This document shows positions 1-64,000 of a stretch of DNA of 64,000 nt, piece after piece. The stretch is taken from NCBI RefSeq assembly GCF_009761675.1, contig NZ_QUZH01000027.1, positions 124,001 through 188,000 on the forward strand, written 5' to 3'. The notes under the pieces are model-generated. The model did no database searches. It worked only from the letters and a program-made list of their open reading frames with translations, and had not been told where the DNA came from. The stretch is from Bhargavaea sp. CC-171006. Lineage in GTDB: Bacteria > Bacillota > Bacilli > Bacillales_A > Planococcaceae. Numbering within the stretch: position 1 is the first letter of the stretch; each line of letters starts with the position of its first letter. The position numbers and the translations under genes were made by a program.

Positions 1-1737
1 CCACCGTTTCCTGTTACGGTCAATCCTTCGATCACCCCTGGCGTCCTCGGTGATACCATTGCCGTCAACGGAAAACTCTGGCCTTACCTGAACGTCGAGC
101 CGAGAAAGTACAGGTTCCGGATTCTCAACGCTTCCAATAGGCGGGGCTACTCCCTGAGTTTATCGAACGGGGGCACCTTCCATCAGATTGGAACCGACGG
201 AGGCCTTCTTGAGGCGCCGGCCGAACTGACGTCCTTTGACCTGCTGCCGGCAGAGCGGACTGATATCATCGTCGACTTCTCGACGATGCAGGGCCAGACA
301 ATCACCCTCCTGAACAATGATCAGGAGTTCCCGCTCAATGAGCATACGAGCGTCGTCATGCAGTTCTCCGTCTGCCTGCCGCTGGACGGCGAGGACGACA
401 GCCAGATTCCGGAAACCCTTTACCCGGAAATGGCACTTCATACTGAGCATGCCCACCTCGTCCGAAATCTTCCTCTTACGGCAACGACAGATGAATACGG
501 ACGTCCGATGCTCATGCTGAATGATCATATGTATCATGATCCGGCCTCGGAAAAACCGTCTATTGACAGCATCGAAATCTGGAATTTCATCAATACGACA
601 CCGATCCAGCATCCGATCCACCTTCACCTGATCCAGTTCAAAATTCTTGAGCGGCGCCCGTTTGACGTGGATGTCTTTACAGAAACGGGTGAAATCGTAT
701 TTACCGGACCTGCCGAGCCGCCACGGGAATATGAGCGCGGCTGGAAGGATGTCGTCAAGGTCGATGTCGGCAAGGTGACGTCGATTGCCATGCACTGGAA
801 GGACTTTACGGGCAACTATATCTGGCACTGCCACTTCCTGGAGCACGAAGACCACGACATGATGCGTCCGATCAAGATCATCGAAGATGCCCATCCGGTT
901 CAGCTGCCGCACGCAGATGAAACTCCAGCGGAAGATCCTGCTCCGGCCGATCCGCCGACCGACACTGCCACTCCGGAGGAAACCCCGGTCACGGATGAGA
1001 CTGCCGAGGAGACAGTCAACGAGGTGATGGAGGGCACCGATGGCACCACCGCCGGCACAGCGGATGAAGGCGCCGATGAAACCAATGCGGATACGGCTGT
1101 CGCAGGCTCCAATGAAACCAATATTATTGCGGCCGTCGAGGGTTATGATGCAGCCTATGCTGTAACGGCAGTTGAAGGTACCGGTGAAACCAATGCAGAT
1201 GAGGCTGTCGAAGGCTCCGATGAAACCAATGCTGACACTGCAGTGGAAGGCACCGACGACACCAACGCTGACACAGTAGCTGAAGATTCCGGTGACACCA
1301 ATGCTGATCCGGCAGCTGAAGGTTCCGATGACACCAATGCTGATACAGCAGTGGAAAGCCCTGACGTCACCAATGCTGACACAGCAGCTGAAGATTCCGG
1401 CGACGCCAATGCTGACACAGCAGCTGAAGATTCCAGTGACACCAATGCTGATACAGCAGTGGAAAGCCCTGACGTCACCAATGCTGACACTGCAGTGGAA
1501 GGCACCGACGACACCAATGCTGATACAGCAGTGGAAGACACGGATCACACTGATGAGGCAACAACTGATGAGGGCTCCGATCAGCCAGCCACGGATACAG
1601 CAGTCCAGGGTGATGTAGAAGCAGGTACAGAAGCTGGCCCTGAGCGGGCAGAGTCCGGCGCTGGCCCGGTCTACAAACAAAAGCCATGCAACTGCCCGAA
1701 GTGCCGTTACGCAAGGAAGAGAAAGAAAAGCAACTAA
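1..1737 (+). CDS. CotA-like multicopper oxidase, 5' end outside window, with acidic repeat tail
   Basis: The reading frame is open from base 1, so the start lies upstream; 578 codons are visible. The first 300 or so residues are the later cupredoxin domains of a laccase/bilirubin-oxidase type enzyme. Copper ligands are visible as HPIHLHL near residue 204 and WHCHFLEHEDHDMM near 275-288, which supplies the Cys/His/Met of the type 1 site and joins the trinuclear centre. The family couples oxidation of phenolic substrates to reduction of O2 to water; CotA itself is a spore-coat protein. After residue 300 the chain becomes an Ala/Asp/Thr/Glu-rich tail with a 12-residue tandem repeat, then ends in a basic tip containing CNCPKC followed by Arg/Lys. 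Family members normally end soon after the copper motif, so the tail of about 275 residues is unusual. A coat location is inferred from similarity only. Confidence 0.9.
   Translation, partial: PPFPVTVNPSITPGVLGDTIAVNGKLWPYLNVEPRKYRFRILNASNRRGYSLSLSNGGTFHQIGTDGGLLEAPAELTSFDLLPAERTDIIVDFSTMQGQTITLLNNDQEFPLNEHTSVVMQFSVCLPLDGEDDSQIPETLYPEMALHTEHAHLVRNLPLTATTDEYGRPMLMLNDHMYHDPASEKPSIDSIEIWNFINTTPIQHPIHLHLIQFKILERRPFDVDVFTETGEIVFTGPAEPPREYERGWKDVVKVDVGKVTSIAMHWKDFTGNYIWHCHFLEHEDHDMMRPIKIIEDAHPVQLPHADETPAEDPAPADPPTDTATPEETPVTDETAEETVNEVMEGTDGTTAGTADEGADETNADTAVAGSNETNIIAAVEGYDAAYAVTAVEGTGETNADEAVEGSDETNADTAVEGTDDTNADTVAEDSGDTNADPAAEGSDDTNADTAVESPDVTNADTAAEDSGDANADTAAEDSSDTNADTAVESPDVTNADTAVEGTDDTNADTAVEDTDHTDEATTDEGSDQPATDTAVQGDVEAGTEAGPERAESGAGPVYKQKPCNCPKCRYARKRKKSN
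1081..1548 (+). repeat. 36-bp in-frame tandem repeat (13 units) in the oxidase gene
   Basis: Thirteen consecutive 36-bp units, each opening with an ACCAAT-like hexamer at a strict 36-base period (1081, 1117 ... 1513). Each encodes a 12-residue unit close to TNADTAVEGTDD. The first three units are diverged. Later units are nearly identical, and a stretch of about 50 bases around 1330-1380 recurs around 1438-1488, indicating recent duplication of unit pairs. The array stays in frame with the oxidase gene. Confidence 0.93.
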
Positions 1738-1755
1738 CAGAATGACGTTATGTTA

Positions 1756-1797
1756 AGCCGAAGCGAAGTGCAGCGATGCCTTCCTTCGGCTCTTTTC
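1756..1797 (+). terminator. Terminator of the multicopper oxidase gene
   Basis: Inverted repeat AGCCGAAG (1756-1763) and CTTCGGCT (1784-1791) followed by CTTTTC, 18 bases after the stop codon. Confidence 0.6.
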
Positions 1798-1807
1798 AAT
1801 AGACAAG

Positions 1808-1842
1808 AAAAAAACGACCGGCCCTTGAACAGGACCGGTCGG
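1808..1842 (-). terminator. Terminator of the pyr operon
   Basis: On the minus strand, a GC-rich hairpin (CGACCGG-type arms at 1815-1824 and 1832-1841) runs into a tract of seven T just after the pyrE stop. It faces the oxidase terminator, so the two convergent units end back to back. Confidence 0.85.
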
Positions 1843-1847
1843 ATGTC

Positions 1848-2480
1848 TTATAGCAGTTCACCTTTACTCAACTTCCCGTGCCATTCGATCAGACTTGGGA
1901 GCGATGCTTTCGGTATCGCACCAGAGTCAGCTGCCGCATTCGCGAGTGCGTCAAAGTCGGTGAGGCTGTGGTGCGGCAGGCCGGCCTCTCCGAAATTCTT
2001 TTCTGCTTTTTCCAGACCATATGTAAAGATCGAAACAACCCCTAGGACATCGGCTCCCGCATCTTTCGCGGCAGCGGCTGCAGTCAGGCTGCTGCCCCCC
2101 GTCGAGATGAGGTCCTCAATGATCACCGTACGGCTTCCGTCCTTTAGCTCCCCCTCGATCTGATTGCCGCGGCCATGGCCTTTCGGTTTTGACCGGATAT
2201 AGATCATCGGCTTGTCCATCAGGTCGCTGACCCAAGCGGCATGAGGAATGCCGGCAGTGGCGGTGCCTGCAATCACTTCCGCTTCCGGATACTCCGTCCT
2301 GATCAATTCGGCCAGCCCCTGTGCGATGCGCTTCCGCACTTCAGGATACGACATGGTCAGGCGGTTGTCGCAATAGATCGGCGACTTGATGCCCGAGGCC
2401 CATGTGAACGGCTCTTCCGGACTGAAGCGTACAGCCCCGATCGACAGGAGTGCATCCGCAATTTCTCTTTTCATTGACAT
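1848..2480 (-). CDS. pyrE: Orotate phosphoribosyltransferase
   Basis: Joins orotate to PRPP to give orotidine 5'-phosphate, the fifth step of UMP synthesis. The N-terminus ([17 protein letters not shown]) is the classic family signature, and the PRPP-binding loop appears as [13 protein letters not shown]. Length 210 residues is normal. The ATG at 2480 is chosen because GGGAGG lies nine bases upstream; an in-frame TTG at 2489 has no such site. The start sits two bases beyond the pyrF stop, so translation is probably coupled. Last gene of the pyr operon, followed by a strong terminator. Confidence 0.97.
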
Positions 2481-2481
2481 T

Positions 2482-4860
<2,379 letters not shown>

Positions 4861-4864
<4 letters not shown>

Positions 4865-7800
4865 GCATGGACCTCCCGCGGAGACTTCACATTACGAGGA
4901 AGCATCGCCTCTGCCGAGAACGTCATCGATTCGAGGACGCGAAGTACGGCTTTGGTCGTATCGAGGGAAGTCATGCACGGAATTCCGTTTTCGACGGATT
5001 CACGGCGGATGCGGAACCCGTCACGCTCAGGCTGCTTGCCTTTGGTAAGCGTGTTGATGATGAACTGGGCTTCCCCCGTCTGGATGACGTCGATCAGCGT
5101 CTTGCCTTCGCCACCGATCTTGCCGACCGTCCTGACAGGCAAGCCCGCTTCGCGGAATGTTTCCGCAGTGCCTTCTGTCGCGAGCAGCTGGTAGCCGATA
5201 TCCGCGAAGCGCGCAGCGATGCCTGCTGCTTCTTCCTTGTCCTTGTCGGAAACCGTGAAGAGAACCGTTCCGTGGTCGCGTATTTCCATTCCGGAGGCGA
5301 TAAATCCTTTGTAAAGCGCTTTTTCGAATGTATCGTCCTTGCCCATGACCTCGCCCGTCGATTTCATCTCCGGTCCGAGCGTGATGTCGACACGGGCCAG
5401 CTTGGCGAAGCTGAACACCGGAACCTTCACATAAACGCCGCTGACCTGGTCAAGCAGCCCGGTCGGATAGCCCTGGCCGGTAATCGATTCGCCGAGAATC
5501 GCCTTCGTCGCGATATTGGCCATCGGGATGCCGGTGATCTTGCTGAGGAACGGCACCGTTCGGCTGGAGCGCGGGTTGACCTCGATGACATACACTTCGC
5601 CGTCTGCAATCACATACTGGATGTTCATGAGCCCGACAATGTTAAGTCCGCGGGCAAGCCGCTCCGTATAGTCCGTCAGTGTGGCGACCTGCTTGTCCGT
5701 GAGGCTCTGCGGCGGATAGACCGCAATGGAGTCCCCGGAGTGGACGCCGGCGCGCTCGACGTGCTCCATGATGCCCGGGATCAGGACGTTTTCGCCGTCA
5801 CAGATGGCGTCGACTTCGATCTCCTTGCCCGTCAGGTAACGGTCGATCAGGACCGGGTGCTCCGGGCTCGCCTCGACAGCATTTTCCATGTAGTGCATCA
5901 GTTCCTGCTCATTGTAGACGATTTCCATCGCTCGGCCACCGAGGACATAGGAAGGGCGCACAAGAACGGGATAGCCGATGCCGCGTGCAATTTCCGCCGC
6001 TTCAGGCGCGGATACGGCGGTTTTTCCGAGCGGCTGCGGGATGCCGAGTCCGCGGAGCGTCTCTTCGAACTTGTCTCGGCTTTCAGCGCGGTCGAGGTCT
6101 TCCAGAGTCGTTCCGAGAATTTTCACTCCTCGGGCTTCCAAAGCGTCCGCCAGGTTGATCGCCGTCTGGCCGCCGAACTGGACGATGACGCCTTTCGGCT
6201 GCTCAAGGTCGATGATCGCCATGACGTCCTCGATTGTGAGCGGCTCGAAGTAGAGCTTGTCGGAGATGGAGAAGTCGGTAGAAACCGTCTCCGGGTTGTT
6301 GTTAATGATGATCGCCTCGTAGCCGGCTTCCTGGATGGCCCAGACCGAGTGGACTGTGGCATAGTCGAACTCGACGCCCTGTCCGATCCGGATCGGGCCC
6401 GAACCGAGAACGATGACGCTTTCCTTGCCTGATTTCAGCGACTCATTTTCTTCTTCATAAGTGCCGTAGAAATAAGGCGTCTCGGATTCGAATTCTCCGG
6501 CACATGTATCGACCATCTTGTAGACCGGCACGAGTCCTTGTTCGGTACGCCACTCGTACACATCCCGCTCCTTCGTCTCCCAGAGTTCGGCGATGGTGCG
6601 GTCTGCGAAGCCCATGCGTTTCGCTTTGCGGGCGACCGTGCGGTCAAACGGGTTTTCCCTGAGCGTGTTTTCGTAGGCCACGATCTTTTCGAGCTTGTTC
6701 AGGAAGAAGAAGTCGATCTTGCTCCACTCATGGATCTCTTCCACCGTGACTCCGCGGCGAAGCGCCTCGCCGATGAAGAACAGGCGCTCATCGCCCGCGC
6801 GGCGGATGCGCTTTTCGATCCATTCCATCGAGAGGTCTTCCCCGTGCTTCAGATTCAGGTGGTAAAGGCCTGTCTCAAGGGAACGCACGGCTTTCAGAAT
6901 GGCTTCCTCGAATGTTCTGCCGATGGACATGACTTCCCCGGTCGCCTTCATCTGCGTGCCCAGGTTTCGCTTTGCGCTTTCAAACTTGTCGAACGGCCAG
7001 CGAGGGATCTTCGCGACGATGTAGTCGATCGTCGGTTCGAAGCAGGCATAGGTCTGTCCCGTCACCGGGTTCATCATCTCATCCAGTGTCAGACCGACTG
7101 CAATTTTGGATGCGAGCTTTGCAATCGGATAGCCCGTCGCTTTAGAGGCAAGAGCGGACGATCGGCTGACACGCGGGTTGACTTCGATCGCGTAGAAGTT
7201 GAAGCTGTCCGGGTCGAGCGCCAGCTGGACGTTGCAGCCGCCCTCGATTCCAAGCGCACGGATGATGTTGAGCGACACGTTCCGGAGCATCTGGACTTCA
7301 CGGTCGGACAGTGTCTGGACAGGTGCCACGACGATCGAGTCGCCGGTGTGGATCCCGACCGGGTCGAAGTTTTCCATGCTGCAGACAACAATGGCATTGT
7401 CCGCGGAGTCGCGCATCACTTCGAATTCGATCTCTTTAAAGCCTGCGATCGACTTTTCGAGGAGACACTGGCTGACCGGGCTGTACTTCAGGCCGCTCGC
7501 GACAATCTCTTCAAGTTCCTTGTCGTCGTGGCAGATGCCGCCGCCCGTGCCGCCGAGCGTAAATGCCGGGCGCACGATGACCGGATAGCCGATTTCCGCA
7601 ACGAACGCCTTTGCTTCCTCAAGATTATGGATGATGTCGCTTTCCGGTACCGGCACGTCCAGTTCGTTCATGAGGGAGCGGAACAGCTCGCGGTCCTCGG
7701 CTTTGTTGATGGCGTCCAGCTTCGTGCCGAGCACTTCGATGCCGAGTTCATCCAGAATTCCCGACTTGTCCAGGTCGATGGCCATATTGAGGCCGGTCTG

Positions 7801-8076
7801 GCCGCCGAGTGTCGGCAGGATCGCGTCAGGACGCTCCTTGCGGATGATCCGGGAGACAAATTCCAGGGAAATCGGTTCAATGTATACCTTATCCGCAATC
7901 TCCGTGTCGGTCATAATCGTTGCCGGGTTGGAGTTGATGAGGATCACCCGGTACCCTTCTTCTTTCAGGGAGAGGCAGGCCTGTGTTCCGGCATAGTCGA
8001 ACTCTGCGGCCTGGCCGATGACGATTGGCCCGGAACCGATGACGAGGATCGTTTCAATATCTGTGCGTTTAGGCAT
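4861..8076 (-). CDS. carB: Carbamoyl-phosphate synthase, large subunit
   Basis: ATP-grasp enzyme that makes carbamoyl phosphate from bicarbonate, ammonia and two ATP. It holds two homologous synthetase halves, each opening with a GSGPI(V/R)IGQ motif near the N-terminus and again near residue 555, and a C-terminal MGS-like allosteric domain. With 1071 residues it matches the usual Bacillus length. The start at 8076 ([11 protein letters not shown]) has AAAGGAG eight bases upstream; the longer open frame overlaps carA. No defect is seen, so ammonia-dependent synthesis should be intact even though the partner CarA has lost glutaminase residues. Confidence 0.98.
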
Positions 8077-9175
8077 TGGCGATGATCTCCTTTCCGTTGT
8101 GGCGCTCCATGATGTCGATAAACCGGTCGAACAGATGGTTGGAATCCTCCGGTCCCGGAGAAGCTTCGGGATCGAATTGGACGGAGAATGCCGCATGTGT
8201 CTCATGGGCAAGTCCCTCGACCGTGCCGTCATTAAGAGCGACATGGGTCACGGTCAGGCCTGTCCCTTCGAGAGAGTCCCGGTCCACCGCGTACTGGTGG
8301 TTTTGGGAAGTGATTTCCGTACGTCCCGTTTGCAGGTCTTTCACGGGATGGTTGCCGCCGTGATGGCCGAAGCGCATCTTGAATGTCTTCGCCCCGCAGC
8401 TGATGGCAAGCAGCTCGTGGCCGAGGTTGATGCCGAAGACTGGAACTTTTCCGAGCACTTCGCGGATAAAGGCAGGCGCTTCTTGAACATCTTCCGGATT
8501 GCCAGGCCCGTTCGAAAGAAGGATTCCGTCCGGATGCCAGGCGAGCACGTCCTCGGCAGAAGTATCGTAAGGAACGACCAGGACATCGCAGCCGCGCTTA
8601 TTCAGCTCGCGGAGAATGCCGTGCTTCATTCCGTAGTCTACGACGGCCACTCGCTTGCCGCGGCCCGGGCTCGGGTAAGGACGTTTGGTCGAGACGGCTT
8701 CGACGAGGCCCGGTGCCATTTCGGAGGCCGCCAGCACCTGAAGTGCTGTATTCAGATCAACATCCTTTCCGGCTTCGGTGAGCATTCCCTTCATCGTGCC
8801 TTTTTTGCGGATGATGCGGGTCAGTTTACGGGTATCGATCTCGGAAATCCCGGGAATGCTACGCTTTTGCATGAAGGAGGAGAGCGTTTCGTCACAGCGG
8901 AAATTCGACGGCTGCTCCTCGATTTCGCGGACCGCGAGTGCGCCGAGGTTCAGGTCGACCGATTCGGAGTCATCGCGGTTCACCCCGTAGTTGCCGATGA
9001 GCGGGTAGGTCATGACAAGAATCACGCCCGTATTGGACGGGTTCGTCAGTGCTTCCTGGTAGCCGCTCATGCTGGTCGTGAAGACGACTTCGCCGACCAT
9101 GCCGCGGTCCGCTCCGAACGCCTCTCCCTCAAATACCGTACCGTCTTCAAGAATCAGATATCGCTTTTTTGTCAT
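8069..9175 (-). CDS. carA: Carbamoyl-phosphate synthase small subunit with degenerate glutaminase site
   Basis: Belongs to the small-subunit family that normally hydrolyses glutamine and channels ammonia to CarB. Length 368 residues; both the N-terminal CarA domain and the C-terminal class I amidotransferase domain are full length. The nucleophile elbow, normally GICLGHQ, reads GINLGHE: Asn250 replaces the catalytic Cys and Glu254 the Gln. The catalytic His of FHPE is Asp335 (FDPEASPGP); the Glu at 337 remains. The codons (AAC at 8426-8428, GAT at 8171-8173) are unambiguous in this sequence. The protein is therefore predicted not to hydrolyse glutamine. It may act as a structural or regulatory partner, with CarB using free ammonia. 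Start at 9175 follows an AGGAGGG site and overlaps the pyrC stop. Confidence 0.95.
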
Positions 9176-10452
9176 TGTTGACCCTCCTGCCAAACGATGT
9201 TGCCGCCGAAGATCGTCATGACCGGCCAGCCTTTGCATGAGCGGCCTCCGAACGGAGTGTTCTTTCCTTTTGATGCAAATGTTTCAGGTTCAATTGTTTT
9301 TTCCTTTTCAAGGTCGATCAGGACAAGGTCAGCTGGCAGCCCTTCCGCGATTCGGCCGTATCCGAGGCCGAACACATCCGCCGGCTTTTCAGACAGCCAG
9401 TCCGTCAGCTGCTTGAGCGTCCACTTGCCTGTCACGACGAAGTTCGTGTAGAGCAGCGGGAAAGCCGTCTCGAGGCCCGTGATGCCGAACGGTGCCTTTT
9501 CCATCCCGGCCGCCTTTTCTTCAGCGGTATGCGGGGCGTGGTCCGTGGCGATCACATCGATCGTGCCGTCGAGCAGCCCTTCGTGAAGGGCTTCCAGATC
9601 TTCCTGTGCGCGGAGCGGCGGATTCATCTTCCAGTTTGCATCATTGCCCGGAATGTCGTCTTCCGTCAGCAACAGATGGTGGGGCGTGACTTCCGCCGTC
9701 ACCCGGATGCCTGCCGCCTTCGCGTCCCGGATTGTCCTCACAGACTCCTTCGTGCTCACATGGCAAACGTGATAGTGCGCGCCGGCCGCCTCTGCCAGAA
9801 GGACATCCCTTGAGATATGGACGGATTCAGCAATCGACGGGATGCCCGGGATGCCGAGCTCCCTGCTCCGCTTGCCGTCATGCATGGCGCCGCCATAGAT
9901 GAGCGTGTTATCTTCGCAGTGCGCCACGACCGGCATGCCGAGCCCCGCCGCATCCCGCATCGCCTCGTACATCATGCCCGCCGACTGGACGCCGACGCCG
10001 TCGTCTGTAAAGGCGAATGCGCCGTTTTGCTCCAACTCCGCCATGTCTGTCCGTTCCTTGCCTGCTTCGCGGATGGTGATCGACGCATAAGGCAGCACCC
10101 GGACCCGAGCGTTTTCTTCGATGAGCTCGTTGACCTTGCCGATGTTTTCCGCCGAGTCCGGGACAGGCCTCGTGTTCGGCATTGCACAGATGGTCGTGAA
10201 TCCGCCGCGCGCCGCCGCTTCCGTGCCCGTGCGGATCGTCTCTTTATGCTCGCCCCCCGGTTCACGCAGATGGACGTGCACATCGATCAGTCCCGGCGCG
10301 GCAAACCGTCCGCCTCCGTCGACGATCTCATGGCCTTCCTTAGGCAGTTCGTGCCCGATTTCCTTGAACAGGCCGTCTTCAATCAGGATTTCCCCATTCT
10401 TGAGTGTCCCGTTTTCATCCAGCATCCGGATGTTACTGATCAATGTGCCCAT
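9172..10452 (-). CDS. pyrC: Dihydroorotase
   Basis: Cyclises carbamoyl-aspartate to dihydroorotate, the third pyrimidine step. Class I zinc amidohydrolase: the metal-binding HVHLREPG is near residue 60, further ligands are in VVAHCED and HVCHVST, and the catalytic Asp is in VIATDHAPH near residue 305. Length 426 residues is typical. An AGGGGAGA site lies seven bases upstream of the ATG at 10452. It begins just after the pyrB stop and overlaps carA by four bases. Confidence 0.97.
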
Positions 10453-10453
10453 C

Positions 10454-11332
10454 TTAATCTCTCCCCTTCAATATCGATTCGAGTACTGCCATCCTCACAT
10501 AGACCCCGTTCTCCACTTGCCGGAAAATTCTGGAGCGGCTGTGTTCAACCAGTTCATCGGCAATTTCCACGCCCCGGTTGACGGGTGCCGGATGCATAAT
10601 GATCGCGTCTTTCTTCATCCGTTCCACACGCTCTACCGTCAGCCCGTAACGGTTGTGGTAATCTTCGGCAGAAAACGACCCGTCTCCGCTGTGCCGTTCG
10701 TGCTGGACGCGGAGCAGCATTACTGCGTCGCTGTCCGGAAGAACGTCTTCCCAATCTTCAACCGAGTTGAAATCGCCTTGCCATTCCGGCGGACAGAGAA
10801 TCCGGACGTCTGCTCCGAACATTTTGAGCGCGTCCCTGCCGGACTTGGCCACCCTGCTGTGCGAGACGTCACCGGCAATGGTCACCTTCAGTCCTTCCAA
10901 AGTGCCGAACTCCTCACGCAGTGTGAACAGGTCGAGCAGCGTCTGTGTCGGGTGCTGGCCCGAACCGTCTCCCGCATTGATGATCGCCACAGAAGTCCGG
11001 CCCTCCAATTCTTTATAGAAGCGGTCCTCCGGATGCCGGATCACAAGCGCATCAAGGCCGATTGCTTCAAGTGTACGAACCGTGTCGTAGAGGGTCTCTC
11101 CCTTCAGCGTGCTCGAGAACCCCGCTTCAAAGGGGATGACTTCAAGACCGAGCCTCCTCTCCGCCATTTCGAAACTTGTCTTGGTGCGTGTGCTCGGTTC
11201 GAAAAACAGATTGCTGATGTAATGGGTCCGGCCGATTTCCGGCACGGCCCCGCACCTCAGTTCCGCCGCTCTGTCGAGAATGCGGCTGATCCCATCCATC
11301 CCAAGCCGTGTGATTGATAGCAGGTGGTCCAT
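10454..11332 (-). CDS. pyrB: Aspartate carbamoyltransferase, catalytic chain
   Basis: Condenses carbamoyl phosphate with aspartate. The carbamoyl-phosphate site [13 protein letters not shown] is near residue 45, the [10 protein letters not shown] signature near residue 122 and HPAPVNRG near residue 246. Length 292 residues; no pyrI regulatory chain is present, as usual in Bacillales. The gene is preceded by a PyrR-type attenuator (11353-11450), so its transcription should fall when UMP is plentiful. Confidence 0.97.
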
Positions 11333-11352
11333 GATGACAGTCCTCCTTATGT

Positions 11353-11450
11353 AAAAAGAGCCTTTCCGGGTTTTGGAAAGGCTCTTTTCGCTTCGGTGGA
11401 TACACCTATCCCGTCTGCGGCAAAAGGGCCTTTCCGTATCTCCCGGATAC
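11353..11450 (-). promoter_or_regulatory. PyrR-responsive attenuator ahead of pyrB
   Basis: On the minus strand three elements follow in order. First is a small hairpin GTATC-CGGGA-GATAC (11436-11450), in the place of the PyrR-binding loop. Second is GGAAAGGCCCTTTT (11422-11435). Third is a perfect terminator hairpin AGAGCCTTTCC/GGAAAGGCTCT with a T tract (11353-11388). The second element nearly copies the 3' arm of the terminator and so can pair with its 5' arm as an antiterminator. PyrR bound with UMP would favour the first hairpin and free the terminator. The loop departs from the usual UCCAGAGAGG core. Confidence 0.85.
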
Positions 11451-11463
11451 AGTTAAAAGGCGG

Positions 11464-12750
11464 TTATTCGATTTCGCCCGCTTCGCTTCCTTCCGGCTTG
11501 CCCGGCAAGAGCAGGTTGAGCACTACCCCAAGGATGGCGGCGAGCGCCATGCCCTCGATTTTGAACGTTTCGCTGATTTCGATAGCCGCTCCTCCGATTC
11601 CCGTCACGAGAATGACAGAGGCGATCACCAAGTTGCGCTGCTTGTCGAAGTCGATGCCGTGCTCGACCAGCATGCGGAGACCGGAGGAAGCGATGATCCC
11701 GAACAGCAGGATGGAGATGCCCCCGAGCACCGCCTGCGGGATGGTGGCAATCAGTGCCATCAGTTTGCCAAGGAAAGAGAACAGGATTGCCAGTACCGCC
11801 GCCCCGAAAATAACGTGGATGCTGAACACCCTTGTCAGCGCGAGGACGCCGATGTTCTCTCCGTAGGTCGTCTTTGGCGGGCCGCCGACCAGCCCGCTAA
11901 AGAATGTTCCGAGCCCGTCGCCGAGAAGCGAGCGGTGGAGGCCCGGCTCCCTGATGAAGTTCCTGTCCACAATCCGGCCGAGTACCAGCTGATGGCCGAT
12001 ATGCTCGGAAATCGTCACGATCGCGATCGGCACCATGACTGCGAGAAGCGTTCCCGTCACTTGGAATTCGTAATGCACACCAGGCACGATAAAGTCCGGA
12101 AGCGCAAACCAGTCTGCTTCTCTGACCGGTGAAAAATCAATGATTCCGATAGCGGCCGAATAGACGTATCCGGTGACGATCCCGATCAGGACCGGCATGA
12201 GGCTCACCAGCCCCTTAAAGAAGATGATGCAGATGACGGCTGTTGCAAGCGTCACGATCGCGGCCGAGAAATGAAGAAAGCTGTATGTGCTTTCCCCGTT
12301 CACCTCGATGGTGCTTGCCATGCCGACCGCAGTCGGAGCAAGCGCCAGGCCGATGACCATGATGACCGGCCCGACGACGATCGGCGGCAGGAGCCGCATG
12401 ATCCACCGGTGCCCCGTTTTCCAGATCAGGAGCGAAACGAGCGCGTAGACCAGGGAGACAAACAAACTGCCGATCATGGCGCTGCCGATGCCTCCCGCCT
12501 GTGTCGCCACCTGGATCGGAATGATGAACGCGAACGAAGAGCCGAGATATGCCGGGACTTTGAATCCGGTCACCAGGATAAATACGATGGTTGAGATCCC
12601 GCTTGTCAAAAGCGCGATTGCCGGACTGAGTCCGACAAGCTGTGGAACGAGGATCGTCGCCCCGAACATCGCGAACATATGCTGTAGGCTGAGTGTCAGA
12701 AGCCTGCCATTTGACGGCTTATCCTGGATGTCGAGTACTGCGTTTGCCAT
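11464..12750 (-). CDS. uraA: Uracil permease
   Basis: NAT/NCS2-family proton symporter that imports uracil; called pyrP in Bacillus. It has about 12-14 hydrophobic segments over 428 residues. The family signature in TM10 reads GPPKTTYGENIGVLALTRV (about residues 285-305), and the N-terminal LSLQHMFAMFGATILVP is typical of uracil permeases. It lies 35 bases downstream of pyrR with no attenuator between, and is separated from pyrB by the attenuator. Confidence 0.96.
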   Translation of the reverse strand: MANAVLDIQDKPSNGRLLTLSLQHMFAMFGATILVPQLVGLSPAIALLTSGISTIVFILVTGFKVPAYLGSSFAFIIPIQVATQAGGIGSAMIGSLFVSLVYALVSLLIWKTGHRWIMRLLPPIVVGPVIMVIGLALAPTAVGMASTIEVNGESTYSFLHFSAAIVTLATAVICIIFFKGLVSLMPVLIGIVTGYVYSAAIGIIDFSPVREADWFALPDFIVPGVHYEFQVTGTLLAVMVPIAIVTISEHIGHQLVLGRIVDRNFIREPGLHRSLLGDGLGTFFSGLVGGPPKTTYGENIGVLALTRVFSIHVIFGAAVLAILFSFLGKLMALIATIPQAVLGGISILLFGIIASSGLRMLVEHGIDFDKQRNLVIASVILVTGIGGAAIEISETFKIEGMALAAILGVVLNLLLPGKPEGSEAGEIE

Positions 12751-12785
12751 GCTTCAAGCTCTCCATTCTAAGAAAGAAATTGCCA

Positions 12786-13343
<558 letters not shown>

Positions 13344-13350
13344 TTATTCC

Positions 13351-13468
13351 AAATAAAATACCCTCCAGCCGGCAGGCAGGAGGGCAGATGTGCAGAATTT
13401 ATCCGTGAAGCCATGCTCTCGGCATGGGTCCGCGGATTCCCGTACAACCTTCCCGGCCTCTCTGGACC
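13351..13468 (-). promoter_or_regulatory. pyrR 5' leader attenuator with PyrR-binding loop
   Basis: The minus strand carries GGTCCAGAGAGGCC at 13455-13468, a full match to the UCCAGAGAGG anti-antiterminator bound by PyrR. Further downstream is a terminator hairpin with CCCTCC/GGAGGG arms (13361-13366, 13379-13384) followed by an AT-rich tract, ending about 20 bases before the pyrR start. It controls the whole operon. Confidence 0.88.
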
Positions 13469-13502
13469 GACTTAAAGGTTCGCTATTTGATTTGTCTGAT
13501 TC

Positions 13503-13531
13503 ACTATACACCTGCCGCAGGAGGGTGTCAA
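13503..13531 (-). promoter_or_regulatory. Sigma-A promoter of the pyr operon
   Basis: Minus-strand TTGACA (13526-13531), a 17-base spacer and TATAGT (13503-13508). The -35 box covers the rluD stop codon at 13528, so the promoter begins inside the 3' end of rluD. Confidence 0.85.
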
Positions 13532-14439
13532 TCCCGCCCGCGCAATTTTCCGAGAAGTGCCTCGAAGTCTTCCGGGAGCGGTGCATCGAATTCCAAATAA
13601 TCACCCGTCGAGGGATGGGTGAATCCGAGCACACCCGCATGCAGGACCTGCCCGCCGAAAGACAGCGTCTTTTTGGGGCCGTACTTTGGATCCCCCGCGA
13701 GCGGATGTCCGATATAGCGCATGTGAACGCGGATCTGATGGGTCCTTCCGGTTTCAAGACGGCACTCCACAAGCGTGAAGTCCCCGAACCGTTCGGTGAC
13801 GGTGAAGTGGGTGACGGCATCCCGTCCGCCATCGATGACAGTCATACGCTGGCGGTCTTTCGGATCCCGCCCGATTGGAGCATCGACGGTTCCTTCGTCG
13901 TGCTGGATGTTGCCGTGTACGAGAGCGGTGTATTTCCTCGTCACGGTCTTTTTGGAAAGTTGTTCAGCAAGCGATGCATGAGCAAGGTCATTTTTGGCAA
14001 CAGCCAGCAGGCCGGTCGTATCCTTGTCGATCCGGTGAACGATTCCCGGGCGCATGACGCCATTGATGCCCGACAGATCTGTGCAATGGTGCATCAGCCC
14101 ATTTACAAGTGTTCCGGACGCATGTCCCGCGGCGGGATGAACGACCATTCCGCGCGGCTTGTTGACGACCAGCACATCGCTGTCTTCATAAACGATGTCG
14201 AGAACAAGGTTTTCCGGTACGATTTCAAGCGTCTCCGGTTCCGGCTCGGTCACCTCGACCCGGTCGCCTGCCTTCAGCTGATAATTCGGCTTCACGGTAT
14301 TGCCGTTGACGAGAATCATGCCATCTTTTACCCACGACTGGACCTTGGAGCGTGTCCACTCGGGATCGAATGCAGACAGAGCCTTGTCGATGCGGCCGCC
14401 GCTGTGTTCCGGTGTGATTTCTAGAATCTGTTTTTCCAT
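13528..14439 (-). CDS. rluD: RluA/RluD-family 23S rRNA pseudouridine synthase
   Basis: Pseudouridine synthase acting on large-subunit rRNA; counterpart of B. subtilis YlyB. An N-terminal S4 RNA-binding domain (about 15-75) is followed by the RluA catalytic domain. The catalytic Asp is in the signature HRIDKDTTGLL, with RKYTALVHG and GRTHQIRVHM downstream. Length 303 residues. Its ATG shares one base with the lspA stop, so the two are translationally linked. The exact target uridine cannot be read from sequence. Confidence 0.93.
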   Translation of the reverse strand: MEKQILEITPEHSGGRIDKALSAFDPEWTRSKVQSWVKDGMILVNGNTVKPNYQLKAGDRVEVTEPEPETLEIVPENLVLDIVYEDSDVLVVNKPRGMVVHPAAGHASGTLVNGLMHHCTDLSGINGVMRPGIVHRIDKDTTGLLAVAKNDLAHASLAEQLSKKTVTRKYTALVHGNIQHDEGTVDAPIGRDPKDRQRMTVIDGGRDAVTHFTVTERFGDFTLVECRLETGRTHQIRVHMRYIGHPLAGDPKYGPKKTLSFGGQVLHAGVLGFTHPSTGDYLEFDAPLPEDFEALLGKLRGRD

Positions 14440-14924
14440 TAAGACACCTTTTTCTTTCGCTTTTCTCTCAGTTCCTCAATAAACATATGCACTACGAGCA
14501 GGATGACCCCGATGGTCAGTGCGGCGTCGGCCACGTTGAAGATCGGGAAATCATAGTTGATGACAGGAATCAATACATCGACGAAATCGACGACCTCCCC
14601 CATCCGGAGCCGGTCGATGAAATTGCCGAGCGCACCGCCGAGGAGCATCATGAGGCTAACCCGGAAGCCCGTTCCGCCTTCTTTTCCGTGCTTATGGAAA
14701 TAATATAGGATTCCTGCCACAACGACCAGCGTCACGATGTAGAACAGCCACATCTGTCCCTGCAGCATGCCCCATGCCGCCCCGCGGTTTCGGTGCGATA
14801 ATATGGCAAGATACGGATCCAGCACGGAGATCCGCTCTCCGACTTCCATATATTTCACGACGAGCCACTTCGTCCACTGGTCGATGATGACGAGAGCCGC
14901 CGCGATGGCATAGTAAAATAACAC
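14439..14924 (-). CDS. lspA: Lipoprotein signal peptidase (SPase II)
   Basis: Membrane aspartic peptidase that removes signal peptides from prolipoproteins. Four hydrophobic segments lie within 161 residues. The catalytic Asp residues are in GNFIDRL and FNVADAALT, and the N-terminal IDQWTKWLV and SHRNRGAAWG motifs are characteristic. The start is a GTG at 14924 with GGAGG seven bases upstream, which aligns with the family. Longer open frames extend into a repeat-bearing spacer and are rejected. Confidence 0.95.
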   Translation of the reverse strand: MLFYYAIAAALVIIDQWTKWLVVKYMEVGERISVLDPYLAILSHRNRGAAWGMLQGQMWLFYIVTLVVVAGILYYFHKHGKEGGTGFRVSLMMLLGGALGNFIDRLRMGEVVDFVDVLIPVINYDFPIFNVADAALTIGVILLVVHMFIEELREKRKKKVS

Positions 14925-15011
14925 GTCTTTTCCTCCATCCGGTTGAATCCTGTTTATTTTACCATATGATGCCGGGGCATTGCGCCCGGGATGTAGGTTC
15001 CATGCAGGAAT

Positions 15012-15055
15012 AATCCTCCGGATTTCAGCTGCGGGCCCTCGCTTCAATCCGTCAT
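15012..15055 (-). repeat. Short copy of the dispersed repeat found at 53.1-53.4 kb
   Basis: Read on the minus strand, the first half matches 53119-53137 (GGATTGAAGCG and GGGCCCG) and the second half matches 53369-53398 (GGGCCCGCAGC and GAAATCCGGAGGATT). It looks like the two ends of the larger copy fused at the shared GGGCCCG, with about 230 bases of interior missing. Confidence 0.75.
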
Positions 15056-15159
15056 AGGGATTGTTAAGACAAGTTGAGGCAAACGGTTCTAGTTTATACA
15101 AGTAATCACCTAAATAACATAACCTATCCTTTATTCTGAAGCCCCATATAAGGAAAGTA

Positions 15160-15234
15160 AAAAGCCCGCTGCCGTGCGGCGTTGTTGTGATTCACCGGGC
15201 TTGGAGGAATTCTGACACCCAATGGTGTGATTCC
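15160..15234 (-). other. Two hairpins of unknown role between ileS and lspA
   Basis: On the minus strand a hairpin GGAAT-ACACC/GGTGT-ATTCC (15206-15234) is followed by one with AAGCCCG/CGGGCTT arms (15162-15168, 15196-15202) running into TTTTTA. The second looks like a terminator. Because the ileS terminator lies upstream, a short independent transcript could end here. Confidence 0.45.
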
Positions 15235-15313
15235 GGAGATGGGGGCAGTGATTGGCGAATTCCTGGATAACCACTCCTTCTCTCAAGATAACCATTCACC
15301 CCAAAGATCAACA

Positions 15314-15353
15314 AAAAGAAATCGGACCCAGACAGATGACTGCCGGGTCCGAT
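15314..15353 (-). terminator. Terminator of ileS
   Basis: Minus-strand hairpin with ATCGGACCC/GGGTCCGAT arms (15345-15353, 15321-15329) followed by a T-rich tract, about 20 bases past the ileS stop. Confidence 0.85.
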
Positions 15354-15374
15354 TTTTCTTCGATTATGCCTTAC

Positions 15375-18140
15375 TTATGCTTCGTAGTGGTTGGTGACGA
15401 CGTCGGCGCAGCGTGCGCATAGTTCCGGGTGTTCCGGATTTTCGCCTACTGTGCCCGGAACGGACCAGCAGCGTGCACATTTCTCGCCTTCCGCCTTCTC
15501 TACGACGACGCGGACCCGGGAGCCCGTCGCGTCTGCAGGGGAATTTTCCAGATTGCCGCCGATGCGGAAGCCGGATACGATGAAGAACTGGGCAAAGTCG
15601 ATGTCTTCCGAAGCCAGGAGCACTTTCAGGTCCTCCGGTACATAGACAGTCACTGCCGCTTCGAGCGATTTGCCGATGACTTTTCCGTTCCGCGCTTCTT
15701 CGAGCGCCTTCAGGACATCGTCGCGGACCTCCATCAGTTCGGAGAAGCGGGCCATGAGCGCGAAATCTTCATCGGTTTCCTCGCGTGCCTCCGGCATGTC
15801 GGTCAGCTGGACGCTTTCCGCTTCCTCGTGTGCGAGATAACTCCACATTTCGTCGGCCGTGTGAGGGATGATCGGCGACATCAGCTTGAGGAGCGCGACC
15901 AGCGTGTCATACATGACTGTCTGCATGGCGCGGCGGTGCGGATGATCGGCCGCCTCGATGTAGACGACGTCTTTCGCGATATCCAGGTAGAACGAGCTGA
16001 GGTCGACCGTGACGAAGTTGTTGACGGAAGTGTAGACCGTCATGAATTCGTAGCTGTCGTATGCAGCGCGGACCGAACGGATCAGGCGCTGAAGCTTGAG
16101 GTCCATATATTTGTCGACCGGACGGAGATCTTCTGGAGCGACACGGTCTTTTGCCGGATCAAAGTCCGATAGGTTCCCGTGCAGGAAGCGGAGCGTGTTC
16201 CGGATCTTCCGGTACACTTCGGAAACCTGCTTGAAGATCGCATCGGACACGTGTACGTCCGCCGTGTAATCCGCTGACGAAACCCAGAGGCGGAGGATAT
16301 CCGCACCCATCTGGTCCATCACCTTCGCCGGCACGATGACGTTTCCAAGCGACTTGCTCATCTTGCGGCCCTCGCCGTCCAGCGTGAAGCCATGGCTCAG
16401 AATCCCTTTGTACGGTGCAATGCCGTTGATGGCCACAGACGTCGTCAGGGACGAGTTGAACCAGCCGCGGTACTGGTCCGATCCCTCAAGGTACAGGTCT
16501 GCCGGATAGACCAGATCATCGCGTTCGACAAGAACGCCCTGGTGGGTTGATCCCGAGTCGAACCAGACATCCATGATGTCCGTCTCTTTCGTGAACTTGC
16601 CGTTCGGGCTGCCCGGATGTGTGAATCCTTCAGGCAGCAGGTCTTTCGCTTCGCGCTCGAACCAGACATTCGATCCGTGCTCCCGGAACAGTTCCTGAAC
16701 GTGTCCGATCGTCTCATCGGTGATGACAGGCTCTCCGTTTTCCGCATAGAAGACCGGAATCGGTACGCCCCATGCACGCTGGCGTGAGATACACCAGTCA
16801 CCGCGGTCGCGGACCATGTTATAGAGGCGGGTTTCCCCCCATGCCGGCGTGAACGATGTGTCACGGATTGCCTGCAGCAGTTCATCCCTGAATTTATCAA
16901 TTGAGGCGAACCATTGGGAAGTGGCCCGGAAGATGACCGGCTTTTTCGACCGCCAGTCATGCGGGTAGGAGTGCGTGATGAATTCAAGATGCACGAGGGC
17001 ACCCTTCTCGTTTAGCGCATCGGTGATAGGCTTGTTGGCCTTGTCATAGAAGAGGCCTTCAAAGCCCGGTGCCTCTTCTGTCATGAAGCCCCGGTCATCC
17101 ACCGGGCAAAGCACATCGAGCCCGTTCGCCTTGCCGACACGGAAGTCGTCTTCTCCGTGGCCCGGCGCGGTGTGGACACACCCAGTACCTGCGTCGATCG
17201 TGACATGGTCCCCGAGGATGATCAGTGAATCCCTCCCGTACAGCGGATGTGCGGCAGTGAGATGCTCAAGCTCGCTGCCCTTCAGTTCGCGCAGTGTTTC
17301 GACTTGTTTCCAGCCGACCTTGGAGGATACGTCTTCCAGGAGATCTTTTGCAAGGATATACTTTTTGCCGTCCGCTTCGACCACGGAATAGTCGAAGTCC
17401 GGATGGACGGAGATTCCGAGGTTTGCGGGAATCGTCCAAGGTGTCGTTGTCCAGATCAAGAAATTCACATCTGTATCAAGAACCCCTTTGCCGTCGTTGA
17501 CCGGGAATGCCACATAGATCGAAGGTGACTTTTTGTCCTTGTACTCGATCTCTGCTTCGGCAAGTGCGGACTCGCTTGACGGCGACCAGTAAACCGGTTT
17601 CTTGCCCTTATAGATATAGCCCTTCTTCGCCATGTCACCGAAGACACCGATCTGGCGCGCCTCGAATTCAGGCTTCAGGGTGATATATGGATTATCCCAG
17701 TTCCCGCGGACACCGATCCGCTTGAACTGTGTGCGCTGGCGGTCGATCTGCTCAAGCGCGTATTCCTTGCAGAGCTCACGGAACTCAGCCACCGTCATTT
17801 CTTTGCGGTTGACGCCCTTGTTGACGAGTGCCTGCTCAATCGGCAGGCCATGCGTATCCCAGCCCGGCACGTACGGTGCGTGATAGCCGGTCATGGAACG
17901 GTGCCGGACGATGATATCTTTCAATACCTTATTGAGCGCGTGGCCCATGTGGAGATCGCCATTGGCATAAGGCGGTCCATCATGAAGGACGAAAAACGGA
18001 CGGCCTTCGGTCCGCTCCTGAACTTTCTCATAGATGTCCATTTCTTCCCATCGTTCCTGCATTTTCGGTTCATTTTTCGGCAGGTTTCCGCGCATCGGGA
18101 AATCTGTCTTCGGCATGAGCAGCGTGCTCTTGTAATCCAT
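15375..18140 (-). CDS. ileS: Isoleucyl-tRNA synthetase
   Basis: Charges tRNA-Ile. Class I synthetase of 921 residues, the same length as the B. subtilis enzyme. The HIGH-type motif is in [11 protein letters not shown] near residue 60, KMSKS in [10 protein letters not shown] near residue 597, and the C-terminal zinc site is formed by CARCWSV and CARCADV. The start at 18140 ([12 protein letters not shown]) follows GAGGAGGAA; the upstream open frame lies in the T-box leader. Expression is controlled by that T-box. Confidence 0.98.
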
Positions 18141-18189
18141 GCTGATTCCTCCTCGTATTGAAGCCTGCAAAAGCAGGCGTCCGTCCAAA

Positions 18190-18442
18190 TAAAAAAGCCC
18201 CGTCCCCAAAAGGGACGGAGCTTCTGCCCGCGATACCACCCTCATTGCGGCACGCATGCGCACCGCCTCTCGGACACCGTAACGGGGTGTGACGGGACCG
18301 CGTACTCAGTTCCGCGGTCCGGCTCCGGAGTGATTTTCGCAGGCGGCTTCTGCACCGGGCTCACACCATCCCCGGTTCGCTTTGGCATCCGCTGCCCCTA
18401 CTGTCTCCGTCTTCGCCTTTTTTTTGATCGTTCAGTTTGCTT
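18190..18442 (-). promoter_or_regulatory. T-box riboswitch, Ile specifier, with ileS terminator/antiterminator
   Basis: The leader RNA reads on the minus strand. The T-box sequence AGGGTGGTATCGCGG is at about 18228-18243 and pairs with the uncharged tRNA acceptor end. The terminator, CGTCCC/GGGACG arms plus a T run, is at 18191-18217. In stem I the triplet ATC (18332-18334) sits in GAAAATCACTCCGGAGC, the position of a specifier codon for Ile. Low charging of tRNA-Ile should favour antitermination. Confidence 0.92.
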
Positions 18443-18448
18443 GTCGTC

Positions 18449-18477
18449 ATTATAATGAATCAGGCTCCGCCGGTCAA
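18449..18477 (-). promoter_or_regulatory. Sigma-A promoter for the ileS T-box leader
   Basis: Minus-strand TTGACC (18472-18477), 17-base spacer and a perfect TATAAT (18449-18454), lying between the divIVA stop and the leader. Confidence 0.88.
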
Positions 18478-18483
18478 GGAAGC

Positions 18484-18993
18484 TTACTCCTCTTCGGTCT
18501 CGAGTTTTTCAAGTCCGGCCGTGTCGACTTCGTAGTCCATCAGGAGATCCCAGTCATCGGTGTTGATCATCTCCAGCTGTGCCTCTGCCAACATCCGGAA
18601 CCGGTTTCGGAATACCTTGGACTGCTTTTTCAGCTCTTCAATCTCATCTGCAATCCTGCGCGCCTTGTTCAGTGCATCATTAACAATGCGGTCACCGTTC
18701 TTTTCGGCTTCTTTGACGATGAGCTTCGCTTCCTTCTGGGAATTGCGGCGCACTTCCTCTGCAGCCTCCTGGGCGATCAGGATCGAGGATTGCAGCGTGT
18801 TTTCAATGGTTGTGAAATGGGTGACCCGTTCGGTCGTCAAGTCAAGCTGTTCTTCAAGCTGTTTGTTTTTCTGGAGAACGGCTTCGTAGTCTTTCATGAT
18901 CTGTTCGAGGAATTCGTTGACCTCGTCTTCATCGTAGCCCCGGAACGAGCGCCCGAATTCTTTGTTATGTATATCAAGCGGTGTCAATGCCAT
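18484..18993 (-). CDS. divIVA: DivIVA, cell-pole and septum organising protein
   Basis: Coiled-coil protein that binds negatively curved membrane at septa and poles and positions division, chromosome and sporulation partners. The N-terminal lipid-binding domain is conserved (LTPLDIHNKEF, FRGYDEDEVNEFL), followed by a long heptad-rich coil to about residue 140 and an acidic tail ending LEKLETEEE. Length 169 residues is normal. It closes the ylm division cluster, as in B. subtilis, with ileS next. Confidence 0.96.
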   Translation of the reverse strand: MALTPLDIHNKEFGRSFRGYDEDEVNEFLEQIMKDYEAVLQKNKQLEEQLDLTTERVTHFTTIENTLQSSILIAQEAAEEVRRNSQKEAKLIVKEAEKNGDRIVNDALNKARRIADEIEELKKQSKVFRNRFRMLAEAQLEMINTDDWDLLMDYEVDTAGLEKLETEEE

Positions 18994-19033
18994 TGTGTTG
19001 CATCTCCCCTTTTTTCAAACTGCGTTGTGAACT

Positions 19034-19039
19034 ATTATA
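19034..19039 (-). promoter_or_regulatory. Probable -10 box upstream of divIVA
   Basis: Perfect minus-strand TATAAT about 40 bases before the divIVA start. A GTGTCA sequence 17 bases upstream could serve as a weak -35 box, so divIVA may have its own promoter besides read-through from ylmH. Confidence 0.45.
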
Positions 19040-19118
19040 CATGGACCCGGCATCCGTGACACGGCAAATCCGAAAATTTCGGCGGGAACACTGGCTTTCT
19101 GGCGAAATCTGCAACCGA

Positions 19119-19895
19119 TCATTTCAGGATGCCGATGATCAGGCGGATCCGCTCTTTTTTTGTCCGGCCGCCGATCTCTTCAATCCGGATCCGTCCATGG
19201 CCCCGTACCGAGAGAAGATCCGAATCTGACAGTTCAAATGAGACCGACTCCCGGACGGCATGGTTCACTTTCACCCGTCCGGATTGGATCAATGAAGCGG
19301 CTTTCTGCCTTGAAAGATTCAATGCACCGGCAAGGACGGTATCCAGCCTCAGGGATGTGACGGTGATCGACTCTTCCTCATATCGCTCGGTCAGCGGCAG
19401 CAGTGATTCCGGATGACCCACTTCCGAAACACGAACCTTGGCCTTCCCCACCGACTGAAGATTGGCAGACAGGTAATCTGCAAGTGACCGGTCGGCAGAA
19501 AACTGAATGACGCCATCACCGGTCCGGATATCCCCGAACCTGGCCCTGTCGATGCCGAGCCCGGTGAGGGAACCGAGCACATCCCGATGTCCGAGCTCGA
19601 TGAACTTGGACGGGTAGCGGATTTCCATTACCGCAATCTCATAATCTTCCGGCTGCGCCTCGAAATAGGAAGGGGCAATGATCATCCGCTGCCGTTCCGC
19701 TTCCGGAAGCCCGCCAGTCTCCGTAATGACCAGGTCCTCCGATCCGGCCACTGCCCGTACGATGTACCTCTGTCTCGGATCGAGAAAACCGGTCAGTTTC
19801 GGGGCATATCGGTCTTCCGCTTCTGTCGCCCAACCGTTCACCCGCTCGATGAACGGCTGTTCATCTTTTCTGAAATGCTGATAGATCTCATTCAT
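19119..19895 (-). CDS. ylmH: YlmH, S4-domain RNA-binding protein
   Basis: Counterpart of B. subtilis YlmH, which acts on stalled 50S subunits carrying peptidyl-tRNA in ribosome rescue. The N-terminus (NEIYQHFRKDEQPFI) matches the family, and a C-terminal S4 domain is seen at about residues 180-240 (LRLDTVLAGALNLSRQKAA, VKVNH). About 258 residues. The start is uncertain: ATG at 19895 fits the family but has GGAGG only two bases away; ATG at 19907 is the alternative. A terminator separates it from ylmG upstream. Confidence 0.9.
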   Translation of the reverse strand: MNEIYQHFRKDEQPFIERVNGWATEAEDRYAPKLTGFLDPRQRYIVRAVAGSEDLVITETGGLPEAERQRMIIAPSYFEAQPEDYEIAVMEIRYPSKFIELGHRDVLGSLTGLGIDRARFGDIRTGDGVIQFSADRSLADYLSANLQSVGKAKVRVSEVGHPESLLPLTERYEEESITVTSLRLDTVLAGALNLSRQKAASLIQSGRVKVNHAVRESVSFELSDSDLLSVRGHGRIRIEEIGGRTKKERIRLIIGILK

Positions 19896-19976
19896 TGCCT
19901 CCGTCATCCTTCCGGTTGAACTTTCGCAGACGCGGCCCGCCATATATCAGCGGCAGAAGGCGGACGCGTGTTATTT

Positions 19977-20026
19977 AAAAAAGCCTCCCCACTCCCTCCG
20001 CATGGCGGTTCGGGATCCGGGGAGGC
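19977..20026 (-). terminator. Terminator between ylmG and ylmH
   Basis: Minus-strand hairpin with GCCTCCCC/GGGGAGGC arms (20019-20026, 19983-19990) running into six T. It would cut the ylm transcript before ylmH, so ylmH expression needs read-through or its own promoter. Confidence 0.8.
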
Positions 20027-20067
20027 CACAGCATCACTGCTGCCTGATTCGCTCTTGACAGGGACCT

Positions 20068-20331
20068 TTACGCTATCCACATAAAGACATTGAATAGGCC
20101 CTTCACAATCAGGTTCAATGCAATCAGCGCGACAATCGGCGAAATATCAATCATGCCGATCGGCGGGATGATCTTCCGGAATATATCCAGGTAAGGTTCG
20201 CAGATTTTGGCGAGCAGCCGGCCGATGGAAGTTTCCCTCGTGCTCGGAACCCAGGACATGAGTACGTAGATGACCAGCAGGATCGAATAAATTTGCGCTG
20301 CGTTGGCCAGTAGATTGAACAGTGCCCACAT
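20068..20331 (-). CDS. ylmG: YlmG/YggT family small membrane protein
   Basis: Protein of 87 residues with two hydrophobic segments (about 5-28 and 62-84) flanking the conserved LMSWVP and CEPYLDIFRKIIPPIGMIDISPIVA stretch typical of YggT. In other bacteria and plastids the family influences division-site and nucleoid organisation; the molecular role is unclear. It lies between sepF and ylmH as in most Gram-positive dcw clusters. Confidence 0.93.
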   Translation of the reverse strand: MWALFNLLANAAQIYSILLVIYVLMSWVPSTRETSIGRLLAKICEPYLDIFRKIIPPIGMIDISPIVALIALNLIVKGLFNVFMWIA

Positions 20332-20350
20332 AAGACTTTATCTCATCCCA

Positions 20351-20827
20351 TCATTCAAATTCGTCGTACAGATACTCGGAAATCTCCCCGGACAATTCCA
20401 CGTTATCCGGAACACAGAGGAAGATGTCGTGCCCGACGCGGGTGATATCCCCTCCAAGTGCGTAAACCGTGCCGCTCAGGAAATCGATGATCCTCGTGCC
20501 CGATCCATGATCGATGCGCTGCAGATTGACGACAACCGTGCGCTTGTTTTTCAGGTGCTCCGCGATATCCTGCGCTTCCGCGTAAACACGGGGCTCTGAG
20601 AGGATCATTTTGGAGGATTTCTTGATGCTCTGCAGGCTCACCACATTCGGGCCTTCCTGCGGACGTGCCGGTGCCGGCTTGCGGCGCTCTTTCTGCCGCC
20701 AATCCTGATCTGCCTGGCGAGGCGGTTCCTGACGCGGCGGCTGTGCGGGAGCCGGCTGTCTATTTTCCTGCATTTCCTCTTCCTCCTCAAGATAGAAGAA
20801 GTTCTTGAACTTGTCCTTGAAGCTCAT
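20351..20827 (-). CDS. sepF: SepF, FtsZ-bundling division protein
   Basis: Membrane-anchored partner of FtsZ needed for normal septum form. An N-terminal amphipathic helix ([13 protein letters not shown]) binds membrane, a Pro/Gln/Arg-rich linker covers about residues 18-68, and the conserved C-terminal domain forms rings ([33 protein letters not shown]). Length 158 residues. Its ATG overlaps the end of ylmE by four bases. Confidence 0.95.
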
Positions 20828-21528
20828 GAGCGTTCCCCGCTTTCATAGCCGACAATTGCGGTGCCGATCCGGACGAATGTCGCCCCTTCCTCTACCGCTA
20901 TGCCGAAATCGTTTGACATGCCCATCGATAGTTCGGTGCATGGCGCATGCGGAAGCTTGAGCGCTGAGATTTCATCGCGCAATTCCCGGAGCCCGCGGAA
21001 TGTGCTGCGGATAACTTCTTCGTCCTCCGTGTTTGGTGCCATTGTCATCAGACCGACAACACGGATTTTATCATAGGCACCAAGCATCCGGACGAAATCA
21101 CCCACTTCATCCGGACCTAGTCCGGATTTGGAAGTTTCACCCGAAACATTCACCTGGACAAAGCAGTCGACCGGGCGTTCTGCCCGCTTCTGAATTTCCT
21201 TTGCCAGGCTTCCACGGTCCAGGGAATGAAGAAAGTCGATCCGGCCGATGACTTCCCTGACCTTCCGGCTCTGTAGAGAACCGATGAAATGCCATCGGGC
21301 ATCGGGACCGATTTCAGGCTGTTTCTGATCGAGGCCTTCTAACCGGTTCTCGCCCAAGTGCCGGATCCCGGAATCAATGACTTCCCGGGCCCGCTCCGGA
21401 CCGACCGACTTTGTCACCGCAACAATTGTGACTTCTTCCGGGTTTCTCGCTGCACGCCTGCACGCATCCGTGATCTGTTGTTGTATATCATTCAAACGTT
21501 CTGCTACAGTAGACAATTCAATTCCCAC
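20824..21528 (-). CDS. ylmE: YggS/YlmE family pyridoxal-phosphate homeostasis protein
   Basis: Alanine-racemase-like fold without a known reaction; binds PLP and helps keep PLP and amino-acid pools balanced. The PLP lysine lies in VAVTKSV (about residue 39) and the HLGENRLEG motif near residue 57 is diagnostic. 234 residues. The first in-frame start is a GTG with only a weak ribosome site, so the exact N-terminus is unsure. The ylmD gene that precedes ylmE in B. subtilis is absent. Confidence 0.92.
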
Positions 21529-21593
21529 TTTTCTCTACGATGCTTTATTCATTGTAACAAGGCGTGTGCGCTTTTTCAATGACTTCTACATCC

Positions 21594-21833
21594 CTATTCT
21601 TTGGCCGCATCATCAACGAGGACAACATCCTTGCCGATGACCATCACCCGGCGGAGCGGAATTTTCACGGGTGCTTCAGAGTTTCCGAAAAGTCGCATCT
21701 TCTCCATTCCGCCAACATGAAAATATTCGATCGTCCCGTCATCCGTGGAAATCGTCGCATCGACCGCATAGCCGAGCTGACGGCCTCTTCCGGCCTCGAT
21801 GAACTCTTTTTTCTGCAGATCAGAAAATTTCAA
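21594..21833 (-). CDS. ylmC: YlmC/YmxH family PRC-barrel protein
   Basis: A 79-residue protein of the PRC-barrel-like YlmC/YmxH sporulation family. Conserved features are MKFSDLQKKEFI at the start, the LGYAVDA turn and IPLRRVMVIGKDVVLV near the end. It sits between sigG and ylmE as in B. subtilis. Its biochemical role is unknown. Confidence 0.9.
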   Translation of the reverse strand: MKFSDLQKKEFIEAGRGRQLGYAVDATISTDDGTIEYFHVGGMEKMRLFGNSEAPVKIPLRRVMVIGKDVVLVDDAAKE

Positions 21834-21975
21834 AACGGACCCCTCCCGTACATCTTATGCCGGACACTCCTGGAAAAGAGCCCTTGCCCATCATGTCTTA
21901 TGACCGGCTCCCCATTTCCCGGGAAAAGATAAAATTACGTCCGGCACCGAGACAAAAACCGTTATATAAAATATA

Positions 21976-22016
21976 AAAACCCCGGTTCCGTCCATACTGA
22001 ACAAAACCGGGGTTTT
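21976..22016 (-). terminator. Terminator after sigG
   Basis: Minus-strand hairpin with AACCCCGG/CCGGGGTT arms around a 19-base loop followed by TTTT, just downstream of the sigG stop. It separates the sporulation genes from ylmC. Confidence 0.82.
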
Positions 22017-22033
22017 CTGGAATGGCCGTATAG

Positions 22034-22840
22034 CTACCGCTTTTTCTTTTCTTTGTCTTTTTCCTGGTCAAGAGTCTCCCGGATGATCCCGATGGCATGC
22101 TTCTCCAGCCTGGAAATCTGAGCCTGTGAAATTCCGAGTTCCCGTGCGATCTCCGTCTGGGTCTCTCCGTAGTAGAAGCGCTTGGACAATATCTTCTGCT
22201 GCCGGGCGTCCATTTTGCTGACCGTCTCCTTGACCGAGACGTAGTTCAGCCAGCGGTCTTCATTAACAAGTGTGTCTTGCAGCTGGTCCATCATGGTCAC
22301 GGGATCTCCACCGTCATGGTGGATCGGTTCATGCAGTGACAGCGGGTCCTGGATGGCATCCAGTGCAAACAGGATATCCTCAGACGGAATATCTGTCATC
22401 TTCGAGAGGTCATCAAGAGTAGGCTCCTTCAGCTGCTCGTGGACAAACTGCTCTTTTGCCTTCATCGCCTTGTAGGCGATATCCCGGAGCGAACGTGACA
22501 CCCGGACCGGATGATGGTCCCGGAGGTGTCTTCGGATCTCACCGATGATCATCGGTACGGCATAGGTAGAAAAACGCACATTATGCTTAAGATCAAAGTT
22601 ATCAATGGATTTCAGAAGTCCGATGCAGCCTACCTGGAACAGATCATCTGCCTGCTCCCCCCTGTAGGCGAACCGTTGTACGATGCTCAGAACGAGCCGG
22701 AGATTACAGATGACCAGATCATCTTTGGCAGACTGGTCACCTGCCTGCATCCGTTTGAATGTTTCACGCATGTCTTCATGGGACAGGAGAGGGAGCTTTG
22801 ATGTGTCGATTCCGCAAATCTCCACTTTCATGTTGGACAT
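22034..22840 (-). CDS. sigG: RNA polymerase sigma factor SigG, late forespore
   Basis: Forespore-specific sigma factor active after engulfment. The N-terminal tag KVEICGIDTSKLP is diagnostic. Region 2 is seen in DDLFQVGCIGLLKSIDNFD and RFSTYAVPMIIGEIRR, and region 4 in the helix-turn-helix TQTEIARELGISQAQISRLEK. 268 residues. GGAGG lies eight bases before the ATG. It follows sigE with about 97 bases between, as in the spoIIG locus; a sigma-F/sigma-G promoter there is expected but not clearly read. Confidence 0.96.
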   Translation of the reverse strand: MSNMKVEICGIDTSKLPLLSHEDMRETFKRMQAGDQSAKDDLVICNLRLVLSIVQRFAYRGEQADDLFQVGCIGLLKSIDNFDLKHNVRFSTYAVPMIIGEIRRHLRDHHPVRVSRSLRDIAYKAMKAKEQFVHEQLKEPTLDDLSKMTDIPSEDILFALDAIQDPLSLHEPIHHDGGDPVTMMDQLQDTLVNEDRWLNYVSVKETVSKMDARQQKILSKRFYYGETQTEIARELGISQAQISRLEKHAIGIIRETLDQEKDKEKKKR

Positions 22841-22937
22841 CTCATCATCCTCCGGACATTTGACTTTTCTCTGTTTCCCTACAGTCTGTCCGGAGGCCGG
22901 TCTCCTATTCCCCGATGACCCTCGCCAATTTCATCCA

Positions 22938-23645
22938 TCAGCTCACCGGATGGTTCAGCAGCCCTCTCAAATCACTGATAATTTTCTTCTCAAGCCTTGA
23001 TATATAGGATTGGGAAATCCCCAGGTGGTCCGCGACTTCCTTCTGGGTCATCTCTTCTTTGCCGCCAAGAGCGAATCGGCATTCCATGATATAGCGCTCC
23101 CGGTCATTTAACCTAGATATCGCCTCGACAACGTGCTGGCGTTCGATTTTCCGTTCTACGTCATCGGTGATGATGTCCTCATCCGTCCCGAGGATATCGG
23201 AGAGGAGCAGCTCATTGCCATCAGCATCCGAATTCAGCGGCTCGTCGAACGATACTTCCGATTTCATGCGGCTGGTCTTTCTGAGATGCATGAGGATTTC
23301 GTTTTCGATACAGCGGGATGCATAAGTGGCGAGCTTGATTTTCTTTTCTGTGTCAAAGGTTTCGATGGCCTTGATCAGCCCGATGGCGCCGATGCTGATC
23401 AGATCTTCGATATGCGTGTTCGTGTTTTCGAATCGGCGGGCGATGTATACGACGAGTCTCAGGTTCTTCTCGATCAGACGGTCCCGGGCCTCCCGGTCTC
23501 CTTCCATGAATCTTCGAAGCGTTTCTTCTTCCTCTTCCTTGGTGAGCGGGACCGGAAGTGATTCGTGGCCCCCAATATAGTATGTCCCGTCTTTCTTGAT
23601 GGTCTGAAGGAGCACCGCAATCCATTTTTTAAGACCTGTCAGCAT
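22938..23645 (-). CDS. sigE: RNA polymerase sigma factor SigE, early mother cell (pro-protein)
   Basis: Mother-cell sigma factor made as an inactive precursor. The amphipathic/hydrophobic pro-sequence [20 protein letters not shown] is followed by YYIGG at residues 22-26, the region where SpoIIGA cuts in B. subtilis. Region 2 ([30 protein letters not shown]) and region 4 ([21 protein letters not shown]) are intact. 235 residues. The start is set at 23645, where AAAGGGG precedes the ATG; this gives a pro-sequence about five residues shorter than in B. subtilis. It overlaps spoIIGA by 17 bases. Confidence 0.96.
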
Positions 23646-24489
23646 CTGTCGATCCCCTTTCCTTAAGATGAATGAGGGAGGAGCGGTGGAGGATGGCATC
23701 TGCGCCAAGCGGATATTCGGCATCATTCTCGGTAAGGACGAAGTATCCCCCAATCCTGGCATCTTCCGTATTGTCCACGGTCCATTTGCCTGCCCTGAAT
23801 CCGACTGCCCAGGCGCTTCCGCCGACGGTCCTGAGCCGGATCGGGCGAATCTGGACCCTGACCTCGGGCGGAAAAACAGCCAGATCAGGAATGCCTTCTT
23901 TCGGCAGGTTTTCCAGGGCTCTTCGGATTTCTTCTGGCAACTGTTCTTTTACAGACCTGTAAGCAATAAAATGGACCGGAGCACCGGATAGGGGTTCCGA
24001 GCAGGCATTGCCGGAATCGGCAAACGCCGAAATCGGAATTTTGCTGCCGAATAATTCGAGCTCGGTATCGACCCGGTAGCCCGCCGCGGCAGAATCTTCT
24101 TCGGCACCTCGCCATCTGACAGCGAGCATATGAAGACCTCCCGAGGCAAACAGGCAGGATGTGAATATGGCTGCTGTGCCGCCCATCCCAAACTCAGACG
24201 GATTTACCACATTCAGAAGGCCGCCGGCGAATAGGGCTGCCGTCAGCGTCGCCCCTGCTCCCTTCAGCGCCGAATTCCGATGCAGTCCGAAGGCGATCAT
24301 GATCATCGCCAGGAAAGCTGCTGCCGTCGGGACGGCAGCCCCCCCGAATAAAACCACCGGAAGCGCCCCCGCGACCGCCGCAGCCAGCAGCCTCCACTTG
24401 CCGGCAGGCCGCCGGCAAACCTTGTCCGCGAATGAAAGAATGAGATAATTGAATGCCGAGTTTACCGCAATTGCCACTTCTCCGTACAT
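23629..24489 (-). CDS. spoIIGA: SpoIIGA, sigma-E processing aspartic protease
   Basis: Membrane protease that converts pro-SigE to SigE in the mother cell when triggered by forespore SpoIIR. Four to five hydrophobic segments occupy the first 125 residues. The C-terminal domain carries the active-site motif DSGN at 158-161. 286 residues. Start at 24489 follows a GGGAGGGGG site. The 17-base overlap with sigE suggests coupled translation of protease and substrate. Confidence 0.93.
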
Positions 24490-24636
24490 GGCTCCCCCTC
24501 CCTTGTCCATACCGTATCACGCCTAGTCTGCAGGCTCTGTCGGAATCCGGTACAGGCAGCCCTGAAAATTCGGACAGGAGCCGACAGGATAAGGGGCATC
24601 TCCTCGCTTAAGGCAGCAATGATTTCAGAACCATGC

Positions 24637-24670
24637 AAAAAGCCCTTTCCGTTTTATTACGGAAAGGGCT
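24637..24670 (-). terminator. Terminator after ftsZ
   Basis: Minus-strand perfect hairpin AGCCCTTTCCG/CGGAAAGGGCT (24660-24670, 24641-24651) running into five T, downstream of the ftsZ stop. Confidence 0.88.
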
Positions 24671-24693
24671 GTTGAACATTGTCGGATTCTATA

Positions 24694-25875
24694 TTATCTT
24701 CTTCTGCGGTTGCGCAGGAATGTCGGAACATCCAGGGTATCTTCCTGGTGCTGCTGGCTCTGACGCTGCGGCGCTTCCTGCTGGAAGTGACCGCCCTGGT
24801 CGTCACGGTCACGATAATCGTTACGGGAAGGAGCCGGCTGCTGAGGACGTTCCTGACGGACAGGCTGCTGTACACGTCCCGCACTGAAGCCTCCGCCCCG
24901 CGTGTTGCGCTGGGTCAGCTGCTCTTCTGTAAAGCCTGTAGCGATGACCGTAACGACGATCTCGTCCTTCAGATTGTCGTTGATCACCGAACCGAAAATC
25001 ATATTGACCTCTTCGTCGGAAGCGCTGGCAACGATATCGGCAGCTTCCTGCACTTCAAACAGGCTGAGGTTCGATCCGCCTGTGATGTTCATCAGGACAC
25101 CCTTGGCGCCGTCTATCGAAGTTTCGAGCAGCGGGCTTGAGATGGCCTTTTTGGCAGCCTCTGATGCCCGGTTCTCGCCTGAAGAGACACCGATCCCCAT
25201 CAATGCGGAGCCTTTGTTCTGCATGATCGTCTTCACGTCTGCGAAGTCGAGGTTGATGAGGCCAGGAACAGCGATCAGGTCGGAAATGCCCGAAACACCC
25301 TGCCTCAGAACATTGTCGGCCTCACGGAATGCCTCAAGCATTGGCGTGTTCTTGTCGACAATCTCGAGCAGGCGGTCGTTCGGGATGACAATCAGTGTAT
25401 CGACCGATTCCTTCATGGCAGCAATGCCGCCGATCGCCTGTGTGGAACGTTTGCGGCCTTCGAATGTGAATGGGCGGGTAACAACACCGACAGTCAGTGC
25501 ACCGAGGTCCTTGGCCACCTGGGCGATGACAGGCGCAGCACCTGTCCCGGTGCCGCCGCCCATTCCTGCAGTGACGAACACCATATCCGCTCCGCGAAGT
25601 GCTTCCTCGATCTGTTCTTTGCTTTCTTCAGCCGCTTTCTTCCCCACTTCGGGGTTTGCGCCGGCACCGAGTCCCCGTGTCAGCTTTTCGCCGATCTGGA
25701 GCGTCACTTCGGCTTTGGACAGCTTGAGAGCCTGGGCATCGGTATTGACTGCGATGAATTCCACGCCCTGAACGCCATGTTCGATCATCCGGTTTACTGC
25801 GTTATTGCCGCCGCCGCCTACGCCGATGACTTTGATGACGGCGAGCGCATCAATATTAGTATCAAATTCCAGCAT
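24694..25875 (-). CDS. ftsZ: FtsZ, tubulin-like division GTPase
   Basis: Polymerises with GTP into the cytokinetic Z-ring. The GTP-binding signature [10 protein letters not shown] is near residues 105-114 and the synergy loop [18 protein letters not shown] is intact. After a Gln/Arg-rich linker from about residue 318, the conserved C-terminal peptide [12 protein letters not shown] binds FtsA, SepF and EzrA. 393 residues. It lies 36 bases after ftsA, the standard pair. Confidence 0.98.
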
Positions 25876-25911
25876 GGTTTCTCCTCCTATGGATGTACGG
25901 GTGACTTCCGG

Positions 25912-27189
25912 TCAATCAAAGAACTTATCAAAGATTCTTTTCATACGGTTGACGACCTTGTCCTGGCCGTCCTTTTCCCGTGGTTCTTTTTTCTTTTTCG
26001 CAGGAGCCGTGGCTGCCGCCTCCATCGCTTCGCCAAACGGGGATTCCCCGCGCTGGCCGAAGAATTCGTCTTCCATGCGGGCATAGCGGATGAGGCCGAC
26101 CGCAGATGAGTACTTCGGCTCGCGGACGCCGATGAATTCCGGCACATAGGTCCGCACACGGGTCTGCAAAACTTCCCTTGCAAGTTGCGGAAGACCTTCA
26201 AGCTTGGCAGTACCGCCTGTGAGGACAATCCCGCCAGGCAGATCCCGGACATTCATCCGGTACAGCTCGTCCAGTACCATCTCGAACAATTCTTCAAGGC
26301 GGACGCCTATGATTTCCGAGATATACTTCTGGCTGTATTGGTCTTTCGTTTCCATGCCCGCAACAGGCACCTCGAACAGTTCATCCTCGGAAGCATCATC
26401 GTAATATGCGTGCCCGTACTGGTGCTTGATCTGTTCCGCCTGTTCTGTCGTCGTTTTCAGAACGATCGACAGGTCTTTCGTCACATGGTCGCCGCCCACA
26501 GGAATGACGCCCGCCGATATCAGGCGGCCGTCACCGAATACGGCGACCGTCGTCGAACCGCCGCCGATATCGACATAGGCGGTCCCGTGGCTTTTCTCAT
26601 CCTCCGATAGGGCGAAGTACCCTGCAGCAAGCGGCTGCAGGTAAATTTCCCGAATCTGGAGGCCTGCCCTCTCGACACAGCGGAGGATATTGTGAAGCAG
26701 CGTGCGCGACGTCGTCACAAGCGTTGCATCCATCTCCAAGCGCACACCGATCATGCCGCGCGGATCCTTGATTTCATCGAGGTCATCGACGATGAACTGC
26801 TGCGGGATGATGTTGATGAGCTCCCGCTCCGCCGGAATCATCACTTCCGCGGATCTCATGACCCGGTCAAGATCATCGTCCGTAATTTCGCGGTTTTCGC
26901 TGTTCACCGCCACGACGCCCTTCACCTGCTGAAGCATGACCTGATTGGCCGGGATTCCCAGCACGACCTCCCGGATCGACATTCCGATCATCCGCTCGGC
27001 CTGTTCAACTGCCTTCCGGATGGACTGGACAGTCGCATCTATATCTACAATGGCACCCTTCCGGATGCCTTCTGATTTTACATTTCCGACTCCGATTACG
27101 TGCAGCGAACGATCCGTCATTTCCCCGATCAGCACTTTAACGGAGGAGGAACCGATGTCGAGTGAAACATACATATCGGCCTGACTCAC
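25912..27189 (-). CDS. ftsA: FtsA, actin-like membrane tether of the Z-ring
   Basis: Links FtsZ filaments to the membrane. The actin-fold phosphate loops are visible as VSLDIGSSSVKVLIG near the start and YVDIGGGSTTVAVF in the middle, with GGIVLTGGTAKLEGL later. The C-terminal helix MKRIFDKFF is the amphipathic membrane anchor. The GTG at 27189 is preferred because AGGAGG lies eight bases upstream; an earlier GTG at 27198 overlaps that site. 425 residues. Confidence 0.96.
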   Translation of the reverse strand: MSQADMYVSLDIGSSSVKVLIGEMTDRSLHVIGVGNVKSEGIRKGAIVDIDATVQSIRKAVEQAERMIGMSIREVVLGIPANQVMLQQVKGVVAVNSENREITDDDLDRVMRSAEVMIPAERELINIIPQQFIVDDLDEIKDPRGMIGVRLEMDATLVTTSRTLLHNILRCVERAGLQIREIYLQPLAAGYFALSEDEKSHGTAYVDIGGGSTTVAVFGDGRLISAGVIPVGGDHVTKDLSIVLKTTTEQAEQIKHQYGHAYYDDASEDELFEVPVAGMETKDQYSQKYISEIIGVRLEELFEMVLDELYRMNVRDLPGGIVLTGGTAKLEGLPQLAREVLQTRVRTYVPEFIGVREPKYSSAVGLIRYARMEDEFFGQRGESPFGEAMEAAATAPAKKKKEPREKDGQDKVVNRMKRIFDKFFD

Positions 27190-27255
27190 GGATGGCACCT
27201 CCTTCTGATCCTCTTAAACATCATTCTATTTCATTCTCAAGTCAATGTTAAGTAT

Positions 27256-27282
27256 ATTCGTAAATTATGTTTAAAAACCTTC
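27256..27282 (-). promoter_or_regulatory. Possible sigma-H-like promoter for ftsAZ
   Basis: On the minus strand GAAGGTTTT (27274-27282), 11-12 bases, then ACGAAT (27256-27261) resembles the sigma-H consensus (RnAGGAWWW and RnnGAAT). B. subtilis ftsAZ has a sigma-H promoter that raises FtsZ at sporulation onset. The match is imperfect. Confidence 0.35.
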
Positions 27283-27378
27283 AATTCCCGGTCCATCTCT
27301 ACTTTAAACGTAAAAGGCTTGTTCTAGCAACTTATTGAACGGCGAGATGCCGGCCAAGTTTTGCCGGATGCCGGCTGT

Positions 27379-28191
27379 TCATGGAATTTCAATTTCCTGT
27401 TCCTCAGGTTCCCCTTCAGGACTGCCTTGCCCCTCTCCGTCACTCTCGCTTTCTCCGTCACCATAAATTTTTTCATAGCTGGTAAAGTACACTCCTGCTT
27501 CGAGATCGATGACCCCTTTTCCCTCTTCCGTAAGCTGTGCAACGATGGATGGATAGTACTCCATCTTCTCGGCAAATCCGGAGATGACACCCCGGACTTC
27601 ATACCCATCTGTCATAAACGCAGTGATGGAGCCGTTGTCGGTATATTTCAGCTCTGATATAAGGGAAGTGATGGAGGCAGGTAGTTTTTCAAGTTCCTTT
27701 ACCATCTTCTTCATCTGTTCCGCTTCGCCGAAGTCAGCGAGAATCGGAGCGGGGGGAGGTGTATCGGATATCCGGTCGAAAACTGATCCGTCTGCCAATA
27801 CCGGATTGAAACCTGATTCACCCTGTATGATGGCCACGATTGGGAACTCGTCCACTCGGATAACAACATCACGGAAGTCTTTCCTGATGACTTCCGCCCC
27901 TTCAACCCCTTTCAGGCCTTTTACCGACCGCTCCGCTTCACCGGCGCTGAATCCCCAAAGAGCGTCTCCTTTCCGGATGCCGGATGCCCGGATATATTCC
28001 TCCTCGCCCTGAAGGGCTGCACCCTCCACCCGGATCTCCCTCACTTTGCTGAGCGGTGATTGGAAGTATAGAAGAACCGCAAGCAGCAGGAGGAACAGGA
28101 CGAACAGAAAAATGAAGTTCCGGTTCGTCCTTCGCCTTCTCCTCTCCTTTAGCGAAGGAATGCGGTCTTCAATATCAATCACTTTATCCAT
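27379..28191 (-). CDS. divIB: DivIB/FtsQ division protein
   Basis: Bitopic divisome protein partnering FtsL and DivIC. Basic cytoplasmic N-terminus (KERRRRRTNRN), one membrane span at about 27-44, then an extracytoplasmic POTRA domain (LSKVREIRVEGAALQGEEE) and beta domain. An acidic tail rich in Glu, Gly and Ser (about 245-270) ends the protein. 270 residues. It directly follows the spoVE/ftsW gene; murG and murB, which lie between them in B. subtilis, are missing. Confidence 0.93.
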   Translation of the reverse strand: MDKVIDIEDRIPSLKERRRRRTNRNFIFLFVLFLLLLAVLLYFQSPLSKVREIRVEGAALQGEEEYIRASGIRKGDALWGFSAGEAERSVKGLKGVEGAEVIRKDFRDVVIRVDEFPIVAIIQGESGFNPVLADGSVFDRISDTPPPAPILADFGEAEQMKKMVKELEKLPASITSLISELKYTDNGSITAFMTDGYEVRGVISGFAEKMEYYPSIVAQLTEEGKGVIDLEAGVYFTSYEKIYGDGESESDGEGQGSPEGEPEEQEIEIP

Positions 28192-28206
28192 ACGGAAGGC
28201 CTCCTT

Positions 28207-29298
28207 TCAGCCCTTTCCCCCACCGGATCCGAATCTCAGGATGAGGGCTGCCGCAATCCAGGCGGCAAGCAAAGATGATCCGCCGTAACTGATAAACGGC
28301 AGGGTGACGCCCGTTACGGGAAGCAGACCCGTCACAACCCCGATATTGAGGAAAGACTGAAAACCCAGCATGGCCGCCATCCCCGATACCATTTGAAGTG
28401 AAAATGGATCCCGCTGTCGTGCCGCCAGTCCGAAAGCTGAGGCAGTCAGCAAAAAGAAAAGAAGGATCACAGCAGTAGAACCGATAAATCCGATTTCCTC
28501 GGCTATGATGGCAAAGATGAAGTCGTTTTGCGGCTCAGGAAGATAAAGATACTTTTGCCGGCTCTGGCCGTATCCATATCCGAGCAGGCCTGCGGGTCCC
28601 ACGGCGAGAAGGGACTGGATCCCCTGGAAACCGCTTCCCAGAGGGTCGCTCCACGGATCAAGGAAAGCTTTGATCCGGTCGAGCCGGTATGGCGCAGCAG
28701 CAATCAGCGCCGTAATGCCGGCTGCTCCGGCCGCTCCAAGTCCGAAAAAGAACTTCAGCGGATAACCGGCAATCAGGAGTACGCAGAATGCGGAAACAGT
28801 CATGATCATCATAGAACCGAAGTCCGGCTGAAGCATGATCAGACCTGCCGGCAGCAAAATCACTGTCAGATGCGAGAGCCTGAACACCTTGCGGCCCCGC
28901 TGTTCCCCCAGCATGGAGGCAAGTTTGCCGATTACGGCGATCTTCGTGAATTCTGCCGGCTGGAGGCTGATCGGCCCCAATGCAATCCAGCTCTGCGAGC
29001 CGTTGCGCACCGCTCCGATTCCCGGAATCAGCACGCCGACCAGAAGAATGATAGACAAGATGTAGACGGCATTCCAGAACCTTTTGTTCCCGACTCCCCT
29101 GAAACGGAGGATAAATGCAGCCGCGGCCAATGCCACGGCAAGATAGATTCCCTGCTTCAGGGCGAACGGGAGGGTATCTCCATAATGGATCTCACCCCAG
29201 TAAGACCCTGCAGAGTGGACAAACATGATTCCCAGAAGACTGAGCGCTGCAGCAGCGGAGGCAAACAGGATCAGGAGCTTCTTTTCCAGTGCATGCAT
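28207..29298 (-). CDS. spoVE: SEDS-family peptidoglycan polymerase, SpoVE/FtsW
   Basis: Multi-span glycosyltransferase/flippase family member that works with a class B PBP. About ten hydrophobic segments over 363 residues. Conserved motifs are LQPAEFTKIA, LQPDFGSMMI with the key Asp, LPEPQNDFIFAIIAEEIGF and LPFISYGGSSLL. The position after murD is that of spoVE in B. subtilis; sequence alone does not tell SpoVE from FtsW. The nearby spoVD suggests a role in cortex synthesis. Confidence 0.88.
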   Translation of the reverse strand: MHALEKKLLILFASAAAALSLLGIMFVHSAGSYWGEIHYGDTLPFALKQGIYLAVALAAAAFILRFRGVGNKRFWNAVYILSIILLVGVLIPGIGAVRNGSQSWIALGPISLQPAEFTKIAVIGKLASMLGEQRGRKVFRLSHLTVILLPAGLIMLQPDFGSMMIMTVSAFCVLLIAGYPLKFFFGLGAAGAAGITALIAAAPYRLDRIKAFLDPWSDPLGSGFQGIQSLLAVGPAGLLGYGYGQSRQKYLYLPEPQNDFIFAIIAEEIGFIGSTAVILLFFLLTASAFGLAARQRDPFSLQMVSGMAAMLGFQSFLNIGVVTGLLPVTGVTLPFISYGGSSLLAAWIAAALILRFGSGGGKG

Positions 29299-29334
29299 CC
29301 TTCCTTGTTATGGATCGGTTTGACTGCCCGGATG

Positions 29335-30678
29335 TCAGAGCTTCCGGACAGCTTCGATAAAGCGGTCGCCCCGTACCTCGAAGCTTTCATACTGGTCCCA
29401 ACTTGCGCAGGCGGGAGACAGCAGAATGGTGTCCCCTTCCTCGGAAACACGGGCAGCGATTTCAGTTGCCCGCTCGATGTCTGAAGCATCATGGATTTTC
29501 TCGACTCCGCACGATTCAGCAAATTCACGGAGCCGGCCGGCTGTTTCTCCGAAGACGACAATCTCTCTGACCCGGTCCATGAACGGACGCAGTTCCTCGA
29601 ATGAATGCCCCCTGTCCAATCCTCCTGCAAGAAGAACAACAGGACCTTCGAATGCTTCAAGGGCACTTTTCGTCGCGAGGGTGTTGGTCGCTTTTGAGTC
29701 ATTGTAGAATCTGCGTTTTTTCCACTCCCGGATAAACTGCGTCCTGTGCCGGACTCCCGAGAAGGAAGAGAGGACGTCCTTGATTGCATCCAGCGGACAG
29801 CCATATGTAAGGGCTGCTGCCGTCGCCGACAGGATGTTTTCCAGATTGTGGCGTCCCGGCAGCAGAATGGCGGAACGGTCCAGCAAACGTTCCCCGTACC
29901 AGTATACCGCGTCCCCGTCTGCGCTGATGCCTTCATCTGAACGGCCGGACAGCGTGAATGGGATTTTTCTTGCACGGGACCTCGCTGCGTATTCCGCAAC
30001 GGCTTTCTGGTCGGCGTTATAGATCAGCACGTCCTCAGGCAGCTGGTTGCGGGTGATATTAAATTTTGCTTCCCCGTATTCTCCGAAAGTCCCGTGGTAA
30101 TCTATATGCGCCTCGTAAAGGTTGGTCCAGATAGCGATTTTCGGCCGGAATCGCTCCGTGCCCATCAGCTGGAACGAGGACAGTTCGATGACGACGGCCT
30201 GATCCGGCTTCGCATCTGCAGCGACCAGGCATGACGGCGTTCCGATATTACCTGCAATCAGCGGATTCTTGCCGCCGATGTTGAGCATATGGTACAGGAG
30301 CGTTGTGGTCGTCGTCTTTCCGTTGGAGCCTGTGACACCGAGCAACGGGGCTTCGCTGATCAGATATGCCAGCTCCACTTCGGTCCAGACCGGTATGCCG
30401 GCTTCCACCGCCATCGAAACGACGGGGTGGTCATATCGGATGCCCGGATTTTTGACGACGTAGTCAAATCCCCTTTCAAGCAGGTTTTCCGGGTGGCCGC
30501 CGAGAATCACCTCGACGCCCAGTTCACGAAGTGGTGCAGCTTCAGGATCTTCTCCTCTGGCATCATTAACCGTTACGTCGGCGCCAAGCCGGCTCAGGAG
30601 CCGCGCAGCGGCAGAACCGCTTTTGGCAAGCCCCAGCACGAGCACGCGGCTGCCTTCAAATTGGTCTATCGGTTTCAT
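29335..30678 (-). CDS. murD: UDP-N-acetylmuramoyl-L-alanine--D-glutamate ligase
   Basis: Cytoplasmic ATP-dependent ligase adding D-Glu to UDP-MurNAc-L-Ala. The P-loop GVTGSNGKTTTTTL is near residues 113-126, the Mur ligase His/Asn signature appears in RHNLENILSA, and LSPACASWDQYESFEVRG near the C-terminus is typical of MurD. 447 residues. One base separates it from mraY. Confidence 0.97.
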   Translation of the reverse strand: MKPIDQFEGSRVLVLGLAKSGSAAARLLSRLGADVTVNDARGEDPEAAPLRELGVEVILGGHPENLLERGFDYVVKNPGIRYDHPVVSMAVEAGIPVWTEVELAYLISEAPLLGVTGSNGKTTTTTLLYHMLNIGGKNPLIAGNIGTPSCLVAADAKPDQAVVIELSSFQLMGTERFRPKIAIWTNLYEAHIDYHGTFGEYGEAKFNITRNQLPEDVLIYNADQKAVAEYAARSRARKIPFTLSGRSDEGISADGDAVYWYGERLLDRSAILLPGRHNLENILSATAAALTYGCPLDAIKDVLSSFSGVRHRTQFIREWKKRRFYNDSKATNTLATKSALEAFEGPVVLLAGGLDRGHSFEELRPFMDRVREIVVFGETAGRLREFAESCGVEKIHDASDIERATEIAARVSEEGDTILLSPACASWDQYESFEVRGDRFIEAVRKL

Positions 30679-30679
30679 A

Positions 30680-31651
30680 TCAGATCACCTCCGGCAATAC
30701 CGCAATAAGTGCAGCTGCAAGCGCTGCTGTCCAGAAAACGATGACAACTTTCCATTCGGACCATCCGGACAGTTCGAAATGATGGTGGATCGGACTCATC
30801 TTGAAGATTCGCTTGCCCGTCGTCTTGAAAGAAATCACCTGCAGGATGACGGACAGCGTCTCGATGACAAATACAATGCCTACGAGAAGGAGGAGCAGTT
30901 CCTGCTTCATCAGCACTGACAGCATCGCCAAAATACCGCCGAGCGCCAGTGAACCGGTATCCCCCATGAAAATTTTGGCGGGGTTGGCATTAAAGAGAAG
31001 GAACCCCAGAAGCGCACCGGTCACAGAAAATGCAACCAGAGAAAGGTCTTCCTGCCCGTAAACAAGTCCCAGTACCCCAAATGCCGCAAAGGCGATAGAA
31101 GAAGTGCCTGCGACAAGTCCATCCAGGCCGTCCGTCAGGTTGACTGCATTTGAAAACCCGACAAGCCAGAAGATGAGGAACAGGACATAAAACGGTCCCA
31201 GGTCAATCTCCAACGATGTGAAAGGCAGTCCGACTGTTGTCTCGAACGGCCCAAGCCGGAGCAGCAGGTAAGAAACGACAGCGATGACAATCTGTCCGAT
31301 CAGTTTTTGCAAAGATGTCAGTCCCAGATTGCGCTTCAGGACAACTTTGATGAAGTCGTCCAGGAATCCGATCAGCCCGAACCCCGCAAGGACAAGCAGC
31401 AGGACGATCGTCTGGGTGGTCAGCAGACCGTTCATCCAGCCGAGGGCGAGTGCAGTCACGATGATGGAAAGGATGAAGATGATACCTCCCATCGTCGGGG
31501 TACCGGCTTTTTTCAGGTGGGCCTGCGGGCCCTCTTCCCGAATGCTCTGGCCAAACTTAAGCCGCCTGAGCATCGGGATGAGCGGTAGCGCAAGAAGCGC
31601 AGATATGATAAAGGCGATCGCAATGATCGTGATGGTCGTGGCGAGTGTCAT
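30680..31651 (-). CDS. mraY: Phospho-N-acetylmuramoyl-pentapeptide-transferase
   Basis: Makes lipid I by moving phospho-MurNAc-pentapeptide to undecaprenyl phosphate. Ten predicted spans over 323 residues. Conserved catalytic motifs are GFLDDFIK, NAVNLTDGLDGL, GDTGSLALGG and the cytoplasmic SPIHHHFELSG. The ATG at 31651 has AAAGGAG 11 bases upstream; earlier in-frame starts lack a site. It follows spoVD directly, where murE would normally intervene. Confidence 0.97.
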   Translation of the reverse strand: MTLATTITIIAIAFIISALLALPLIPMLRRLKFGQSIREEGPQAHLKKAGTPTMGGIIFILSIIVTALALGWMNGLLTTQTIVLLLVLAGFGLIGFLDDFIKVVLKRNLGLTSLQKLIGQIVIAVVSYLLLRLGPFETTVGLPFTSLEIDLGPFYVLFLIFWLVGFSNAVNLTDGLDGLVAGTSSIAFAAFGVLGLVYGQEDLSLVAFSVTGALLGFLLFNANPAKIFMGDTGSLALGGILAMLSVLMKQELLLLLVGIVFVIETLSVILQVISFKTTGKRIFKMSPIHHHFELSGWSEWKVVIVFWTAALAAALIAVLPEVI

Positions 31652-31705
31652 GTATTCTCGTTCTCCTTTAAAAAACGGCGGTGCCTGTTGCAGCACCTTT
31701 TATCG

Positions 31706-33640
31706 TTAATCTTTTCTTTCAGGCCCGGCATAAAGGTGGAGTGTTCCCGATTCTTCCAGGAGGGTCCCCTGCTCCGGCAGCTGCCGGATGACGGTTCCGC
31801 CTTTTGATCCGTGCCATTCCAGTTTCACAGTGTACAGCATCTGTCTGATTTCGTCATATGTTTTTCCTGTCAGGTCAGGAACACGGATCTGGACGGGATC
31901 GCCCCATCGGTATTCCCGCTCCAGCTGACCTTTCCTGGGTCCGATTCCGCGGACCGCAGCAACATCGCCGATGATCCTGCCGACAATCGGAGCCGAGATC
32001 GTTCCGCCGAACTGGACCTCATTTTTCGGGCTATCCACCGCTACATATACCAACACATCCGGATCGTCTGCCGGAGCAAAGCCGATAAAGGATACGATGT
32101 AGTCACCCTCCTTATAGCGGCCGTCCTCAACCTTCTGTGCAGTACCTGTTTTCCCGGCAACGCGCAGGCCGTCGACGAACGCATTTCGTCCGGAACCGTT
32201 TGCGACGACAGATTCCAGCGATTCACGAACTTTCTTGGACGTTTCTTCGCTGATCACCCGGCGTTTTTCTTCCGGGCCATACTCCTTGATCGGCTCGCGT
32301 GTTTCCGGATCCAGCACACGGCTTACGACATAGGGTTTCATGATCTTTCCCCCGTTGACGGCTGCCGCCACTGCCTGCACCTGCTGGATCGGCGTGACGG
32401 AGATTCCCTGACCGAACGAGGTAGTCGCATGTTCTACCGGTCCGAACGCCTCTTCCGAAAACAGGATGCCGGACGCCTCGCCGGCAATTCCGGAACCGGT
32501 GCTTGCTCCGAAACCGAAATCCCGGATATATTTCATGAGCTTATCTTTCCCGACCCGCTGGCCGAGTTCGATGAACCCCGGGTTGCATGAATTCTCGACG
32601 ACTTCAAGGAAAGTCTGGGAACCGTGTCCTTCGCGCTTCCAGCAACGCAGACGGGCTCCTTCCACGAGGGCATAGCCCGGGTCATGGAAGTGGTCTTCCT
32701 CAAGGTTCACCTTCCCCTCTTCAAGCGCCGCGGCCAGTGTGATGATCTTGAAAGTGGATCCCGGTTCGAATGTCATCCAAACCGGCAGGTTCCTGTTAAA
32801 AATGGACGGGTCGACGGAGGCATAGTCCGCCGGGTTGAAATTCGGGGAGGAGGCGAGGGCGAGAATCTCTCCCGTGTCAGGATCCATGACGATCGACAGC
32901 GCCTGTGCAGCATCATACTTCAGCATGGCCTGCTCAAGTTCACGCTCCACAATTTCCTGGATGCGCACATCGATTGTCAGTTCCACATTGGCACCTCCCC
33001 CGCCTTCGACCCAGCCGTCCGCGACATGGGGCAGCGGGTTGCCTTTGGCATCGGTAAACAGCCGGACCTTTTCCCCTTTTCCGGAAAGCATCTTGTCGTA
33101 CGCATACTCGATTCCTGCCAGCCCCTGGTTGTCATATCCGGTAAAACCGACGAGTCGGGAAAGCATATCGCCATAAGGATAGTCCCTTACATAGTCGACG
33201 CCCGTATAGAGCCCGGGGATCCCTATCTTGCCTATCTGCACGGCAGTCTTATAGGGGATGTTCTTGCCTTCAGGCGCGAGTTTAATGATAGACGCTCTTT
33301 TCGACATTTGCTCTTCCAATTTTTTCGGATCCGCATCGATCAGTGGTGCAAGTTCTTTTGCGGCACCGGGAATATCCCGGTTCTGGGATGGCATGAAGTA
33401 GAGAGTGGGCGCAATCCGATTCCCGATGATGCGGTTGCCGTTCCGGTCCAGGATTTCTCCTCTCTTCCCGGCAAACGGAAGCTCCCGATCCCAGTTTTCC
33501 ATCGCCTTTTCGGTCAATTCGGCATTGCGGACAACCTGGACATGGAACAGTTTCGCTAGCAGTGCGGCAAACAGGACTGCGAGGACGAGAAAGGCCAGAC
33601 GGAGCCTTTTTCTCATCCGGGCTTCGATAAAGCGTCGCAC
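31706..33640 (-). CDS. spoVD: SpoVD-type class B penicillin-binding protein
   Basis: Transpeptidase for spore cortex synthesis, partner of SpoVE. One N-terminal membrane anchor (about 10-30), a PBP dimer domain (RGEILDRNGNRI), then the transpeptidase with catalytic STFK (GSTFKI), SCN and KTGT, and one C-terminal PASTA domain (IRVPDLTGKTYDEIR). 644 residues. It starts at a GTG with GGTGGGG upstream. Confidence 0.93.
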   Translation of the reverse strand: MRRFIEARMRKRLRLAFLVLAVLFAALLAKLFHVQVVRNAELTEKAMENWDRELPFAGKRGEILDRNGNRIIGNRIAPTLYFMPSQNRDIPGAAKELAPLIDADPKKLEEQMSKRASIIKLAPEGKNIPYKTAVQIGKIGIPGLYTGVDYVRDYPYGDMLSRLVGFTGYDNQGLAGIEYAYDKMLSGKGEKVRLFTDAKGNPLPHVADGWVEGGGGANVELTIDVRIQEIVERELEQAMLKYDAAQALSIVMDPDTGEILALASSPNFNPADYASVDPSIFNRNLPVWMTFEPGSTFKIITLAAALEEGKVNLEEDHFHDPGYALVEGARLRCWKREGHGSQTFLEVVENSCNPGFIELGQRVGKDKLMKYIRDFGFGASTGSGIAGEASGILFSEEAFGPVEHATTSFGQGISVTPIQQVQAVAAAVNGGKIMKPYVVSRVLDPETREPIKEYGPEEKRRVISEETSKKVRESLESVVANGSGRNAFVDGLRVAGKTGTAQKVEDGRYKEGDYIVSFIGFAPADDPDVLVYVAVDSPKNEVQFGGTISAPIVGRIIGDVAAVRGIGPRKGQLEREYRWGDPVQIRVPDLTGKTYDEIRQMLYTVKLEWHGSKGGTVIRQLPEQGTLLEESGTLHLYAGPERKD

Positions 33641-33702
33641 ATTTTCCCCACCTTACGTTTTTCTTACAACGTATGACAGGCCTGCAGGTGCTATTCAGAC
33701 GC

Positions 33703-35919
33703 TTAGTCCAGCGGAAGTTGCTCTTCCTCCTGATCTTCTCCCTGTCCGGATACGGCGGCTCCCTCCTCCGGGGTTTCAAGCTGAATGACCACCGGAGCAG
33801 AGGTATCCCCTTCTGATCCGGGAGAAACGCTCTGCGATACGGCATAGCCCTCGCCGCTCATCTCAATCTGGATCCCGGTCATGGATGCGTAAGCAAGTAT
33901 GGTTCGCTTTGGCCATCCGGTAAAGTCCGGTATGATCGCTTCACCTTCCGTCTGGAGCAGAACGACGCTTTCCGGAAGGACCGGTGTCCCTTCTGCAGGG
34001 AACTGGGCAACGACTTTCCCTCCGTCGCCTGTAGAAATTGGACGGATATCGTTTTCCGAGAGTTCTGCAGATGCTGAATCTGCTTTCTGACCGGCAAACT
34101 CAGGAAGCCGGTAAGCCGCTCCTGCAGCCTGTTCCTCATCAGGACGGATATTGAGGTGTTTCAGGCTGTTTTCCATGACCGGCTTGAATATTTTCGATAC
34201 CGGGATGGAACCGTACTCTCCGGCAGGGATTTTCGGCCGGTGGACGTTCACATAGACGATCAGCTGTGGGTCGTCTGCCGGCGCCATGCCGAGGAATCCG
34301 TACAGGAGATTGTTCGTTCCTCTGAGATAACCGCCCTTGCCGTCCGGGATCTGGGCAGTTGCTGTTTTCCCGGCGACAGAATAGTCGTTTAACTTAAAGA
34401 TCTTTCCTGTCCCTTTCTCGGAGGTGATGGTCGATTCCATCATCTCCAGCACTGTTTCCGCGGTTTCCCCGGAAATCGGCTGGGCCTTTGTCTCAGGCTG
34501 GCCTTCCCTGAGCACTTTGCCTGTGTTCGGATCCTTGATTTCCCGGATCATATAGGGTTGCATCATTTTTCCGCCGTTTGCAACTGCAGTGGCGGCCTGC
34601 ACCATCTGGATGGGAGTGACGGTCGATCCCTGCCCGTAAGACGTAGTCAGCCGCTCGACGGGTCCAACATCGTTCAGGCTCCCGGACGCTTCTCCCGGGA
34701 GGTCGATGCCGGTTTTCTGCCCGAAGCCGAAGTTCCGGAAATGATTCATCATCTCCTTCCCGCCCATCCGCTCCAGAAGGTTCGCCATCGAGACGTTGGA
34801 GGAGCGCTGGAAGCCTTCCCTGAAGGAGATCCATCCCCATCCTTCCCGTTTATGGTCGTAGATGGTCGTGTCATAGATGGAGTAACTTCCTGACTTGAAA
34901 TAGTCGTCCGGCTTCCAGACTCCTTCCTCGATCGCAGCAGCGAGGGTGAAGATCTTCATCGTCGATCCCGGCTCGATCGTGTACTGGACAGCCTCATTCA
35001 GCCAGTTGGAGGACAGCCCTTCCCTCGTCCCGGGATCGAATGTCGGCCGCTGGCTCATTGCAAGGATCTCCCCCGTCTTCGGATTGGCGACGATCACCGA
35101 CATCCGCTCGGGGGAATACTCTTGCTCCACCTGCTTCATGGAATCCTCCACAAAGTTCTGGATCGTCTTGTCGATGGTCAGCTTGATATTCGCGCCATCC
35201 TCCGGAGGGGTCACCTGCTTTTCGGCACTGGGCAGCAGATAGCCCCATGTGTCACTGTCGTAGGCCATCTTTCCATCTTTACCGGAAAGCAGTTCGTCAT
35301 AGGTCTTTTCAAGACCCATCTGCCCGATCGTCTTCATAGACCCGTCTTCCTGCTCCTTCTTCTGCGCAAAGCCGATCAGGTGCGAGGCAAACGGCCCGTT
35401 TGGATAAAAGCGTTTCTTGTCTTTCACGAACTGAATGCCCGGGAGGTCGAGCGCCTCGATCTTCTTCATCTTATCATGGCTCAAATCCCTTCCTGCCGGC
35501 CCGAATTCCACTTGGTACACACCGGGATCATCCTGGCGGTTCAGCCGATCCAGAATTTCTTCCTCGCTCATGTCGATATGCTCTGCCAGAGCCCGGGCCG
35601 TCTTTTCCCGATCGATGACATGGAGCCAATCCTCATCTTTGACGTCTTTGCTCGCCTTCTCGGAAAGAACTGCAATCAGCTTGTAGCTCACGGTATCTTC
35701 CGCAATCGGATTTCCCGAACGGTCAACTATCTTGCCCCGGTCTGCACTCAGTACCTGTTCCCTTTCGTATTTTGCCTGGGCCATTGCCCGGAGCGGCTGA
35801 CCTTCGGCTTCGCCAGTCACCTGAATGTATAGGAATCTTGAGAATAAAAGGAAAAAGAGCCCCCCATAGACGCAAAACATCAGGAAGGCTCCCCATTGGA
35901 AACGAAACTTCTTTTTCAT
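33703..35919 (-). CDS. pbpB: PBP2B-type class B penicillin-binding protein, divisome transpeptidase
   Basis: Septal transpeptidase with an N-terminal anchor (about 11-30), dimerisation domain (DRGKIVDRSGNPI), transpeptidase and two C-terminal PASTA domains (about 605-720). Catalytic STMK is at 319-322 and SSN follows. The third motif, normally KTGT, reads Lys518-Thr-Ala520-Thr: Ala replaces the conserved Gly (codon GCA at 34360-34362). 738 residues. It overlaps the ftsL end by four bases. Confidence 0.94.
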   Translation of the reverse strand: MKKKFRFQWGAFLMFCVYGGLFFLLFSRFLYIQVTGEAEGQPLRAMAQAKYEREQVLSADRGKIVDRSGNPIAEDTVSYKLIAVLSEKASKDVKDEDWLHVIDREKTARALAEHIDMSEEEILDRLNRQDDPGVYQVEFGPAGRDLSHDKMKKIEALDLPGIQFVKDKKRFYPNGPFASHLIGFAQKKEQEDGSMKTIGQMGLEKTYDELLSGKDGKMAYDSDTWGYLLPSAEKQVTPPEDGANIKLTIDKTIQNFVEDSMKQVEQEYSPERMSVIVANPKTGEILAMSQRPTFDPGTREGLSSNWLNEAVQYTIEPGSTMKIFTLAAAIEEGVWKPDDYFKSGSYSIYDTTIYDHKREGWGWISFREGFQRSSNVSMANLLERMGGKEMMNHFRNFGFGQKTGIDLPGEASGSLNDVGPVERLTTSYGQGSTVTPIQMVQAATAVANGGKMMQPYMIREIKDPNTGKVLREGQPETKAQPISGETAETVLEMMESTITSEKGTGKIFKLNDYSVAGKTATAQIPDGKGGYLRGTNNLLYGFLGMAPADDPQLIVYVNVHRPKIPAGEYGSIPVSKIFKPVMENSLKHLNIRPDEEQAAGAAYRLPEFAGQKADSASAELSENDIRPISTGDGGKVVAQFPAEGTPVLPESVVLLQTEGEAIIPDFTGWPKRTILAYASMTGIQIEMSGEGYAVSQSVSPGSEGDTSAPVVIQLETPEEGAAVSGQGEDQEEEQLPLD

Positions 35920-36293
35920 TGCCCAGGCACGACCTTCACGTTTTTCTCATTGAGCGACAGGCCGAGCTCGCGGGCTTTGCCCCAGATGCGCTCGTAGGTC
36001 GATTTCTCGCTCACTTGAATGGACAAATCATGATTTTGCTTGGCCGTTTCCGTGATATCGGATTGGATCAGCTGGATCTCCTTGTTCACCTCGTTGAGGG
36101 ATGACTGCGCCTGAAGAAGGATAACCGCAAACATGGCCACAGCGGCGACAAACGCTACGAACAGCGTTTTTTCACCTTTTGTGAACCATTTTTTTCTGCG
36201 TTCCGGTTGTATCTCCGGCGCGGGTGCCGGTACACGGGTGATCTCGGGTTCCTGTATGTAAGCATGGTCAAACTTGCGTGCTTCAAGCGCCAT
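35916..36293 (-). CDS. ftsL: FtsL, small bitopic division protein
   Basis: 125 residues: a cytoplasmic N-terminus with a Pro/Glu stretch, one membrane span at about 43-62 (TLFVAFVAAVAMFAVILL), and an extracytoplasmic leucine-zipper-like coil ending ELGLSLNEKNVKVVPGQ. FtsL forms a complex with DivIB and DivIC that recruits PBP2B. The position between rsmH and pbpB is diagnostic. Confidence 0.93.
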   Translation of the reverse strand: MALEARKFDHAYIQEPEITRVPAPAPEIQPERRKKWFTKGEKTLFVAFVAAVAMFAVILLQAQSSLNEVNKEIQLIQSDITETAKQNHDLSIQVSEKSTYERIWGKARELGLSLNEKNVKVVPGQ

Positions 36294-36348
36294 CGTAACT
36301 AGTCCCCCTTGGATTGTTTTTTCTCGTTTTCTTTATGTGTGTCAAGTT

Positions 36349-37284
36349 TTATCTCTGTTTTTCTGCGATTCTCAGTTTTGCCGAATGGGATCTGTTGTTG
36401 TTCTCCAGTTCCTCTTCGGTAGGCAGGATCGGCTTGCGTGTGATCAGCTTCAGCTCGGGTTCCATTCCTTCGGGAATCACCGGGAGGTTCGGAGGCAGAT
36501 CGGGCAGCGAGGATGCTTCCTTGAACATCGTCTTGACCAGCCGGTCCTCCAGCGAGTGGAACGTGATGACACTGATCCGTCCTTCCTTGTTCAGAAGGCC
36601 GATTGCATCCTGCAGCGAGTCCTCTGCCGCCCCCAGTTCGTCATTCACCGCGATCCGGATGGCCTGGAAGATCCGTTTTGCAGGATGTCCGCCCTTTCTT
36701 CTTGCCGCCGCAGGAATGCCTGCCTTGATCAGTTCCACGAGTTCAAAGGTGGTCCGGATCGGTTGATCCTTTCTCGCTTCTTCAATCTTCCTCGCGATCT
36801 GTTTGGAGAATTTCTCTTCGCCGTAGCGGTAGAATATGCGGACCAAGTCCCCGTATGCCCATTCATTTACCACTTCATAGGCACTGAGAGGGGCGCTTTG
36901 ATCCATTCTCATATCAAGCGGTGCATCATAGCGGTAGCTGAAACCCCGCTCCGGGGTGTCGAATTGGGGCGAAGAAACTCCCAGGTCATAAAGCACACCA
37001 TCCACGCCGGTAATTCCCAATTGTCCGAGTTCTTCCTTCAGGTAGCGGAAGTTCGATCTGACGAATGTAATCTTGTCCAGGTGGTCGGCAAGGCGCTCAC
37101 GGGCATGGCGGATGGCGGTCTCATCCTGATCGAAACAGATGAGCCTTCCGCCCTCTCCAAGTTGCTGCACAAGATATTCACTATGGCCGCCGCCGCCGAG
37201 TGTGCAGTCGACATAGAGGCCGTCCGGCCGGACGTTCAGTCCGTCGACTGTCTCTTTCAGCAGCACGGTCACATGATCGAACAT
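36349..37284 (-). CDS. rsmH: 16S rRNA (cytosine(1402)-N4)-methyltransferase
   Basis: SAM-dependent methyltransferase, also called MraW. The SAM site [15 protein letters not shown] is near residues 26-40, with later motifs [15 protein letters not shown] and [12 protein letters not shown]. 311 residues. Second gene of the dcw cluster, 27 bases after mraZ. Confidence 0.97.
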
Positions 37285-37311
37285 GTCCGTTCCCTTCTTT
37301 CATCGGTAGGT

Positions 37312-37743
37312 TTAAATGTCAAAGTCAATGAGGTTTTCGGCGATTTCGTTGAAGGAGTCTTCCGATTCCTCGAAATATCCTTCCCAGGCTTCCTTGGCCC
37401 AGATCTCGATTCGGCTGGAAACCCCGAGCACGACGCAATCCTTCTCAAGGCCGGCATAACTCAAAAGGTTCGCAGGTAAATTGACGCGTCCCTGCTTATC
37501 GAGTTCCACCTCAGTTGCCCCCGAGAAGAAGAATCGGGTGAATGCACGGGCATCTTTTTTGGTGACAGGCAAAGCTTTCAGCTTTTCTTCAAGCTTTTTC
37601 CACTCGTCCATGGTATAGGCGAACAGGCATTTATCCAATCCGCGGGTAACGACGAATCCGCCGTCCAGATCATCGCGGAACTTTGCCGGAATGATCAGCC
37701 GGCCTTTTGCATCAACCGTATGCTGATATTCGCCCATGAACAT
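37312..37743 (-). CDS. mraZ: MraZ, transcriptional regulator of the dcw cluster
   Basis: 143 residues with two AbrB-like SpoVT/MraZ repeats; conserved motifs [20 protein letters not shown] at the N-terminus and [20 protein letters not shown] in the second half. It forms rings that bind repeated GTGG boxes in its own promoter. Such boxes are visible upstream (37770-37799), so the cluster is probably autoregulated. Confidence 0.97.
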
Positions 37744-37769
37744 GTGCCTTCACCCCACATCGTAAACTT

Positions 37770-37799
37770 AATGTACCACATCCCCCCACTTTCCTCCAC
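37770..37799 (-). promoter_or_regulatory. MraZ-box array and -10 region of the dcw operon
   Basis: Minus-strand direct repeats with a strict 10-base period: GTGGAGGAAA, GTGGGGGGAT, GTGGTACATT. They contain the AAAGTGG core known for MraZ operators. The last unit includes TACATT preceded by TG one base away, resembling an extended -10 box, so MraZ binding would cover the promoter. Confidence 0.7.
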
Positions 37800-37821
37800 C
37801 CGTTTTTGCAAATCTCTTATA

Positions 37822-38025
37822 TTACAATTTGGTAACGGAAAATGTGGATCCGGCCGAGTTCATTTCTATATCGGATTTAAGCTGCACCGCCTTCACATAA
37901 GGGCTAAATCGACCATAAAGAAACCGGGTATTCCAGCCAGCAAAGTCAACCCGGAACGCTTCATCTCGACTTCCATTACCTGTAAGAGCAGTTTGTCCAT
38001 CCACGGCTTTCTTATATACGGGCAA
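37822..38025 (-). CDS. Doubtful 67-residue hypothetical ORF upstream of mraZ
   Basis: An open frame with a TTG start and no clear ribosome site, upstream of the dcw promoter. The product (PVYKKAVDGQTALTGNG... ending SVTKL) has no motif I recognise. It could be a pseudogene fragment or leader sequence. It is listed because it fills most of an otherwise empty spacer. Confidence 0.2.
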   Translation of the reverse strand: MPVYKKAVDGQTALTGNGSRDEAFRVDFAGWNTRFLYGRFSPYVKAVQLKSDIEMNSAGSTFSVTKL

Positions 38026-38027
38026 AT

Positions 38028-38056
38028 AAAAAACACCGCCTCATGAAAGGCGGTGC
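38028..38056 (-). terminator. Terminator of bshC
   Basis: Minus-strand hairpin CACCGCC/GGCGGTG (38034-38040, 38049-38055) followed by six T, about 22 bases after the bshC stop. Confidence 0.85.
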
Positions 38057-38077
38057 CAGTCGATCCAATATGGTGAT

Positions 38078-39694
38078 TCAAAGACGGACGATGTGATGAT
38101 CCCCCGGATGTCCGGCCAGAGATGACGAAAGGTCGGCAATAAAGTCGGGACCGTATTCGTTCATGTACTGGAATGGGGTGAACTTCCGCTCCTGGTAGCC
38201 GCCCTCCGGCAGCAGTTCCGCTTCAAGGCGGCTGTACCTTCGTATCGCCGTCTCATGTTCGAGAAGGACCGATTCACGAATCTTTTCTCTCAGGTAGTTG
38301 AACTGCCGTTCATGAAACCCGATATTTCTCGCAATCAGTTCCTGGACATCTCTGCCCTTGGATTCCAGGGAGGACGAAAGCTCACGGTATCCTGCCTTCA
38401 GCTGTTCTTCCATTTCCGCAATCCGGCCGGCCGCTTCGCGGTCGCTGATCCGTTCGATGAACGACTGTTTTTCTTCTTCAGCCTTGCCGGCCAGCACATC
38501 TTCTGCAGTCAGGCCGGTCTCCTTGAGAAGGCCCGCTGTCAGGCGGCTGATAATGGTCAGGGACTGACGGGGAACGACGACCGGCATACGGATACCCATC
38601 TCTCGGAACGCAGGCCGCAACAGTGACCAGTAGGCGATTTCTCCGGGACCTCCGACAAACGTCAGTACAGGAATAATCAGGTCCTGCATGACCGGTCTGG
38701 TGACAACGTTATTGCTGAGCCGCTCAGGATGCGCGCGGGCGATATCCGCCAGGTCTTCTTCGGAAAACGAGAAGCCAGACTGGCTGTTGACAAATCGACC
38801 GCCCTCCCGTCTGAGAAGGAACCGTTCTCCGGAGTCCACGTAGAACAGATGTGCATCCTCCTCTTCCGCACCTAGCGGACGGTCAAAGCCGTCATGCCCG
38901 AAGCGTTCCTCCGTTTCCGCCACCCCGGCTGCAATCCCGGCCGAACGGCTGACCATGTTTTCGAAATGGGGCGCTTCAAGCTGCCTGAGTGCAGGATCGG
39001 CCGCATCAATCAGCAGCAGCCCCTCTTCACTGAAGAGCCGTGCCATAAGCGCAGCAAAGAAAGAGGTAAAGGTCGAATTGCTTTTCAAACAGCCGAGAAC
39101 AGTATCAATCAGGCTTTCGGTATGTGCGGTTTCCCCAAAATCCCGGAAAACGCCCCGGATATACGATTCCATATCGGCGGGATCAAATAAAGTCTCCGAC
39201 GCCATTGTCTTAGCTCCGAACGGAACCGGGAATTGCCGTTTCACTGTACGATCATCCGCAATCGCATAGGCATGGTTGATTTCAAGGAGATCATGATCCT
39301 CCCCGGCAACCCAGAAAACAGGAACTACAGGCGTTCCCAGCTTTTCGCGGAGCCGGCGCGCTTCCGCGACGACGGACAGGGCTTTGTTCACTGAGTACAT
39401 CGGACCGGTCAGAAGTCCCGCCTGCTGTCCTCCGACGACTGCAGGAGCGCCTTCTTCAAGTTCCCTCAGATGGGTTTCCGCTTTAGCGGACAGACCTGCC
39501 TTTTCCATGAACCCCCGGATGATCCTGCCGAGTCCTTCACGGTCAAACGACCTGCTCTCGAGTTCCTTCAGCCTGGCAGAGTAGCCGGCTGCATCCGGAG
39601 TATAGTCAAAATATGTATGGATAAAATCCGGGTCGTTCAAATAGGCGTCCATCACTTTACCCGCCGGCCGGATGTCCAGTCGTTCAATTTCCAT
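38078..39694 (-). CDS. bshC: Bacillithiol synthase, cysteine-adding enzyme
   Basis: Adds Cys to GlcN-malate in the last step of bacillithiol synthesis, the low-molecular-weight thiol of Bacillales. 538 residues, the usual size. Recognisable features are VVGGQQAGLLTGPMYSVNKALS near residue 90 and PVFWVAGEDHDLLEINH near residue 132, a nucleotidyltransferase-like HxGH-type region, with a C-terminal coiled coil. It lies just upstream of mraZ, its conserved Bacillus position (yllA/bshC). Confidence 0.95.
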   Translation of the reverse strand: MEIERLDIRPAGKVMDAYLNDPDFIHTYFDYTPDAAGYSARLKELESRSFDREGLGRIIRGFMEKAGLSAKAETHLRELEEGAPAVVGGQQAGLLTGPMYSVNKALSVVAEARRLREKLGTPVVPVFWVAGEDHDLLEINHAYAIADDRTVKRQFPVPFGAKTMASETLFDPADMESYIRGVFRDFGETAHTESLIDTVLGCLKSNSTFTSFFAALMARLFSEEGLLLIDAADPALRQLEAPHFENMVSRSAGIAAGVAETEERFGHDGFDRPLGAEEEDAHLFYVDSGERFLLRREGGRFVNSQSGFSFSEEDLADIARAHPERLSNNVVTRPVMQDLIIPVLTFVGGPGEIAYWSLLRPAFREMGIRMPVVVPRQSLTIISRLTAGLLKETGLTAEDVLAGKAEEEKQSFIERISDREAAGRIAEMEEQLKAGYRELSSSLESKGRDVQELIARNIGFHERQFNYLREKIRESVLLEHETAIRRYSRLEAELLPEGGYQERKFTPFQYMNEYGPDFIADLSSSLAGHPGDHHIVRL

Positions 39695-39732
39695 GTCGAA
39701 AACCCCATTTGTATTCTTTAATCGAATCCGAT

Positions 39733-39738
39733 TATAGC
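39733..39738 (-). promoter_or_regulatory. Probable -10 box of bshC
   Basis: Perfect minus-strand TATAAT about 40 bases before the bshC start; the -35 region is weak (TTTATT at a 17-base spacing). Confidence 0.45.
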
Positions 39739-39768
39739 ATTCCCAATCAGCCTAATAAAAAATTCCGC

Positions 39769-40161
39769 TCAGCCTCCTGTGTAATCCGCAATCATGACCC
39801 CGATACCGATGACGAATGCGGCCATGTAGGCTGCAGAGAGGATCAGGAAAAGCAATCGCCAGATTTTCCTTAGGAGAGGGCCGATTTCCAGCTCACGCTC
39901 CGTCCTGCGTTCCCGGTAGGTCATGTAAAGTGCAAACACGATCACCGCGATGCCCAGATAGAATCCTATCCTGTAACCGGTAAAAGCCGCCACTACAGCC
40001 GGCACTGCCGGCAGCAGCAGAAATGTCGTAAAATCCGCGGCTCTGTTGAACCCCTTTGCAGGATCCTTGTACAGGCGGGTGAATACGGTGAAGAGAACCA
40101 TGAAAGCAACAGCCGGGAAGGCAATCAGAAACCCTGCCGTCCCAAAGAAGAAGTTAGCCAT
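39769..40161 (-). CDS. DUF3397 family membrane protein
   Basis: 130 residues with four hydrophobic segments (roughly 5-25, 43-62, 66-83, 105-126) and a charged loop RERRTERELE. It resembles the DUF3397 proteins found beside bshC in many Bacillales; function unknown. The ATG at 40161 has AAAGGAG upstream and lies inside the last codons of the panE-like gene, so the two are co-translated. Confidence 0.75.
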   Translation of the reverse strand: MANFFFGTAGFLIAFPAVAFMVLFTVFTRLYKDPAKGFNRAADFTTFLLLPAVPAVVAAFTGYRIGFYLGIAVIVFALYMTYRERRTERELEIGPLLRKIWRLLFLILSAAYMAAFVIGIGVMIADYTGG

Positions 40162-41059
40162 AGCGGAGTCCTCTCCTTTCCATTGAACGGACGAGGTCAT
40201 ACATCGCCGCCAAAATCGGAAGAGAGGCATCGCGATCCCGGGCAAGCGCTATGACACCGCCCATGATCGAATCGGCTTCCGTCTTTCTGCCCGCAATGAG
40301 ATCGGCCAGCATTGATGAAGTGTTATCCGCTGTATTCCGGCAGAGCGACAGCACTTCGTCCAGAGTCACTTCGTCCGCAGCCTCCGGAAATGCCGCAGTT
40401 ATTTCTGCATGCAGCCGCACAAGAAGTGCACGGAGGTCGGGGTCTTCTGCAAGCAATCCGTTTCTGACACCGGCAACAGCCGTCACCGGATTGATCAGAC
40501 AATTCTTTATGGCCTTTTTCAGGAGAAGCCGCTCCGGCTCCTCTTCCGCCGGGAAAACAGGAAAAGTTGGAGAATCCGCAGTCAGCAGCTGGTGGAAGGG
40601 GTGAAAATCACCGGAAACAGCCGAGATCCGGAGAGGACCCGCCCCGGTGTGCTCAACCGACCTGTGGCCCGTTTTCCTGGCTCCGTGCTCGACCGTCCCG
40701 AACGCAACCGGCCTGTCCCCAAAGCGGGAAGCCCAAGTCAGATGCCCCAACCCGTTCTGGATAAACAGCAGCGGTGACCGGCCCGTTATTCCGCCGGCTC
40801 CCGCAAGAAATGTCTCCAAGTCATATGATTTCATGGCCAATATGGTCAGACCGCCCTCTCCGGCAGCCTCAGGTCTCGCCGTCGCATCGACCCTGAAGAC
40901 TTTTTCTTCACTCCCTGCTGAAAGCAGGATCCCTTCATTTAGGATGGCAGCCGCCTGCTCCGCAGTCCTGGTGACCATCCGGATATCAAATCCAGCCTCG
41001 GCAAGGCGTGCGCCGATCAGCATCCCGACCGCTCCGGCTCCAGCTACATTGATCCTCAT
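40154..41059 (-). CDS. panE: 2-dehydropantoate 2-reductase family protein (YlbQ/PanE-like)
   Basis: NADPH-dependent ketopantoate reductase family, pantothenate and CoA pathway. The Rossmann motif GAGAVGMLIGARLAEAG is at the N-terminus and the family Lys/Asn in KKAIKNCLINPVTA near residue 187. 301 residues. The ATG at 41059 has AAGGAG seven bases upstream. The position matches B. subtilis ylbQ. Substrate identity is inferred from family and synteny. Confidence 0.88.
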   Translation of the reverse strand: MRINVAGAGAVGMLIGARLAEAGFDIRMVTRTAEQAAAILNEGILLSAGSEEKVFRVDATARPEAAGEGGLTILAMKSYDLETFLAGAGGITGRSPLLFIQNGLGHLTWASRFGDRPVAFGTVEHGARKTGHRSVEHTGAGPLRISAVSGDFHPFHQLLTADSPTFPVFPAEEEPERLLLKKAIKNCLINPVTAVAGVRNGLLAEDPDLRALLVRLHAEITAAFPEAADEVTLDEVLSLCRNTADNTSSMLADLIAGRKTEADSIMGGVIALARDRDASLPILAAMYDLVRSMERRGLRYG

Positions 41060-41081
41060 CGCCAAACTCCTTCCCCCAATG

Positions 41082-41107
41082 AAAAGGCCCGCCGGAGGGC
41101 AGGCCTT
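41082..41107 (-). terminator. Terminator of the acyl-CoA carboxylase cassette
   Basis: Minus-strand hairpin AAGGCCTGCC/GGCGGGCCTT followed by TTC, about 12 bases after the carboxyltransferase stop. Confidence 0.75.
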
Positions 41108-41119
41108 GATACAGTACTA

Positions 41120-42661
41120 TTATACCGGATTGACCGGGTGCTTGCGAAGTGGCGGTGCGACTTCTTTCGTAGCATACATGCTGAACCTGGCTGCCAGCGC
41201 TGAGCGGAGGTGGTCGGGAGATACGATATCATCGATGATCATCTCAGATGCCAGCTTATAGATATCAATCTGTTCCTTGTACTCCTCACGCTTTTCCTGG
41301 ATGAATTGGACCCGCTCTTTGGGATCTTCGATCGCCTGGATCTTGTTCGAATACACGGCATTGACCGCGGCTTCCGGACCCATGACCGCTATCTGTGCCG
41401 ACGGCAGCGCGATGCAGGCATCCGGTTCGAATGCAGGGCCGGCCATTGCGTACAGCCCGGCACCATATGCCTTGCGGACGATGACAGAAATCTTCGGCAC
41501 CGTCGCGGAACTCATTGCGGAGATCAGCTTGGCGCCGTGACGGATGATGCCGGCACGTTCCACCTTTGTTCCGATCATGAAGCCCGGTACATCCGCAAGG
41601 AACAGAAGCGGGATCGAGAACGCATCACAGAGTGAAATGAACTTCGCTCCCTTATCGGCCGAATCGACAAAGAGCACTCCGCCTTTTACTTTCGGCTGAT
41701 TGGCGATGATGCCGACCGGGCGGCCCTCGATGCGGGCGAGTCCCGTGATGAGTTCCGAAGCAAACAGCTTCTTGATCTCAAAGAAGCTGCCTTCATCGAT
41801 CAGCCTGTCGATCGCCTCGTACATATCGAAAGGCGCGTTCTGATTTTTCGGAATGACCTCCCCGAGCGGGCGGCCTTCGATTACCGGAACAGGCGTCCGG
41901 ACTTCGGGTTTTTCCATGAAGTTGGACGGGAAAAAGTCCAGATAGGCTTTTGCGGCTTCGATTGCTTCCTGTTCATCTGCGGCCAGCCAGTCCCCGCATC
42001 CGCTGACCGTACAGTGCATGCGGGCACCGCCCATCTCTTCAAGCGTTACCTTTTCCCCTATCACTTCTGCCGCCATCCTCGGTGATCCGAGATACATCGA
42101 AGCATTCCCGTCAACCATGATGACGATATCACAGAACGCCGGGATATAGGCGCCGCCTGCTGCGGACGGTCCGAACAGGAGGCAGATCTGAGGAATGACG
42201 CCGGATAGGCGTACCTGGTTGTGGAAGATCCGCCCCGCGCCCCTGCGGTTCGGAAACATGTCCAACTGATCGGTGATCCGTGCTCCTGCAGAATCGACGA
42301 GGTAAAGCAAAGGAACCTTCAGCTGTTCCGCCGTTTCCTGGATGCGGATGATTTTTTCAACCGTGCGGGCTCCCCACGAACCTGCTTTTACCGTGGAATC
42401 ATTGGCCATGACACAGACAGTCTTCCCCCCGACCTTTCCTGTGGCTGTCACAACTCCGTCCGCCGGCAGATCTCCGGCCTCAACGTTTGCAAATCGTGCG
42501 TCTTCCGTATATTCCCCATCATCAAACAGCAGCTTGAGCCGGTCCCTCACGAAGAGTTTGCCCTGCTCCTTCAGCTTTTCATGATACTTCTCATGTCCCC
42601 CTGCGAAAATCTGCTCCAGTGACTTTTCAAGTCGCTCATTTTCGTTTGTTTTCACTGTCAT
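41120..42661 (-). CDS. Biotin-dependent acyl-CoA carboxylase, carboxyltransferase subunit (YngE-like)
   Basis: Moves a carboxyl group from biotin to an acyl-CoA. Fused alpha/beta carboxyltransferase of 513 residues. Crotonase-like oxyanion motifs are visible in LLFGPSAAGGAYIPAFCD (about 163-180) and VRKAYGAGLYAMAGPAFEPD (about 408-427). It resembles propionyl-CoA and methylcrotonyl-CoA carboxylase beta subunits, such as B. subtilis YngE. The acyl-CoA substrate is not clear. Third gene after the biotin carboxylase and carrier genes; a terminator follows. Confidence 0.9.
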   Translation of the reverse strand: MTVKTNENERLEKSLEQIFAGGHEKYHEKLKEQGKLFVRDRLKLLFDDGEYTEDARFANVEAGDLPADGVVTATGKVGGKTVCVMANDSTVKAGSWGARTVEKIIRIQETAEQLKVPLLYLVDSAGARITDQLDMFPNRRGAGRIFHNQVRLSGVIPQICLLFGPSAAGGAYIPAFCDIVIMVDGNASMYLGSPRMAAEVIGEKVTLEEMGGARMHCTVSGCGDWLAADEQEAIEAAKAYLDFFPSNFMEKPEVRTPVPVIEGRPLGEVIPKNQNAPFDMYEAIDRLIDEGSFFEIKKLFASELITGLARIEGRPVGIIANQPKVKGGVLFVDSADKGAKFISLCDAFSIPLLFLADVPGFMIGTKVERAGIIRHGAKLISAMSSATVPKISVIVRKAYGAGLYAMAGPAFEPDACIALPSAQIAVMGPEAAVNAVYSNKIQAIEDPKERVQFIQEKREEYKEQIDIYKLASEMIIDDIVSPDHLRSALAARFSMYATKEVAPPLRKHPVNPV

Positions 42662-42697
42662 TCCACTTCCCCCTCCCTTGGCTGCAGAGCAGCCGTT

Positions 42698-42910
42698 TTA
42701 TTCGAATGTGAGGATGGTGTCCCCTTCGTTTATGAAATCACCGATGTTGACCCGGACTTCCTTCACCTTGCCGCCCTTTTCGGCTTCGATCGGAATCTCC
42801 ATTTTCATCGATTCGAGCACGACGACCGTCTGTCCCGCTGTCACTTCATCCCCCGCATTCACATCAACGGTGAAAACTGTACCTGCCATTGTCGATTTTA
42901 GTTCATTCAT
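42698..42910 (-). CDS. Stand-alone biotin carboxyl carrier protein
   Basis: A 70-residue biotinyl/lipoyl domain with the biotin lysine in ESMKMEIP near residue 35. It is the size of B. subtilis YngHB, lacking the Pro/Ala linker of AccB, so it serves the separate acyl-CoA carboxylase. The ATG at 42910 lies two bases after the biotin carboxylase stop, with a ribosome site inside the end of that gene. Longer open frames read through the upstream gene and are rejected. Confidence 0.92.
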   Translation of the reverse strand: MNELKSTMAGTVFTVDVNAGDEVTAGQTVVVLESMKMEIPIEAEKGGKVKEVRVNIGDFINEGDTILTFE

Positions 42911-42911
42911 C

Positions 42912-44267
42912 TTATACTTCCTCCTTTTTCTTGGCCTGCCACCCGGCAAGCACCTTGGTTGTATAGTTGCCCTCCGAAAATTCCTCGGATCCCCCAAATG
43001 CTGCAAAAAGCGGAATGTTCGTCCTGACACCCGCTGCATGCGCCTCACCGAAAAACCGCTCGGAACGGCGGATCGCTTCTTCACGTGAGCTGCCGCTGAT
43101 GATCACTTTAGCAATCATCGGGTCATAAAATGGCGTGACCGTATCGCCTTCCGTGTAACCTCGGTCGATCCGGATTCCCTCTCCTTCGGGCAGCACGAGC
43201 TGTGTGATCTTTCCCGGGGACGGAAGAAACTTTTCCGGGTCCTCTGCATAAATCCGGTATTCAATCGCATGGCCGGCCGAAGTGATCGCGTCCTGGTCCT
43301 TCACTGGAAGCCCCTGGCCGGAAGCTACTTTGATCTGCCACTCCACCAGATCGAATCCGGTAACGGCTTCAGTGACCGGATGTTCCACCTGCAGCCGCGT
43401 ATTCATTTCGAGGAAGTAAAACTCGTGGTCCGGTCCGACAATGAACTCGACCGTGCCCGCATTGGTATAACCCACTGCCTTACCGGCTTCCACCGCCGCA
43501 CGCAGCATCCTTGCTTTCGCTTCCTCCGGGAATCCCGGTGATGGAGATTCTTCGATCACTTTCTGGTTTCGGCGCTGAACAGAGCAGTTCCGTTCGAAGA
43601 GATGAACGACATTCCCGGTGCTGTCACCGAAAATCTGCACTTCGATATGGCGGGCATCATCGATGAATTTCTCGATGAATACCCGATCATCCCCGAAATA
43701 GGACATGGCGCGCTTTTTTACCCCGTCAAAATTTCGACTGAGCGCTTGCTCATTTTCACAGCGGACCATGCCGATGCCTCCGCCGCCCGCACTCGCTTTC
43801 ATCATGACCGGATAGCCGATGGCTTCCGCCGCTCTCAGTGCTTCTTCAAGCGTCGCCACGCCTTCCTCTGTTCCAGGAACAACCGGGACACCTGCTTCGG
43901 TCATGGCCCTCCTGGCTTCAATCTTGTCCCCCATCTTCTCGATCACTTCAGCCGAAGGACCGATAAAGATCAGGCCCGCCTCCTGGACTTTCCGTGCAAA
44001 TGATGCATTTTCCGACAGCAGCCCGTACCCGGGATGGATGGCATCCGCGCCTTCCCGCTTGGCAAGTCCGATGATTTCGTCGCCCTTAAGGTAAGACTGA
44101 GGAACAGGGCCCGGCCCGATTTCAAACGATTCATCCGCTTCTTGTACAAATGGCATTCCTGCATCAGCCTCCGAATGGACTGCAATGGTACGGATGCCGA
44201 GCTTCTTGCAGGTCCGGATGATACGTGACGCGATTTCCCCCCGGTTCGCGATGAGAATCTTTTCCAT
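42912..44267 (-). CDS. Biotin carboxylase subunit of acyl-CoA carboxylase
   Basis: ATP-grasp enzyme that carboxylates biotin with bicarbonate. The N-terminal signature KILIANRGEIASRIIRT is standard, the ATP loop KASAGGGGIGM is near residues 158-168, and the catalytic EMNTRLQVEHPVTE near residues 285-300. 451 residues. First gene of a three-gene cassette (carboxylase, carrier, carboxyltransferase) inserted between the panE-like and rsfA-like genes relative to B. subtilis, where similar yng genes lie elsewhere. Confidence 0.94.
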   Translation of the reverse strand: MEKILIANRGEIASRIIRTCKKLGIRTIAVHSEADAGMPFVQEADESFEIGPGPVPQSYLKGDEIIGLAKREGADAIHPGYGLLSENASFARKVQEAGLIFIGPSAEVIEKMGDKIEARRAMTEAGVPVVPGTEEGVATLEEALRAAEAIGYPVMMKASAGGGGIGMVRCENEQALSRNFDGVKKRAMSYFGDDRVFIEKFIDDARHIEVQIFGDSTGNVVHLFERNCSVQRRNQKVIEESPSPGFPEEAKARMLRAAVEAGKAVGYTNAGTVEFIVGPDHEFYFLEMNTRLQVEHPVTEAVTGFDLVEWQIKVASGQGLPVKDQDAITSAGHAIEYRIYAEDPEKFLPSPGKITQLVLPEGEGIRIDRGYTEGDTVTPFYDPMIAKVIISGSSREEAIRRSERFFGEAHAAGVRTNIPLFAAFGGSEEFSEGNYTTKVLAGWQAKKKEEV

Positions 44268-44319
44268 GCGGATCCCCCCTATTGAATTGACAAACTATTT
44301 AAAACCCCTTCGTTATCAG

Positions 44320-44347
44320 TCTATATGAAATCTGAAACCGTTTTCAA
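44320..44347 (-). promoter_or_regulatory. Promoter of the acyl-CoA carboxylase cassette
   Basis: Minus-strand TTGAAA (44342-44347), 16-base spacer, TATAGA (44320-44325), about 50 bases ahead of the biotin carboxylase start. Confidence 0.6.
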
Positions 44348-44376
44348 GTCTTATCGGAAAAACCGGCAAAAAGAAA

Positions 44377-44402
44377 AGCAGAACCGTCTCGCGGTCCTGC
44401 TG
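44377..44402 (-). terminator. Terminator of the rsfA-like gene
   Basis: Minus-strand hairpin AGCAGGACCG/CGGTTCTGCT followed by TTTTCTTTTT immediately after the stop codon. Confidence 0.8.
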
Positions 44403-44789
44403 TCAGCTGTCCTGTTTTTCGATGAATGCCACTCCTTTGGAAAGCCATGCCAGAAGCCTGTGATGCTCCCGGGCGAGGGCTTCATGCTCTTTTTTCAGTC
44501 GCATATAGGACTCGGATAGCTCATCGAACCCGCTCATCGCCTGTTTCAGGTGGGACTTCAGGTGATGTTCGGGCTTTTTCTGCGCGGCCTCCAGTTCAGC
44601 CGAATGGATTTTGCGGAGAGTCTTGTTCCATCTGAATCCGCATGCCTGCTTGGTCCGCCCAAGCTTCTCGGCCGCATCGGCGAATGCACCAAGCTGGGTC
44701 CCGCCATTTTTCACCGCATCGATCACCGTATCGGCGAGGATGCGGTCATCTTCCGGCGTCCATCTGTCTTTTCTTGTATTTTCCTTCAC
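44403..44789 (-). CDS. RsfA-family (YlbO-like) transcription regulator
   Basis: About 128 residues. The N-terminus is a Myb/SANT-like DNA-binding domain (KDRWTPEDDRILADTVIDAV, GRTKQACGFRWN) typical of RsfA/PrfA prespore regulators, followed by a C-terminal coiled coil (LKKEHEALAREHHRLLAWL). B. subtilis ylbO holds the same place next to rpmF. GTG at 44789 is preferred over GTG at 44798, which overlaps the GGGTGG ribosome site. A role in sporulation is inferred from the family. Confidence 0.85.
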   Translation of the reverse strand: MKENTRKDRWTPEDDRILADTVIDAVKNGGTQLGAFADAAEKLGRTKQACGFRWNKTLRKIHSAELEAAQKKPEHHLKSHLKQAMSGFDELSESYMRLKKEHEALAREHHRLLAWLSKGVAFIEKQDS

Positions 44790-44841
44790 CTCTACCACCC
44801 CCGTTTGGGAAACTATATGCGGTGGTGGGAAAAAATAGACT

Positions 44842-45603
44842 TCATTTTTTCTTGTTCAGGAAACGGTCGACAGCTTCATGATGTACGTCCTCGGCCCATA
44901 GCTTTGCGCAGGCCGCCACTTCTTCCAGGACCTGTTCCGGAAGGCCCGCGGCCAATAGGCGCCGGACGGCAGCCTGTTTGTAAGCCCGGTGGACCGATGG
45001 ATGGACGCGTTCCATCGGATCCGTGAAACGGTCGAGTGCTTCAAATTTATCAGATGTGAAAAGTTCTGTCGCCCAGCCGGATTCAAGCAGTTCATGGGCA
45101 TTCTTCGGCCTGGCTTCCGTCAGCATCCTGAGTGCTGTGTCGTGCCTTGCTGACTTGTGCAGCAGATGGGACGCCCCGCCCCATCCGGTTGTGATGGCAA
45201 GTGTCCCCTGGATAAATCCGCACCTTACGCCCTCACGTACAAGCCTGAAGTCACAAGCGGTCGCAATTTCGCAGCCGCCTCCGACAGCATGGCCGTCGAT
45301 CAGTGCAATGACAGGAACGGGCAACAAAGCCATCCGGAGCAGGATATCCGCCATCTTGCCGAGCATCGGCGCAGCATCTTCTTCCGTACGGAGCTTATGG
45401 AATTCCGACAGGTCCCCGCCCGAGCAGAATGCTGATTGCCCCTCGCCCGTGACGACGAAATACCGGAGAGACTCATCTTTCCCGGCAGCCCCGATTGCAG
45501 CCGACAGCCCGTCCATCACTTCTTCGTTGATTGCATTGCGCTTTTCCTGGCGGTCGATCGTGAAGATCGCTCCGCTTCCCCTCTTCTCAAACCGGTAAGC
45601 CAT
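44842..45603 (-). CDS. Enoyl-CoA hydratase/isomerase family protein
   Basis: Crotonase-fold protein of 253 residues. The oxyanion-hole motifs are SAFCSGGDLSEF near residues 57-68 and IDGHAVGGGCEIATACDFRL near residues 102-121. The C-terminal half is more like the 3-hydroxyisobutyryl-CoA hydrolase/YngF side of the family, but the substrate cannot be assigned. It lies near a biotin-dependent acyl-CoA carboxylase, so a shared branched acyl-CoA route is possible; they are separated by the rsfA-like gene and its terminator. Confidence 0.85.
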   Translation of the reverse strand: MAYRFEKRGSGAIFTIDRQEKRNAINEEVMDGLSAAIGAAGKDESLRYFVVTGEGQSAFCSGGDLSEFHKLRTEEDAAPMLGKMADILLRMALLPVPVIALIDGHAVGGGCEIATACDFRLVREGVRCGFIQGTLAITTGWGGASHLLHKSARHDTALRMLTEARPKNAHELLESGWATELFTSDKFEALDRFTDPMERVHPSVHRAYKQAAVRRLLAAGLPEQVLEEVAACAKLWAEDVHHEAVDRFLNKKK

Positions 45604-45725
45604 TCCCGCAGTCCTCCTTCAGTCGCTTGCTTCTATACCCTACCATTCCTTTAATCCCTTGGGCATATCTTCTTGGCGATCAAGCAGATTTCCGCCCCAG
45701 AGGGCAGGGAGAACTTTTAGCGCAC

Positions 45726-45753
45726 AAAAAAAGACCGGAATGGGATTCCGGCC
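45726..45753 (-). terminator. Terminator of rpmF
   Basis: Minus-strand hairpin GGCCGGAAT/ATTCCGGTC followed by seven T, about 18 bases after rpmF. Confidence 0.85.
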
Positions 45754-45770
45754 GTCGCGCTCGTCTCTGA

Positions 45771-45944
45771 TTACTCGGAGATGACTTGTTTACCTTTGTA
45801 TTCACCGCAATTTTTGCAAACACGGTGAGCGAGTTTCATCTCGCCGCAGTTATCGCAAGCGACCATGCCTGGCACTTGGAGTTTAAAGTGTGTACGGCGT
45901 TGACGCTTTGCAGTTTTGGAAGTTCTTCTCTTAGGTACTGCCAT
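45771..45944 (-). CDS. rpmF: 50S ribosomal protein L32
   Basis: 57 residues starting [19 protein letters not shown], as in all Bacillus L32 proteins. A four-Cys zinc ribbon is intact (CDNCGEM, CKNCGEY). TAAGGAGGTG precedes the ATG at 45944. It follows yceD by 21 bases; the yceD-rpmF pair is conserved across bacteria. Confidence 0.98.
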
Positions 45945-45965
45945 GCGGGGCACCTCCTTACGGTT

Positions 45966-46505
45966 CTATTCGTCCTTTGAATCCTCACCCTGCTGGTCGA
46001 AAAACTGGGCCAGCCCGGCAAGTCTTGGATCCACTTTCGGCTTTTCTTCTTCACGCTTGGCGGCGAATTCCTCTTCGGATGAGTAGGCCCATCCTTTCCC
46101 TTCCCGTGAAGGTGCCGCTTCTTCCCCGATCACCTGAATCGGGACTTCGAGCAGGACCAACTCTTCGAAGACCGGCGTCGGATCCACCACTTCCCCGGTC
46201 ACCTCGTGAACGGCGTCATCGTCCGGGTCGGCATAGCCTTCCCAGACAAACTGTTCATCCGTTTCGATAGTGAACGGGTATTCGACATCTTCCCATGTCC
46301 TTGCTTCGGGGAGCGTCATCGTCCCCTCCAGCCTGAAGCGGCAGGTCATCTGGCCGGTCCCGACGGAGCAGGTGCCCGTCACACGGACCGGTTCGATCGC
46401 CCGGATTTCCGGGTCGCGCTTCATCACACCGGACAGGTCCGCAGTGCCGTCAACCGGCATGGAATCCTGCCGGAATTGATTTAATTGCCGGATGGTCCAT
46501 TTCAT
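45966..46505 (-). CDS. yceD: YceD/DUF177 family protein (YlbN-like)
   Basis: 179 residues with the DUF177 core (VTGTCSVGTGQMTCRFRLEG, VDPTPVFEELVLLEVPIQV) and a C-terminal VDPRLAGLAQFF motif. In plants and bacteria the family is tied to 23S rRNA/ribosome accumulation; it is nearly always next to rpmF. A strong sigma-A promoter precedes it. Confidence 0.93.
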   Translation of the reverse strand: MKWTIRQLNQFRQDSMPVDGTADLSGVMKRDPEIRAIEPVRVTGTCSVGTGQMTCRFRLEGTMTLPEARTWEDVEYPFTIETDEQFVWEGYADPDDDAVHEVTGEVVDPTPVFEELVLLEVPIQVIGEEAAPSREGKGWAYSSEEEFAAKREEEKPKVDPRLAGLAQFFDQQGEDSKDE

Positions 46506-46533
46506 CAGGAATCACCTCAAGACAACAGAATTG

Positions 46534-46562
46534 ATTATAGTATGTCCAAAACGTGATGTCAA
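46534..46562 (-). promoter_or_regulatory. Sigma-A promoter of yceD-rpmF
   Basis: Minus-strand consensus TTGACA (46557-46562), 17-base spacer and consensus TATAAT (46534-46539), about 30 bases before yceD. Both hexamers are perfect, in keeping with high ribosomal-protein expression. Confidence 0.93.
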
Positions 46563-46621
46563 GATTATTTCTTGTCACCCGCGGATCTCGTTACCGCCTA
46601 TATTTTTCATTCGGGCCACGC

Positions 46622-46627
46622 TATAAT
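46622..46627 (+). promoter_or_regulatory. Probable -10 box of tmcAL
   Basis: Perfect TATAAT 35 bases before the tmcAL start in the divergent spacer with yceD; the -35 sequence (TATATT) is weak. Confidence 0.5.
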
Positions 46628-46662
46628 GTCGTTAATCCGATTGTATCAGAGGAGTGAGCGTG

Positions 46663-47871
46663 ATGAAAGCCGCAGGTGTCGTCGTCGAGTACAACCCGCT
46701 TCATAACGGGCATGTCCACCATCTAAAGGAAACCCGCCGTATCACAGGGGCCGATGTTGTCATCGCAGTCATGAGCGGCAATTTCCTGCAGAGGGGAGAG
46801 CCTGCTTTCATCGACAAATGGTCCCGTGCGGAACTGGCACTCCGTTCAGGAGCCGACATCGTGTTCGAGCTCCCTTATAGGTTCGCTGTGGCACAGGCAT
46901 CCGAGTTCGCCCAAGGCGCAATCGGCATTTTGGCGGCAGCCCGCTGCAACATGATCTGCTTCGGATCGGAAGACGGACGGATCGAACCCTTCCGGAACAC
47001 GCTACGCCTGCTGGAGGACGAAGAGACAGGCTACGAGGCGGAAGTGCACCGGCTCGTGAAAACAGGGATCAGTTATCCCTCGGCATTAAGCCAGGCCTAT
47101 CGGTCGATTGCAGATACTGCGGCAGTCGCGGAACCGCTCGCGGACCTCACGAAACCGAACAACATCCTCGGCTTCCACTATATGAAGGCAGCCCGCTCGA
47201 TCGAACCGGCAATCACCGCTTTCACCATCGGCCGTACCGGTACAGGCTACCACGACCTCGGTGCCGATCCCGACAGCGGCATCATGAGCGCAACGGCCAT
47301 CAGGGAAGCAGTCAGGACAGCAGGCATCACCAATGAGGTCCTCCGGGCCGTCCCGGATCATACTGCGCGCGCCATGGAACAGTTCCGGGAGGCACATGGC
47401 GGATTTGGCGGCTGGGACCGTTTCTGGCATATTCTCCGTCCCCTCATCATCCGCGACGGTGCCGTCCGGCTGAGGGATGTTGCAGAGATGACAGAAGGGC
47501 TCGAGCACCGGATTGCCAGGGCCGCGCTTGATGCTCCTTCTTTCATGGAGTTCATGGAGACGGTCAAGACGAAACGTTATACCTGGACACGGATCCAGCG
47601 GATTCTTACCCACGTTCTCTGCGGAATGGACAGGGACGAATTCAACCGGCTGCGCCATCCCCGCTACCTGAGGCTTCTCGGGATGACTGCGGCAGGCCGC
47701 AGATATTTAAACCAATATAAAGACGGATTGGGTCTCCCGCTGGTATCCCGGGTAGGCTCGTCCGATGACCCGATGCTGAAATCAGACATCCGGGCATCGG
47801 ACCTTTATGCAGTAGGAACTGGTGACAGGCCCGGCAAGGACTTCCGCACACCGCCCGTCATGGCCGATTAA
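46663..47871 (+). CDS. tmcAL: tRNA(Met) cytidine acetate ligase (YlbM)
   Basis: Makes N4-acetylcytidine at the wobble base of elongator tRNA-Met from acetate and ATP. The nucleotidyltransferase-like HxGH motif is in VVEYNPLHNGHVHHL at residues 8-22, and the family motifs MSGNFLQRGEPAFIDKW and LTKPNNILGFHY follow. 402 residues. The ATG at 46663 has GAGGAG eight bases upstream; an in-frame GTG lies nine bases earlier. It is divergent from yceD. Confidence 0.94.
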   Translation: MKAAGVVVEYNPLHNGHVHHLKETRRITGADVVIAVMSGNFLQRGEPAFIDKWSRAELALRSGADIVFELPYRFAVAQASEFAQGAIGILAAARCNMICFGSEDGRIEPFRNTLRLLEDEETGYEAEVHRLVKTGISYPSALSQAYRSIADTAAVAEPLADLTKPNNILGFHYMKAARSIEPAITAFTIGRTGTGYHDLGADPDSGIMSATAIREAVRTAGITNEVLRAVPDHTARAMEQFREAHGGFGGWDRFWHILRPLIIRDGAVRLRDVAEMTEGLEHRIARAALDAPSFMEFMETVKTKRYTWTRIQRILTHVLCGMDRDEFNRLRHPRYLRLLGMTAAGRRYLNQYKDGLGLPLVSRVGSSDDPMLKSDIRASDLYAVGTGDRPGKDFRTPPVMAD

Positions 47872-47874
47872 ATG

Positions 47875-48927
47875 TCAATCAGACTTCGGATCCAGCGCCT
47901 CCAGATAATCAAGGGCATCATCTATCGTCTTCACCGGCACGATTTTCATATCAGTGCCGATTTTTTCTGCCGTCTCGGCAGCCGTTTCGTAATTGGATCG
48001 GATCCCGGGAATACGTTCCTTCATCCCGGCGGTAATTTCATCATCCGGTGCGAAGAAGATTTCAATTCCTTCCCGGTCTGCAGCCATGACTTTAAAGTCG
48101 ATGCCGCCGATCCTGCCCACCGTGCCATCCTCATTCATCTCTCCTGTACCGGCAACCCGGTACCCTTTCGTGAGATCTTCTTCCAAAAGCTGATTCATGA
48201 TTTCAAGAGTAAACATCAGCCCTGCGGAAGGGCCGCCGATATCCTCCGTCTCGATCTCAACTTCCGGATCGGTTTCAATCATACGCTTGGCTGTATAGCT
48301 TACGCCCAGCCCTTTCCTTCCCCCGGCACCCGGAATGGCGGCGGGGGAAATATCTTCTATGATCTCTTCTTCATCCCGGATGACAGTCAGACGGACCGTT
48401 TCTTCTTGGGGCACAGAAGCGACCGTATCGGCAAATGCATCCGGTGAATCCACCGGCTCTTCCCCCACCCGGATGATCAGGTCACCAGCCTCCAGTGTGC
48501 CGTCTGCCGCACTGCCCTCTACCACATCCAGAACGAGCACACCTTCGGTCTCCAGCGTGACGGATTCCCCCGCCCGGTTATAGGCCACATAGATTGCGTT
48601 GATCTGGGAGTCCTCCATCAGTTGCATTTGGCGCAGATTGTACTCCTCCTCAGACTCCCCCTCCCTGCGGATCTGTCCGGCTTTCATGATTTTCCGGCTG
48701 TCCATCAGCCCGGAAAAAGCATAAGTCAGCGGGGTTGCCTTAGAGAGGGCGATCGTCATCAGGCTCAGGGAACCTTCGTCATCCGAATCGCCGCCCTTCA
48801 CTTTCACGAGAGGAGATAATTCGTATGCGCCGCCCGGCTTCTGGATATACATATCCAGCGGCAGGAGCGCAGCTGCCGCAAACAACAGCAAAATGGCCGT
48901 GAGCGCAATCCTTTTTACATTGTTCAA
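47875..48927 (-). CDS. ylbL: SepM/YlbL family PDZ-Lon serine protease
   Basis: Membrane-anchored protease. One N-terminal span (about 8-24), then a PDZ domain (GSAADGTLEAGDLIIRV) and a C-terminal Lon-type S16 peptidase domain. The catalytic Ser is in GGPSAGLMF and the Lys in GIDFKVMAA. Streptococcal SepM trims a competence pheromone; B. subtilis YlbL has been linked to degrading the division inhibitor YneA. A TTG start at 48927 is chosen: GGAGGG is seven bases upstream and the length, 350 residues, then matches YlbL. Confidence 0.9.
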   Translation of the reverse strand: MNNVKRIALTAILLLFAAAALLPLDMYIQKPGGAYELSPLVKVKGGDSDDEGSLSLMTIALSKATPLTYAFSGLMDSRKIMKAGQIRREGESEEEYNLRQMQLMEDSQINAIYVAYNRAGESVTLETEGVLVLDVVEGSAADGTLEAGDLIIRVGEEPVDSPDAFADTVASVPQEETVRLTVIRDEEEIIEDISPAAIPGAGGRKGLGVSYTAKRMIETDPEVEIETEDIGGPSAGLMFTLEIMNQLLEEDLTKGYRVAGTGEMNEDGTVGRIGGIDFKVMAADREGIEIFFAPDDEITAGMKERIPGIRSNYETAAETAEKIGTDMKIVPVKTIDDALDYLEALDPKSD

Positions 48928-49023
48928 AACCAATCCCTCCAAAATAGCCCCGTACATGCCGGCATATACATAGTGTAGCACCGGCGATGGGCGCATTCAA
49001 AAACGAGGGAGTCGATTATTTTC

Positions 49024-49917
49024 GTGTATACCGTCATCATATGGTGCCTCATCGCACTGTTCCTCCTCCAGCCGGGCCTTGCCCGTGAAGGGGCTGTATT
49101 CGGCATTGAACTGTTTACGGAAGCCCTCCTCCCGTATCTGCTTCCCTACCTGATCCTGACCCAGTGGCTGCTCCGCCTCCCCGGGAAAGAACCGAAAAGA
49201 CGGACAGGCACCTACTGGAAAACCTATCTGCTGGGGGCTTTCGGCGGTTTTCCGGTAGGGGCTGTCTCGGTATCGCACCAGGTCAGGGACGGACGGCTGA
49301 CAAAGCGCGAAGGCGCGTTGCTGACGGCGATCTGCCACGCCCCCAGTTCCATGCTGCTGATCGGCTATGTCGGCAACGAGCTGTTTGGCCGCGCCTCGGT
49401 CGGCTGGCTGCTAATGGCCGTCATCCATGGGCTTAATCTGATCTTTCTTCTTATTCTGTCCATCCGCTCAGCCCTTCATCCGGAGAGTCAGCCGACTTCC
49501 TCGGTGATCTCAAAGAAGAAAGCCGGCTCTCCGCTCACTGAAAGCCTCAAGGAAAGTTCCCAGACCATTGTCCTTGTTGCGACGACCGTCGTCTTCTTTT
49601 CCGCCGTAGGCACCGTGGCGGCAGACCTGCTGTCCAGACTGAGCCCATTGGATACACAGATGGCAGGTATGGCGGTGTTCCCGCTGTTTGAGATGACAGC
49701 AGGCCTTCAGACGGCCCATGACCTTTTCTCGGGGCTGGATTTGCATGCAGCACTGACTGCGCTTATCCTGTCCATGAACGGTCTGAGCATTCATCTGCAG
49801 GTTGCTGTCATCGCCAGGGGTGCGGGTATCCCGATGCGCTGGTATGCTGCAGCCCGCCTTGCGCACATGCTTATCGTGCCGCCCGTGTTCATGTTGCTCT
49901 TGGCCATTTGGAATTAA
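49024..49917 (+). CDS. ylbJ: YlbJ-like sporulation integral membrane protein, short form
   Basis: 297 residues with about eight hydrophobic segments and nucleoside-transporter-gate (Gate) domain character (LGAFGGFPVGAVSVSHQVRDGRLTKREGALL, AICHAPSSMLLIGYVG). In B. subtilis YlbJ is made under sigma-E and is about 100 residues longer. The gene sits beside coaD as expected. The start is a GTG with a GAGGGAG rather far upstream (about 13 bases), so the N-terminus is uncertain. A bidirectional terminator follows. Confidence 0.82.
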   Translation: MYTVIIWCLIALFLLQPGLAREGAVFGIELFTEALLPYLLPYLILTQWLLRLPGKEPKRRTGTYWKTYLLGAFGGFPVGAVSVSHQVRDGRLTKREGALLTAICHAPSSMLLIGYVGNELFGRASVGWLLMAVIHGLNLIFLLILSIRSALHPESQPTSSVISKKKAGSPLTESLKESSQTIVLVATTVVFFSAVGTVAADLLSRLSPLDTQMAGMAVFPLFEMTAGLQTAHDLFSGLDLHAALTALILSMNGLSIHLQVAVIARGAGIPMRWYAAARLAHMLIVPPVFMLLLAIWN

Positions 49918-49957
49918 AAAAACGTCCGGGAAGCCTGCTGGCTTCCCGGGCGTTTTT
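49915..49957. terminator. Bidirectional terminator between ylbJ and coaD
   Basis: Near-perfect hairpin AACGTCCGGGAAGCC/GGCTTCCCGGGCGTT (49921-49935, 49940-49954), with A-rich left and T-rich right flanks, so it can stop ylbJ on the plus strand and coaD on the minus strand. Confidence 0.9.
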
Positions 49958-49958
49958 G

Positions 49959-51024
<1,066 letters not shown>

Positions 51025-51041
51025 CTTCTCACCTTCCTGTT

Positions 51042-51071
51042 TTGCACTAATCCCTGCTCTGCCGGTATGAT
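51042..51071 (+). promoter_or_regulatory. Promoter of the DUF7147 gene
   Basis: TTGCAC (51042-51047), 18-base spacer, TATGAT (51066-51071), in the divergent spacer with rsmD. Confidence 0.55.
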
Positions 51072-51098
51072 AGGATGAACAGAGAAAGGAGGACCCGC

Positions 51099-51482
51099 AT
51101 GATTACACAACGCTTTATTGAACTCGGCGAAGGGCTCGGTGACGTCTTTGAACTGTGCGAGCTGATCCGTTCAAATTCCGGCCGCCTTCATCGCGCCTTC
51201 ATCTTCACCGCAAGAGACAGCGGTGTCCTGTCGCTGGCCGCGGCCTTTGAACCCGCCGGAGAGGGCAGCTTCATGCCGATCTACATCTGCCGGGAAGGCA
51301 TCCGGAACAGCAGCAAAGGAAGTGCCCGTGTCACCCGCTTTCAGGAAGCCGCTGCAGAAGCCGGCGCCACTCCAGTCACAGTGGAAGTGCGTCCGTCAAA
51401 AGACTTTTCTGATCGGGACCAGTACTTCAGGCACATCACCGGCATCCTGCGGCTCAACCATCTGATTCCGCCGCTCCGGTAA
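51099..51482 (+). CDS. DUF7147 family protein of unknown function
   Basis: 127 residues, starting ITQRFIELGEGLGDVFEL and containing the conserved PIYICREGI and HITGILRLNHLIPPL stretches. This family is conserved in Bacillaceae next to ylbG and is sometimes mislabelled methylthioribose kinase; it has no kinase motif. AGGAGG lies just upstream of the ATG at 51099. It is convergent with ylbG, two bases apart. Confidence 0.8.
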   Translation: MITQRFIELGEGLGDVFELCELIRSNSGRLHRAFIFTARDSGVLSLAAAFEPAGEGSFMPIYICREGIRNSSKGSARVTRFQEAAAEAGATPVTVEVRPSKDFSDRDQYFRHITGILRLNHLIPPLR

Positions 51483-51483
51483 A

Positions 51484-51762
51484 TCAGATGCCTCCCTTAT
51501 AATCATACTCCTTTGCCTTGTCAGGTTTCGCGTTCTCAAATTCCGTTTTGATGAACGGCTTCATTGAGAGCTGGACCGACCGGACATATTGGAGTTTCTC
51601 AAGTTTTTTTGCCGTATCTTCCGCATCGTCGAAATCGCAGTACAGTACGGCATACTTCATCCGCTTGGAAATATATTGGACATGTCCATATTTCCTGAGC
51701 GCCTTCACCTGTTTGAGATGGTGAAGGTGGACGACGATTCCGCGCCGTTCAATCATGATCAT
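51484..51762 (-). CDS. ylbG: YlbG family protein (DUF2129)
   Basis: 92 residues with the family core [33 protein letters not shown] and the tail [17 protein letters not shown]. Function unknown. It normally stands between ylbF and rsmD, as here apart from the inserted neighbours. Two ATG codons (51762 and 51756) are equally possible starts. Confidence 0.92.
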
Positions 51763-51822
51763 CCCTACTTTCCTACCATAAAGAATACCATAAGGCGGAA
51801 AATCACGGCAACCGGATGGATA

Positions 51823-51851
51823 ATGACACAGAAACCGGTTTCTTTTATACT
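51823..51851 (+). promoter_or_regulatory. Promoter of the GDPD gene
   Basis: ATGACA (51823-51828), 17-base spacer, TATACT (51846-51851), 35 bases before the gene. Confidence 0.65.
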
Positions 51852-51886
51852 GGAGATAGTTTTCTCGGATACAGGGAGGGGTCAGA

Positions 51887-52825
51887 ATGACAAAGAAAAG
51901 AAAAGTCGCCCTGACGGTTGCAGCGGCCGGAGCCGCCGCCTGGGCCGGTTCGAAAATCTTATCGAAGCCCGAGGGCCGGACATCTGTACCTGCCCTGGAT
52001 TATGACGTGCCCATCATACTTGCCCACCGTGGCGGTGCCGGACTCGCACCCGAAAACACGGTGGCAGCCTTTGAGCGGGCCGCAGGGCTTGGTGTGCATG
52101 GATTTGAAATCGATGTCCACCTTACCAAGGATGAAGAGGTGATCGTCTTTCATGACGATACACTCGGACGGACAACCAACCTGGACGGCCGTCCCGGCGA
52201 CTATACGCTGGCCGAACTTGAGGAAGCGGATTTCGGCTACCATCATGAAGGCGAGGACGGTTCCTATCCGTTCAGGGGAAAGGCCGGGGGAGCCGTGCCG
52301 CTCCGGACACTTCTCGAGGACTTCCCCCATATGTTGGTCAATATCGACATGAAAGATGCGCCGGATACATACGAAGGCGGCCTCCTGCCTTCAAAGCTCT
52401 GGCGGGTCATCGAAGAAGCAGACGCAAGGCACAGAGTGGTCGTCACCAGTTTCCATGACAGCCAGATTGACCGGTTCAATCTATACGCCAGAAATCAGAT
52501 TGCCATCGGTGCCGGTGAACAGGAAGTCAGGCGCGCTTACCTCGCATTTGCGAGCGGCTTCGGCCACTTGTACCAGCCGAGGGCAGATGTGTTCCAGATT
52601 CCGGTCCGGTCCGGCATGTTCCCGCTGGATCTTCCGCCTTTCATCCGTTTTCTCGGGCGGCTCAATATCCCGGTCCATTATTGGACGATCAATGACAGGA
52701 CAACCATGGAGCGGCTGATCGCGGCCGGCGCAAAGGGGATCATCACGGACCGTCCGGATCTGGCCGCGGGACTTGCAGGCGGACCGGAAGACGAATTTGG
52801 GCACTCACAGGACGGCTTGGAGTAA
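51887..52825 (+). CDS. Glycerophosphodiester phosphodiesterase family protein
   Basis: Hydrolyses glycerophosphodiesters to glycerol 3-phosphate and an alcohol. GDPD TIM-barrel motifs are clear: [17 protein letters not shown] near residue 46, [19 protein letters not shown] near residue 73 and VNIDMKD near residue 151. An N-terminal hydrophobic stretch after Lys/Arg (about 5-24) suggests export or membrane anchoring. 312 residues. It is an insertion relative to the B. subtilis ylbF-ylbG order and abuts the composite repeat. Confidence 0.93.
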
Positions 52826-52935
52826 ATCAGACCGCTCTGACAGATCATTAAGCTCATGAAATAAAGAGCCACCGGCACTCCTTATTAATTCATTCAAGAG
52901 ATGTCATTTAGAATGATTTACATTTTTTCAAGAGA

Positions 52936-53103
52936 AGTGTTGATTTACGGACGGACGCTTTCCGCGGGGAAGGCTAAGAGCCGGCGCCCATGCGAAGGTG
53001 GGCGTCTGCGCCCAAAAGCATAGCGTTGGGCAGCACCTACCTGCGAAGTCTCTCCGCACTTCCTTTTCCGCAGGAGTCGCCGCCCTTCACTCCAATCAAC
53101 AAA
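52936..53103. repeat. MITE-like repeat unit with GTTGATT ends and flanking TCAAGAGA
   Basis: About 168 bases bounded by inverted GTTGATT (52939) and AATCAAC (ending 53100), flanked by the direct octamer TCAAGAGA at 52928-52935 and 53104-53111. A further octamer copy lies at 52895-52902. The sequence (GACGCTTTCCGCGGGG near the left end, CCGCAGGAGTCGCCGCC near the right) is of the kind scattered in intergenic regions of many Bacillaceae. No transposase is encoded. Confidence 0.7.
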
Positions 53104-53112
53104 TCAAGAGAC

Positions 53113-53405
53113 TATGTATGGATTGAAGCGGAGGGCCCGAGACACCTGCGGGAAAAGCGTTAGCCGAAGACCCCGCAGGATGTTGCGCAATGCTCCGCAA
53201 CGCTGGCGCTTTTGCTCGCAGGAGATCTTCCGCTACGCGATGCGCACAGACGCCAGTCTCCGTACTGGCGCCGGCTAAGGCAACGCCCGCGGACTAGCGG
53301 ACGCCGTCACGAAGAACGGCGTCTGTGCCCAAAGCTTTACCTGCCACCAAAACGCAGTTTTGGTAAGCAAGGGCCCGCAGCGGAAATCCGGAGGATTTCA
53401 AGGAA
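53113..53405. repeat. Second, inverted part of the composite repeat, rich in hairpins
   Basis: It opens with GGATTGAAGCGGAGGGCCCG and CACCTGCGG, partly the reverse complement of the right end of the first unit. It holds hairpins CGCCAGT/ACTGGCG (about 53260), GACGCCGT/ACGGCGTC (about 53300-53324) and CCAAAAC/GTTTTGG (about 53347). The motif GGCGTCTGYGCCCAAA occurs here (53318) and in the first unit (53001). The right end (GGGCCCGCAGCGGAAATCC) recurs at 15.0 kb. Confidence 0.65.
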
Positions 53406-53460
53406 AAGAAAAAAACTGCAGACAAAGGAGCCATACACACTCACTTTGTCTACAGTCTGA

Positions 53461-53489
53461 AAGGAGATGCCCTCAGGCATCTCCTTTTT
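53461..53489. terminator. Hairpin terminator next to ylbF
   Basis: Perfect hairpin AAGGAGATGCC/GGCATCTCCTT (53461-53471, 53476-53486). The plus strand has a T run and the minus strand ends CCTTTC, so it acts best on plus-strand transcripts leaving the repeat and more weakly on ylbF. Confidence 0.65.
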
Positions 53490-53495
53490 CTGTAT

Positions 53496-53942
53496 TCAAG
53501 CACTGCAGGAACATCCGCCGCCCGTTCCGCAACTCCCGCCGCATGCTGAGTCGGTCTCGAAGAACGGGTTGCTCACAGGGACCTTGACGGATTCGGATAC
53601 CGTCTTTCCGATCAGCAGGCTCACTTCATCCAGAAGGTCCTGGAGATCGTTCTCGGCCACTTTAAGTGCGGCCACCTTGTCATTCAGGTCAAGCTCCCGT
53701 TTTTTTGTACGGACTTCCTTCATGACGGTGCTGTAGTCGGGATGATAGCGGCCGAACCGCTGTACTTCCTCGTACTGTTCCTTCAGCCTTGCAAAATCAG
53801 CGATCTCCTGCACAAGGCCGGGATCGGAATAAACTCTATGATGGGCAAGCCGGTACGCCTCCGCCGTTTCGGAAGAGACAATCATCCGGCTGAGCAGTTC
53901 GGATTCCTCGATGACCCGGAGCCATTCGTCGGTCATCATCAT
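53496..53942 (-). CDS. ylbF: YlbF, Y-complex RNA maturation/competence factor
   Basis: With YmcA and YaaT, YlbF forms a complex that carries Fe-S clusters and aids RNase Y mRNA maturation, affecting competence, biofilm and sporulation. Helical Com_YlbF core (EQYEEVQRFGRYHPDY, KKRELDLNDKVAALKVAENDLQ), then a C-terminal Cys cluster CGGSCGTGGGCSCSA like that of B. subtilis YlbF. About 148 residues with the ATG at 53942, eight bases after GGAG; an earlier GTG at 53951 is possible. It overlaps or abuts the murE end, so the two are co-transcribed. Confidence 0.93.
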   Translation of the reverse strand: MMMTDEWLRVIEESELLSRMIVSSETAEAYRLAHHRVYSDPGLVQEIADFARLKEQYEEVQRFGRYHPDYSTVMKEVRTKKRELDLNDKVAALKVAENDLQDLLDEVSLLIGKTVSESVKVPVSNPFFETDSACGGSCGTGGGCSCSA

Positions 53943-53947
53943 GGGCA

Positions 53948-55480
53948 TCACTCCATTCCACTCCCATCATACCAGAATCTGTCGGTCGTTTGTACTCTGT
54001 CATCTCCGTCTGCTGCGCCAGCTTCTGCCTCCCGCTCATCGAGAAACCGGAGAGCTGTCCGGAAATCCGAGAACGGTCTCGAGGAAGACTTTGAAATCTG
54101 GATCTCCTCGTGCCCCTTTCCGGCGATTAACACGATGTCCCCGGGATCAGCCTCGTAGATGGCACCGCGGATTGCCTGCTCCCTGTCCGGCTCGGCTCGG
54201 ACCATGGCTGACGAATTCTTTAGCCCTTCCATGACGTCGGAGATAATCCGGGCCGGCTCCTCGCTTCTCGGATTGTCGGAAGTCACCCAGACAGAATCCG
54301 AATACTCTCCCGCGACCCTCCCCATCTGGGGCCGTTTTTCCCTGTCCCGGTCCCCCCCACATCCAAAAACCGATATCAGCCTGCCGGTACACACAGAGGA
54401 AAGCGCACTGAGGACAGCCTCAAGGGCATCGGGTGTATGGGCATAGTCGACAAATACTCTGATACCGGCACCTCCCGCTTCCTGCATCCTGCCCTCGGGC
54501 AGGGATAGCCGGGCTGCATATTTGCATAGATCTGCCAGCCCGAACCCTGCCGCCATAAGAGATGCAAAAGCCGCTGCGGCATTTAGCCGGTTATGCCGGC
54601 CTTCAACCGGGGCACGGATGCCTGCATGCGTCTCACCGGCAGTGATGATCCAATCCCCTTTGCCGTTATCAACGATTCTGAGATGTGTTTCTCCTCCGGA
54701 CTGCTCGCCGAAGGTCTTCACCGGCAGCCTGTCACCGGTAATAGACAGGACGGCAGGGTCCTCAGAGTTCACAATGATCTGCCCGGCAAGATCTGACAAC
54801 CTGCCCTTGGCGCGCAGATAGGCTTCTTCGCCTCCGTGTTCTGCATGATGGTCCGTTCCGATATTGAGGAAGATCCCGTAATCAATGCTGCAATGGTCGA
54901 GCCGTCTGCCCGATAACCCGAGCGAGGAAGCCTCCATTGCGACATGCGTGACCCCTTCATCCGCACAGTACCTGAGAACTCTGTGAAGATGGGCGGGCGG
55001 CAGGGTGGTCATCGGCGGGATCTGAAGAGGGGCTTTTCTTCCAGCGATCCACACACCGAGTGTACCGATTACCGCAGCCCGAATGCCGCATGATTTCAGC
55101 AGCTGTCCGATAAACCTGGTGGTTGTTGTTTTTCCGTTCGTTCCGGTCACTGCGAACACGGTCAGCTCCCTGGATGGATGGCCGTAGAATGCAGAGCAGG
55201 AATATGCCAGAAAATCAGCGGCATCCGGTACTGAAACTGCCGACACGCCCTTCGGAAGCGCAGGCGGACGGGAAATGTCGGTGACAACCGCAACTGCGCC
55301 GTTGCGAAGAGCTTCCTGTATATGATCCAGACCGCTGGACGAACGCCCTTTTCTTGCCACGAACACCGAACCGGGAGTGACCTCGGCCGAATGATCCGTC
55401 ACGCCGCTGACAAGCGCCCGGAAGTCCCCGCCCTTTGCCGTGCACGGCCAGTTTTTCAGCAGCTCGCATAATTCGATCAT
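53948..55480 (-). CDS. murE: MurE-type UDP-MurNAc-tripeptide ligase, predicted meso-DAP-specific
   Basis: Adds the third residue of the peptidoglycan stem peptide. All Mur ligase parts are present over 510 residues: N-terminal UDP-binding domain, ATP loop TGTNGKTTTT at 112-121, EASSLGL, the EGRHNRLNAAAAFA region, and a C-terminal domain with the substrate motif DNPR at 402-405, the sequence that marks meso-DAP use; Lys-specific enzymes differ there. The ATG at 55480 has AAGGGG upstream. The open frame extends 100 codons further without support. It lies far from the dcw cluster, which lacks murE, and is divergent from an aspartokinase gene. Whether this is the only MurE or a sporulation paralogue cannot be told from the window. 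Confidence 0.9.
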   Translation of the reverse strand: MIELCELLKNWPCTAKGGDFRALVSGVTDHSAEVTPGSVFVARKGRSSSGLDHIQEALRNGAVAVVTDISRPPALPKGVSAVSVPDAADFLAYSCSAFYGHPSRELTVFAVTGTNGKTTTTRFIGQLLKSCGIRAAVIGTLGVWIAGRKAPLQIPPMTTLPPAHLHRVLRYCADEGVTHVAMEASSLGLSGRRLDHCSIDYGIFLNIGTDHHAEHGGEEAYLRAKGRLSDLAGQIIVNSEDPAVLSITGDRLPVKTFGEQSGGETHLRIVDNGKGDWIITAGETHAGIRAPVEGRHNRLNAAAAFASLMAAGFGLADLCKYAARLSLPEGRMQEAGGAGIRVFVDYAHTPDALEAVLSALSSVCTGRLISVFGCGGDRDREKRPQMGRVAGEYSDSVWVTSDNPRSEEPARIISDVMEGLKNSSAMVRAEPDREQAIRGAIYEADPGDIVLIAGKGHEEIQISKSSSRPFSDFRTALRFLDEREAEAGAADGDDRVQTTDRFWYDGSGME

Positions 55481-55594
55481 GCCTGACCCCTTCCCGAACA
55501 TTTTTGTTCCGAGCGAATACATTATGTTGGAGTACCCTCCATCGTATGTAGGACGGTGGTTGAATGACACGAAGAAAGATGGTGGCGTAGTTCG
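55481..55594. promoter_or_regulatory. Divergent murE / aspartokinase promoter region
   Basis: The minus strand has CATACGAT (55541-55548), one base from the sigma-E -10 consensus CATACAAT, with GTCATTCA 12 bases upstream (55561-55568) as a partial -35. The plus strand has AATACATT (55516-55523), a weaker sigma-E/K-like -10. No good sigma-A promoter is seen in either direction. The assignment is by eye. Confidence 0.4.
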
Positions 55595-56323
55595 ATGATC
55601 ATCCAGAAATTTGGAGGGGTCGCCATGAGGGATAGCAGCTCCAGAAAAGCATGCATTCGTCATATCAGAAGGGCGATCAAAGAACATGGGAAGGTCGTCA
55701 TAGTCGTATCCGCCATGGGAAGGACAGGAGATCCATACTCGACGGACAGCTTGCTGTCCATCAGTGAAGCGCTCGGCATCTCTCCTCATGCTCAGGATGT
55801 AGCGGCCGGTTGCGGAGAACTTCTGGCCTCGGCGATCATGTCTGCAGAGCTTGAAATGGAAGGAATAGAAAACGAACTGATCTATGGCGGCCGTTCCGGA
55901 ATTCTGACTGAGGGACCATTTGGCAGTGCAGACCTTAAGATGGAACTGGAGCCGTTTTTCCGGATCTGGGGTGACCGCAATGTTGCAGTCGTTCCCGGTT
56001 TCCAGGGAACAGGTCGCGACGGGCGGATCAGGACGACAGGACGGGGCGGAAGCGACCTCACAGCGGTGGTGCTGGGTGATATGCTTGGTGCTGAAATCGT
56101 CGAATTCTTCAAGGACGTACCGGGTGTATTGGAAGCGGATCCTTCCATTAAGCCGGATGCAAAGCTGTATGAATCACTTTCCTACACAGAATTGCTTCCG
56201 CTTCTCGAGACAGGGCGTCCCGTTATCCAAAAAAAAGCGGCACTGTATGCCGCGATGGCATCCGTGCCGCTTCATATCCGCAGTTTTTCCGAAGAATGTC
56301 CGGGAACCTTCGTAACCGGGTGA
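55595..56323 (+). CDS. Aspartokinase catalytic domain without ACT regulatory domains
   Basis: Amino-acid kinase fold of 242 residues. Aspartokinase motifs in order: QKFGG at 4-8, VVSAMGRT near 37-44, SGILTEGPFG at 101-110, TGRGGSDLTAV at 148-158 and FKDVPGVLEADP at 172-183. Usual bacterial enzymes are about 400-450 residues with two C-terminal ACT domains that bind Lys, Thr or DAP; here the chain ends after the kinase domain. It should make aspartyl phosphate, the entry to DAP, dipicolinate and lysine, without the normal feedback. The start is weakly supported (GGTGG ten bases upstream). Divergent from a DAP-type murE. Confidence 0.85.
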   Translation: MIIQKFGGVAMRDSSSRKACIRHIRRAIKEHGKVVIVVSAMGRTGDPYSTDSLLSISEALGISPHAQDVAAGCGELLASAIMSAELEMEGIENELIYGGRSGILTEGPFGSADLKMELEPFFRIWGDRNVAVVPGFQGTGRDGRIRTTGRGGSDLTAVVLGDMLGAEIVEFFKDVPGVLEADPSIKPDAKLYESLSYTELLPLLETGRPVIQKKAALYAAMASVPLHIRSFSEECPGTFVTG

Positions 56324-56358
56324 CCGGCCGCCTCACTCGGATGAGCCGGCCGGTTCCT
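56323..56358. terminator. Hairpin between aspartokinase and ylbC
   Basis: Perfect 8-base arms ACCGGCCG/CGGCCGGT (56323-56330, 56347-56354) followed by TCCTTCC on the plus strand. It spans the ylbC stop codon. The T tract is poor. Confidence 0.4.
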
Positions 56359-57394
56359 TCCGGTTAAGAAACAGATGTGAATACACTTTATTGGATACAC
56401 CGGCTGCCTGCCGGTTGTATTTCCGATCAAAAATCAATTCACGGTGCTCTGTGGAATTAATCCAGCCGTGGACGGTTGCCGCGGAATCCACGTAGTCAGC
56501 CGCAATGTTTTCTCCAGCCTCGCTGTAATTGATGCCCGCCAGTTTGAGCTGGTCTGACAGCGGGCCGACGCCTTCCTCCGAACGGCTGCTTCTGGCAGCA
56601 TCGGCCGCGCGCTCCCGGGCTATTACAGCCACACCTGCGTCCGCCTTCAGCGGCAGTAATTCATACCGCTGCCGGAAAACATTCGTCAGTTCCATGACCT
56701 GTTGCTCGGCCGCCCGGTCCGCAGCAATCTGCACTGCAGATGACAGCGGCTCCGTCGCAATGAGATGCCCTTCGTACGTCATCTCGTACGGCTGATGCAG
56801 GACAAGCACACGAGGAGTCACGAATCGGACAGCCATGACCTCTCCCTCTTCCCGGTCGGCATATACCTGGGCATAAACGCCGTCGTAGGCCACAAGGAGC
56901 CGCTCCTCCAAATCATCGCCGTTCAGGGAGAACAGGTACCGGCTGGTCCCGATTTCAACGCTGACCTCAGGTTCGATGATGGTATAACGGTAGATTTCCT
57001 CCATCGGCTCTCTGATGCTGAACGGGCTTACATCCAAGTCCACGCCGGCAGCATACACCTGATTGACTGTCCCGTCCTGGACACCGGCCATCATATAAGT
57101 ATTCTCAGAGCGGTTATATACCCACCATTCGTATCCATACATCGAAGGCTCTATCCGATCCGGCCTCCCGAATTCTTCGGTTAGCTTTTCTGTCCCCTCA
57201 CCGACAAGAACAGAAAGACCGCTTTCCGGCCGGCTGACCGTCTCATACCCCGACGGCGAGGCCCCCTCTCCAGGCATGGCCGAATTCGGCACAGGCGAAA
57301 TCAGAGGTTCATTCTCTTTTGTTCCCTGTGTCGTGAAGAGGAACACTGCCGTAATGGCAGCCAGGACCGCAATTAGCCTGAGAGTAAATTTCAA
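56333..57394 (-). CDS. ylbC: YlbC-like secreted CAP-domain protein
   Basis: 353 residues: an N-terminal signal or anchor (about 5-22), a low-complexity linker, a CAP-associated domain (about 60-200; LVGEGTEKLTEEFGRPDRIEPSMYGYEWWVYN) and a C-terminal CAP/SCP domain (ELTNVFRQRYELLPLKAD, NYSEAGENIAADY, VHGWINSTEHRELIFD). This layout is that of B. subtilis YlbC, which occupies the same region. Function unknown; an extracellular location is likely. Confidence 0.88.
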   Translation of the reverse strand: MKFTLRLIAVLAAITAVFLFTTQGTKENEPLISPVPNSAMPGEGASPSGYETVSRPESGLSVLVGEGTEKLTEEFGRPDRIEPSMYGYEWWVYNRSENTYMMAGVQDGTVNQVYAAGVDLDVSPFSIREPMEEIYRYTIIEPEVSVEIGTSRYLFSLNGDDLEERLLVAYDGVYAQVYADREEGEVMAVRFVTPRVLVLHQPYEMTYEGHLIATEPLSSAVQIAADRAAEQQVMELTNVFRQRYELLPLKADAGVAVIARERAADAARSSRSEEGVGPLSDQLKLAGINYSEAGENIAADYVDSAATVHGWINSTEHRELIFDRKYNRQAAGVSNKVYSHLFLNRKEPAGSSE

Positions 57395-57466
57395 TTAAAA
57401 AACTCCTCGATCTCTGTTTATTGGGACCATTATAACAGTGCGGCGACTTTGGACACAATCTTGTCA

Positions 57467-57495
57467 TTGCAACTGTTTTCCCGTTGTTCTATCAT
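57467..57495 (+). promoter_or_regulatory. Promoter of the YugN-like gene
   Basis: TTGCAA (57467-57472), 17-base spacer, TATCAT (57490-57495), about 50 bases before the start. Confidence 0.6.
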
Positions 57496-57545
57496 AGATG
57501 GGGTATGATATGCAGACAGACCGCACCAAAGGAGGCGTACTGAAT

Positions 57546-57911
57546 ATGTACTTTGAAAACACCGGCATCGAAGGCGTTGCCGCCGATCTTCAGTTACTTG
57601 ATGACATTATGAACAAACATGGCCTCATCCGCGCTGAACAGTGGGACTACGAACGGGTAAGCTATGACAAGAAAATCGTCATCAAGGAAGGCACTTACTA
57701 TCTCCGCGTTTTCGGATACACGACAGACGGCGACGTCGGAGCACGGGATGCGGTTATTAATCTGAAGAAGCCCGTAATCGGCAAGCACTATTATCCGCAT
57801 GGAGTCGAATATGGTGAAGATGAATACTTCCCTGACTACCTTCTGGAAAACTGCACACAGACCCTTCTTGCACTGAAAGAAGATCTGAAACCGTACGAAC
57901 TGCAACGCTGA
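57546..57911 (+). CDS. YugN-like family protein (YlbA position)
   Basis: 121 residues of the YugN-like family: MYFENTGIEGVAADLQLLDDIMNKHGL, then WDYERVSYDKKI and HYYPHGVEYGEDEYFP. Function unknown; soluble. The ATG at 57546 is favoured by AAAGGAGG ten bases upstream. It is followed by a strong terminator. Confidence 0.85.
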   Translation: MYFENTGIEGVAADLQLLDDIMNKHGLIRAEQWDYERVSYDKKIVIKEGTYYLRVFGYTTDGDVGARDAVINLKKPVIGKHYYPHGVEYGEDEYFPDYLLENCTQTLLALKEDLKPYELQR

Positions 57912-57917
57912 CGGCAT

Positions 57918-57947
57918 GCCCCGCTTCTCCAAGCGGGGCTTTTTTTA
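57918..57947 (+). terminator. Terminator of the YugN-like gene
   Basis: Perfect hairpin GCCCCGCTT/AAGCGGGGC (57918-57926, 57931-57939) followed by eight T. Confidence 0.92.
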
Positions 57948-58002
57948 TTGTACGCTTGAGAAGGTTGAATTTTCTCTTCTATTCAAACTTCTTTTTGTTG
58001 GC

Positions 58003-58008
58003 TATAAT
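58003..58008 (+). promoter_or_regulatory. -10 box of the AI-2E family permease gene
   Basis: Perfect TATAAT 34 bases before the start codon; no clear -35 box at 17 bases. Confidence 0.5.
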
Positions 58009-58041
58009 AAATGTATCAACCATCTGGGAGAGACCTCATTC

Positions 58042-59100
58042 ATGGGAAAATGGCTGAACCGCCGCACTTTTACAATCATCTTCCTCACCATCATCGCAGT
58101 CCTGACCGCTTTCTTTATCCTGCCGGTCTCACTGCCGCTCATATTCGCCCTGATCACCGCAATTCTTCTTGAGCCGATTGTCCGGATGACGATGACCCGG
58201 TTCAAATGGAAGAGAAAGATGACCGTGATTTCGGTGTATGTCTTCTTCCTGCTTCTGCTGGTCCTTTTAATCTACTTTACAGTGACACAGCTTGTCGGTC
58301 GTCTGATCAATTTCACGAAGTCTGCTCCGGATACATTTAATGCCATAGCCGGCGCTTGGATCGACATGCAGGACAAAATGTTCAACTACACGGAAGGCAT
58401 GCCGCTTGAAGTTGTGGAGTCCATCCAGAACGGGATGAATCAGGTAATTGAATCGGCCCGGGATTTCCTGCTTGCCTTCGTCAACTACGACGTGATCACC
58501 GGACTTTTGACCGGAATTCCAAATTTCCTGGTCAGCCTCCTGTTCTATGCCATTGCGCTCTTCCTATTCATGCTCGATCTCCCAGGACTCAAAAACAAGG
58601 TCTTCAAGCACCTGACCGACGGCACCTCGAAGAAGGTGAAACTGATGACGGACCGCCTCAACCGGACCGTTTTCGGCTTTATCAAGGCACAATTCCTTGT
58701 CAGCCTGATTATCCTTGCCGCGTCGTTTGTCGGCCTGCTCATCATAAAGCCCGAATATGCCATACTGATGTCGATTATAATTTGGATCATCGATCTGATT
58801 CCAATTCTCGGGTCAATCATCATCCTTGCCCCCTGGTCGATTTATCAATTTGCAATCGGTGATGTGGCAGAAGGAACGAAACTGGCAATCCTTGCCGCCA
58901 TCCTTCTCGTAATCCGCCGTACAGTGGAACCGAAAGTGATGGGCGAGCAGATCGGCCTTTCCCCTCTGGCCACACTGATCTCAATGTTCATCGGCCTGAA
59001 ACTTTTCGGCTTTCTCGGACTGTTTATCGGCCCGATGATCGTCATCCTCTTTACGACAGCGCGGGAAGCGGGCATCATCCGGCTCGAATTCAAGATCTGA
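58042..59100 (+). CDS. AI-2E family (YtvI-like) transporter
   Basis: Polytopic membrane protein of 352 residues with about eight hydrophobic segments. The family signatures IIIWIIDLIPILGSIIILAPW (about 250-270) and the C-terminal GLKLFGFLGLFIGPMIVIL are clear. Members of this superfamily include the TqsA autoinducer exporter and YtvI sporulation proteins; the substrate here is unknown. The ATG at 58042 follows GGGAGAG nine bases upstream. Confidence 0.88.
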   Translation: MGKWLNRRTFTIIFLTIIAVLTAFFILPVSLPLIFALITAILLEPIVRMTMTRFKWKRKMTVISVYVFFLLLLVLLIYFTVTQLVGRLINFTKSAPDTFNAIAGAWIDMQDKMFNYTEGMPLEVVESIQNGMNQVIESARDFLLAFVNYDVITGLLTGIPNFLVSLLFYAIALFLFMLDLPGLKNKVFKHLTDGTSKKVKLMTDRLNRTVFGFIKAQFLVSLIILAASFVGLLIIKPEYAILMSIIIWIIDLIPILGSIIILAPWSIYQFAIGDVAEGTKLAILAAILLVIRRTVEPKVMGEQIGLSPLATLISMFIGLKLFGFLGLFIGPMIVILFTTAREAGIIRLEFKI

Positions 59101-59125
59101 ATATCTGCTTTCATAAGAAATCTCG

Positions 59126-59167
59126 GACTGCCGGCAAAAATGGCTCCGCCCTGCCTGCAGTCTTTTT
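59126..59167 (+). terminator. Terminator of the AI-2E family gene
   Basis: Hairpin GACTGC/GCAGTC (59126-59131, 59157-59162) with inner pairing and five T, about 25 bases after the stop. Confidence 0.7.
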
Positions 59168-59188
59168 GGCTATAAGCAAATCCAAAAA

Positions 59189-59222
59189 ACAGCATGTCAT
59201 GCTGTTGAGCATGACATGCTGT
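59189..59222 (-). terminator. Long perfect inverted repeat, terminator of the cta cluster
   Basis: Arms of 15 bases (ACAGCATGTCATGCT, then a GTTG loop, then the exact complement). On the minus strand the stem is followed by six T, so it can terminate ctaM/ctaG transcription. Each arm itself contains the palindrome GCATGnCATGC. Confidence 0.75.
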
Positions 59223-59225
59223 CTG

Positions 59226-59250
59226 AGACCGCCCGAAGCGGTCTTTTTTT
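59226..59250 (+). terminator. Plus-strand hairpin terminator
   Basis: GACCGC/GCGGTC (59227-59232, 59238-59243) followed by seven T on the plus strand; a second stop after the AI-2E gene. It overlaps the last codon of the minus-strand DUF420 gene. Confidence 0.75.
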
Positions 59251-59710
59251 AATGGCCGAAGATGGCCTTGAGCATCGAAGTCGTTTCTCCGCCTTCATAG
59301 AAAACATACAGAAGCAGGTAGACGGCCACACCTGTGATGGCGGTAAAGAACCAGATGATGCTTGTAACGGGACCTATCTTACGGTGGCGCGGAAGAACTT
59401 CCTTGAGACCGGTGTAAATCGAAACAAGTCCGAATACTGCACCTGTTGTCGCCAGAATGATGTGGAAAACCAGGAAGACGGTGTAATAGATCTTCAGTTC
59501 TTCCGGACCGCCGAACGATGTATTCCCTATAAACACAGTCCTTGACAGATAAATGATGAAGAACAGAAGGGCTGAAACGCCTGCAGCCAGCATTGTCTTC
59601 TTGTGGGCTTCCACTTTCCGCTTTCTGATAAGCGACCATCCGATGGCGACTAAAATCGCACTCAGGACGATGAAGAATGTACTGATGGTCGGTAAGATCG
59701 GCAGTGACAT
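59249..59710 (-). CDS. ctaM: DUF420/CtaM-like membrane protein, cytochrome oxidase assembly
   Basis: 153 residues with four to five membrane spans and conserved His residues in AHKKTM, VFHIILA, RHRKIG and the final GH. DUF420 proteins such as staphylococcal CtaM and B. subtilis YozB are needed for haem-copper oxidase maturation. The gene follows ctaG directly, which supports that role; the exact step is unknown. Confidence 0.8.
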   Translation of the reverse strand: MSLPILPTISTFFIVLSAILVAIGWSLIRKRKVEAHKKTMLAAGVSALLFFIIYLSRTVFIGNTSFGGPEELKIYYTVFLVFHIILATTGAVFGLVSIYTGLKEVLPRHRKIGPVTSIIWFFTAITGVAVYLLLYVFYEGGETTSMLKAIFGH

Positions 59711-59736
59711 CTGAATGTTATCCCCCTATTGTCAGC

Positions 59737-60666
59737 TCAGTTGTACATCGAGAGCCGCTTGCGTTCAAGCAGTTGTTTTTGTGTGAGTTCATCGGCATTG
59801 TCACGCTCATGACGGAACCAGCCCAGGAAGATCTTGCCGAGTACAACCCCGTATATGATTTCCTGGAGAATCTTCATCATGACACCGCCCATCTGCTGAT
59901 CATAGAGGATCGGCATGGAAGTGAACACTTCCGGTCCTGAAAGGCCGGTGCCTGACAACGCACTGAGGGTCGAGGCGGGAACGCAGAGCGCCATTGACAT
60001 GAGCCATGCTTCCCCGCTTTGATAGGTCTCGTATACAGGCGTATCGACAAATATGATGAGTGCACAAGCAGGAGTGATCAGAATCGCGCTGGAGATGATA
60101 TAGGCGATTTTGTGCAGACCCTGCTTAAGTCTGGGTGCAAAGTCGTTCTCGTTGATGAGCGGCCACCAGAGGCACAGCGCCGATATAAAGAGCGTAATTG
60201 TGAAGACCGCATGAAGCGGGATGCTGAGCTTGATCGTATCGAGAATTGCTGGGAGGTGATAGACCGAGAACATCGCGCTGAATAAGATGACGCTGACAAG
60301 CGGTTTCGTAAGCACACGGAGAACTGTTCCGAGAACAGGTACAGCGAATACTTTTCTCCAGATCCACATCGGAATCCCCTTGATGAGGAACGGTGCAGCG
60401 ATCAGGAGGAGAACCGCCATCTGGACCATATGCATGCTGAACAGAATATGTCCAAGAAGATCAATTGGCGAACCCTTGGTGATGTATACCAAGAGCAGCC
60501 CTAATGAAAAGTAGATCAGTTCACTGCGAGAGAGCGGTTCGCTTCCCCCGAACCGGTCACGCCATTTAACGGTGATGGCCAGGTAGAGCAGGAACAGGAC
60601 AACGAGCGTCAGAAAAAAGTAGGGGCTCCAAAGCGCCCTGAAACCGAATATGCTAATTGGCACCAT
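59737..60666 (-). CDS. ctaG: CtaG, cytochrome caa3 oxidase assembly factor
   Basis: Bacillus-type CtaG membrane protein with about seven spans, needed for assembly of the Cu sites of caa3 oxidase. The N-terminus ISIFGFRALWSPYFF is diagnostic, and HILFSMHMVQMAVLLLIAAPF with conserved His follows. The ATG at 60666 is chosen because AAGGAG is eight bases upstream; the ATG at 60672 is too close to it. 309 residues. A terminator lies between it and ctaF, so part of its expression may be separate. Confidence 0.92.
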   Translation of the reverse strand: MVPISIFGFRALWSPYFFLTLVVLFLLYLAITVKWRDRFGGSEPLSRSELIYFSLGLLLVYITKGSPIDLLGHILFSMHMVQMAVLLLIAAPFLIKGIPMWIWRKVFAVPVLGTVLRVLTKPLVSVILFSAMFSVYHLPAILDTIKLSIPLHAVFTITLFISALCLWWPLINENDFAPRLKQGLHKIAYIISSAILITPACALIIFVDTPVYETYQSGEAWLMSMALCVPASTLSALSGTGLSGPEVFTSMPILYDQQMGGVMMKILQEIIYGVVLGKIFLGWFRHERDNADELTQKQLLERKRLSMYN

Positions 60667-60802
60667 TGCCATCGCTCCTTTTAAAGGTCTCCTCCCATTA
60701 TAAGCCCGGGAGATAGGCGAATCAATGAACGAACTATGACACCTGTCTGAAAGGACTGCAACAGACGGGCCGCCTGTTCCAAGCATAAGCCAACAGAAAA
60801 CG

Positions 60803-60839
60803 AAAAAAACATCCCGGAAGCAATTTGCTTCCGGGATGT
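60803..60839 (-). terminator. Terminator after ctaF
   Basis: Minus-strand perfect hairpin ACATCCCGGAAG/CTTCCGGGATGT (60828-60839, 60809-60820) followed by seven T. Confidence 0.92.
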
Positions 60840-60846
60840 TGCAGCA

Positions 60847-61179
60847 TTACCACCAGATGATGGTGACAAATGCCAGCACGGTCAGGAATGCAATGAGCAT
60901 CCCGCCGTACATGAAGAAGGCAACCAGGCCATGGCCTTTTTCGCTCATGTGCATGAAGTAATACAGCTGCAGTCCGACCTGTACCGCTGCAAGAAGCAGC
61001 ACGACCGGGACGACGAAGTAGGCAGAGAAACCTGCCTGGACAGCCGCGAAGGAGATCAGCGTCATGAAGATCATGAGCGCGAACATCATCAGCTGGCTGC
61101 GCATCAACCGGTCAGAACGGCGCTTCTTGTACGAATACTCGGCCGGTGTCTTTTCAATGATCTCGATATCGTGTGCCAT
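60847..61179 (-). CDS. ctaF: Cytochrome c oxidase subunit IVB
   Basis: 110 residues, three membrane spans (about 30-50, 54-76, 85-108) and the conserved QLYYFMHMSEKGHG. Small subunit of the caa3 oxidase. It follows ctaE by one base. Confidence 0.93.
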   Translation of the reverse strand: MAHDIEIIEKTPAEYSYKKRRSDRLMRSQLMMFALMIFMTLISFAAVQAGFSAYFVVPVVLLLAAVQVGLQLYYFMHMSEKGHGLVAFFMYGGMLIAFLTVLAFVTIIWW

Positions 61180-61180
61180 C

Positions 61181-61807
61181 TTAACCGACCACTCCCATCA
61201 AGTAGACTACCGTGAAGATGAATACCCATACGACGTCGATAAAGTGCCAGTAGAGCGAGAACGTATAGTACTTCGTGGCATTGTACAGGTTCAGTCCGCG
61301 TTTTGCGTTCCGCAGGATCAGAAGCGTCAGCCAGACAAGGCCGATCGCAACGTGGAGACCGTGCGTGCCGACAAGTGTATAGAATGCCGAACTGAATGCA
61401 CTGTTGCCGAATGTGAAGCCGAGATGGATGTAGTGATTGAACTCGTATACTTCAAGAGCAAGGAAGCCGAGGCCAAGGAAGCCGGTGATGGCAAGCCAGA
61501 CCTGCATCGCCTTGAAGTTGTAGTTTTTCATGTGATACATCGCATATACGCTCGTAAGGGACGAAGTCAAAAGAAGCATCGTCATGACGAAGACAAGCGG
61601 CAGTTCAAAGAGCGTCTCGGTGCGGAACTCGTTCCCGTCAGGAACCGAATTTTTAAGCGCGAGATACGTTGCAAAGAGCGTGGCAAACAGGACGGTCTCT
61701 CCACCGAGGAAGAGCCAGAAGCCAACAAACTTGTTCTTGGCTTCCATCGTAGCCGTTTCGGGATGATCCGGCCAGGACTGAGGTGTGAATTTAGTATTCA
61801 GATCCAT
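61181..61807 (-). CDS. ctaE: Cytochrome c oxidase subunit III
   Basis: 208 residues with five membrane spans. Typical subunit III motifs: KNKFVGFWLFLGGETVLFA, VGTHGLHVAIGLVWL and the C-terminal FSLYWHFIDVVWVFIFTVVYL. It shares one base with the ctaD stop, indicating coupled translation. Confidence 0.95.
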   Translation of the reverse strand: MDLNTKFTPQSWPDHPETATMEAKNKFVGFWLFLGGETVLFATLFATYLALKNSVPDGNEFRTETLFELPLVFVMTMLLLTSSLTSVYAMYHMKNYNFKAMQVWLAITGFLGLGFLALEVYEFNHYIHLGFTFGNSAFSSAFYTLVGTHGLHVAIGLVWLTLLILRNAKRGLNLYNATKYYTFSLYWHFIDVVWVFIFTVVYLMGVVG

Positions 61808-63681
61808 CAGTCACGCCCCCTTTCCGTGCGGCGGATTTGGTCTTTCGTTACGTAATATCCGAGGTCATCCTTGATCGAGCGGAGCGCCATCATCAGGAAC
61901 GTGAAGGCAAGCCCGAAGATCAGGACAGCAAGTCCCCAGCTATGGTCGACGCGGTACATCGCACCAAAGCCAGCGATAAAGAGTCCGAGTGTCATGAAGA
62001 ACGGAATGATCGAACCGTTAGGCATGTGGATATCGGTTACCGGCTCGGCAGCAGTATAACCGTTATGGCCCTCCTGCTTTTCGATCCAGTACGTGTCCAG
62101 GCCGCGGACGAGCGGAGTCTGGGCAAAGTTGTAGAACGGTGGCGGCGAAGGAATCGCCCACTCGAGTGTACGGCCGTCTTCCCATGGGTCGTTGCCGACA
62201 CGAACGTTCTTCGCAGTTGTCATGATGATGTTGATGATGAGCACGATGACGCCGATTGCCATAAGGATTGCACCAATCGTACTGATCATGTTGAACAGGT
62301 TCCATCCCTGGCCGTCCATGTAAGTCCATACCCGGCGAGGCATCCCCATCAGACCGAGGAAGTGCTGCAGGAAGAACGTCATATGGAAACCGATGAAGAA
62401 GAACCAGAAAGTGATTTTGCCGAGCTTTTCGCTGAGCATTGTACCGAACATCTTTGGCCACCAGTAGTGTGTCGCTGCAAGAATCGCGAGAACGACACCA
62501 CCGACGATGACGTAGTGGAAGTGGGCAACGATGAAGTACGAGTCATGGAGCTGGTAGTCAAGCGGTGCAGCACCCTGCTGGACACCTGTGACGCCGCCCA
62601 TGACGAACGACGGGATGAATCCGAGCGCATAAAGCATCGGAGTCGTGATCTTGATGCTTCCGCCCCAGATGGTCAGAAGCCAGTTGAAGATCTTGACCCC
62701 TGTCGGAACGGCGATCGCCATTGTCGCAACGGCGAAGATCGCGTTGGCCGTCGGTCCGAGACCGACCGTGAACATGTGGTGGGCCCATACCATGAATCCG
62801 AGGAACCCGATGAGGACCGTCGCGAAGACCATCGCAGAGTAACCGAACAGACGCTTCCGGGCGAATACCGAGAAAATCTCAGAGAAGATCCCGAACGCCG
62901 GAAGGATCAGGATGTATACCTCAGGGTGACCGAAAATCCAGAAGATATGCTCCCAGATGATCGTGTTGCCGCCCGCCGTATGATCAAAGAAGTTACCGCC
63001 GAACATCCGGTCGAATGTCAGGAAGAAAATCCCGATTGTGAGTGGCGGGAATGCGAACAGGATCAGTGCGGATGCCACAAACGTTGTCCAAGTGAACAGC
63101 GGCATACGCATGTAAGTCATACCAGGTGCACGCATGTTGATGATTGTGACGAGGAAGTTGATCCCCGCCATGAGCGTACCCGCACCGGCAATCTGGAGAC
63201 CGATTGCATAGAAGTCGATCCCGTGGCCCGTCGAAGCAATCGACAGGGATGCATAGGATGTCCACCCGGCATCAGGTGCAGCGTCCAGGAACCAGCTCAG
63301 GTTCAGGAAGAGACCGCCGAAGAAGAACATCCAGAAGCCAAGGGAGTTGATGAATGGAAACGCAACGTCACGCGCCCCGATCTGTAACGGGACGATGGCG
63401 TTCATAAATCCGAACAAAAGCGGCATCGCTGCCAAGAAGATCATTGTCGTACCGTGCATGGTGATTAGCTCGTTAAAGAAACCAGCACTTACGAAGTCGT
63501 TATTCGGTATGAGAAGCTGCAGACGGATCAGCATGGCTTCAATACCGCCGAGGACGAAGAAGAAACCGCCGCCGATGAGGTAAAGGATACCGATCTTCTT
63601 GTGGTCGACTGTGGTCAACCAATCCCACAGCGTCGCGCCGAACCCTTTCTTTTGTCCGACTGAATTCGCAACAGTTGTCAC
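61807..63681 (-). CDS. ctaD: Cytochrome c oxidase subunit I
   Basis: Catalytic haem-copper subunit, 624 residues with 12 or more spans. The CuB and haem ligand regions are intact: ITMHGTTMIF for the low-spin haem, WEHIFWIFGHPEVYILILP with the His-Tyr cross-link pair, MVWAHHMFTVG and YFIVAHFHYVIVGG. It reduces O2 with proton pumping. It stands between ctaC and ctaE in the standard order. Confidence 0.97.
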   Translation of the reverse strand: MTTVANSVGQKKGFGATLWDWLTTVDHKKIGILYLIGGGFFFVLGGIEAMLIRLQLLIPNNDFVSAGFFNELITMHGTTMIFLAAMPLLFGFMNAIVPLQIGARDVAFPFINSLGFWMFFFGGLFLNLSWFLDAAPDAGWTSYASLSIASTGHGIDFYAIGLQIAGAGTLMAGINFLVTIINMRAPGMTYMRMPLFTWTTFVASALILFAFPPLTIGIFFLTFDRMFGGNFFDHTAGGNTIIWEHIFWIFGHPEVYILILPAFGIFSEIFSVFARKRLFGYSAMVFATVLIGFLGFMVWAHHMFTVGLGPTANAIFAVATMAIAVPTGVKIFNWLLTIWGGSIKITTPMLYALGFIPSFVMGGVTGVQQGAAPLDYQLHDSYFIVAHFHYVIVGGVVLAILAATHYWWPKMFGTMLSEKLGKITFWFFFIGFHMTFFLQHFLGLMGMPRRVWTYMDGQGWNLFNMISTIGAILMAIGVIVLIINIIMTTAKNVRVGNDPWEDGRTLEWAIPSPPPFYNFAQTPLVRGLDTYWIEKQEGHNGYTAAEPVTDIHMPNGSIIPFFMTLGLFIAGFGAMYRVDHSWGLAVLIFGLAFTFLMMALRSIKDDLGYYVTKDQIRRTERGRD

Positions 63682-63708
63682 TGTTTGTTACCCTCCTTTA
63701 CCGGTACC

Positions 63709-64000
63709 TTATTCTTCTACTTTAAGATCAAGCAGATAATCCGCAATTGCATCAAGGTCTTCATCCGACAGACTGTCGAATGCCGGCATCAGGTTGCCAG
63801 GCTTGTACTTCTGCGGATCCTTGATCCAGTCGATCGTGTTTTGCTTGTCGTGCTCCAGGAAACCTGCAACTCGGTTGCGATCACCGAAGGTGGTAAGGTT
63901 CGGAGCCGATGCGCCGCTTGTGCCGACAGCGGAAACTGCGTGGCACGCGAGACAGCTTTGTTGGAATGCTGCTTCCCCTGCGTCGGCAGAGTCCGCACTT
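63709..64000 (-). CDS. ctaC: Cytochrome c oxidase subunit II, cytochrome c domain (5' end outside window)
   Basis: Only the last 96 codons are present. They encode a cytochrome c domain fused to subunit II, which defines a caa3-type enzyme: haem-binding CLACH follows AAFQQS, the axial Met is in GNLMPAF, and SDEDLDAIADYLLDLKVEE ends the protein. The stop at 63709 is 28 bases before ctaD. Confidence 0.93.
   Translation of the reverse strand, partial: SADSADAGEAAFQQSCLACHAVSAVGTSGASAPNLTTFGDRNRVAGFLEHDKQNTIDWIKDPQKYKPGNLMPAFDSLSDEDLDAIADYLLDLKVEE

Follow-up and report, generated by a model that had tools for sequence, protein, structure and literature searches.

The window, meaning the whole stretch of 64,000 nucleotides of Bhargavaea sp. 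CC-171006 that was analysed, contains a pyr operon in the order pyrR-pyrP-pyrB-pyrC-carA-carB-pyrK-pyrD-pyrF-pyrE. The genes were located as follows:

12786..13328, minus strand: pyrR, pyr operon regulator (profile match)
11464..12750, minus strand: pyrP-like uracil permease, NCS2 family (TIGR00801 above cut-off)
10454..11332, minus strand: pyrB, aspartate carbamoyltransferase, a user of carbamoyl phosphate
9172..10452, minus strand: pyrC, dihydroorotase, overlapping the carA start
8069..9175, minus strand: carA, small subunit of the pyr-operon carbamoyl phosphate synthetase (CPS), glutaminase site lost (codons, profiles, alignment, fold)
4861..8079, minus strand: carB, CPS large subunit, with the gate residues of the ammonia tunnel conserved; no other full-length copy was found in the genome
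4097..4864, minus strand: pyrK, dihydroorotate dehydrogenase electron transfer subunit (profile match)
3186..4100, minus strand: pyrD, dihydroorotate dehydrogenase (start codon picked by eye)
2482..3189, minus strand: pyrF, orotidine-5'-phosphate decarboxylase (profile match)
1848..2489, minus strand: pyrE, orotate phosphoribosyltransferase (best model 173.6 bits, under the cut-off of 245)

Against the PRK10720 uracil permease model, the pyrP-like permease scored 438.8 bits, below the cut-off of 477. Elsewhere in the window, at 286-1737 on the plus strand, a frame resembling the C-terminal part of multicopper oxidases followed by a long acidic tail of TNADTAVE-like repeats was noted by eye.

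The carA reading frame runs uninterrupted on the minus strand from an ATG at 9175 to a stop ending at 8069 and encodes 368 aa. The overlaps with pyrC and carB, described as intact in the first-pass annotation, are present, with the pyrC stop at 9172 and the carB start at 8079. That annotation had also reported that this CarA lacks the catalytic Cys and His, and both the codons and an alignment with the E. coli protein agree. The relevant motifs read GINLGHE and QFDPE, with the following changes, each located from the sequence and the alignment:

8426..8428, minus strand: codon 250, AAC (Asn), at the position of the E. coli nucleophile Cys269
8414..8416, minus strand: codon 254, GAG (Glu), at the position of E. 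coli Gln273
8171..8173, minus strand: codon 335, GAT (Asp), at the position of E. coli His353

The E. coli equivalents were assigned using HMMER against the PDB together with a MAFFT alignment that included the K-12 gene. Glu355, the third member of the triad, is retained in the alignment to E. coli CarA. Glutamine hydrolysis by E. coli CPS is described as requiring both Cys269 and His353 (PMC6245113). A possible compensating Cys near the nucleophile elbow, Cys260, was considered and rejected, as a Cys-bearing relative (L040) also has Cys there. Both Pfam domains (PF00988 and PF00117) are present and the match to TIGR01368 is normal (454.5 bits, cut-off 307.35), so automatic annotation would name this protein glutamine-hydrolysing. 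That profile-based name would be wrong for a CarA without the Cys. The predicted model (pLDDT 91.8) superimposed on E. coli CarA (1cs0_B) with a TM score of 0.94 and 46% identity.

Asn was found at the aligned Cys position of CarA in all eight genomes of the genus sample (G000-G007), one of which (G006) is Edaphobacillus lindanitolerans, with a carA stretch 100% identical over 3319 bases to a record of that species (L134). The His position is occupied by Asp in six and by Asn in two of the eight. Glu and Asp are found at the Gln273 and His353 positions in G000, G001, G002, G003, G005 and G007, and Gln and Asn in G004 and G006, which suggests a possible stepwise decay of the site. The recurrence of both changes, Cys to Asn and His to Asp or Asn, in every genome of the genus rules out a base-call error.

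The comparison was extended to the family, with 200 genomes searched and CarA read in 82 of them (88 loci, with six genomes read twice). Outside this genus and the Sporosarcina group, all 63 loci read (57 genomes) retain both Cys and His. In the Sporosarcina group (g3), Gly was found at the Cys position in 17 of the 17 CarA read (L292-L307 and L245), and one locus of this group was 100% identical to a Sporosarcina record. Exactly one CarA match was found in 19 of the 29 genomes of the group, 17 of these 19 having been read, and there was no CarA match at E 1e-40 in the other 10. With regard to these missing matches, 400 kb of G151 spanning the site where the pyr genes were expected contained no pyr operon. 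The Cys may have been lost once for the genus and the Sporosarcina group together or once in each. A tree of CarA joins the two (support 90); the CarB tree places the genus with Cys-bearing genera (support 1.0), and the replacing residues differ (Asn versus Gly).

Selection was estimated as dN/dS using our own NG86 script, with pairs of dS < 0.02 excluded, which dropped one carA pair. For carA, the six close species gave 0.033 and the full set of eight 0.075, with the glutaminase domain (0.033 and 0.078) and the N domain (0.032 and 0.069) equally constrained, and for carB the values were 0.028 and 0.044. Together with the open frame, the normal profile score and the fold, these values agree with the first-pass view that carA is not a decaying pseudogene. 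CarA of the genus is 61% identical to that of 18 family loci, compared to 72% among those loci, pointing to fast evolution on the genus stem, while the corresponding CarB values are 81% and 84%. CarA has 102 columns that are invariant across E. coli and the 18 family loci, and 8 of these are changed in at least six of the eight genus genomes, including those of Gln273 and His353. Cys269 is not among the 102 because one of the 18 loci (L245) has Gly. In CarB, 2 of 438 otherwise invariant columns are changed in the genus. The positions lining the ammonia tunnel (PMC4655335) are kept, namely E. coli CarA Gly293 (8 of 8 genomes) and CarB Cys232, Ala251 and Ala314, the CarB numbers being our own conversion.

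The rapid change on the stem, seen in CarA much more than in CarB, and the Sporosarcina-group genomes without a CarA match would both fit a decaying relic, with pyrimidines coming from salvage and the operon on its way out. This is extremely unlikely for the genus, given that carA is kept in all eight genomes with no stop or frameshift, a normal profile score and a dN/dS of 0.03-0.08, and that all of the pyr genes are present in the window.

A pattern scan of a named genome collection was used to look further afield. Codons starting with T were excluded at the Cys position, so that neither Cys nor certain other residues could match. The scan recovered at least 114 loci whose product matched the CarA profile (from L062-L181, six of which were dropped), and among the 114 matches listed the Cys position is occupied by Gly in 104, Asp in four, Ser in three and Asn, Ala or Pro in one each. 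CarB was found in 101 of the listed loci and other pyr genes in 57. By record title, the listed loci belong to Bacillota (97), Bacteroidota (5), Actinomycetota (4), Pseudomonadota (2), Verrucomicrobiota (2), Omnitrophota (1) and Planctomycetota (1), with two unplaced. Cys-less CarA is therefore found in at least seven phyla, as judged by record title in a biased scan. Many of the listed records are metagenome bins, and individual loci could reflect faulty assembly or binning. The numbers indicate that Cys-less CarA recurs; they do not give its frequency. Lactobacillaceae, Syntrophomonas, Oscillospiraceae, Alistipes and Yaniella were among the listed sources, mostly with Gly, and many of the listed Lactobacillaceae loci have Glu at the Gln273 position too. 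A count of independent Cys losses was attempted using a tree of 236 CarA rows, which gave three state changes, and was dropped as almost no Cys-bearing CarA from other phyla had been sampled. The suggestion in the first-pass annotation that an inactive CarA inside a pyr operon would be unusual was too strong, as all 17 CarA from the Sporosarcina group are Cys-less, as are many from Bacillota and some from six other phyla by record title. A Cys-less pyr CarA is wider in extent and less unique than first thought.

The residues at the His position bear on the proposal that the old glutamine pocket has acquired a new job, binding a regulatory ligand or ammonium, with CarA acting as a sensor or feeder subunit. 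Glu254, Asp335 and Glu337 would make the pocket acidic, in six of the eight genus genomes two of the replacements are acidic residues close to the former active site, and the dN/dS values indicate constraint on the glutaminase domain among genus members. The residue equivalent to E. coli Gly293 is also kept, where human CPS1 is reported to have a tunnel-blocking Gln (PMC4655335). However, among the 114 listed Cys-less CarA the His position takes many residues (F in 23, Y in 15, H in 15, D in 12, Q in 10 and others in fewer), indicating no general trend to acids, and we regard a new role for the pocket as unlikely.

The genome of CC-171006 is 99.81% complete and has one PF00988 match, one full CarA and one full CarB, and each of the eight genus genomes has one full-length CarB. 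With a single CarA and a single CarB, there is no second CarA to rescue the use of glutamine. The first-pass annotation had offered two possibilities, direct use of free ammonia or glutamine use through a second, arginine-pathway CarA elsewhere. Its description of an intact gene with a lost glutaminase site stands, with the gene conserved and dN/dS low, and ammonia use is the likely consequence; the second CarA was searched for in this genome and none was found. The pyr CarA is the only CarA in five of the eight genus genomes. Matches to OTC and ArgH above cut-off were found in all eight, so that carbamoyl phosphate probably goes into citrulline as well. As a further supplier of carbamoyl phosphate, carbamate kinase was considered and rejected on length. 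This enzyme is about 310 aa long, and none of the four AA-kinase matches per genus genome has a frame of fitting size (382-385, 473-477, 264-275 and 251 aa).

Ten frames in the CC-171006 genome were found with PF00117. PabA, GuaA, PyrG and HisH keep the Cys, GlmS- and AsnB-like frames start MCG (by eye), and the Cys of PurF is retained in all eight genus genomes. The class-I glutaminases with Cys would in principle be available to keep CarAB glutamine-using, if one of them (PabA, for example, or an unrecognised one) docked on CarB or fed it ammonia in trans. But none of them is a CarA, since PF00988, the CarA N-terminal domain, occurs only once, and PabA adjoins a synthase-like frame of its own (by eye). 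Docking of this kind would also displace CarA, which is under purifying selection, and we consider it very improbable.

Two further glutaminases of the lineage have lost the nucleophile:

L274, L275 (9771-10457 in G000:C6) and L276-L282: PurQ, glutaminase subunit of FGAM synthase
L283 (7761-8387 in G000:C11), L016, L017, L020-L023, L026 and L027: TrpG

The Cys is replaced by Gly in PurQ in seven of the eight genus genomes, the exception being E. lindanitolerans, which retains it, and by Ser in the TrpG of the trp operon in all eight. In alignments to relatives of known structure, both replacements fall on the Cys. The ten frames include a single PurQ-like one, and PurL is of the short type, which acts together with PurQ as a separate subunit. 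Both genes are less constrained than carA, with dN/dS among six and eight genomes of 0.085 and 0.138 for purQ and 0.085 and 0.208 for trpG. In a genome of a Cys-bearing genus (G084), purQ was not found in the 400 kb searched. The trp operon of the related genome G151 is without trpG, which suggests that loss of TrpG activity could be covered by PabA. CarA and PurQ are therefore strong cases of nucleophile loss, and TrpG is a weaker one.

In three genomes of the genus (G002, G005 and G007), a second CarA above cut-off was found in the following context:

L198 (G007), L199 (G005) and L200 (G002): amt, orphan carA, HTH-like gene and glycosyltransferase-like gene (last two by eye)

These three are also the only genus genomes with a match to Amt (PF00909), one in each, the other five, including CC-171006, having none. 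The second CarA keeps GICLGHQ and HPE, no CarB adjoins it, and there is no second CarB in these genomes. The orphan carA lies directly behind amt in the same orientation, 67 bp from it in G007 and 75 bp in G005, and the pair lies behind asnB, a glnA, dapF and dapL. In G000 and G003 (L284 and L286/L287), the asnB-glnA-dapL row is present and the amt/carA block is absent between identical borders. As amt and carA travel as one block, the correspondence of three out of three with five out of five does not amount to eight independent observations. The three holders do not form one clade on the CarB tree, and hence the block has been gained, lost or exchanged more than once. Relatives of the orphan were found in one genome in the family search (E 1e-105) and in 48 of a class sample of 398 genomes (E 1e-112), one of which was G005. 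The loci of the family genome and of 29 of the other 47 class matches were read (L207-L236). All 30 adjoin a carB, have both Cys and His and are 50-56% identical to the orphan. It is thus most likely that the orphan once had a CarB of its own and lost it; if used, it would work with the CarB of the pyr operon. A frame for a large glutamate synthase (approximately 1500 aa) was found in G002 and G005 only. In the amt-carA stretches L198-L200, no strict TnrA-type box was found, and the few relaxed matches do not lie at the amt start. Hairpin-like inverted repeats were seen by eye in the asnB-amt and amt-carA gaps (L199, 9666-9702 and 8268-8342); these are possibly terminators or processing sites, which would uncouple the genes.

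Taken together, the sequence comparisons point to the pyr CarAB of this genus being, most likely, an ammonia-dependent CPS with a structural CarA. CarA would be unable to form the cysteine thioester with glutamine, an expected loss of activity given the work on the E. coli enzyme, and CarB would take free NH3. The purifying selection on carA and the nearly unchanged CarB suggest that CarA has been retained for a structural, and perhaps a regulatory or allosteric, role beside CarB. The five genomes with neither Amt nor a second CarA would fit cells in which ammonia is usually in surplus, supplied for instance by amino-acid catabolism. As the nucleophiles of PurQ and of the trp-operon TrpG are also lost, the step from glutamine to ammonia would span more than one pathway. 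Ammonia can replace glutamine in E. coli CPS at high concentration, although the concentration needed is described as very high and probably unphysiological (PMC6245113). Other observations that weigh against ammonia dependence are the absence of any obvious adaptation to ammonia in CarB, the fast evolution of CarA on the genus stem, and the retention of Cys in PabA, GuaA, PyrG, HisH and PurF, which indicates that glutamine was not abandoned generally.

The spare CarA leads to a broader proposal, which is tentative and perhaps only one possibility among several. CarB of the genus may be served by exchangeable small subunits, the Cys-less pyr CarA when ammonia is plentiful and, in species with the amt-carA pair, the orphan CarA, coexpressed with amt, when it is scarce. 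Docking of the latter on the one CarB would restore the glutamine drive, in a lineage that would as a whole have turned from glutamine to ammonia for making pyrimidines, purines and tryptophan. If the orphan does swap in, this would be a simple genetic switch between an ammonia and a glutamine economy. Judged on these genome data, the most surprising part is the combination of the Cys-less CarA with an apparently dead PurQ and an amt-linked spare CarA.

A 2018 review generalises glutamine as the physiological nitrogen donor from the E. coli enzyme to every bacterial CPSase (PMC6245113), and the ammonia-only CPS has been described as the mitochondrial CPS I (PMC6022934). The genus, the Sporosarcina group and the scattered Cys-less CarA speak against glutamine as the donor for all bacterial CPSases. 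No report of a natural Cys-less bacterial CarA was found among titles and the opening parts of abstracts in the open-licence literature, a scope that makes this weak evidence of novelty.

The closest precedent is vertebrate CPS1, which retains an inactive glutaminase-like domain with the Cys replaced (Ser294 in human) and is reported to be ammonia-dependent (PMC4655335). Our CarA model matches CPS1 with a TM score of 0.87-0.88 by query length. However, CPS1 is one fused chain that needs N-acetylglutamate and serves the urea cycle, whereas here a separate CarA is found in a pyr operon. CPS1 is also described as blocking the old ammonia tunnel with Gln318 at the position of E. coli Gly293 (PMC4655335), where all of the genus genomes have Gly. 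E. coli CarAB (CPS II) is alike in fold and subunit layout, and its C269S small-subunit mutant (PDB 1c30) indicates that the complex folds without the nucleophile. Wild-type E. coli CarAB is glutamine-dependent; the loss described here is natural, genus-wide and accompanied by the changes at the His and Gln sites. Archaeal PurF' proteins without the N-terminal Cys are likewise natural nucleophile-less paralogues and have been proposed to be ammonia-dependent (PMC3261824), but PurF' is a class II enzyme that occurs beside an intact PurF, unlike CarA and PurQ, which are the sole copies found in the CC-171006 genome. For NAD synthetase (NadE), bacteria are reported to differ in the use of free ammonia or glutamine, the ammonia form being described as having no glutaminase domain or subunit at all (PMC3376133, PMC7196632), whereas in this genus the glutaminase has been retained but is apparently dead.
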